Assembly (NCBI GenBank): GCA_023807065.1
Contig: JAJJLU010000477.1
Span: forward strand, 1-38,360
Length of the DNA stretch: 38,360 bases
From: Isotricha intestinalis
Taxonomy: Eukaryota; Ciliophora; Litostomatea; Vestibuliferida; Isotrichidae
Reading direction: 5' to 3'
The notes under the pieces: generated by a model
The model's database searches: none
The model's input: the letters and a program-made list of their open reading frames with translations, nothing else
What the model was told of the DNA's origin: nothing
Shown: positions 1 through 38,360 of the stretch, in pieces
Layout of the letters: each line of letters begins with the position of its first letter
Position numbering within the stretch: the stretch's first letter is position 1
Position numbers and translations under genes: made by a program

Positions 1-517
1 TAAAAAAATAATAATCTATAAAAAATAAAGTAGGAGAAAAACATTTTATAATTATTTCAAAAAAGAACAAACCTCAATTAAAAAAAAATAAAAAAAATAA
101 ATTATTAATAAATAAAAAATCCATTAATAGGAGAAAAAAAAGAATTAAAAAATTTTATATTTTTTATAATTTTTATTTTTTTTACCAACAAAATCATAAT
201 GTAAAGAAAAAAATTTAATATTTGAATAAAGTCTTCTTAAGATTCATATTAAATATTGATATTATTATTAATAGTTTTATCAAATACTTTTTATTATTAA
301 GATTATTTTCTTTCTTTTGTAAAATAATCACAATATGTTTTTTTAAAGATTGAAATTACTTTATAAAAAAATTTTATAAAAAGATTACTTTTTCGTTTTG
401 TTCTTTACTTGCTGATTTCTTCTTTTTGATTTTTTAAATGTCATTAATTAATTTTTTAATTTTTATTAATTGTTTTAATATTTTTGTTATTATTAATTAA
501 AAAAACCAATTAAAAAA
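1..517. other. 5' flank without a gene
   Basis: This stretch is A/T homopolymer-rich with no open frame of useful length on either strand. No tRNA-like or snRNA-like block was seen. It holds the upstream region of the TmcB-like gene, and the last bases before its ATG are an A-rich leader like those before other genes in the window. No telomeric C-rich repeat is visible at this left edge, so the sequence probably continues leftwards. Confidence 0.6.
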
Positions 518-3500
518 ATGTTAGGTGATTCATCATTTGAAAAGAGTCAAAAGAATAATAAAGATTTAATTCAAACAAGTGATGAAATGAATGGTAAAGA
601 AAAGACTTTTAATTATTTTTATAATGTATTAAAAAAGAAAAATTTAAATGTTTTCATTATATGTTTATTAATAATAACAGAAACAATACAATTAATATCA
701 TATGGATTTAGTGATCCACATAAAAAATTTTGGAAAATAAAAGACAGTAGAATAAATAATATAAATTCTTTAGTAGGAGCATTAAGAGTAACACAAATAT
801 TAAAATATATTAAATTTAATATTTATCTAATTATTTGGGCAATATTTCTAGTAGTAATTTTCATAACAATATTATTAATATCAATGGCAATTAAATTTAA
901 TAAACCAAATTCTTCCTTTTATAAAATTGTAGTTACTTATGGAAAATATATTTCTGCTTTGATGACTTCTTTTGGTTTAATTCCTTGTACAGAAATGTTA
1001 TTATTAATGTTTAAATGTGAAGATAAAAAAATTGACATTGTTAAAGAACCAATCAAATGTTATAAAGGAGTTCATTTTTTATATGCTGGATTATCTATAA
1101 TATTTTTAATTGGACAATTTACATTAAATTTATTATTTGGAATTTTTTGTTTTGATCCTTTTAATAATAAAAATTCTACTACTAAAGTTGATACAAGTGC
1201 TGATTTATTTTATTATATATTAATTTTAATAAATTGTTTAAGATATATATTTATTAAAAATGAATGGATTAGTATTGCTATTTTATTAGTTGGTTCTTTA
1301 TTTAATTTAAAAAAAGGTTTTGATGAACCTTTATATAATAATTTTATTATTCAATGTTTTATAATTATTAGAAATAGTTTATTTTTATGGACTTCTTTTA
1401 TGATTATGATATGTAAATTAACTTATGATTCTAAATTTGATGGTAACATATATTTATTTTTATTTGGAATGCCTTTAATTATTATTACTTGTGCTATTTG
1501 TTATAAAAAAGAAAGTGAAAATTTAATTATTACCAATGTTAATTCTGGAAGTGCAAATGACTTTATAAATAGAACCAAAAGTGTTATTGTTTTAATAGGG
1601 AAATTTATTGATAAATATAAATCTGTTGAAAATGCTAAAAAAGGATATGATAAAAATGATATTTTTTTGAAAGGTTTAGTTTCAAGACATTTAGAAACTT
1701 GTATTGATGAAGAATGTCCTTTAACTAAATATATGGAAAATCAAGGTAATTATCAAATTCAAAAAGCTTGTTTATTACATTATATTAATACTTTATTAAT
1801 TGATGGTATTAAAAAATTTCCAAATAATAAAACAATTGTAATGACATTTATTCAATTTAATTATTCAAATAAATTTAATTTAAATGCTGCTAAAAGTTAT
1901 TTATCAAAATTAGAGAAAGAAAATAATACAATAACAGAAGATTATATATTATTTTGTATTAAACAAAGTGTAAATTCATTAAGTAATAATAAAATTAATT
2001 CAGGTTTTAATGGAGAAAATGAAGAAATGGAAAAAATGGAAGAAATGACAGAACATAAATTTAGAAAATTAAAATATTTAATAGAATCAACAACAAAATT
2101 ATATGGTGAATTTTGGGGAGTTTTATCAACTAATTTAACAAATAATTTAAATTTAGAGAAGTTATATTTCTTAGGAAATAAATTAAATATTTTATTAGAT
2201 GAAATAAATCAATTATGGGAGAAAGATTTAAAATCGAAAAAAATAGATTTAGAGAATCAATCAATAGTTCAATTATATGCATATTTTGTTAGAGAAATAT
2301 TAAGAAATAAAACAAAAGCAGATGAAATAACAAAGAAATTAAATGAAGAACAACATTTTGAGTCAAAAAAAAATGATTCAGATAAATTTGACCCTGATAA
2401 TTTAGATATTATATTAGAAGATCAAGATTGTGTAATATACAGTAGAACAAATGAAAAAGGAGATTGTTCAATATTACAATGTTCAAATAGTATAGTTAAT
2501 TTATTAGGATTTACAAAACAAAATTTAATAGGAAAAAAAATAGAAACTTTAATGCCAAGTATCTTTGTTAATGGACATTCAAAGGTAATTTCAAATAAAT
2601 TAAAAATTTTAAGAAAAACAAATCCAGGAATGAATAAAGCAAGTGATAAAAAACAAATATTTATTTTACCTAGAACAAAAGTTGGATATTTATTACCAAC
2701 TTTAAGTAAATTTACTGTTTATAATGATGATGATTTTTCAAATACTTTTATTATAAAAGCAAAATTAGAAAATAAAGATCCAAAATCAGTTTATGCTTTT
2801 TATATATTAGCAAAAGATGATTTTACAATTGATTCTTTTTCTTCTTCAGCTTTAACAATGGGATTAACAATGGATTTATTGAAGAAATATGTAGTAAATT
2901 TAAATATATTAATTAGATCTTCTGAAAATACAGAAGCTATCAATTTATTAGAAAGATTTAATGAATTTGAAGATGAACCAAAAAGAATAACTTGGGTTTT
3001 TCCTGATATTATTTATCCTAAAAATGATTCTATTAGAAAAAATGAAGAAAATGTTGAAGAATTAATTAAACAATCTGAAAAAAAAGATTATAATTTATTA
3101 ATTACTAAAATGAAATTAGGTGATGAAGAAATTGGTTTTTGTTTAAGATTCACTGCTCCTGAAAGTAAAAGAAATAATACTGATTTAAGTGATTTTAAAC
3201 AATCAAATTCTAAGTTGATTATGTATGATATCTTAAAATTAAATTTTGTAAGAACTCATTTAGTTTCTCAGAAAAAAAATCCTAATGAAGAATATTTTTC
3301 TCATCCTAAAAGTGAAAGTCCAGTTATTAATATTAATGAAAATAATGAAAGTATTGGGAAAAAAAGTAAAAAAAGTAAGAAAAATAAAGGAAATCATAAT
3401 AATAATAATAGTGAAGAAGAAGATGAAGAAGAGAAAAATTCAGGAGATGAAAATAAAAATATTTTAACAAAAGAGAAAATATTAGAATTTCAAAGTAGAA

Positions 3501-5638
3501 GTTCTCAAGAAATAAATAATTTTATAAATTCATTAAAATATTATGGAGCAGATATAAATTTAGAAAAACATAGACCAAATAAAGAATTATATCCAGCTGG
3601 AAAAATATCAGAACCAAATATAAAAATATCAATTAGTTCTTTTGTTAAGAGAATAGAAGAAAAATTAAAATCACATCCTGAATATAAGAATATTAAACAT
3701 AATAGAGAAATAGCAAATAATAGTGCTAATAGCAATTTAACTCCTGAAAGTCATGAAAATAATAATAATATTAATAATAATTTTGAACAAAATCAAAATG
3801 ATAATAATAATCAAGGAAATTCAAATGAAGTTAATGCAGATATATCTTTTTCTTTAAATCATATATTTAATGAAAAAAGTGTTACTTATATAAAAATTTC
3901 AGCAGTGATAATTTTTATAATTGTATTATCAATAATAAGTATTGAATTTGCTTTATCATTAATAAAAACAAATCAATGTTCAGAATATATCAAATATTTA
4001 GATGATTCATATATATTATTAAATTCTTTTTTATATACAAAATATTTTATAACAGAAGTGATTTTATCTCAAGATCAAAATTATACTAAAGTATTAGAAG
4101 TAGATCAAAAAGAATATATATTAAATGCAAAAAATGAAATGGCAAATTATAGACAAATAATAAATGATTATATATCATTTTTTTCTAATGCAACAGTAGG
4201 ATTTAATAAAGAATATAATAATTATGTAGACAATGTTCAAATATGTGTAAGAACTTTAAGTAATTTAATTCCAGCAACAGAAATTATTTCTTATTCAACT
4301 GCTTTAAATAGAATTAAAACTTCAATCTTTTTTGTTAGTACAATAACAGATAATTATCAAAGTATAAATATGGAAAATAGAAATGCTTATGAATTAATGA
4401 TGAATTTATTAAATGATTATTTATTAATGATGAGAAATGTTACTTTTATTTTAGCTAAAAATACTATTGATGAAGCTAAATCACCTTCTATTTTATTATT
4501 TATTTTTGTTTTAAGTTTTGTTGTTGTTTTTATTGAATTATTCATTATTTGGAAATTAATTAGTAGATTTATTGATGATAGAGAAAAACCTGTTGATTTA
4601 TTTTTAACTATTAAAAAAAAGAAATTCGAAGAATTAAAATCAACAAGTGAAACGTTTTTAAATAAATTATTAAATAAATTTTTTGGAAATGAAGAAACTG
4701 AAGAAGAATCAAAAATAGAATATACATCAACATCAAAAAATGAAGATATAATAATGATAACAAAATTTAAACAGAAAAATGATTATAAACAATCAATAAG
4801 AAATTCATCAGAATATTTATTTTCTTTTATATATATAACATTATTTTTAACATGTATAGAAGGATATATGACATTTAAATTTTTTTACGTAAGAAACATA
4901 ATGTCAAACATAAAAAATTTTGATGATGTATTTAACATAACACATTATAGTGAAAGTGACTTAATAATAACAACAAATATTTATAAGAGTTATTATTACA
5001 ATTCTTCAATTCCAATATTAAATTCAACAGATACATTAAATTTATTTTATTTAAATACATTAGGAATATCAGATGTAATAGAACAATTATATACAAAAAC
5101 TTATGAAACTTCTTCATTTTTAAAAGGAAAATATTTAGATGAATTTTCTAATAGAATGGCAGGTGATATTTCTGATATTTTAACTAATATTTCTTCAGAT
5201 GATCCTGATTATAGAGGAACTATACAAAATGGTTTTTCTTGTGTTTCAACTAGATTTTTTGAAATGAATAAATTTTTAGCTGTTTTATATATTAAACAAA
5301 AAGATAGTTTAGATACAGTGAATTTCTGTTATAAACCTAAATTTCTTGAAATTAATAAAGTCCAAATTAATGTTATTAGACCTTGGTATAATTATATGAT
5401 TCAACAATTAAAAAAAACTTTTGATGATTATAAAGATAATACTATTCTTATTTTAGATAGTACTTATATTGTTTTATTAGTTGTTGTTATTGTTATGTAT
5501 TTTCTTGTTTGGAAAGGTTATGAAGATAAATTAAAAACTTTACTTAAAACTAGTGTTGATTTAATTAAATTAATTCCTGATGAAATTAAAAGGGAAATTG
5601 TTAAAAAATTAAATGAAGAAGAAGAAAAGAATGAATAA
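518..5638 (+). CDS. TmcB-like (tiny macrocysts) PAS-domain multi-pass membrane protein
   Basis: A 1706-residue membrane protein. About eight hydrophobic segments fill residues 43-335 (first about 43-66). A soluble stretch with short helices follows, then a PAS-like domain near residues 627-690 (LDIILEDQDCVIYSR, then GFTKQNLIGK and NGHSKVI). A charged low-complexity linker spans about 935-1110. Four more transmembrane segments lie near 1126-1152, 1324-1350, 1430-1456 and 1643-1668. This order (N-terminal multi-pass block, central PAS, C-terminal widely spaced segments) is that of the TmcB/TmcC family, which is greatly expanded in ciliates and some other protists. The family is presumed to sense signals at a membrane, but its biochemical role is not established. 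The start is the first ATG of the open frame, after an A-rich leader. The two C-terminal loops between membrane segments could be extracytoplasmic sensor regions (inference). Confidence 0.85.
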   Translation: MLGDSSFEKSQKNNKDLIQTSDEMNGKEKTFNYFYNVLKKKNLNVFIICLLIITETIQLISYGFSDPHKKFWKIKDSRINNINSLVGALRVTQILKYIKFNIYLIIWAIFLVVIFITILLISMAIKFNKPNSSFYKIVVTYGKYISALMTSFGLIPCTEMLLLMFKCEDKKIDIVKEPIKCYKGVHFLYAGLSIIFLIGQFTLNLLFGIFCFDPFNNKNSTTKVDTSADLFYYILILINCLRYIFIKNEWISIAILLVGSLFNLKKGFDEPLYNNFIIQCFIIIRNSLFLWTSFMIMICKLTYDSKFDGNIYLFLFGMPLIIITCAICYKKESENLIITNVNSGSANDFINRTKSVIVLIGKFIDKYKSVENAKKGYDKNDIFLKGLVSRHLETCIDEECPLTKYMENQGNYQIQKACLLHYINTLLIDGIKKFPNNKTIVMTFIQFNYSNKFNLNAAKSYLSKLEKENNTITEDYILFCIKQSVNSLSNNKINSGFNGENEEMEKMEEMTEHKFRKLKYLIESTTKLYGEFWGVLSTNLTNNLNLEKLYFLGNKLNILLDEINQLWEKDLKSKKIDLENQSIVQLYAYFVREILRNKTKADEITKKLNEEQHFESKKNDSDKFDPDNLDIILEDQDCVIYSRTNEKGDCSILQCSNSIVNLLGFTKQNLIGKKIETLMPSIFVNGHSKVISNKLKILRKTNPGMNKASDKKQIFILPRTKVGYLLPTLSKFTVYNDDDFSNTFIIKAKLENKDPKSVYAFYILAKDDFTIDSFSSSALTMGLTMDLLKKYVVNLNILIRSSENTEAINLLERFNEFEDEPKRITWVFPDIIYPKNDSIRKNEENVEELIKQSEKKDYNLLITKMKLGDEEIGFCLRFTAPESKRNNTDLSDFKQSNSKLIMYDILKLNFVRTHLVSQKKNPNEEYFSHPKSESPVININENNESIGKKSKKSKKNKGNHNNNNSEEEDEEEKNSGDENKNILTKEKILEFQSRSSQEINNFINSLKYYGADINLEKHRPNKELYPAGKISEPNIKISISSFVKRIEEKLKSHPEYKNIKHNREIANNSANSNLTPESHENNNNINNNFEQNQNDNNNQGNSNEVNADISFSLNHIFNEKSVTYIKISAVIIFIIVLSIISIEFALSLIKTNQCSEYIKYLDDSYILLNSFLYTKYFITEVILSQDQNYTKVLEVDQKEYILNAKNEMANYRQIINDYISFFSNATVGFNKEYNNYVDNVQICVRTLSNLIPATEIISYSTALNRIKTSIFFVSTITDNYQSINMENRNAYELMMNLLNDYLLMMRNVTFILAKNTIDEAKSPSILLFIFVLSFVVVFIELFIIWKLISRFIDDREKPVDLFLTIKKKKFEELKSTSETFLNKLLNKFFGNEETEEESKIEYTSTSKNEDIIMITKFKQKNDYKQSIRNSSEYLFSFIYITLFLTCIEGYMTFKFFYVRNIMSNIKNFDDVFNITHYSESDLIITTNIYKSYYYNSSIPILNSTDTLNLFYLNTLGISDVIEQLYTKTYETSSFLKGKYLDEFSNRMAGDISDILTNISSDDPDYRGTIQNGFSCVSTRFFEMNKFLAVLYIKQKDSLDTVNFCYKPKFLEINKVQINVIRPWYNYMIQQLKKTFDDYKDNTILILDSTYIVLLVVVIVMYFLVWKGYEDKLKTLLKTSVDLIKLIPDEIKREIVKKLNEEEEKNE

Positions 5639-5748
5639 AAAGATTTATAATAATTATTATTTTATAATATAATGATTTTTCATTTTTTTTTTTCTTTTAA
5701 TTTTGTGTTATTATTAAAAAAGCAAAAAACAAATTTAAAAAATAATAA

Positions 5749-7596
5749 ATGGAATCAATAAAAGTTGGAATAAGAATTCGTCCATTTCTTCCTTATGAAA
5801 ATGAAAGAAATACAACAATAGAAACTTTTGAAGAAGATAAGACTAAAATAATATTATCTAAAAATAATAAGAGATTTATTAGTAATTTTGATAGAATTTT
5901 TCCAGAAAATTCAACTCAAGAAAATATATATAATTTTATTAATCCAATTTTAGAATCAATATATAAAGGAATTAATTCAACTATTTTAGCTTATGGACAA
6001 ACTGGAAGTGGAAAAACTTTTACAATGTTTGGAGAAGATTTTACAATGAATGAAAATAATATTTTGCAAAAATTAAAAAAAGATAAATTTAACTTTTTAA
6101 TTGATACTAATTTTGTTGTTGATCCTTTTAAAACAAGTAATGGAATTATTCCAAGATTAATTTTAGATTTATTTAAAAATAAAAATAAATCTATTGTTAT
6201 AACATGTTCCTATATTCAAATTTATAATGAGAAAATATATGATTTATTAATAGATAATTCATTTAAAGAGATAGTGAATTTAAAAACTAATTTCGACACT
6301 TCATTAAATAATAATAAATCAGAAAAAATAATAGAACAAGAAAATTTAAAAATAAGAGAAGATAAAAAATTAGGGACAATAATAGAAGGAGCTTTAGAAT
6401 TAGAAGCAAATAATTTTTATGACATATTTCAGTATTTAAGAATAGGAGAATTAAATAGAAAAAAAAGACAAACAAATAAAAATTTAATGAGTAGTAGAAG
6501 TCATTCAGTATTTATAATATATTATCATAATAAAATAGAAAAAAAAATAAGTAAAATTTCTCTTTGTGATTTAGCAGGAAGTGAAAAATATGAATCGAGA
6601 GAAAAATATAAATTAGTTCATTTAAATGAGTTAAAAAGCATTAATAAATCTCTTTCAATATTAGGTAATGTAATAAATTGTTTAGCAAAGAAAAAAAAGC
6701 ATATTCCATATAAAGATTCAATATTAACAAATTTATTATATAAATGTTTAATTTCAAAAACTTATTTAATTGCTACCATTTCTCCTTCAGATAATAATTT
6801 TGAAGAAAGTTTAAATACTTTAAATTTTGCTGATAGAGCACATATTATTCAAACTAAGTTAAAAAGTAATAATTTTGAAGATAATTATCTTGATGGAAAT
6901 TATGATAAAATTTCTATTAAAAAATTATCTGATGAATTAAAAAATTTAAGACAATTATTAAAAATAAGAAATAAAAGAGGAAATTTAGAACCTATTCAAG
7001 AAGAATTAATTAAATTAAAAGAAGAAAATAATAATTTGAAAAGAAAATTATATGATTATAATTTACAAAATTTAATTAAAGAAAATAAATATTTAAGAAA
7101 AGAATTAAAAAGAATTTCTACTTCTCAAACTCCAAAAGTATTATCTCAAAATACTGAAAGTAATCAATTTTTAAGTTTTACTATAGATAATAATTATAAT
7201 AGTTTTGTTAGTAATAATAATAATAATATAAGATATGATTTTTCTCCTTTTAAAAAAACTAATATTAGTAATAAAAATTTATATGAAAATTTAAAACAAA
7301 ACTCTCTTTCAAATGTAGGAAAAAATATTATTTCTAGTAATAATTTTCATAAAAAAAATAGTTATATTTCTTATATTAATATTAATAATAATAATAAAGA
7401 AAGAGGAAAATCAACTAAATTAAGAAAATTAAATAATATTGATAATATAAATAGAAAAATTAAATTATTAGATAATTTACAAATGCATAGTAAAATGAGA
7501 ACTGAATTATTAATTAAAGAAATGGAAAATAAAGGATTAAATAAAAAGAAAAATAATTTATATGTTAATTCTGATGAAGATGATTTTTATAATTAA
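5749..7596 (+). CDS. Kinesin-family motor protein, N-terminal motor
   Basis: A 615-residue microtubule motor with the catalytic domain at the extreme N-terminus (about residues 3-375). The opening VGIRIRPF matches kinesin strand beta-1. The P-loop GQTGSGKT is at 83-90, switch I SSRSHS at 248-253 and switch II DLAGSE at 274-279; NKSLSILGNVI and PYKDSILTNLL follow. All nucleotide-binding motifs are intact, so ATPase activity is expected. A non-standard insertion follows the P-loop helix (about 100-125), and an Asn/Lys/Glu-rich loop lies at about 185-205. After the motor comes a short predicted coiled coil (about 380-455) and a basic Asn/Ser-rich tail without a recognised cargo domain. The N-terminal motor implies plus-end movement by family analogy; I cannot assign a subfamily. 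It starts 110 bp after the TmcB-like gene on the same strand. Confidence 0.93.
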   Translation: MESIKVGIRIRPFLPYENERNTTIETFEEDKTKIILSKNNKRFISNFDRIFPENSTQENIYNFINPILESIYKGINSTILAYGQTGSGKTFTMFGEDFTMNENNILQKLKKDKFNFLIDTNFVVDPFKTSNGIIPRLILDLFKNKNKSIVITCSYIQIYNEKIYDLLIDNSFKEIVNLKTNFDTSLNNNKSEKIIEQENLKIREDKKLGTIIEGALELEANNFYDIFQYLRIGELNRKKRQTNKNLMSSRSHSVFIIYYHNKIEKKISKISLCDLAGSEKYESREKYKLVHLNELKSINKSLSILGNVINCLAKKKKHIPYKDSILTNLLYKCLISKTYLIATISPSDNNFEESLNTLNFADRAHIIQTKLKSNNFEDNYLDGNYDKISIKKLSDELKNLRQLLKIRNKRGNLEPIQEELIKLKEENNNLKRKLYDYNLQNLIKENKYLRKELKRISTSQTPKVLSQNTESNQFLSFTIDNNYNSFVSNNNNNIRYDFSPFKKTNISNKNLYENLKQNSLSNVGKNIISSNNFHKKNSYISYININNNNKERGKSTKLRKLNNIDNINRKIKLLDNLQMHSKMRTELLIKEMENKGLNKKKNNLYVNSDEDDFYN

Positions 7597-7803
7597 TAAA
7601 TTTTATATTAAAAATTATAAATTTGATTTTTTCATTGAAATAATTGATTATAAAAATTCTTTATCAAAATAAAAAAATTAATTAATTAGATATTATTATC
7701 ATTAATATTTAATTAACAATTCAATAATATCTAAAAACTGAATTTTCAAAAATCAAAAAGTGAAAAATAATAAATTAAAAATTTAAAATTAAAAAAGAAA
7801 AAA

Positions 7804-9717
7804 ATGTCTTTATTAAAAAAAATAAACACTAAACTTGAAGCATATAAATTAATACATGATCCAATTAAACTTCTTTGTTTATTATATTCAAAATATGGTG
7901 ATATAGAAGAAGATTTAGAATATTATTATATTAATCAAATATGGTATAATAAATCATCTCATTATAATTTATTATTTAAAGAAATACAATATTTAAATTT
8001 CGTTGAAGATTTTTGTAAAAGATTTTATTTAATTAAAGAAAGTTTAAATAAAATTCCAAAATTAAATGATTATTATAAAAATTATCATAATTTTTTTTGT
8101 AGACCAATTTTTAGAAATTTTAAAATTTATAAAATTATGAATAATTATGGTGATAATAAAGCAGAAATTTTTTATAAAAATAATTATGAAATTGAAGAAA
8201 AAAAAAATGAAAGTTTAAATAATAATTCTTTTTCTTCTTTTGATAATATCACTAATAATAAAACTATATTTGATCAAAAAGTTAGAAATTTTATAAATAA
8301 TAATAATTCTTATAATAAATGTACTTTAACTCTTGATACAAGTAGAACTTTAAAATCTAATTTAAATTTATTAAGTAAAAGGAGTAAAGATAGTTCTTTT
8401 ATTAAATTGATTTCTCCTTTTATTAATTATAAACAAATTTATTTAAATAAAAAAGAAGAAAAAACTATTAATGAGAAGAATTTATCTAATAATAAATCTC
8501 TAAATAAAAAAAAACTTAAATTAAAAAATAGATTAGAGAAAAATAGTAATATTAAAAGTTCTTTATATAATCTTGTTAAAAATAATTTAAATTATGAAAC
8601 AATAAAACATAATAAAAAAAAAACATTTAAATGTCCTAAATTAAATCCTTATTTATCAAATTATAAATCAAGTCTTGAAGAATTCAATAAAAACAAAATT
8701 AAGTATATTGAAAAATTAAATTATGGAAATGAAATAAAAAATAAAATTTATAATAGTAATTCAAATATAAAAATTTTTTCTAAATCTTCTACTCCTAATA
8801 ATAATATTAGTATTGGGAAAAATAATAGTATGTTAAATAAAATGAATAATCAAAATAAAAGTAATTCAAAAAAAAAGGGAAATAAAATGTTAAATGGCAA
8901 TATAATTAAAAAAAAGAAAAATATTAATTCAAATAAAATAATGAAATACCATTCAAATTCAAATTTTTCTACTTTAAAAGTAAATAGAAAAAGTAATTAT
9001 AATTCAGATTTTAATTTAGTTAAATCTCCAATAAATTCAATAAATAGATTTTCCAATTTATCAAGAATTAAATTTTCAAAAAATAATTCTTTTATTAGTA
9101 AAAATAATAAAAATAATATTATGAGAAATAATTCATCTTCAAATTCTAAAAATAAGAAAAAGATAACAATGAATCATAGAAAAAATAATACTATAGATTA
9201 TAATAATATATTATTTTCAATTCAAAAAAGTGTAAATTTAAATAATATTTCATCACCAAAAAATACAATTTTAAGTAATAGAATATATTTAAATAATAGT
9301 ATTTCAAGAAATAAAAAAAATATGATAAATAATACTCAAACTAATATAAAAACTTATAGAAAAGATAATATTTCTCATAAAGCAAAAAGTATTGATATAG
9401 AAAAATTAAAATTAAAAAATATTTTTTTTGGAAGTAAAAATAATTATCAAATGAGTCAAAGATTATTTAATCAAATAGAAGAATTAATTAAAAAATCAAA
9501 TGCTCCTTTTTTAAAATATAATTATTTAGATAAATTAAATATTCATAAAAAAACAATAAATCATAATCATTCTAATTCTTCTCTACATAATAATCATAGT
9601 GGATGTAATATATCTATTAAATTTAATTCTTCAAAAACTATTAATGTTAATTCTATGAAAATAAATAATGAAGATAAAAAGGAAAAACAAATAAGAATAA
9701 TTTCCCCAAAAAAATAA
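7804..9717 (+). CDS. Basic Asn/Lys/Ser-rich protein with a conserved-looking N-terminal domain
   Basis: A 637-residue protein of unknown function. The first 130 residues look like a folded module rich in Tyr/Phe/Trp, including FCRPIFRNFKIYKI followed by YGDNKAEIFYKNNYE. I associate this pair with uncharacterised proteins of ciliates and other flagellated protists, but this is memory and was not checked. The remaining 500 residues are strongly basic, low-complexity Asn/Ser/Lys sequence with scattered Ser-Pro sites (KSPIN, SSPKN), as in disordered cytoskeletal or cortical proteins. No signal peptide, membrane segment or catalytic motif is visible. A short helical segment near the C-terminus (NYQMSQRLFNQIEELI) may be a second interaction site. 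The tail has the same bias as the neighbouring kinesin and kinase tails. Confidence 0.75.
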   Translation: MSLLKKINTKLEAYKLIHDPIKLLCLLYSKYGDIEEDLEYYYINQIWYNKSSHYNLLFKEIQYLNFVEDFCKRFYLIKESLNKIPKLNDYYKNYHNFFCRPIFRNFKIYKIMNNYGDNKAEIFYKNNYEIEEKKNESLNNNSFSSFDNITNNKTIFDQKVRNFINNNNSYNKCTLTLDTSRTLKSNLNLLSKRSKDSSFIKLISPFINYKQIYLNKKEEKTINEKNLSNNKSLNKKKLKLKNRLEKNSNIKSSLYNLVKNNLNYETIKHNKKKTFKCPKLNPYLSNYKSSLEEFNKNKIKYIEKLNYGNEIKNKIYNSNSNIKIFSKSSTPNNNISIGKNNSMLNKMNNQNKSNSKKKGNKMLNGNIIKKKKNINSNKIMKYHSNSNFSTLKVNRKSNYNSDFNLVKSPINSINRFSNLSRIKFSKNNSFISKNNKNNIMRNNSSSNSKNKKKITMNHRKNNTIDYNNILFSIQKSVNLNNISSPKNTILSNRIYLNNSISRNKKNMINNTQTNIKTYRKDNISHKAKSIDIEKLKLKNIFFGSKNNYQMSQRLFNQIEELIKKSNAPFLKYNYLDKLNIHKKTINHNHSNSSLHNNHSGCNISIKFNSSKTINVNSMKINNEDKKEKQIRIISPKK

Positions 9718-10284
9718 CAACATTTATAACTTTAAAATACATTTTTTTTATAATGATAAAATATATTTTAAATGAAAAAAAACTTATTTCAAATATATTA
9801 TAAATATAAATAATATTTAAATTAATTATTATAATACTTATATAAATAAAAAAAATTTTTCTTAAATAAAAACATTCAAAAATACAAAAAAAGAAAATAG
9901 AAGAAAATAAAAATTTTTAAATAAAATAAAAAAAGGAACAAAAGAAAAATTGAAAATATTAATAATAATATGTCTTTTCTATAATAAATATCCTAAATTA
10001 ATACTCAAAATATAATACATGTTTATATAGGATTATGTATATTAGATTTAATTTGGTTAATTATAATGATGTTTATTTGAGAAGATTCTTCTTAATTTTT
10101 GAAAAATCTTTCTTTTATTCATAATTTTATTTATTAATGGAAGTTTTTTAAAAAATTATTAATTTTTTTTAAATTCCATTTGAACCTTAATTATTTTTTT
10201 TTTTTTGAATTTACTATTTAACATTTAATTAAATAAAATATAGATTTTATTGAAATATTTAAATTAAAAATTAAATAATACAAA
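9718..10284. other. 567-bp intergenic region
   Basis: No open frame or RNA gene was recognised. The first half is nearly pure A/T. The part from about 9960 to 10130 has more G and C and is less repetitive, and contains an inverted GAA/TTC pair (AGAAGATTCTTC, near 10080). This could be upstream regulatory sequence of the following kinase gene, but I cannot support a specific site. Confidence 0.4.
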
Positions 10285-13200
10285 ATGAATAAAAAGACAA
10301 GTTTTGCTCATTTTACAAGTTTATCAAAATGGCCAATTACTTCGATAAAAAACTTTAAATATCCAACATCAATTCCTTCTCCTAAAAATTCATCAAGAAA
10401 ATTTTCAAATAATATTCAATCACCAACAAAAGAAGATGAATTAACTTTAATTAAAAAGAAATTTTTAAAAAATATAAAACATTTAAAGTCTACTTCTTCT
10501 TATTTAAGTTTTATCTCTCAAAATAATAAATTTTCTTTGAATAAAAAAAATAAATTAAGTCAAAGTTTTAAAAATCAATTATTATTAAGTTCAATGGATA
10601 ATTCTTCTATTGTTTATTCAAAGGAAAAAATATTTTCTTATTTAAATAATAGTTATAAGAATAATAGTATGAATAAAAGTTTAAATAATAAAAGTATTTC
10701 TAATTTAAAGAAAAAAAAAGATAATAATCATACTCATAGTAATAATAATTTAATTTCTAAATCTTTAAATCAAAAAAAATTTACTTTTATGGCTATTAGT
10801 TATAGAAAAAATTCTGTTGAAAAAAATAAAAATATTCAAAAATTTAATTTAAATCAAAAAAAAAATTCTATTTCCTTTTGTGATAAAACAATGAATAAAA
10901 AAAATAATTTTATTAATACCAGTAATGATAATTTAAATAATAAAAATATTCCAAATATGAAATTTTATAATAATTATTATAATCATAAAATAAAAATTAA
11001 TTCCTTACAAAATTATTTGGGGTTATTAAAAAATCAAAAAAAAAATAATTTAAGTAATAAAAGTGTTTCAATTAATAATATTTCTTCAAGTCAAAATAAA
11101 AATAAAAAATATTTTTCTTCAACTACAAAAATTTCTCCAAGAACTTCATTATATAATATTAATTCTATAAGTTCTAGAACTAAGAAAAAAAAAAATACTA
11201 TTATTTCTTTAAAAGATTATAAAAATAATAATAATAATTATATGAATAATAATAATTATAATAAAGTAAATTATAGTATGAATATACATGAAAATTTAAT
11301 TAGTAATAATAATTTATTTTATAATGGAATTAAAAACAATAATTCAAAGGGAAAAATATTAAATAAATTTAATCAAAAACAAAATATAAACGATTGTTTT
11401 AATAATTTAAATATAAAGTATAATAAAAATAATATTAATCAAATTCAAAATAAAATATCAAAATTATTAAGTCAAAGTCAAAGAGAAATTTTAATTAAAA
11501 AATTGAATAAAGATTTAACAACAAATAAATTTCAGAATGAAGAAAATATAAAAAATGAAAAAAATATAGAAAAAACAAAAATAGAAAAGAAAGAAAAAGA
11601 AATAGAAAAAAAAAAATTATTAAAAAAAGAGAAAAAAAGTATAAGTTTAAAAAATATAAAAGAAAAAAAAGAAATAAAAGAAATAAAAGAAAAAAATATA
11701 AAAGAAGATTCAGAAAAGAAAAAATGTAATAGAAGTATATCAACATTATCAACATCAAATCACGATAATAATTATTATCAAAAACAATCAAAAGATTTAT
11801 CATTATATATATCATCCTATAAAAAAAAATATAATGAATATCCTGAAACTTCACTTTCTTTTTATAAATATGGAAGACTAATAGGACAAGGTGCTTTTGG
11901 AAAAGTAAATTTAGGTTTAAATGTTTTAACTGGAAGAATAGTTGCTATTAAAAGTTTCGATAAAATTAAATTAAATAACACTGAAAATAAAAATAAAATA
12001 TTTTATGAAACTGATTTAATGAAAAAACTAAATCATCCTAATATAACTAAAATTTTAGAATGTTTTGAAAGTGAAAAATATTATTTAATTATAATGGAAT
12101 ATATTAATGGTGGAAATTTATTTTCTTTTGTGAAAAAAAGGAGAAAATTAAGTGAAAAAACAGCAAAATTTTTATTTCGTCAAATAATATTAGGAATAAA
12201 ATATATACATAGTCAAAATATAGTACATAGAGATATCAAATTAGAAAATATATTAATAGATGTGAATAATAATATAAAAATATGTGATTTTGGAATAGGG
12301 AAAATTTTAGATAATAATAATAATAAATTATATGATCAATGTGGTACTCCAATGTATATGGCACCTGAAATATTATTATCTAATAAAGATAAAGGTTATT
12401 ATCCTTTTCCTGTTGATTTATGGTCTTCTGGTATTGCTTTGTATATTATGTTAAGTGGAACTTTACCTTTTAGTCTTAATAATAATAAAGATAAAAAGAA
12501 TTATTTACAATATTGTATTGTTCATAATCAACCTAAAAATATTGATCATATTTCTGATGATGCTAAAAATTTATTAAATGGTTTATTAGAAAAAAATCCT
12601 AAAAAAAGATTTAATTGTGATGATTGTTTAAATCATCCTTGGTTAAAATTAGATAATAATAATAATTATAAATATCATTTATTTACTAAAGCTGAAATGA
12701 TTATGTTAAGTAAAACTTTTATTGATTATAGATATGCTAAAATTGATGATTTAAAGGAAAATTTTTCTTTGAGTAATTTAGAAATTGAAAAAAATGTAAA
12801 TAATGAAAATATTAATATTAAAACTAAAAGTTATATTTTAGCTCCTTATAATACAATGAAAAATTTTTTTCCCAATGACAATGAAAGTGAAGAAGATGAT
12901 TTTAACACAAACAATAATATTAATATAAAATTAGAAAATGGAATTATTGTCTTTTCTAATAAAGTTAGAGAATTTAATATTAATTATGAGTTAAATAATA
13001 ATGATGAATTAGATAATGGAATGTTAATTAATACTAAAACTGAAAGTTTTTCTAATAGTTTTAGAAATAATAGTTTAAGTAATATTAATGATAATCTTTA
13101 TTATGAAGATGATTATTTAAATAATTCTTTTAAAAATAATAATCATAAAGATAAAAATGAAGATAAAAGTGAAATGATTTTAAATAAAATTGAATATTTT

Positions 13201-13299
13201 GGTTATGATAAAGATTATGTTTTGGATTGTTTAAAAAATAAAAAAATATGCCATGCTACAGCAATTTATTATTTAATGATGAAATATGAAAATTTCTAA
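10285..13299 (+). CDS. Ser/Thr protein kinase, CAMK/SNF1-like, with C-terminal UBA-like segment
   Basis: A 1004-residue kinase. Residues 1-520 are basic, Asn/Ser/Lys-rich and low complexity, with an Arg/Lys/Glu-rich helix-like block just before the kinase (about 425-485). The kinase domain runs from about 529 to 786: glycine loop GQGAFG 534-539, VAIK with Lys556, HRDIKLEN with catalytic Asp650, DFG at 668-670, GTPMYMAPE activation segment and HPWLKL at the end. It is therefore predicted to be active. The LVHDIK/HRDIKLEN and GxPMYMAPEIL style and the final helices fit the AMPK/SNF1/MARK branch. Residues about 964-1004 (EYFGYDKDYVLDCL, then CHATAIYYLMM) resemble the UBA or autoinhibitory segment of that branch, but here it lies about 180 residues after the kinase instead of directly after it. 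The substrate is unknown. Confidence 0.9.
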   Translation: MNKKTSFAHFTSLSKWPITSIKNFKYPTSIPSPKNSSRKFSNNIQSPTKEDELTLIKKKFLKNIKHLKSTSSYLSFISQNNKFSLNKKNKLSQSFKNQLLLSSMDNSSIVYSKEKIFSYLNNSYKNNSMNKSLNNKSISNLKKKKDNNHTHSNNNLISKSLNQKKFTFMAISYRKNSVEKNKNIQKFNLNQKKNSISFCDKTMNKKNNFINTSNDNLNNKNIPNMKFYNNYYNHKIKINSLQNYLGLLKNQKKNNLSNKSVSINNISSSQNKNKKYFSSTTKISPRTSLYNINSISSRTKKKKNTIISLKDYKNNNNNYMNNNNYNKVNYSMNIHENLISNNNLFYNGIKNNNSKGKILNKFNQKQNINDCFNNLNIKYNKNNINQIQNKISKLLSQSQREILIKKLNKDLTTNKFQNEENIKNEKNIEKTKIEKKEKEIEKKKLLKKEKKSISLKNIKEKKEIKEIKEKNIKEDSEKKKCNRSISTLSTSNHDNNYYQKQSKDLSLYISSYKKKYNEYPETSLSFYKYGRLIGQGAFGKVNLGLNVLTGRIVAIKSFDKIKLNNTENKNKIFYETDLMKKLNHPNITKILECFESEKYYLIIMEYINGGNLFSFVKKRRKLSEKTAKFLFRQIILGIKYIHSQNIVHRDIKLENILIDVNNNIKICDFGIGKILDNNNNKLYDQCGTPMYMAPEILLSNKDKGYYPFPVDLWSSGIALYIMLSGTLPFSLNNNKDKKNYLQYCIVHNQPKNIDHISDDAKNLLNGLLEKNPKKRFNCDDCLNHPWLKLDNNNNYKYHLFTKAEMIMLSKTFIDYRYAKIDDLKENFSLSNLEIEKNVNNENINIKTKSYILAPYNTMKNFFPNDNESEEDDFNTNNNINIKLENGIIVFSNKVREFNINYELNNNDELDNGMLINTKTESFSNSFRNNSLSNINDNLYYEDDYLNNSFKNNNHKDKNEDKSEMILNKIEYFGYDKDYVLDCLKNKKICHATAIYYLMMKYENF

Positions 13300-13646
13300 C
13301 ATTTCTTCGTTATTTCAAAATGAATAAAAATTAAAATTCTTTTTATTTAAAATAAAAATAAATTCCATATACAATAAAAATTTATAATGAAGAATATGAA
13401 AAAACAAAATATGCTTAAATGTATTAATATTTAATGTTATATAAATATTTTAATAAGCTGATTATTTTTAAAAGATTGAAAAAATTTAGGTTTTAATTCA
13501 TCAAAGAACGAAAAAAAAGAATACTCAATAAATTATTTATTTTTTCATTTATTTTTTTTTTGTTTTTTTAAATAATTTAATATTTTAAAAAATAAAAATT
13601 TAATCTTTACAAAAAAATAAATATAAATTTTATTGAAAAATTATAT
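13300..13646. other. 347-bp intergenic region
   Basis: A/T-rich spacer between the kinase and the EMC10-like gene. No open frame or structured RNA is evident. It ends in an A/T-rich leader directly before the next ATG. Confidence 0.5.
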
Positions 13647-14291
13647 ATGAAGTTGAAAAAAATAACAATTCTAATAATATTTTCATTAATAAACTGTTAT
13701 GAATTAGATATAGAAGAAGATTTTACATTAAATATAGATTATAGATTAGAAAAATTAGAAATAAATTGGACATCAAGAGGAAAAATAATTTTTAGTCAAA
13801 AAGACTCAAAAAATTATCATCCTTCAATAAGAATAGAAAATGAAAATAAAGATTTTGATTTAATAAAAAAAGAATGTGAATTAAAAGGAAATTATTATAT
13901 TCGTTTTTCAGATAATTTAATTTCTTTTTATAGTTCAATTAACCCTTGTGAATTAATTAAAAGTCAATTTCATGATAAAATAAGAATAAACACTTTAAAT
14001 CCAATTTCTAAAAATAATATTATTTCTATTAATTATGATGTTGAATTTTTATTTGACGCTGACTCAGATAAAAAAAAATTTACTTCTACTTTTGATATCG
14101 TTGAAATTAATAGAGTTGATGGTCCTATTTTTAATAATGATGATGATGAAGAAAAAAAAAAAAATGCAAAAAATAATCCTGAAAATCAAAGTTTCTTTAG
14201 TAAATATTGGTGGATTATTATGATAATGATGTTTATGCTTATGATGAATGGAGGTGATGAACAAGGAGAAGCAAAAGGAGAAAATAAATAA
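13647..14291 (+). CDS. EMC10: EMC10-like subunit of the ER membrane protein complex
   Basis: A 214-residue type I membrane protein. An N-terminal signal peptide (residues 1-17, KKITILIIFSLINC) is followed by a lumenal beta-rich domain (about 20-160). Then come GPIFNN, an acidic/Lys linker, FFSKYWWII and a single C-terminal hydrophobic segment rich in Met (about 188-203), ending in a short Gly/Glu-rich cytosolic tail. The overall architecture and the GP...SFF.KYW element before the membrane span match EMC10, whose family ends in the same aromatic motif. EMC inserts tail-anchored and some multi-pass proteins at the ER. Two Cys residues in the lumenal domain (KKECELK and INPCELI) may form the disulphide seen in this family. 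Length is slightly short for EMC10. The EMC10 call is from pattern recognition of the C-terminus, and the lumenal domain is divergent. Confidence 0.7.
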   Translation: MKLKKITILIIFSLINCYELDIEEDFTLNIDYRLEKLEINWTSRGKIIFSQKDSKNYHPSIRIENENKDFDLIKKECELKGNYYIRFSDNLISFYSSINPCELIKSQFHDKIRINTLNPISKNNIISINYDVEFLFDADSDKKKFTSTFDIVEINRVDGPIFNNDDDEEKKKNAKNNPENQSFFSKYWWIIMIMMFMLMMNGGDEQGEAKGENK

Positions 14292-14415
14292 AACTTTTTT
14301 TATATTTATTATTTTAAATTTGAAATTTTCTTTTTTTAAAAAAATGTTTTTAAGAAAAAAATTTTGAGTTTAATAATTTTTAAATAAAAAAAATTAAAAA
14401 ATAAAACAAAAAAAA

Positions 14416-14832
14416 ATGAAAGAAATAATAATATATTTCCTAATATTTCAAATAATAAAATCAACACCAAAAAATTATGAAGAAGATTTAATGAGACATT
14501 TAGATTATGTAAATGATTCAGATCCAGAAATAGATTCATGTTTAATTCATAATGAAACAATAGATGTAGCATTATATAATAATTCAGAAGATACTTGTAC
14601 ACAACATATTTTAGGTGATATTAATTATAGATGTTGTTATATTTCTTATAGGGTTGGAAAAGATTATACTAATCAATTCTGTAAAATTATTGCTTTTAAT
14701 GCTAATGCTATTAACGATGTTAAAAAGTCTTTTTCTCATGCTAAAGATGTAAATATATTGTGCTTTCATTCTTTTTTAAAAGTTAATTTTACTTTTTTAG
14801 GTTTTATTACTTTTTTTTTCATTATTTTTTAA
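14416..14832 (+). CDS. Small secreted or membrane-anchored cysteine-containing protein
   Basis: A 138-residue protein with an N-terminal hydrophobic signal (EIIIYFLIFQIIKST) and a C-terminal hydrophobic tail (FTFLGFITFFFIIF) that ends the protein with no charged residue after it, as in GPI-anchored precursors. Between them are six cysteines (SCLIHN, DTCTQ, YRCCYIS, QFCKI, ILCFH) and acidic, Asn-rich sequence with potential N-glycosylation sites (HNET, NNSE). The CCYISYRVG element resembles small surface proteins I associate with ciliates, but I cannot name a family. It begins 124 bp after the EMC10-like gene, in the same orientation. The stop follows an unusually T-rich stretch. A surface or secreted role is inferred. 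Confidence 0.7.
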   Translation: MKEIIIYFLIFQIIKSTPKNYEEDLMRHLDYVNDSDPEIDSCLIHNETIDVALYNNSEDTCTQHILGDINYRCCYISYRVGKDYTNQFCKIIAFNANAINDVKKSFSHAKDVNILCFHSFLKVNFTFLGFITFFFIIF

Positions 14833-14963
14833 ATTTTTTTTTGTTTTTATGAATTAAAAAATCTATTTTTTTTCCACTTTTTTGATTAGAAAAAAATTTT
14901 TATTTTTTTTTAATTTAATATTAATTTTTAAGAATATTCATAATTTAAATTAATATAATTTTA

Positions 14964-16277
14964 ATGAATGACATTTTAGATAGTTCAAATAATTATGAAA
15001 TAAAAGAGATAAAAATTAAAGAAAAACTATATACATTATTTTATGAATTAACAAGTGAAATAAAAGAAGCAAAAATAGAAATAGATGAAGATGATTATGA
15101 AGAAAATATAAGAACAACAACAGTATTTCAAATAATTGAATATATATATCAAACAATTCAAATTCTTTTACGAAAATATAAAAAAGAAAATATTAAACCT
15201 TTCATTCCAAATAATATTGAAATTTCTCAATATGAAAATATGTTAAGAAATCATGAAAATAATGAAAGAAATTTAATTAAGAAACAATTTCAATATAAAT
15301 TACATAATGAAACTTTAGAATATAAATTAGAAGAGTATATGGAAATTGAAGAAGAATTTGAAGAAATGAAATCTAAATTTAAATATGAAGATGGGAAATT
15401 TTTAGAAAATGATAGAAAAGATAATGAAATAATTATAATTAGACAAGAAAATACAAATTTAAAAAAAATAATTTCTTCTCTTGAAAGAGATAATGAAGAA
15501 AAGAAGAAAATAATATTAGATATGGAGAAACAATATAATAATGTAAAGGAAAAATTAGAAGAAACAGAAAAAGAATTAAATTTATTTTCAAATATAGATA
15601 TAAATATTATAAATACAAAAAATAATAATAAGAATCAAATATCAAATAATAATTCAAATAATAATTTAAGTAATATCTCAAAAAATTCATTTCATTTATG
15701 GAAAAATAATATAAGTGAAATAAAAGGTAATTTAGATGTGAAAATATTAAATTTAAAAAGTTCAAAACCTGATAAAAAGCATATTCATGAATTATTTAGT
15801 CAAAATAAAAATATTATAAATGATTTAAGTGTTAGAGGAAATAAATCAAGTAAAAATAAAAATAAAATATCTTATAATAGAAATAATTCAATGAATATTC
15901 TTTTAGATAATAAGAAAATGAATTTAATATCAAAATATTTATCTAATCAAAAAAATAATAAAAGAAATAGTAATTCAAATAATAAATTAAATTATAAAAA
16001 TAATAAAGATTGTCAGAGTCATAAATTAAATAATACTTGTTTAAAAATCCAAAAAATTCCTTTATATATTTCTCAAAATGGAAATTTAAGTAATAGATCA
16101 AGTACTAATAAAACTTTAAGAAGAAATTCCAATTCAAATTCTCAAAATTCAAAAAGTAAAGTTTCTGTTTCTAAAATTATTAAAAATAGTATTACGAATT
16201 TAAGTATGAATCAAAATAATACTATTCTTCCTAATAAATCTTCTGTTTCTTTTGCTTCAACTAGAGAAATTTTATAA
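14964..16277 (+). CDS. Coiled-coil protein with disordered basic C-terminal half
   Basis: A 437-residue protein of unknown function. Residues 1-75 form an acidic helical head (KEKLYTLFYELTSEIKEAKI, then FQIIEYIYQTIQILL). Residues about 85-215 are a strongly charged Glu/Lys heptad-rich coiled coil (YKLEEYMEIEEEFEEMKSK and following). The rest is Asn/Ser/Lys-rich and probably disordered, with occasional short motifs (DKKHIHELFSQNKN, KIPLYISQNGNLS). No catalytic, membrane or targeting signal is seen. The architecture fits a cytoskeleton- or basal-body-associated protein, which in a ciliate would not be surprising, but this is inference. It converges on another coiled-coil gene on the opposite strand, leaving an 80-bp shared 3' spacer. 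Confidence 0.75.
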   Translation: MNDILDSSNNYEIKEIKIKEKLYTLFYELTSEIKEAKIEIDEDDYEENIRTTTVFQIIEYIYQTIQILLRKYKKENIKPFIPNNIEISQYENMLRNHENNERNLIKKQFQYKLHNETLEYKLEEYMEIEEEFEEMKSKFKYEDGKFLENDRKDNEIIIIRQENTNLKKIISSLERDNEEKKKIILDMEKQYNNVKEKLEETEKELNLFSNIDINIINTKNNNKNQISNNNSNNNLSNISKNSFHLWKNNISEIKGNLDVKILNLKSSKPDKKHIHELFSQNKNIINDLSVRGNKSSKNKNKISYNRNNSMNILLDNKKMNLISKYLSNQKNNKRNSNSNNKLNYKNNKDCQSHKLNNTCLKIQKIPLYISQNGNLSNRSSTNKTLRRNSNSNSQNSKSKVSVSKIIKNSITNLSMNQNNTILPNKSSVSFASTREIL

Positions 16278-16357
16278 ATTTAAAACTTTTTATTTTTTTT
16301 AATTTAAATTTTTTTTTAATAATTAATTACAATTAAATTATATAAAATATGAATAAT

Positions 16358-17632
16358 TTAATTTTTATTTACAATAAAAGCTTTATTATATTCTTTAATA
16401 ATGTAATTAAAATCACTTCCTTCATTTATTGAGTCAATATCAATTTGACTTGAATTTACTTCCATTGATAAATTATTATTATTATTATTTTGAAAAGGAA
16501 TATTATTATTATTTAAAGAAGAAATTTTGAACATTTTATTTTTTTCACTTCTTGTTTCTTGAGTTGAATTTGTATTATAAACATTATTTTTTAAATTAAA
16601 ATAATTTGTTTTTAACATTGAAACAATTTTTTTTAATTCTTTATTTTTCTTTTTTAAATGATTACATGAATTTTTATAAAATTTTAATTGAAATATTAAT
16701 TTGTCAATATATTCTTCATTATTATTTCTTGAAGTTTCTTTTATATTATCAATAACAGTAATTTGTTTTAAAGGAAGATTATTCTTTAACTTTGAAAAAT
16801 CAAGTTTTGGAAATTTATTATTTGATATTTCTGTTTTTAAATATTTTTTTTGTTTAATTTTTTCTGGAAATTTTATTACTGGAGATTCTAAACTTAAATT
16901 CAAATTAGAATTTCTTTCTGAATTTGATTCTGAATTTGAACTTGAATTTGAACTTATTGTTAATATATAATCAAATAATTCTATATTTTCCATTTTTTCT
17001 TTTATTTTTTTCTTCTTTTTTAAATTTATTATTCTTTTTTTTAATATTGATATTTTTTGTTCTTGAATTTTATTTTTTTGTTTTTCTCTTTGAAGAAGTT
17101 CTGTATATTTATTTAAAATTTCTCTTGTTTCAACTAATTCATTATTTATTTCTAAATTATTTATATTTGGTTCTATAATTATTATTTCTTTTGTTATTTC
17201 ATTATCTTTTATTATATTTGTTAATTCTTTATTTAAATGTTTTATTATATTTTCTTTTTCTTTTATTTTATTATTTAATTTAAAAATTTCTGTGGAATGA
17301 ATATCATATAAATTATTTTTTTCTATTAATAAATTATCTAATTGATCTTTTATTTTATGATATTTATTCTCATAATCTATTCTTTCTTTATATATATTAT
17401 CAAAATTTTTTGTCAATCTTTCATTTTCTTTTTTCAAATTGTTTAATATATCTGAATTGTTAAAATGCTTATTTATTTCTTTAAATAATAATTCTTTATT
17501 AATTTCTAATGATGTTTGAATATCTTTTAATTGGTTTTTTAAATTTTTATTTTCTCTTAAATAATAATTTGCATTTTCTGCATAAATACTTAATAATTTT
17601 TTCGCTGTTTCTATATCAAATTTTTTGTTCAT
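16358..17632 (-). CDS. Coiled-coil protein of unknown function
   Basis: A 424-residue protein that is predominantly alpha-helical. Residues about 5-210 are nearly continuous Glu/Lys/Asn/Leu heptads (KKLLSIYAENANYYLRENKN at the start), interrupted around 150. A Ser/Asn/Glu-rich segment (about 220-250) separates them from a second helical stretch (about 300-345, FQLKFYKNSCNHLKKKNKEL). The C-terminus is Asn-rich and ends FNYIIKEYNKAFIVNKN. No known domain is recognised. Start choice: the first ATG of the frame, just after an AT-only upstream segment. Several hydrophobic open frames on the + strand across this gene are antisense shadows of the coiled coil. Confidence 0.75.
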   Translation of the reverse strand: MNKKFDIETAKKLLSIYAENANYYLRENKNLKNQLKDIQTSLEINKELLFKEINKHFNNSDILNNLKKENERLTKNFDNIYKERIDYENKYHKIKDQLDNLLIEKNNLYDIHSTEIFKLNNKIKEKENIIKHLNKELTNIIKDNEITKEIIIIEPNINNLEINNELVETREILNKYTELLQREKQKNKIQEQKISILKKRIINLKKKKKIKEKMENIELFDYILTISSNSSSNSESNSERNSNLNLSLESPVIKFPEKIKQKKYLKTEISNNKFPKLDFSKLKNNLPLKQITVIDNIKETSRNNNEEYIDKLIFQLKFYKNSCNHLKKKNKELKKIVSMLKTNYFNLKNNVYNTNSTQETRSEKNKMFKISSLNNNNIPFQNNNNNNLSMEVNSSQIDIDSINEGSDFNYIIKEYNKAFIVNKN

Positions 17633-17989
17633 GTTTATTAATTAATTTTATTAAATATTTATAAATAATAATATTATAATATTTAATAATAGATTATATT
17701 TTAATTTTAATTGAATAAATAAGTAAAAATTCATTTAAAACTTAATAAATAAATATTAATGATTCTCATAATCTTTTTTTCAATTTTCTTTGAAGAAACA
17801 ATAACTTTAAATAAGTTTAAAATATATAAGTACTTTAAATCTGATAAAATCAGTATAATATTCTTAAATTAATTCTCACTTATTTCCATAAAACTTCCAC
17901 AAGTTTTTATAAAAATAAAAACAAAAAAATAAAATAAAAAAATTTTCAAAAATATTTAAAACCATAAAAAAAATTAATAAAATAAAAAA
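17633..17989. other. Divergent intergenic region between coiled-coil gene and Mms2-like gene
   Basis: A 357-bp spacer that must hold the promoters of both the - strand coiled-coil gene and the + strand Ubc-variant gene. It is mostly A/T with a slightly less biased central part (about 17760-17900). I recognised no specific element, RNA gene or open frame. Confidence 0.5.
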
Positions 17990-18403
17990 ATGGATAAAGG
18001 ACCATCAATAATTCATGAACCATTAGTTCCAAGAACATTTAGACTTTTAGCTGAGCTTGAAAAAGAAGGAGATGGAATAGTATCATATGGATTAGAAGAT
18101 CCAGAAGATAATACATTTACAAATTGGAATGGAAGTATTCTTGCAAATAATGGAATTTTATATGAATTAAAAATTGTTTGTGATGATAATTATCCTAAAG
18201 TTCCTCCTAAAGTTAAATTTATCACTAAAATTAATTTACCTTGTGTTAATCAAGGTAATGGAGAAATTTTGCCTAATTCTTTAAATGTTTTAAAAAATTG
18301 GAATAGAGATTGTACTATTGAATCTTATTTACAAGCTATTAAAAGTGAAATGGATAAATCTCTTAGTAAATTAAAACAACCTCCTGAAGGAAGTAGGTTT
18401 TAA
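17990..18403 (+). CDS. UBE2V: Ubiquitin-conjugating enzyme E2 variant (Mms2/UBE2V-like)
   Basis: A 137-residue UEV protein, the usual length of Mms2/UBE2V. The N-terminal VPRTFRLLAELEKEGDG and VSYGLEDPED are characteristic of this subfamily, and are followed by WNGSIL, YPKVPPKVKFITKINLPCVN and the C-terminal PPEG.RF ending. The position that in active E2 enzymes holds the catalytic Cys in an HPN-x-CL context is absent: the region reads GEILPNSLNVLKNW. The protein is thus expected to be catalytically inactive and to pair with a Ubc13-type E2 to make Lys63-linked ubiquitin chains in DNA-damage tolerance and signalling (family knowledge). No Ubc13 gene lies in the window. The 5' part has somewhat less AT-biased codons than its neighbours. 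Confidence 0.93.
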   Translation: MDKGPSIIHEPLVPRTFRLLAELEKEGDGIVSYGLEDPEDNTFTNWNGSILANNGILYELKIVCDDNYPKVPPKVKFITKINLPCVNQGNGEILPNSLNVLKNWNRDCTIESYLQAIKSEMDKSLSKLKQPPEGSRF

Positions 18404-18515
18404 ATAGTTTTTTTCTTTTTGAATGTTAATTTTTAAAAATTATGGTTTTTTTTAAAGAAATTAAAAAACGTTTTTTTAATTATTTTGTTCAAAAAATCAA
18501 AAAAAAAAAATAAAT

Positions 18516-19179
18516 ATGAATAAAAAAATTAAGAATTTATCTTTTTTATCAATTAAAAAAAAAACTATATCTGAAATAAACAATATAAAAAACGTTGAAA
18601 AAAATATTTTAATAAAAGCTAAAAAAGCAAAAGAAGAAAAAAAGATAAATGAGTGCCTTTGAAATTGATATGTCAAATAAATCAGAATATAATCTTTCCT
18701 TTCTTGTAGATGTCGGAAAAACAAATTGGTTTCAAAATGGTGAAAAACAAGGAAAAGATTTTATAAATGAATCATTAAAAGAAAAGCTTCCAAAAAATAC
18801 ATTATTCAATATCAATTCTTTAATTTTTAATATAGAATCTCATCAAGAAGAAATATTAAGTAAATATGATTGTTATTATAATTCAAATAATAATTCTCTT
18901 TATATTATAATAGGAGACATCGCAAAGTATGCTGATTTTTCAAAAGAAATTATGATGAATTTAATGGAATTTTCTCAAAAACTTTCTATATCTTCTATTT
19001 TCTTACTTATTTGCAGAAAAAATAAAGATTATGTTAAATTACTTCAAGGAATGTTAACTGTTGGTTTTACTAATGAAGAAACTACTAAAACTACTACTAT
19101 TGATGGAAAAATGTATAAAATTTTAAAAATGAATTTAAGCAAAGCTCAAGCTGAAATTGAAGAAGTTGATTTTATGTAA
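18516..19179 (+). CDS. OAZ: Ornithine decarboxylase antizyme, expressed by +1 programmed frameshift
   Basis: Frame 0 starts at ATG 18516 and runs 48 codons to TGC CTT TGA (TGA at 18660-18662). The +1 frame continues from GAA at 18661 to TAA at 19177-19179. Skipping the T of TGA gives 48 + 172 = 220 residues, the normal antizyme length. The +1 frame has the antizyme core: SLYIIIG, then MNLMEFSQKL, SSIFLLICRKN, DYVKLLQGMLTVGF, aligning in order with the mammalian SLYIEIPG, LLEFAEEQL, HVFICFHKN, DRAALLRTFSFLGFE. Antizyme binds ornithine decarboxylase, blocks it and directs it to the proteasome; the shift is raised by polyamines (family knowledge). The +1 frame is closed just upstream by TAA at 18646-18648, and an in-frame ATG at 18649 could alternatively start a 176-residue protein with the first frame as an upstream ORF. 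The 5' frame is Lys-rich. The C-terminus ends AEIEEVDFM. Confidence 0.82.
18654..18663 (+). promoter_or_regulatory. Predicted +1 recoding site of the antizyme (CTT TGA A)
   Basis: Zero-frame codons TGC CTT are followed by TGA; reading GAA after skipping the T joins the two antizyme frames. Antizyme recoding classically occurs at a sense codon followed by UGA (for example UCC UGA in animals), so codon type and direction agree. The shift can only occur between the +1-frame stop TAA at 18646 and this TGA, a 14-base overlap that includes the classical position. I could not assess a downstream pseudoknot. Confidence 0.75.
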
Positions 19180-19616
19180 ATCAATTAAATAGTTTAAAAT
19201 AAATTTTTGGAAAGAGATTGTAAAAATAGAACTTAAAACATGATACAACATGATGACGGTTTGAATGAGATATGTTAATTAATGTAAATAGATTTTTTAT
19301 CTTTTATGTTAGTTAATATATTTAAGTTTTTTTTTCTCCTTTTTATAAGGGAAATTAAAATGTCATTTAAAGACCTGATTTTAATAGAATGTTGTACTGT
19401 TGGTTGTTTTATTTTTGTAATCTCTGTACCTCTATATAATGAATTATTGTTTATATATTTTTATTTTTTAAGATATTTTATTTATTGTTTTTATTTCTTA
19501 TTTGACAATTTGAATAAAAATTATAAATTTATATTTAATTTACTGTTAGAAAAGAAAGCAATAAAATATTATATATTGATAAAATTTAAAAATTTATCAT
19601 CTGAAAAAGAAAAAAA
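19180..19616. other. 437-bp spacer holding a hydrophobic open frame of doubtful status
   Basis: An open frame from ATG 19306 to 19647 (113 codons) overlaps the start of the WD40 gene by 31 bases. It encodes a very hydrophobic, Phe/Tyr-rich peptide (LIECCTVGCFIFVISVPLYN) with perhaps two membrane segments. Its codons (CTC, CTT, CTG, AGG, GAC) differ from the TTA/AGA-dominated neighbours, and it overlaps a well-supported gene, so it may be a relic or chance. The first 120 bp of the spacer are less AT-rich than most spacers here but show no recognised RNA gene. Confidence 0.35.
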
Positions 19617-20858
19617 ATGGAAAAAAACAATAATTCCGATAATTTAAATAATCAAGAATCAGAAAATAATTTAGAGAATGAGAATTTAAATAATGAAAAT
19701 GACTATATGGAAAATGAGCAAATAAATGAAGATGAAATAATAGAATATGAAGAAATAGATAAAAATAAAGAAATGGATTTAGAAGATGAAAATATAGAAA
19801 ATGTAAATGAAGAAGAAGAAGAAAATTATGAAAAAGAATATCCTGATTTTAAATCAGAAGGAGAAATTTATAGTATTGGATTATATAATTCAACTTTAAT
19901 AATTGGTGATGGAGAAGATAAAACAACATTTTATGATTTAGATAAAAAGCAAATAATAAAAAGTGAAAAATATAATAAAGATAGTGTAAATTTTATAAAA
20001 ATATCAAATGATAAAAAATATATGATAACAGGATCGGTGGATGGAACAATAAATATATTTGATACAAATACTTTTAATTTATTAAATACAATAAATGATC
20101 AAGATTCAGAAATTAATTGGATTGAATGGCATCCTAAAGGAAATGCTTTTTGTTTTGGAACTTCAGAAGGATCAATTTGGGTTTATTTAGCTAATAATAT
20201 TAACAATAATTTTAATTTTTTTTCTCATACTGATTCTTGTACTTGTGGTTCTTTCTGTAATTTAGGTAAAAATATTATTAGTGGTAGTGAAGATTTATCT
20301 GTTAAAATTTATGATTTAAAAAATAGAAAAGTTAATTTTACTATTAAAGGAAAAAAATTCATGCAAAATCCAATTACTTGTTTAAATGTTTGTGAAAAAA
20401 AACCAATTTGTGCAGTTGCTTCAATTGGAAATGAAATTGCAATAATAAATTTTGATAATGCAAATATCTTATATTATTTTATGTTTCCAGAAAAAGAAAA
20501 TTCTATTGAAACTATTCAATGGTGTAATGATGATAATTATATTATGTTTTCTGATAGTAAAAGTTTAGTTCATATTTTTGATAATAATACTTTACAAATT
20601 AGAAGTAGTATTAAATTAGATAATGAAAATATTACTAAAATGATTAAAAGTAATTTTAAGAGTTATCAAATTTTTGCAAGTGGTTCTAATGGAAATTTTT
20701 ATATTTTTGATTGTAGAGGAAATGGCTCTATTATACAAAAAGAAAAAGTTCATAAAGATGTTATTATGGATTTTATTGTCACTGAAAAAGAAAATTTTAT
20801 TATCACTTCTTCAATTGATAAAACTATTAATTTAGTTAAGATCGTTAATATAAATTAA
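19617..20858 (+). CDS. WD40-repeat protein, AAMP/Sqt1 family
   Basis: A 413-residue protein. Residues 1-75 are highly acidic and Asn-rich. WD40 repeats fill the rest, about seven blades, for example KYMITGSVDGTINIFDT, NIISGSEDLSVKIYDLKNRK and FIITSSIDKTINLVK. The element INWIEWHPKGNAF followed by FGTSEGSIWVY matches the family-specific LEWMEWHP...GTADGNTWMW of AAMP. In yeast the orthologue Sqt1 is a dedicated chaperone of ribosomal protein uL16 (Rpl10) during 60S assembly, and the acidic N-terminus suits binding a basic ribosomal protein (family knowledge). Start choice: this ATG gives an acidic N-terminus of the expected kind; no in-frame ATG lies upstream before a stop. The C-terminal blades are divergent. 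Confidence 0.85.
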   Translation: MEKNNNSDNLNNQESENNLENENLNNENDYMENEQINEDEIIEYEEIDKNKEMDLEDENIENVNEEEEENYEKEYPDFKSEGEIYSIGLYNSTLIIGDGEDKTTFYDLDKKQIIKSEKYNKDSVNFIKISNDKKYMITGSVDGTINIFDTNTFNLLNTINDQDSEINWIEWHPKGNAFCFGTSEGSIWVYLANNINNNFNFFSHTDSCTCGSFCNLGKNIISGSEDLSVKIYDLKNRKVNFTIKGKKFMQNPITCLNVCEKKPICAVASIGNEIAIINFDNANILYYFMFPEKENSIETIQWCNDDNYIMFSDSKSLVHIFDNNTLQIRSSIKLDNENITKMIKSNFKSYQIFASGSNGNFYIFDCRGNGSIIQKEKVHKDVIMDFIVTEKENFIITSSIDKTINLVKIVNIN

Positions 20859-20925
20859 AATATAAAAAATATTTTTAATAAATAAAAATGAAATATGTTT
20901 TAAGAAATTAATAAAATATTTAGAA

Positions 20926-21302
20926 ATGGATCCAATTAATTTTTCTTTTGGAAATAATGGAACTTTTGAAAGAGAGTTTAAATAAGAAGAAATTTATCAA
21001 AAACACGAAAAACAAAAATTGAGAATAGGCATTGGAATAATAAATGAAATTTATGTGTTGAGTCCACTTTTGAAAGGAAATAACTTGGAAAAAAATTGAA
21101 ATGAAAAAAAGAAGTTAAATAAAATGTAAAGTCAAAAAAAAATGTCAGAAATGAAAAAGTACAAAAATTTGAAAAATTAATTAAAAAGATATCTTAATTT
21201 TTCTGAAAGAAGAAAAAGCTTAAAAAAGAATGTAAAAGATAAAAAAAATAATATAAATAGTCTTAAATTAATATATAATCATATAAAAACTTTATTTAAC
21301 TA
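20926..21302 (+). pseudogene. Possible decayed NKAP-like gene
   Basis: One frame from ATG 20926 reads MDPINFSFGNNGTFEREF and continues through TAA (20983), TGA (21097), TAA (21127) and further stops without losing its coding look. It includes EKQKLRIGIGIINEIYVLSP (about 21007-21066) and then a Lys-rich stretch. RxRIGxxG..E.Y.LSP resembles the segment REKIGELGAPEVWGLSP of NKAP-family splicing-associated proteins, which is also followed by a Lys/Ser-rich linker. The conserved NKAP C-terminal SYNMUC domain is not seen. The stops are all one change from Lys, Gln or Arg codons. This may be an old relic; since the match is short, chance similarity in Lys-rich sequence cannot be excluded. Confidence 0.35.
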
Positions 21303-21412
21303 AATAAAAACTTTTTAGTTTAAAAACTTGAATGAAAAAAGACAAAAAATAAAAATCTAACTTTCAAGATATAAATTTTAATCATAAAAAAATTATTATT
21401 AAATTAAGTAGG

Positions 21413-22438
21413 ATGAGAGAAAATTTTGAAAATGATGAAAGTATAATTTCAAACAGTGAAAACTGGAAAAATTCAAACTTAATAAAAATAAAAATAGAAT
21501 CTCAATTAGAAAATGAAAATATGAATGTAGAAAAAACAAATGAATTTCATGAGAAAACAATAGATGAATATTTGAATGAAATAAGTTCCTCACAAACTCA
21601 AAGTAGAAAAAATAATGAATATCAAGAAATAAAAGAATTTAAATGTCCTATTGAAGATTGTAAGAAAATTTTTAATGATAAAGGAGCTTTTAGAAAACAT
21701 CAATTAACACATGGTGAAAAATTATATCAATGTAAAGAATGTGGAAAAAAATTTTTAGATAATTCAAAATTAAGAAGACATTCTTTAGTTCATTCAGGAG
21801 AAAAGCCTTTTAGATGTGATATTTGTAATAAAAATTTTTCTTTAGATTTTAATTTAAGAACTCATTTAAGAATTCATTCAGGTGAAAAACCTTATGCTTG
21901 TATTTTTCCTGGTTGCTTTAAGCGATTTAGTCAAAGTAGTAATTTAAGTGCTCATGAAAAAACACATGAAATTCAAAAAAAAAATTTATGTAGTTCTATT
22001 GAAGAAAATCAAAGACCTATTTTTTTACAAAATCCACTTTCTTTTCTTATTGATAATCCTTTCTCTGGAACTGCTACTATGGATAATATTAAACAAATTA
22101 ATAATTTATATGAAATGATGAAGAAAGGAATTAGTCAACAAAATAATCCTAATTATAATTATTCTTATAATAATTATCAAGCACAAAATAATTTTGGAAA
22201 GCACTTTGTTTGCTTTAAAACTGTTACTGAAAATAATAATTCTAATTTTGTAAATTTGAATAATGGTAATGTTAGTAATAATAATAATGGTCAATTTGAT
22301 AATTCTAATCAAAGAAAATTATTGTTTTCTTTTTCTGGAAAAAAAGTCTTTGATATTGTTAGAATGGATGAACCTTCTCAAAATTATTCTATTAATTCTA
22401 ATACTAATCAAAATTCTGATTCTGCTTTCCAAATTTAA
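21413..22438 (+). CDS. C2H2 zinc-finger protein, YY1/REX1-like, four fingers
   Basis: A 341-residue nuclear DNA-binding protein. An acidic Glu/Asn-rich N-terminus (1-75) is followed by four C2H2 fingers, residues about 76-186, with canonical linkers (HSGEKPF, HSGEKPY). The first finger begins FKCPIEDCKKIF and ends FRKHQLTHGEKL. The second reads YQCKECGKKFLDNSKLRRH, the third carries FSLDFNLRTHLRIH, and the fourth has FSQSSNLSAHEKTH. The helix residues FSLDFNLRTH and SKLRRH and the order of fingers match the YY1/REX1/pho family very closely, so the DNA target may resemble the YY1 CCAT core (inference). The tail is Asn/Gln-rich with LLFSFSGKKVFDIVRM near the end, a possible conserved short motif. 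It lies 554 bp after the WD40 gene, with the NKAP-like relic in that gap. Confidence 0.9.
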   Translation: MRENFENDESIISNSENWKNSNLIKIKIESQLENENMNVEKTNEFHEKTIDEYLNEISSSQTQSRKNNEYQEIKEFKCPIEDCKKIFNDKGAFRKHQLTHGEKLYQCKECGKKFLDNSKLRRHSLVHSGEKPFRCDICNKNFSLDFNLRTHLRIHSGEKPYACIFPGCFKRFSQSSNLSAHEKTHEIQKKNLCSSIEENQRPIFLQNPLSFLIDNPFSGTATMDNIKQINNLYEMMKKGISQQNNPNYNYSYNNYQAQNNFGKHFVCFKTVTENNNSNFVNLNNGNVSNNNNGQFDNSNQRKLLFSFSGKKVFDIVRMDEPSQNYSINSNTNQNSDSAFQI

Positions 22439-22891
22439 TTGAATAAATATATTCTTTTATTTTTTATATTTTATAAATTTTTGATAAAAAAAGAAAAAAT
22501 AAAAATTATTTAATTTTCTTCATTTATAATATCATATTTAATAATAAAAAAATATCTAAAGAAAAGAGCACAGTTCAAGTCAAAATTATAAATAATTCTC
22601 CAATTTAGATTATTATATTAAATAATTCAAGAAAGATAGTTAAAAAAATCTTTTATTTAATGAATACAAAATAAGAAACTCAAAATTATAATAATATATA
22701 TCTTTAATTAATAATAATAATTTTAATTCTGTTTAAAACAATTATAATAATTTATACCATAGAATGGGAATGTAGATAAATAGAATTTATAATAATCTTA
22801 TTAAAAATATAAAGTATATTTTTTTAAAAATTTATTTTTCTACAATTTACAAAATATAACAATCTAATTAATAAAAATATATAATAAAAAA
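22439..22891. other. 453-bp intergenic region
   Basis: A/T-rich spacer between the zinc-finger gene and the CHMP1-like gene. I looked for tRNA-like elements around 22560-22620, where G and C are locally higher, and found no cloverleaf. No open frame of useful length. Confidence 0.5.
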
Positions 22892-23515
22892 ATGGGACAA
22901 GAAAAAGCCAAACCAAAGCCACCAGAAAATCCCTCTGACAAAATGTTTGACAACATTTTTGAGTTTAAAATGATGGCAAAGCAATTTGCAAAAGAAAGTA
23001 AGAAAGCAGAGACAGCACATAAGAATTTATTAACCAAAGTGAAAGATTTAATAGCAAAAGGAGATTATGAACATGCGAAAATAACAGCAGCAGATGCAAT
23101 AAGGAAGAAAAATGAGATAAAACGATATCAAGTACTTTCATCTAAAATAGATACAATATCTCAAAGATTACAAAACGCATATCAAACACAACAATTAACA
23201 GAAAATATGAAAAGTTTAACTCAGAAAATGATTTCTACAAATATAGGAGATATGGTTCAAATTAATGAAACAATGGCAAATTTTGAAAAAATGTTTGATG
23301 ATTTAGATGTGAATAGTAATATGATGAATGAAGTCTTTGATAATGTTAATGTTGGAACTACTAATGATCAAGAAGTTAATGAATTAATTAATCAAGTAGC
23401 TGAAGCTAATGGAATGAAAGTTATGGATGAATTAGATGTTAATGCTGGACAACAGCCTATTCAACAACCTGGTATTCAAGATCCTAATAAAATGCCTGAT
23501 GATTTCTTACCTTAA
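22892..23515 (+). CDS. CHMP1: CHMP1-like ESCRT-III subunit (Did2/Vps46)
   Basis: A 207-residue Snf7-family protein, the usual length for CHMP1. Helix alpha-1 begins DKMFDNIFEFKMMAKQFAKE, followed by the basic hairpin helices (KKAETAHKNLLTKVKDLIAK, HAKITAADAIRKKNE) and the CHMP1-typical SSKIDTISQRLQNAY and LTQKMISTNIGDM, then NFEKMFDDLDVNSNMM and INQVAEANGMKVMDEL. ESCRT-III polymers remodel membranes in multivesicular body formation and cytokinesis; CHMP1 recruits Vps4 and spastin through a C-terminal MIM1 helix (family knowledge). Here the C-terminus is a Pro/Gln-rich stretch ending DDFLP and no Leu/Arg-rich MIM1 helix is evident. The N-terminal codons use more C and G than most of the window, perhaps reflecting high expression. 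It starts MGQ, so N-myristoylation at Gly2 is conceivable but not typical of this subunit. Confidence 0.92.
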   Translation: MGQEKAKPKPPENPSDKMFDNIFEFKMMAKQFAKESKKAETAHKNLLTKVKDLIAKGDYEHAKITAADAIRKKNEIKRYQVLSSKIDTISQRLQNAYQTQQLTENMKSLTQKMISTNIGDMVQINETMANFEKMFDDLDVNSNMMNEVFDNVNVGTTNDQEVNELINQVAEANGMKVMDELDVNAGQQPIQQPGIQDPNKMPDDFLP

Positions 23516-23615
23516 TATTTATTCAGGTTTTTTATGATGTTTTAGGTTTTCATAATTTTTTTATTTACTTATGAAAAAATTCTTTATTTTTTAATATTTT
23601 TTTTAAGTATTTTCA

Positions 23616-25064
23616 ATGACAACACCTAATAATTTATTAGGCAAAAAAAGAAATCTTTCACAGGATAAAAAAGAAGAAGATAAAAAGATAAATTTACATC
23701 ATACAAATAAAGAAAATGAAGAAATGATAAAATTAAATGAAGCTTTTATTACAAAAGCACGTTCTCATCCATTAGAAATAATTGCACCTTCATCTCCTGA
23801 AATTTATCCAGATGAAGTTCCTCTTAAATTTGAAATAATAAAAAAATTTAATAAAGCTCGTGCAAGTATAATGACACTTCCACATTCTGAAGTAAAAACT
23901 CCTGTTTATATGCCAGTAGGAACAAAAGGAGCAATGAAAGGATTATTATCATGTGATTTAGAAAGAATGGAATGTAAATTAATGTTATCAAATACATATC
24001 ATTTAGCATTAGAACCAGGAGATGAATTTTTAAATAAAAATTATGGTGGAAGTGAAAAAAGAGGAATTCATAATTATATGAAATGGTCAAATAATGTTTT
24101 AACTGATTCAGGAGGATTTCAAATAGTTTCTTTATCGAAATTATCAGTAAGAAGTGAAAATGGAGTTGAATTTGTTTCTCATATTGATGGTGATGATAGG
24201 AAAATAATATTAACTCCAGAAAAAAGTATGTCAATTCAAAATAATATAGGAAGTGATATAATGATGGCATTTGATGATGTAATAAGACCAACAAGTAATA
24301 TAAATGAAATATATGATGCATGTGAAAGAAGTCTTCGCTGGATTGATAGATGTATTAAATCACATAAAAGGAAAAAAGAGCAAAATTTATTTGGTATAAT
24401 TCAAGGAGGACTTGATTTAAATTTACGTAAAATTGCAGTTGAAGAAATGAACAAGAGAAATTTACCTGGTTATGCTATTGGTGGAATGGCAGGTGGAGAA
24501 AGTAAAAATGATTTTTGGAAAGTAGTAAATACTTGTACTGATTATTTACCTGAAAATAAACCTAGATATTTAATGGGTGTTGGTTATCCTGTTGATTTAG
24601 TTATTTGCTCTTTATTAGGTGTTGATATGTTTGATTGTGTTTTTGCTACGAGAACTGCAAGATTTGGAACTGCTTTCACTAATAATGGATTTATTAAATT
24701 GAAAAATCAAAAATTTAAATTTGATTTTAATCCCATTGAAATTGAATGTGATTGTGAAGTTTGTCAAAAATATACTAAGTCATATTTTTATTATATGTTT
24801 AATAAAAATCCAAGAGCAGTTGTTTTAATTTCTTTTCATAACGTTTATTATTTACTCAATTTAATGAAGAAAGTTAGAAATTCTATTATTCAAGGAAATG
24901 TTAATGATTTTGTTAAAGATTTTTTCATGAAACAATTTCCTGATTCTACTCCTTCATGGATTAGGGATGCTCTGAAGAAAGCTGGTGTTAATATTGATTT
25001 TATTGAAAAGGTTGATGATAGAATTTTTTATGGAGATAATATTACTGATGAAGAAGATGAATAA
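23616..25064 (+). CDS. QTRT1: Queuine tRNA-ribosyltransferase catalytic subunit
   Basis: A 482-residue TGT enzyme that exchanges guanine 34 for queuine in tRNAs with GUN anticodons. The first 75 residues are a Lys/Glu-rich extension not found in most homologues. The TIM barrel follows: YMPVGTKGAMKGL, SNTYHLALEPGDE, LTDSGGFQIVSL with Asp164 (general acid/base), FGIIQGG, YAIGGMAGGE and KPRYLMGVGYP. GVDMFDCVFATRTARFG carries the nucleophile Asp340. The zinc site is Cys378, Cys380, Cys383 and His408 (C-x-C-x2-C-x24-H). All catalytic and metal residues are intact. Eukaryotic enzymes act as a heterodimer with QTRT2, which is not in the window; queuine itself must come from diet or bacteria, fitting a host- or bacteria-associated life (inference). 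It begins 100 bp after the CHMP1-like gene. Confidence 0.96.
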   Translation: MTTPNNLLGKKRNLSQDKKEEDKKINLHHTNKENEEMIKLNEAFITKARSHPLEIIAPSSPEIYPDEVPLKFEIIKKFNKARASIMTLPHSEVKTPVYMPVGTKGAMKGLLSCDLERMECKLMLSNTYHLALEPGDEFLNKNYGGSEKRGIHNYMKWSNNVLTDSGGFQIVSLSKLSVRSENGVEFVSHIDGDDRKIILTPEKSMSIQNNIGSDIMMAFDDVIRPTSNINEIYDACERSLRWIDRCIKSHKRKKEQNLFGIIQGGLDLNLRKIAVEEMNKRNLPGYAIGGMAGGESKNDFWKVVNTCTDYLPENKPRYLMGVGYPVDLVICSLLGVDMFDCVFATRTARFGTAFTNNGFIKLKNQKFKFDFNPIEIECDCEVCQKYTKSYFYYMFNKNPRAVVLISFHNVYYLLNLMKKVRNSIIQGNVNDFVKDFFMKQFPDSTPSWIRDALKKAGVNIDFIEKVDDRIFYGDNITDEEDE

Positions 25065-25181
25065 ATTTAAAAATATTTTTAATGATAAATAAATAAATAT
25101 TAAATGCTTATTTTTGTTATTGATATAATATAAAAACCCTATATCATAATTATATATTTTTAATAAATAGTTTAATTTATT

Positions 25182-28100
25182 TTATTCATTTATTTCTTCA
25201 ATTGTTTTTAATTTAATATTTTCGTGTGAACCAACAGAATGAAGATTTTTAGTATTTTCAACAAAAGATTCTATAATTTCTTGAACTGCTTTAGTATTAT
25301 TAACATAATAATGAGCATTTGAAGGTTTTTTTCCAACTGTGCAAGTAATAATATTGATATTTTTTGAATATTCTTTAATAACATTTATTTTATTTTTTAA
25401 ATAATAAAACATTTTTTCATCAGTAGTATCATCACCAATACAGAAAATAAAATCAGGGATAATATCTTTATTTAAATTATCTTTAATAATATAGGAAATA
25501 AAATATCCTTTATTTATTCCTCTGGCAATGACTTCAACATATCCTTTTCCATTGATAATTTTTAAATTTAAATTTTTAACAGAACATTCTAATTCATTAG
25601 TAATAACACTAGCAAAACTTTTTCCTAATTCTTGGTCACAATCACTATATTGCCAAACAATAGAACTTTGTTTAATTTCAATAAAAGAACCTTCACATCT
25701 TTCAGTATAAGGATTTAAAATTTCATAACAAGCATTAATCCAATCATTATTATAATGATTTATCATTCTTTTCCATTTATCTTTCCCACTTCCAGAATTA
25801 ACTTTAAACATAAAACCATGTTCAGCTGCTAAATGTAAATTTTCTACTTTTCCAAACCATTTATTTACTAAATGAGTTCCTCTTCCTGTTATAATATAAA
25901 TTTGATTTCTTTTATCTCTTGTTAATCTATTTAACAAATCTATTATTTCATATGTTGGTTTATTCCCCTTTAATAAAATTAATTCATTTTTATTTGGTGT
26001 TATTGAAGGAAGAGTTCCTTCATAATCTAAAAAGATTAATCTATGATTTGAATTTTTATACATTGGAATTATTTTATTTATATCTAATTCAACTAAATCA
26101 GAACTTATTTTCATTAATTTAAAGTTTAAACCCTCTCCTACTCCTAAATAATATGTATTTTCATCTGATAATTTTGTATTTTTTATATCTTTTAAAAACT
26201 TAAATAACCAATTTTTAAAAGATGATTTTTTGACATGCTCAAAATCTTTTTGTGATGAAATATAATCTTTTTCATCTCTTTCACCAAACATATTTTGATT
26301 GGCTTGAATAAATCCGTTATAAATTGAATTATAATCAAAAGGATTAATTTTAATTGTTCCTCCTAATGAAGTATTAACTCCAGATAATTCACTTATTAAA
26401 TAACTTACTTGATTAGTATCTTTTAATAAATCTTTTAAAATTAAAAATTCATAAATTCCTAAAGAGAAACTTTCTTGTTTACTTGTTCTAATAAAACAAT
26501 TTGCACTTGCAAAAAGAGCTAATCTTTCAATATATGAAACTTTTCTTTCAACTAATTCAATTGTATCTTCTCCAAAAGTTTCTTTAATTTCTTTTGTTAA
26601 TTTATTTATTTTATCTAACATTTCTTTTTGAGATTCATCTAATTTTAAATTTCCATCTTTATCACTATCATCTGTACTATATCTTATATATTGTAAATAT
26701 ACATTTTTTTTAGCTTCTTCACCCATATCATTCAAAAATTTCCTATAACCTTCTAATTTATTTTTTATACTTGCTAAAAATTTCATATGATCTAAAGAAG
26801 CATAAATTGTTTTATCTTTATATTTATTTTTTATTCCTTGATATAATTTTTTAAATTCTTCTGTTTCATAATCTTCTTTAATTAAATCTATTTCTGGAGT
26901 TGCATTTTTTACTCTTATCATTGCAGTTCTTCCAAAATAATTGACTGCTAAATCACCTGAAATTGTACTTTCATAATTTATTGATAATAATCTTTTAGAA
27001 GATTTTAAGAAATTTCTACTATAATCAAATGTATGAAAACCAATAACAGAACAATTTAACATTGATTTTAATATTTCTTCTCTAAAAGGAATTTTTTTAA
27101 ATATTTCATGTGATGGAAAAGGAGAATGCATAAAAAGACCAATTGATAAATTTTGAAAAATTGTTTGATTTAATGTTGAACATTTTGAATAAAGATAACT
27201 TGGTAATAAACAAAAATGATAATCATTTAAATATATTAATGTATTATTTTTTAAATATTTTATTATAATATCACATACACATTCTGAATATTTTTTATAT
27301 GATTCCCAATATAAATCCATATGAGAAAAATGATTTATTGAATTTGGACTTAATGAAATATAATGAAATAAAGGTTCTAAAATTTCTTCAAAGAATATTT
27401 TAATGTCTTTATAAATTTCAAATGGAATATTCATAACATAAATATTTTTTTCTTTTAATTCATCAATTAAAGTTTTTTGTTGTTCTTGACTTAAAAAATT
27501 TATATTTTTTAACATTCCAAACCATTTAATATTTTTTTTCCCAGAAACTAATCTAAATAAAGTATGATATAAAGGATCACTTGTTAATCTTAAATAATAA
27601 CTTCCATCATTTTTTTTAACTGGATTAAAAGGAACATAAAAACTACAAATTATAATATCATCAGAATCATTAATATCAATTGATTTTTGAATAGGATTTT
27701 TTTTTTGAATATTTTCTTCTTCTTCATCGGATTCATAATTTAAATTATTATATTTTTCATTTAATTCATCTTCTTCATCAGAAAAAATTTCCTCTGTTCT
27801 TAAACTTAATTTTTTACTAAGAAGTTCAGAATCTTTGTCTAAATTTTCAGATGAAGAATTAATCATTTTTATTCCATATTTTGGAGTTGGAGTTGTAAAT
27901 TTTCTTCTTGTCCTTAATTCTTCAACTTTTGAAGTTGAATTTCCTTGTTTATCTGAAACTAAAATTTTAAATTTATTTTCTATAAAAACTTTCCTATTTT
28001 CATTATTTGGAAGTTCTTCCCATTTTTCAAAAATATTATTTTTAAATATTACATATTTGTATTCAACAGTATTATTTATTGGTAATTCTAAATTTTCTCT

Positions 28101-28259
28101 TGATTTCCATACATTTACATCAGAAAGAAATAAAGGTTCTGATTTATTTAAATCCCAATTTCCTAATTCTTCTTTATTTCCTACTATTCTTATTTCTTCT
28201 TCCTCCTTTATTTCACATTCATATTTAAATTGAACATAACAATATTCTTTATCTTTCAT
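25182..28259 (-). CDS. CBM20-trehalose-6-phosphate synthase/phosphatase fusion, probably catalytically degenerate
   Basis: A 1025-residue fusion. Residues about 5-105 are a CBM20 starch-binding module (IRIVGNKEELGNWDLNKSEP, VEYKYVIF, then WEELPNNENRKV). An acidic linker (about 150-195) leads to a GT20 domain (about 200-710), with the landmarks LNDYHFCLLPSYLY and FMHSPFPSHEIF (His378). A HAD phosphatase domain covers about 740-985 (IFLDYEGTL, YIITGRG, AAEHGFMF, IGDDTTDEKMF). In active enzymes the GT20 sugar-nucleotide site reads VDRLDY.KG with Arg and Lys; here it reads LDHMKFLA (His491, Ala496). The D-GMNLVAKE loop is QESFSLGIYE. The HAD motif is D-Y-E (Asp745, Glu747) where D-x-D is expected. 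Thus this looks like a regulatory, class II-like protein that may bind glucan. CBM20-TPS fusions are known in protists (memory). It is divergent from the RING-like gene. Confidence 0.88.
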   Translation of the reverse strand: MKDKEYCYVQFKYECEIKEEEEIRIVGNKEELGNWDLNKSEPLFLSDVNVWKSRENLELPINNTVEYKYVIFKNNIFEKWEELPNNENRKVFIENKFKILVSDKQGNSTSKVEELRTRRKFTTPTPKYGIKMINSSSENLDKDSELLSKKLSLRTEEIFSDEEDELNEKYNNLNYESDEEEENIQKKNPIQKSIDINDSDDIIICSFYVPFNPVKKNDGSYYLRLTSDPLYHTLFRLVSGKKNIKWFGMLKNINFLSQEQQKTLIDELKEKNIYVMNIPFEIYKDIKIFFEEILEPLFHYISLSPNSINHFSHMDLYWESYKKYSECVCDIIIKYLKNNTLIYLNDYHFCLLPSYLYSKCSTLNQTIFQNLSIGLFMHSPFPSHEIFKKIPFREEILKSMLNCSVIGFHTFDYSRNFLKSSKRLLSINYESTISGDLAVNYFGRTAMIRVKNATPEIDLIKEDYETEEFKKLYQGIKNKYKDKTIYASLDHMKFLASIKNKLEGYRKFLNDMGEEAKKNVYLQYIRYSTDDSDKDGNLKLDESQKEMLDKINKLTKEIKETFGEDTIELVERKVSYIERLALFASANCFIRTSKQESFSLGIYEFLILKDLLKDTNQVSYLISELSGVNTSLGGTIKINPFDYNSIYNGFIQANQNMFGERDEKDYISSQKDFEHVKKSSFKNWLFKFLKDIKNTKLSDENTYYLGVGEGLNFKLMKISSDLVELDINKIIPMYKNSNHRLIFLDYEGTLPSITPNKNELILLKGNKPTYEIIDLLNRLTRDKRNQIYIITGRGTHLVNKWFGKVENLHLAAEHGFMFKVNSGSGKDKWKRMINHYNNDWINACYEILNPYTERCEGSFIEIKQSSIVWQYSDCDQELGKSFASVITNELECSVKNLNLKIINGKGYVEVIARGINKGYFISYIIKDNLNKDIIPDFIFCIGDDTTDEKMFYYLKNKINVIKEYSKNINIITCTVGKKPSNAHYYVNNTKAVQEIIESFVENTKNLHSVGSHENIKLKTIEEINE

Positions 28260-28355
28260 ATTTTTTTATTATTTTATATTTTACTTTTTGTAATAAATTC
28301 TTATTTTTTATTATAATTACCCATAATATATTTTATATATATATATATTTTATTC
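28260..28355. promoter_or_regulatory. 96-bp divergent promoter region
   Basis: The start codons of the TPS-like gene (-) and the RING-like gene (+) lie 96 bp apart, so both promoters must fit in or near this stretch. It is A/T-only apart from a CCC and a few isolated G or C bases, and ends with a run of alternating T and A (about 28331-28347). No specific factor site can be named. Confidence 0.45.
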
Positions 28356-28838
28356 ATGGTTGATTTGACAACTGTACTCATATATATAATGATATTTTTG
28401 ATGTTGTTTTCAGGAATAATAGTTTGTTTAGTTTATTGCTGTTATCGTATGTGTAAAAACCAACAAATAAAAGTTTTAAAAAGACCAATAACTCAAACAT
28501 ATATCGAAACGATTGAAAAATATGATAAAAATTTGGAAAAATGTAGTTTATGTAAAAATGAATCAGCAATTTATCGATTTAATTGTGGTTGTAAGTTATG
28601 TGAACAAGATTCAAGAATATTAAAAATTGAAAATAAAAAATGTAAAAGAGCTTGTTTTATATGTAATAAAAGTATTAAAAAAATAAAACAAATTGCATTT
28701 GTTTGTAATATATGTTTAAGTGTTACAAGTCGAATATTTAAATTATCTTGTGGATGTTCATTGATGATTTGTAAAAATTGTATTAATAGAATTATTAATT
28801 CTAAAAAATGTCCTCAATGTCGAAAAATGCTTAAATAA
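28356..28838 (+). CDS. Membrane-anchored protein with two Cys-rich RING-like zinc modules
   Basis: A 160-residue protein. A single N-terminal membrane segment (about residues 6-30, LIYIMIFLMLFSGIIVCLVY) is followed by CCYRMC and a basic stretch. The cytosolic part has two zinc-binding modules: CSLC...NCGCKLC...CKRACFIC (about 67-107) and CNIC...LSCGCSLMICKNC...CPQC (about 117-157). The second follows the spacing of a RING finger (C-x2-C-x11-C-x-C-x4-C-x2-C-x9-C-x2-C), with CGC where the usual Cys-His pair is. A role as a ubiquitin ligase on a membrane is possible but unproven. It shares a 96-bp divergent promoter region with the TPS-like gene. Confidence 0.72.
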   Translation: MVDLTTVLIYIMIFLMLFSGIIVCLVYCCYRMCKNQQIKVLKRPITQTYIETIEKYDKNLEKCSLCKNESAIYRFNCGCKLCEQDSRILKIENKKCKRACFICNKSIKKIKQIAFVCNICLSVTSRIFKLSCGCSLMICKNCINRIINSKKCPQCRKMLK

Positions 28839-28876
28839 AAAAAGATTTTTAATTCATTTATCTAATATTATATATT

Positions 28877-29047
28877 TTATAATACTTTTAATATATCATT
28901 TTTTATTCTTTTATTTTTTTGAATTTGTTGAGTTGGAATATTTAGTATCATTATTTGATTTTTTTTTTTTATTATTTGATTATATTTTATTTGTTTTTCA
29001 CACATTGTTTTTTTTCTCGAATTATTATGAGTTAAATTATATGACAT
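28877..29047 (-). CDS. Possible tiny basic protein, 56 residues
   Basis: A complete short frame from ATG (29047) to TAA, beginning MSYNLTHNNSRKKTMCEKQI and ending DILKVL. It is Lys/Asn/Gln-rich with no recognised motif. In its favour it uses ordinary codons such as TCA, ACT, CAT and GAA, ends in TAA like every other gene here, and lies in a spacer that is otherwise gene-free. Against it are its size and the ease with which A-rich DNA gives open frames. I cannot say whether it is expressed. Confidence 0.22.
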   Translation of the reverse strand: MSYNLTHNNSRKKTMCEKQIKYNQIIKKKNQIMILNIPTQQIQKNKRIKNDILKVL

Positions 29048-29266
29048 TTAATAAAAAATTAACAATTAAATTATATTAATTCAATTATAAAAAAAATTGC
29101 AAATTTCCTTTTCAAAAAACTATATAATAGATAATTCCATAAATAATAAATTAATTAAAAAGACGTACAACCAAAGACAAAACAACATTTACCAAAGAAA
29201 TAAGAATCCCTACTCAAATAGACTCAAAACAATAGAATACAAAGAAACCATAACAGGAATAATCAA

Positions 29267-29852
29267 ATGGACAATATTTTCAATGACTTTATAAACAAAC
29301 AATGGAATTGATGATTTTAATGATCCATTTGATGATGTTTTTTCTGGTTTTGGTTTTGGAAGAAATCACATTCAAAATTTATTTGGTGATATGAAATTAA
29401 TAATATGCAAAATAATTTAATAAATGTTAATAATCAAAATAGTAGAGGTGAAGCAACAATGATTTCTCAAGCTTTATAAAATAGATTATTCTTTTGGTCA
29501 AGCTGTTAAACAAAGTAATCAGTCAAGAGCTATTAACAAATTGGTGATGATGGTCATAGAATTTCTGAGAAACAAGAAGCTTATAAAAATAGTAATGGAA
29601 TACAGAAAGCTACTCATCAAAGAATATTAGATGATAGAGGAGTTAAATTAATTAAACAAAGAAATAAGAATACTGGTGAACAAGAAGAACATAATATTTT
29701 TTAGAGGAATAAATGAAAGAGATTTAGATAATTTTAATAGAGAATATAATGATTATAGACAGAAATTTGGATTTGAAAGGAATTATCAAATGTTAAATGA
29801 TATAAGGAATAATAGATTAAATGCTGGTAATAATAATGAGAATAATAGATAA
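29267..29852 (+). pseudogene. Broken gene of the myeloid leukemia factor (MLF) family
   Basis: Six consecutive coding segments lie in order but alternate between two frames. Segment A (29267-29311) reads MDNIFNDFINKQWN, B (from 29310) DDFNDPFDDVFSGFGFG, C (about 29402-29479) MISQAL, D (about 29480-29540) DYSFGQAVKQSN, E (about 29540-29704) GDDGHRISEKQEAY and ATHQRILDDRG, and F (from 29703) RGINERDLDNFNREYND. The E and F segments match the MLF domain: a charged block before KATHQRILDDRG, then TGEQEEHN and the RG..E.D...F. motif. MLF proteins are cytosolic or nuclear factors binding 14-3-3 and Hsp70-type chaperones in animals (family knowledge). Each break fits one base gained or lost in a short A or T run: +1, -1, +1, -1, +1. 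It ends in TAA. Recent loss or a sequencing fault are both possible. Confidence 0.75.
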
Positions 29853-29976
29853 TCATACTTGGAATATATAGTTTTTTCATTTATTTTTATTTATTGTTTT
29901 ATTTATTAAATGAAAAATATTTTTAATTTTTATATTACCCATTCACTATTTATAAATAATAATAAAATTATTTATT

Positions 29977-32856
29977 TTACCAATCATTCATTTTTTTTTC
30001 TAAATCTATGAAATCAGGTCTATTGTTTTCATTAATTTCTAACATACTTTCAATTAATTCAATAAATTTTTTACTGTATTTATTCTCAAGATTTTTTGTA
30101 ATAAATTTCCTGATTTCATTCATATAAATATATTTTCTAATTTCAAAAATAGAATCAATATTTAAAGTAGAAGCATAAAAAATACATAAACCAAAAGAAT
30201 AAACATCACTTTTAAATAAATTATGTTTAATATCAATTTGATTAGTTCTTAATCCATTAAATAATAAAGGACTCATATATATTTCAGTTCCTTTTAAAGT
30301 TTGTAAATTATTAGTTAATTTTTTTATTTGTTTTGCTTCTCCAAAATCTGCAATTTTATATATTTTATTTTTAAAAATTACAATATTTTGTGGTTTAATA
30401 TCTCTATGACTTACATTTTTTTTTTGTAAAAATGATAAAGCTGAAGTTAATTGTTTTATTATATTAATTAATTCTTCTTCACTATAATTTTTTGATTTCT
30501 CAGAAAAATATTTTATTTCTTTTTCCCAATCTGTTAATCCAACTTCCATTAAAATATAAATTACATATGTTGAATTATCTAATTTTGTATTATATAAACC
30601 TATTATTTTTACAATATTATCATTTTTTAAATTATAACATAAATTATATTCTTTTATTATATCTTCTAAATCTAATTCTTCTGATAAAATAATTTTTTTC
30701 ATTGAAAAAAGTTCTCCTTTATCATTTTCAACTAAATATATTTTTCCAAAATTTCCTTGTCCTAATTGAGTTATAATATTATAATCATTTAAATTAAATG
30801 ATTTTAATTTATTTTCTTTATTTTTAGAATAAATTTGTGTTATAATATTATTATTTCCTAATAATTTAGTTTTATCAAAAACACAATAATTATTTTTTAT
30901 TTTATTATTATCTGGACTTTTTGATAATAATGAAAAATTAGAATTATAAAATTCATTTTCAAATTCTTCATTAGGACTTTCTCCTCTTGATTTTTTTTTT
31001 GATAATTCTCTTACTTTTTCTCTATGATCACTTTCTTCTTCATTAAATTTAATTTGAAATTGTTTTCTTTCTGAAGAAGAAGGACTTTTATATTTTATTC
31101 TAAATCTATTTATTCCTTTAATATTTCTATAATTCTCAAATTCATAATCTGAATAATCTGAATTTTTATCAGTTGAACTTTCTTTCCTTTTTGAATTTAA
31201 AACATTTTCTGAATTAAATAAATTTATTTTTTTCTTTGGAATATAAATTTGATAATTTTTATTATAATATTTATTTTTATAATTATTTAAAGAATCTTTT
31301 CTTTCATCTTTTTTTTTCTCATTTGATTTTATTCTTTTTGAATTAATACTTGAATTAAATATATTTATATTATTTTTTCTTGTTAAACTTAAATGAATTC
31401 TCTTTGTTGGATATTTTATTAATAAATTTCTTCTGTTATCATTATATTTTTCTTCAAATGAATTTTCATAATTTTTTGTAGAATTTGATGTGCAAATATT
31501 TATTTTTGATTTTGATATATTTTTATTCAATAATGAAATTGATAAATTTCTTCTTTTATTCTCTGAACTTTCATTATTTGAATTTATTTTATCTTGAAAT
31601 TCTGTAATTTTATAATCATTTTTAATAGATTTTAAATTATTAATTTCTTTACTATTCTCATCATTATTATTTGAAGTTTTTGTTGTAATTGAAAAAGAAT
31701 TAATACTTTGATTTTTATCAATCACATATGTATTTTTACTTTTCATATTATTTTCAATATCTTCAATATATATATTTTTAGTAATGAAAGATTTATGACA
31801 TTTAGGACAAAACCAATGAAATTTATGAATTGAACTTAAAATTTTACAAGAAGAACAAACAATAATTCCTTTCCCAGAAATTTCACCATAATATAAAATA
31901 CCATTACATTTCACATTATGAGTAAAAACAGTATTATTTATTTCTTCTAGATTTAAACATCCACACGGTAATTCTTTTGGTTTAATTATTCTTTTATTTA
32001 TTTTCGCATTTTTAATTGCTAATTTAATTAATTTAAATTCCAAAGGATTATAAATTTTAGCATAAGATTTAAATTCTTTATGACAAGATAAACATGTCCA
32101 AATAACATCTAAAGGACTTATTACAAGTTTACATTTTTTACAATATAAATTTGAATTTTTAATCCAAAATTTATCTCCACATTTTATACAACTCATTTGT
32201 TCATTTATTAATATATTACAATGATATTTTTCCCATGTTGCTGGAGGTAAAAATTTATTTATATTTGGTATTATTGAAGAATAAAATTCTTTTTTACAAT
32301 TTATACAATACATTAATATTGATGATTCATAATAACACATTTTACAATTTGTACATATTACATATAATATTTTTGAATTTGAATTTATTTCTGAAACTGT
32401 TATAAATCTTCCTTTACATTTATGGAATGCAACTTGATCATAATAACAATGACTTCTGTAATTTGTTAAATAAGAAAATTCTTTTGTTTTTGAATTATTT
32501 TTTTTTGATAAATTTTGAGAATACTTTTTATACTCATTGAAACATAAATTATACATTTTATTATATATTTTTTTCTTAAATTTTTGCTCTGCTTTAATTA
32601 TATGGTTTTGAAGTTCTATATTTGATTCTATTAAATCTTCAGTGTAATAATCTTGTAATATGATTTTCATTCTTGAAAAGAAAAAATTTAGGTGATCTTC
32701 CTCTTTTTTTATTAATATTTCTTCACAATTATCAATAAATTCATTTTTATATTTATCATAAATGATTTCAAATGAAATTGAATGTTTTCTTTTTTTATTA
32801 TAAATTCTGAAATTGTCATTATTATCAACAAAGGAATTTTTACTTGATGTTTCCAT
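29977..32856 (-). CDS. Protein kinase with N-terminal Cys-rich zinc module
   Basis: A 959-residue protein. Residues about 141-365 form a Cys/His-rich module with at least eight Cys pairs (HKCKGRF, CTNCKMC, CINCKKEF, CIKCGDKFW, CKKCKL, CLSCHKEF, CGCLN, CSSCK, CPKCHKSF), and contain PATWEKYHC and YNPLEFK. This module occurs, to my knowledge, in uncharacterised ciliate proteins with or without a kinase. Residues 365-680 are disordered Asn/Ser/Lys-rich. The kinase lies at about 688-957: GQGNFGKIYLVE, SMKKI with the expected Lys, HRDIKPQN (His817, Asp819), DFGEAK (Asp837) and GTEIYMSP. It keeps all catalytic residues, so it should be active; the group is not obvious (closest in look to NEK/ULK-type or other Ser/Thr kinases). 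The zinc module may be a protein- or nucleic-acid-binding sensor (inference). Confidence 0.85.
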   Translation of the reverse strand: METSSKNSFVDNNDNFRIYNKKRKHSISFEIIYDKYKNEFIDNCEEILIKKEEDHLNFFFSRMKIILQDYYTEDLIESNIELQNHIIKAEQKFKKKIYNKMYNLCFNEYKKYSQNLSKKNNSKTKEFSYLTNYRSHCYYDQVAFHKCKGRFITVSEINSNSKILYVICTNCKMCYYESSILMYCINCKKEFYSSIIPNINKFLPPATWEKYHCNILINEQMSCIKCGDKFWIKNSNLYCKKCKLVISPLDVIWTCLSCHKEFKSYAKIYNPLEFKLIKLAIKNAKINKRIIKPKELPCGCLNLEEINNTVFTHNVKCNGILYYGEISGKGIIVCSSCKILSSIHKFHWFCPKCHKSFITKNIYIEDIENNMKSKNTYVIDKNQSINSFSITTKTSNNNDENSKEINNLKSIKNDYKITEFQDKINSNNESSENKRRNLSISLLNKNISKSKINICTSNSTKNYENSFEEKYNDNRRNLLIKYPTKRIHLSLTRKNNINIFNSSINSKRIKSNEKKKDERKDSLNNYKNKYYNKNYQIYIPKKKINLFNSENVLNSKRKESSTDKNSDYSDYEFENYRNIKGINRFRIKYKSPSSSERKQFQIKFNEEESDHREKVRELSKKKSRGESPNEEFENEFYNSNFSLLSKSPDNNKIKNNYCVFDKTKLLGNNNIITQIYSKNKENKLKSFNLNDYNIITQLGQGNFGKIYLVENDKGELFSMKKIILSEELDLEDIIKEYNLCYNLKNDNIVKIIGLYNTKLDNSTYVIYILMEVGLTDWEKEIKYFSEKSKNYSEEELINIIKQLTSALSFLQKKNVSHRDIKPQNIVIFKNKIYKIADFGEAKQIKKLTNNLQTLKGTEIYMSPLLFNGLRTNQIDIKHNLFKSDVYSFGLCIFYASTLNIDSIFEIRKYIYMNEIRKFITKNLENKYSKKFIELIESMLEINENNRPDFIDLEKKMNDW

Positions 32857-33816
32857 AAATTTTAAAAAATTTAAAAAATTGAAATTAAATGCATAAAAAT
32901 AATTAATAAAAAAAATTAAAAAATAAATTAATTACTTCAAAATATATTCAAAAATTTCTTCAAATGTTTTTCTAAATGCAATTTACAAAAGAAATTATTA
33001 AATTGAGATTTAGTTTTTGCAATAGAATATTTTATATCTTTGCAAGAAAAAAAACTTTTATACTAATCATATGGAAGACAAAATAATATTTGGAATTTTA
33101 TAAATTGTATTCTAACTTTTCTCTAAAAAAAAATTTTACATTATCAAATAAATTCCAATATTATCATTTATTATATTGCTTCTATCATAATATTTATAAA
33201 TATAAATAGAATTAAAAATTAAAGATTAAATCATTAAAAAATTTCCTTTTGTTAATTTTTGACTTTCTTCTTGTAGATTATTTTCTTTATTTTTCGATAA
33301 ATTATGTTCTATAATATATATAGAATATAAGAAATGTATCGTAAAGATAATATATTAAACTACCCAATAATAGCATTTTTAAAATTTTTTACTATAATCT
33401 ACTATAAAATTTATAATCAAAAAAAGATATATAAAAATTAAATTTTTTTGAATAGCAAAACAACATTTTTATTAGAATAAAATAATTCAATTATAGAAAA
33501 ATTTAAATATATATTTTTCAAATATTATAATAATCTTTATTTATCAAATACTTTTTTTTATTTATTAATTCCAAAAATAATAAATTTCAGTTTTATTTTC
33601 ATACATTAAAAAACAATTATTTTTGAATATTAATTCCTTCTTTTTTTTAATAGGAAAATAAACATTATAAACTTAAAACCCTAAAATTAATATACTTCCA
33701 ATAATATTAAAAATTTAATATTAAATATTATATTTCAAAAAAAAAATTTATTTTTATAGTAATTATTAATTTTTATTTAAAACCATAATATTAAATTAAA
33801 ACTTAATAATATACTC
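32857..33816. other. 960-bp intergenic region, the longest gene-free stretch
   Basis: This A/T-rich stretch has no useful open frame on either strand and no recognised tRNA, snRNA or rRNA element. It lies upstream of the zinc-module kinase and downstream of the MORN protein (both on the - strand), so it contains the kinase promoter and the MORN-gene 3' end. A short CCCTAAA-like block at about 33679 is single and not a repeat. Slightly richer C content around 33000-33060 is not organised. Confidence 0.5.
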
Positions 33817-36060
33817 TTAATTATTATTTTTTTTTCCATTAAAATATTCACCTTCAAATATTAATTCACCATTATAATTATATTCTTTTGCTTTTCCATT
33901 CCATTTTTTTCCATTTAAAAATTCACCTTCAAATTCTAAATTACCATTATCATAATTATAATATTTTCCTTTTCCATTTCTTTTTCCATTAATATATTCA
34001 CCTTCAAATTTTAATTTACCATAAAAATATTCTTTTACTTTTCCGTTTTTTTGTCCATTCTTTAATTCACCTTCAAATTCTAATTTATCAAAAGAATTAT
34101 ATTCTATTAATTTTCCATTCCATTTTCGTCCATTTAAATATTCTCCTTCAAATATTAATTTACTATTATAATTATATTCTTTTCCATTAAATCTTTCTCC
34201 ATTTAAATATTCTCCTTCAAATCTTAATATACCACTATAATCATATTCTTTTACTTTTCCATTTCCATTTTTTATTTCAATTATTTCCCCATTATAATCA
34301 TATATTTTTCCATTCCATTTTTTTTTATTTAAATATCCTCCTTCAAATTGTATTTTACCATTATAATCATATTCTTTTCCATTAAATCTTTCTCCATTTA
34401 AATATTCACCTTCAAATTGTATTTTACCATTATACTCATTATATTCTTTTACTTTTCTATTTTTTTCTCCATTTAAATATTCTCCTTCTAATTCTAATTT
34501 ATCTTTGTAATTATATTTTTGTACTTTTCCTTTCCATTTTACTCCATTTAAATATTCTCCTTCAAATTCTACATATTTACCATTATAATTATATTCTTTT
34601 CCATTAAATTTTTTTCCATTTAAATATTCACCTTCAAATCTTAATTTACCAAAAATATATTCTTTTCCTTTTCCATTTCTTTCACCATTTAAATATTCTC
34701 CTTCAAATTCTAATTTACCATTATAATATTCTTTTACTTTTCCATTTTTTTCACCATTTAAATATTCTCCTTCAAATTCTAATTTACCATCATAATCATA
34801 TTCTTTTACTTTTCCATTACCATTTTTTATTTCAATTATTCCCCCATTTTTATCGTATATTTTTCCATTCAATATTTTTCCCATTGAATATTCACCTTCA
34901 AATCTTAATTCACCATTAGAATAATATTTTTTTATTTTTCCATCTAATTTACCCTCTTTAAAATTATAATCTCCTATCTTTCCAGTCCATCTTTTCCCAT
35001 TTAAATATTCTCCTTCAAATTGTAATTCACCTTTATAATATTCTTTTCCTTTCCCATTTCTTTCTCCATTTAAATATTCACCTTCAAAGCTTAATTTACC
35101 ATGATAATCATATTCTTTTCCTTTCCCATTTCTTTTATTATTTTCATAATTTCCATCAAATATCAAACGACTAACCCAACGTTTATCATCATAACCATAT
35201 TCCTCTCTTGTAACTTCATATTCTTTTCCTTTTCCATTTCTTTCTCCATTTAAATAATAGCCTTCAAATTCTATTTCATTATCAGTTTTATATTCTATTG
35301 AATATCCATTTCTTTCTCCGTCTAAATAATAACTTTTAAAATTTACATCACCATCTTTTTCATAATTTATTAATTGTCCATTTATTTTTCCATTTAAATA
35401 ATTTCCTTCAGACTCTAATTCACCACTTAGATAATAATGTCTAAATTTTCCATTTCTTTCTCCGTTTATATATTCACCTTCAAATTTTAAATCTCCATTA
35501 TAATTATATTCTTTTCCTTTTCCATTTTTTTCACCATTTATATATTCTCCTTCAAAACATAATTGATTAAAGACATCATATTCATTTATTTTTCCATTTC
35601 CATTTTTTAATTCACATTCTAATTTACTTTTATTATCATATATTTTTCCATTCCATTTTTTTCCATTTAAATATTCACCTTCAAATTTTAAAATTCCATC
35701 ATGATAATATTCTTTTCCTTTTCCATTTCTTTTTCCATTTAAATATTCTCCTTCATATTTTATTAACCAATTATCATTATATTCTTTTCCTTTTCCATTT
35801 CTTTTTCCATTTAAATATTCTCCTTCAAATATTAATCTATTATTTTTTATTAAATATTCTTTTCCTTTTCCATTTATTCCATCTACTTTATATTTTTGGC
35901 TTATATTTTTAAAATTTTCTAAATCTATTTCTAGTATGTTTTGATAATATTTACTATATTTTATTATTTCTAATTTTTTCTTTTCTTCTAAAAATAATAA
36001 TGTATTTTGAATATTATATATTGATTTAATATTTCTTAATTTAATTACAGTGTCTTTCAT
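33817..36060 (-). CDS. MORN-variant repeat protein with 29 tandem units
   Basis: A 747-residue repeat protein. The first about 55 residues (MKDTVIKLRNIKSIYNIQNT, then FLEEKKKLEIIKYSKYYQNI) form a helical head resembling an F-box-like start I associate with ciliate repeat proteins. From about residue 60 to the end I count 29 units of about 18-35 residues with the consensus FEGEYLNGERNGKGKEYNYNG-KL, the MORN-variant (MORN_2) pattern built on a YxGEY..G..NGKG core. Such arrays form extended beta-hairpin solenoids that bind lipids or scaffold proteins (family knowledge). Units 3-4, 14-15 and 22-23 share a short variant, (W/L)NGKIYD..., followed by a shortened unit ending NGNGKVKEYDY, giving a higher-order pattern. 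No membrane or signal sequence. It is divergent from the next + gene, 248 bp away. Confidence 0.85.
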   Translation of the reverse strand: MKDTVIKLRNIKSIYNIQNTLLFLEEKKKLEIIKYSKYYQNILEIDLENFKNISQKYKVDGINGKGKEYLIKNNRLIFEGEYLNGKRNGKGKEYNDNWLIKYEGEYLNGKRNGKGKEYYHDGILKFEGEYLNGKKWNGKIYDNKSKLECELKNGNGKINEYDVFNQLCFEGEYINGEKNGKGKEYNYNGDLKFEGEYINGERNGKFRHYYLSGELESEGNYLNGKINGQLINYEKDGDVNFKSYYLDGERNGYSIEYKTDNEIEFEGYYLNGERNGKGKEYEVTREEYGYDDKRWVSRLIFDGNYENNKRNGKGKEYDYHGKLSFEGEYLNGERNGKGKEYYKGELQFEGEYLNGKRWTGKIGDYNFKEGKLDGKIKKYYSNGELRFEGEYSMGKILNGKIYDKNGGIIEIKNGNGKVKEYDYDGKLEFEGEYLNGEKNGKVKEYYNGKLEFEGEYLNGERNGKGKEYIFGKLRFEGEYLNGKKFNGKEYNYNGKYVEFEGEYLNGVKWKGKVQKYNYKDKLELEGEYLNGEKNRKVKEYNEYNGKIQFEGEYLNGERFNGKEYDYNGKIQFEGGYLNKKKWNGKIYDYNGEIIEIKNGNGKVKEYDYSGILRFEGEYLNGERFNGKEYNYNSKLIFEGEYLNGRKWNGKLIEYNSFDKLEFEGELKNGQKNGKVKEYFYGKLKFEGEYINGKRNGKGKYYNYDNGNLEFEGEFLNGKKWNGKAKEYNYNGELIFEGEYFNGKKNNN
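33840..35890 (-). repeat. Tandem 60-75 bp coding repeat array (MORN units)
   Basis: On the + strand the array is visible as recurring CCATTTAAATATTC blocks followed by ACCTTCAAAT or TCCTTCAAAT, spaced roughly every 60 to 75 bases through the whole gene. Neighbouring units are near-identical at places (for example around 34680-34790), which suggests fairly recent unit duplication or conversion. Confidence 0.85.
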
Positions 36061-36308
36061 ATTTATTTTTTTATTTAAATTAATTTATGTGTTTCTTCTT
36101 TTTTTCAAATAATAATAATAATAATAGCAATAATTTTATACAAGCTGGTTTGGAGAATAGAAGATTTTTGTGTGATTATAGAAACACATATTACTAAAGG
36201 TATAATGCTTTTTAATAAGTAAAATTTTAAAATTATATTAAAATTATTTTTTTTTTTTTTTTTACACCAACATATATATAGAAAGAATTTTTTAATTGTA
36301 AAGCAATA

Positions 36309-36857
36309 ATGGGGAAAAGAACCACAAAAAATAAAAGAACAAAGGATAATACAATAGATAAGACTGGTATATCAACTCCTAGAAGTGCATATTCACCTTT
36401 AAGAAGAAAACAAATTAGCCCAATTAAATCAAATTATCAATTAAGAAAAAAGAGAGGACAAAATTCTTTAAATGAAAATGATTTGTTGAATAGATCTATA
36501 ATATATCAGAAAAGCAAAAAAAAGAAAAATAAAAAAAACAATAAAAAAAAAGAAAAAGTCATCAATAAAAAAATAGATAAAATATTAATGAATGATAAAA
36601 AAAATAATTCAACTTCAAATATAAAAGATAATTTAATAAAGGAATTACAACCAGAAGGATTTTATGAAATGCTTAAAAATTTATTTAATGAAAACAATGA
36701 AAAAATCGTGGATAAATTATTAAAAATATATAATTTCCTAATAGAAAAAGATAAATATCAAAAAGAGGTTAATCTCAATATACTCAATTTATTAAATAAA
36801 ATTAAAAATTTATTAGAAGAAAGATTAGATTTAAAAATTAAAAAAGAAATTATCTAA
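36309..36857 (+). CDS. Small basic protein with a helical C-terminus, unknown function
   Basis: A 182-residue protein. The N-terminal half is strongly basic (MGKRTTKNKRTKDNTIDKTG and later a Lys/Asn run at about 60-90), with Ser-Pro motifs (TPRSAYSPLRRK, ISPIKSN), as in nuclear or chromatin-associated proteins. From about 110 the sequence becomes helical and amphipathic (LIKELQPEGFYEMLKNLFNE, VDKLLKIYNFLIEK, LNLLNKIKNLLEERLDLKIK), with Leu at heptad spacing. No known domain is recognised. Ser-Pro sites could be targets of proline-directed kinases. The gene starts at the first ATG after an A/T leader and is divergent from the MORN gene. Confidence 0.65.
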   Translation: MGKRTTKNKRTKDNTIDKTGISTPRSAYSPLRRKQISPIKSNYQLRKKRGQNSLNENDLLNRSIIYQKSKKKKNKKNNKKKEKVINKKIDKILMNDKKNNSTSNIKDNLIKELQPEGFYEMLKNLFNENNEKIVDKLLKIYNFLIEKDKYQKEVNLNILNLLNKIKNLLEERLDLKIKKEII

Positions 36858-37160
36858 AATTATTATTCATATTCTTCTTTTTTTTTTTGAAATTTAATAT
36901 TTTTTTTCATATTTCTTTTTCACTTTTTTTTTTTAATCATTATTAAAACATTGCTAATTTTTATAAAACAATTTTATATCCATTACACGGTAAAAAATTA
37001 AAAAAAAACTATTTATGAATATTTTTAAATCATTTTTTTCTCTTTATTATGAATTAAATTATTCATTTAAACATAAAAATATAATGAATTAAATTTTTAA
37101 TTTCTAATTTAATTTTTTTTAGAAAAAAAGTAAAAATTATAAATTTTAAATATCAAAATA
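36858..37160. other. 303-bp intergenic region
   Basis: T-rich then A-rich spacer between two + strand genes. No open frame or RNA element is seen. Confidence 0.5.
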
Positions 37161-37865
37161 ATGGGTTGTGTTTGTGTAGGTAATAAAATGACAATAAATG
37201 CAAAATTAGATAATAGCAAATTGGATAGATTTAAAATGATTGATAAAAATTGGAAAAAAATTATAGGATACTTATCAAAAAAAGATATAAAAGAAGTTTC
37301 ATTCATTAATAAATATTTTCATAATTTAATTTATGATTTTAATTATAATAATGAGAATAAAACTGAAGATGTAGATTATAAGAATTATATAAATTTAAAA
37401 TACGGAAATGATTCAAATGAAGAAACAAATGAAAAATTATTTTTATCATCAAGAAATAAAGAAAACATTATTAAAGTAAATTTTGAAACTGAATATAAAA
37501 GTAATGGAGAAAATGATTTCATTGAAATAAATCATAAAGAAAAATTTTGTTTAACTCCTATTTTGATAAATGATAATAAGAAATCTATTAAATCGAAAAA
37601 AGAAAATAAATTAGGAACTTATTTAGACATCTTTACTAATATGAAAATATATGTAAAACCAAATAATAATAATAATTTTCAATCCACAATAAGTAATTCC
37701 AATTCTAGTCTAAGTTATAATGGAACTCCAAGTTTTAGTGAAGAAAGCAGAAGTATAATTAATAGTAATATTAGTAATATTAATAATAATAAATTTATTC
37801 AATTATCCAATAATAATAATATTTATCTTAAAAAAGATAATGATATAATAATTAATAAAATATAA
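37161..37865 (+). CDS. F-box-like protein with predicted N-terminal dual acylation
   Basis: A 234-residue protein. It starts MGCVCVGNKM: Gly2 is suited to N-myristoylation and Cys3 and Cys5 to palmitoylation, so it may be membrane-tethered. Residues about 33-65 (NWKKIIGYLSKKDIKEVSFI, then NKYFHNLIYDF) fit the F-box pattern, a short helical Skp1-binding motif of the form L..I..YL...D......N..F..L. The rest is acidic and Asn/Lys-rich, with LTPILIND and GTYLDIFTNMKIYVKPNN as possible short conserved segments, and a disordered Ser/Asn-rich C-terminus. An SCF ubiquitin ligase adaptor at a membrane is a possible reading; the substrate-binding region is not recognised, and the F-box match is weak in pattern. 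Confidence 0.62.
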   Translation: MGCVCVGNKMTINAKLDNSKLDRFKMIDKNWKKIIGYLSKKDIKEVSFINKYFHNLIYDFNYNNENKTEDVDYKNYINLKYGNDSNEETNEKLFLSSRNKENIIKVNFETEYKSNGENDFIEINHKEKFCLTPILINDNKKSIKSKKENKLGTYLDIFTNMKIYVKPNNNNNFQSTISNSNSSLSYNGTPSFSEESRSIINSNISNINNNKFIQLSNNNNIYLKKDNDIIINKI

Positions 37866-38346
37866 AGATTTTAATTGATTTGAAGAATATATATTAAAAT
37901 TTAATATGAATAATAATATACTTTTACTAAAAAACATATAAGAAATTATTTCTTTAAAATATTTATGAACTGATATAAAAATAAAGATTTAAAAGTTGAA
38001 AAAAAATATTTGAGTTTTTTCTTTGAATAAATGTATTTATTTAATTAAAAATCAATTAATTAATTATAATTCAGTAAAATTTTACATTAAATATTAAAAA
38101 AAACAAAAATAGTTTATTTATGAATTTCAAATAAAATAATCTGATATATTAAAAATTGATTTAATGAGAATCAAATAATATTATATTACAATTTTATCAG
38201 AAAAAATTAATAAAATATTGCTGAAATAAATAAATTAAAAGACATAATATAAATTAAAATTAAATATTTGGGAGTATTGGGAATTTTTTTTAAATGAGAT
38301 TTTTTATGAATATTAATTATATAATAAATTATTTAATTAATTTCTT
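37866..38346. other. Possible subtelomeric A/T-rich region
   Basis: No open frame of useful length and no RNA gene were seen in these 481 bases. Two TTGGGA-like G clusters near 38269-38281 stand out from the A/T background and may be degenerate copies of the G-rich element at the end. Confidence 0.5.
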
Positions 38347-38360
38347 TTGGGGATTGGGGA
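38345..38360 (+). repeat. Putative telomeric repeat (GGGGATT)n at the window end
   Basis: The last 16 bases read TTTTGGGGATTGGGGA. The G-quartet pair with ATT spacer is a perfect 7-base period GGGGATT over its short length, with G on the strand running 5' to 3' outward, as in ciliate telomeres. Runs of four G are very rare elsewhere in the window. Only about two units are present, so chance cannot be excluded. Confidence 0.5.

Follow-up and report, generated by a model that had tools for sequence, protein, structure and literature searches.

The antizyme-like locus and its genomic setting

The locus consists of two overlapping open reading frames on a contig of 38.4 kb, part of an assembly of 57 Mb; the contig is the whole stretch of DNA analysed and is here called the window. 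The upstream frame (ORF0) is short and ends in CTT TGA, and the downstream frame, in the +1 phase, encodes an antizyme-like protein of 176 residues. The features are:

18404..18515, plus strand: gap between an upstream ubiquitin-conjugating-like gene and ORF0
18516..18662, plus strand: ORF0, the upstream ORF (ATG 18516-18518, 48 sense codons, ends in CTT TGA)
18649..18651, plus strand: AUG in frame with the downstream ORF, the rival start codon, 11 bases before the TGA
18649..18662, plus strand: frame overlap, AAT GAG TGC CTT TGA over ATG AGT GCC TTT GAA
18657..18662, plus strand: CUU UGA, candidate +1 shift site (CTT 18657-18659, TGA 18660-18662, next base A)
18649..19179, plus strand: antizyme-like ORF, 176 aa, stop TAA 19177-19179
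18880..19089, plus strand: PF02100-matched stretch, residues 78-147 of the 176-aa frame

The reading frames are as the first-pass annotation described them. Frame 0 is open from ATG 18516 for 48 codons up to the TGA at 18660, and the +1 frame is closed by the TAA at 18646-18648, which ATG 18649 directly follows. The four antizyme-core peptides quoted from the +1 frame are all found there, ATG 18649 to TAA 19177-19179 makes 176 codons, and a shift at CTT TGA would give the proposed 220-residue product (48 + 172 residues). At the junction, the tRNA on CUU could re-pair with UUU. The annotation underplayed ATG 18649, which is in frame with the core and lies where many relatives start. Reassignment of UGA was rejected, as TGA closes six of the 89 long ORFs and frame 0 runs into a further TGA and a TAA within six codons. 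Splicing of ORF0 to the core was rejected as well; no in-frame, stop-free GT..AG pair was present among those tested (donors between 18519 and 18664, acceptors no further than 18759, minimum intron length 16 bases).

The genome is AT-rich, as previously noted, with a GC content of 18% in the 256 kb sampled. The 89 long ORFs end in TAA (79), TGA (6) or TAG (4), and 62 tRNA gene matches were obtained. The organism is probably a ciliate of the trichostome litostomes that uses the standard code and has large chromosomes. At 38340-38360 the window ends in GGGGATTGGGGA, a CCCCAAT-type telomere, and it therefore probably reaches the end of a macronuclear chromosome; of 12 loci sampled at contig starts (L015-L026), eight also open with at least two CCCCAAT repeats. 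The CCCCAAT repeat is reported for Balantidium and Muniziella, and the word also occurs in an Entodinium caudatum genome announcement. Elsewhere in the window, a 113-aa hydrophobic ORF (19306-19647), the end of which overlaps the start of a WD40 gene (19617) in another frame, is probably a separate small gene. A 1706-aa protein (518-5638) shows traces of PAS and, below the cut-off, a weak match to TmcB TPR (E 2.5e-5), and a 747-aa protein (33817-36060, minus strand) is made of repeated FEGEYLNGERNGKGKEY-like units that are MORN-like by eye.

Identity of the downstream frame

The downstream frame had been taken for an antizyme, and this identity is supported, with a weak sequence match: a profile search against the antizyme family gave PF02100 at 20.9 bits, under the curated cut-off of 24.2. 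Among 31 aligned proteins of the family 19 match PF02100 at E ≤ 0.01 (best 2e-6) and 12 do not; the homologues P0019 and P0020 pass the cut-off. The test for the antizyme fold was positive. In Foldseek antizyme came 35th, behind spermidine acetyltransferases and further proteins of the GNAT type, and no antizyme was found among PDB sequences at E ≤ 1, either for the window protein or for the family profile. Alignment to human AZ1 with hhalign had a probability of 8.6% (E 0.0039) and is of low confidence. The ODC-contacting residues of human AZ1 are described as including K153, E165, K178 and R188 (PMC4595762); in this low-confidence alignment (8.6%) K153 corresponds to K99, K178 to R123 and R188 to Q133, E165 falls at a gap, and the GF pair is kept.

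The ORF might instead encode a GNAT-like protein that merely resembles antizyme and has another role. The sub-threshold PF02100 score, the 12 family members without a match, the Foldseek order, the PDB searches, the hhalign probability and the failure to find ODC in the assembly all speak for such a protein, and we consider it very improbable. Judged from sequence, the locus is supported as an antizyme-family gene of a gut ciliate.

The upstream frame and chance

The two-frame layout is real and, by leader simulations and comparison with 78 other gene starts, improbable by chance. In Markov simulations of the leader, an ORF that begins with ATG, counts 48 codons or more and lies in the exact phase of ORF0 had P = 0.0012, 0.0019 and 0.0029, and mononucleotide shuffles of 18516-18648 were stop-free in 0.27% of cases. 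None of the 78 other gene starts is preceded by at least 44 open codons in the phase of ORF0, the longest run being 42; one has them in the other phase, at 19617, where they probably belong to a neighbouring gene. As such, ATG ORFs of at least 48 codons are not rare, with 13 in 46 kb of intergenic sequence when both strands are counted. Chance is a poor explanation of ORF0, the probability of its being open by chance being about 0.2%.

ORF0 reaches a codon score of 5.25 bits across 47 codons. For gene N-termini the 5-95% range is 0.4 to 28.9 bits, and stop-free intergenic windows have a median of -11.9, a 75th percentile of -2.6 and a 95th percentile of 19.6 bits. Per codon, five of 32 intergenic ATG ORFs of at least 35 codons score above ORF0, and the highest stop-free intergenic windows exceed it too; both count against a shift. 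The coding-versus-leader score of ORF0 in phase 0, +5.8 bits, is reached by none of 67 leaders, largely because leaders contain stops, and this favours a shift; about 6% (5.6%) of gene N-termini score below it, a figure that counts against one. ORF0 is therefore at the weak end of coding sequence. GC by codon position is 0.19/0.15/0.15 in ORF0 versus 0.29/0.22/0.07 in genes; the periodicity of genes is absent from ORF0, again to the disadvantage of a shift. TGA makes up 17% of intergenic stop triplets and ends six of the 89 long ORFs, and CTT stands directly before 27 of 1344 intergenic TGAs, both in favour of a shift. A search for a second copy of ORF0 in the genome gave marginal matches only (best E 0.14).

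Base composition and codons at the two starts

The antizyme-like protein could be made solely from AUG 18649, as 176 residues and with no frameshift, as its relatives appear to be. ORF0 would then be an overlapping uORF that damps translation, or it would lie outside the transcript. We rate this reading as a tentative but serious one, at somewhat short of even odds. It requires ORF0 to be open by chance or to be an unrelated regulatory uORF, and the sequence just upstream of ATG 18649 is unlike most leaders: over 60 bases its G content of 11.7% is equalled or exceeded in two of 78 leaders and its A skew is matched by two of 78. Before ATG 18516, G is 5% (reached by 25 of 78 leaders) and the A skew is matched by 32 of 78. 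Thirty upstream bases give the same picture, with an ordinary leader at ATG 18516 and an atypical one at ATG 18649, in favour of a shift. Over 100 bases the G contrast fades (8/78 for ATG 18649 vs 13/78 for ATG 18516), and over 130 bases the order reverses (21/78 vs 2/78), which counts against a shift.

The start context from -12 to +9 speaks for initiation at AUG 18649. It is reached there by 1% of the 78 gene starts and by no intergenic ATGs at two decimals, and for ATG 18516 by 40% of gene starts and 3% of intergenic ATGs; on the 12 upstream bases alone, the contexts are reached by 17% (ATG 18649) and 27% (ATG 18516) of genes. Within the overlap, GCC of the +1 frame, which is 2.4% of Ala codons, supplies the third base that makes CTT, in favour of a shift. 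The frame-0 codons GAG (5.0% of Glu codons) and TGC (7.3% of Cys codons) count against it, and they would be explained if MSAF of the +1 frame were translated from AUG 18649. Each unusual third base in the overlap doubles as position one or two of a codon in the other frame. All three codons are somewhat commoner in the first 30 codons of genes (GCC 3/38 Ala, GAG 18/265 Glu, TGC 4/37 Cys), and GC3 of the core, 12.5%, is itself high. The three unusual overlap codons, few in number, hint that both frames are read.

Relatives of ORF0 and of the core

A search with the frame-0 peptide found three near-identical proteins. P0121 (48 aa) is 100% identical to ORF0. P0122 (48 aa, 85% identical) keeps the length of 48 codons, which favours a shift; its 5' part looks as though several small indels had shifted and then restored the frame. 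In P0123 ORF0 is shortened to 35 aa, with the first 29 residues identical, as if one indel had left the frame unrestored, and this favours initiation at AUG 18649 only. As evidence P0122 and P0123 cancel out. Among core relatives of 47-66% identity no match to ORF0 was found, the ORF0 search giving the near-identical three only, which weighs against a shift. ORF0 and core fused in one frame were absent from the three proteins matched by an 82-residue composite. One scan each of viral_contigs and genome_contigs gave no DNA of relatives, and the relatives were compared as proteins.

Of 120 listed homologues, 95 could be anchored on the LSFLVD motif and 25 could not. A Met 16 residues before LSFLVD, one residue further out than that of the window, is the start in 76 of the 95. 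Two (P0001 and P0002) start at 15 residues as the window does, five at 14, 17 or 18 residues, 12 at 8 or nearer and none at more than 18. The second residues of the 76 (T 39, S 19, P 9, K 8, M 1) fit ordinary starts, S/T/A/P/G making up 37% at position 2 of 89 genes vs 18% overall. This shared Met position is the strongest evidence for ordinary initiation. The 12 anchored homologues that start nearer the anchor and the 25 unanchored ones stand on the other side. The latter include twelve near-identical 138-aa proteins (P0003-P0013 and P0015), 87-90% identical to the window protein, which start further in, without the first 38 residues, and a group with five members starting with Leu or Val. 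Introns, gene calling or contig ends may explain such starts.

Four divergent antizyme-like paralogues, 34-41% identical, are present in the same genome:

L002:1462-1878
L003:1405-1821
L004:1468-1875
L005:1510-1926

They appear to start at their own ATG, as initiation at AUG 18649 only would predict, and no long ATG ORF overlapping the start was seen in the four (three-frame translation of 240 upstream bases, by eye), which again counts against a shift. A PF02100 trace was found in L005 only (E 0.015). The window leader shows no convincing homology to the paralogue leaders. The leaders of L002, L004 and L005 have in common the word TGAATAAGC, beginning 28-31 bases before the ATG. L013 holds the one further copy in the 256 kb sampled, and a 13-base form is frequent across the genome when up to 3 mismatches are allowed.

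Polyamine enzymes

No ODC was found in the 57-Mb assembly with the PF02784 and PF00278 profiles; its absence is provisional, since parts of the genome may be missing from the assembly and introns may break up matches. The sole match to these profiles is a LysA diaminopimelate decarboxylase (L006:1153-2325, minus strand; TIGR01048 406.9 bits), the best PDB matches of which are diaminopimelate decarboxylases. An OKR-type decarboxylase (PF01276) was likewise not found in the assembly. Three partial matches to the spermidine synthase domain, in long ORFs of which two were rescanned, score 31-44 bits against a cut-off of 22.9; an enzyme resembling spermidine synthase may therefore be present. Deoxyhypusine synthase, a user of spermidine, is present (E 1.3e-123). 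Since ODC was not found in the assembly, the polyamine feedback on ODC proposed earlier is unsupported. An organism importing putrescine or spermidine would fit, and the antizyme would then act on uptake. A review mentions a filarial-worm antizyme without functional ODC (PMC5009743).

Comparison with known systems

In animal and fungal OAZ genes the ribosome shifts by +1 on a sense codon that precedes a stop. Like them, the window has two overlapping ORFs in the +1 phase, UGA at the junction, a short first ORF and an antizyme-like second ORF. Unlike them, it has CUU as the pre-stop codon, an in-frame AUG shortly ahead of the junction, where the relatives start, no detected ODC or RNA stimulator, and a domain score under the Pfam cut-off. 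RF2 is a protein unrelated to antizyme, and the prfB frameshift signal is bacterial, with a Shine-Dalgarno-like stimulator. The +1 frameshift of E. coli RF2 (prfB) is described as using CUU UGA (PMC4759687), a site identical to that of the window, and the Ty1 shift site is given as CUU AGG C (PMC5009743).

Among ciliates, the Tetrahymena antizyme is said to be decoded without frameshifting (PMC5009743). Compared by that description, its single-frame decoding corresponds to initiation at AUG 18649 only, in favour of which it counts, and it differs from the window, which has an overlapping upstream ORF ending in CUU UGA. Euplotes, also a ciliate, has +1 shifts at stop codons, as proposed for the window, abundant across genes and described in the sources as not regulatory (PMC4759687; PMC10235951). 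Unlike in Euplotes, one gene was examined here, and the sampled genes of this ciliate end in ordinary stops. Polyamine-dependent +1 frameshifting of antizyme is described as nearly universal (PMC10235951). No description of an antizyme gene of gut ciliates was found, by title and abstract opening, in the open-licence literature on antizymes of ciliates, the rumen and protists.

A possible frameshift and its significance

The recoding claim of the first-pass annotation is partly supported: the improbable two-frame layout stood, and the frameshift is a candidate route, ATG 18649 offering a simpler start. Folding gave no sign of the stimulator suggested there (18600-18740, z +0.94; 18663-18762, z +1.44 vs shuffles, pseudoknot-free), which counts against a shift. 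We put the probability that +1 shifting is used to make the antizyme at about one half. The transcript would begin before 18516, and ribosomes initiating at AUG 18516 would translate ORF0 as far as UGA 18660, where they would pause. Some would move forward by one base at CUU-U, with the leucine tRNA in the P site re-pairing from CUU to UUU; slipped ribosomes would read GAA next and make the 220-residue antizyme, and the remainder would terminate. By analogy with other antizymes, slipping would become more frequent in response to polyamines. Initiation at AUG 18649 may add a second product, a basal form of 176 residues. Since ODC went undetected, the protein may act by restricting the uptake of polyamines and not on ODC.

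The frameshift fits the phase, the stop and the slippery codon; direct initiation fits the family; and a dual mode fits both. A shift may not be needed, because the core is provided with an AUG where the family starts. A more specific reading is a dual-entry antizyme in an ODC-less gut ciliate, in which a +1 slip at CUU-UGA would gate synthesis, AUG 18649 would be ungated, and the protein would sense imported polyamines and control uptake alone. We consider this unlikely as a whole, the more so because the spermidine synthase matches exceed the family cut-off.

A two-frame layout together with an in-frame AUG where the family starts, in a standard-code ciliate, would show either the way in which frameshift control arises or disappears, or a dual mode. 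An antizyme kept without detectable ODC would separate the uptake role of the family from its role on ODC.
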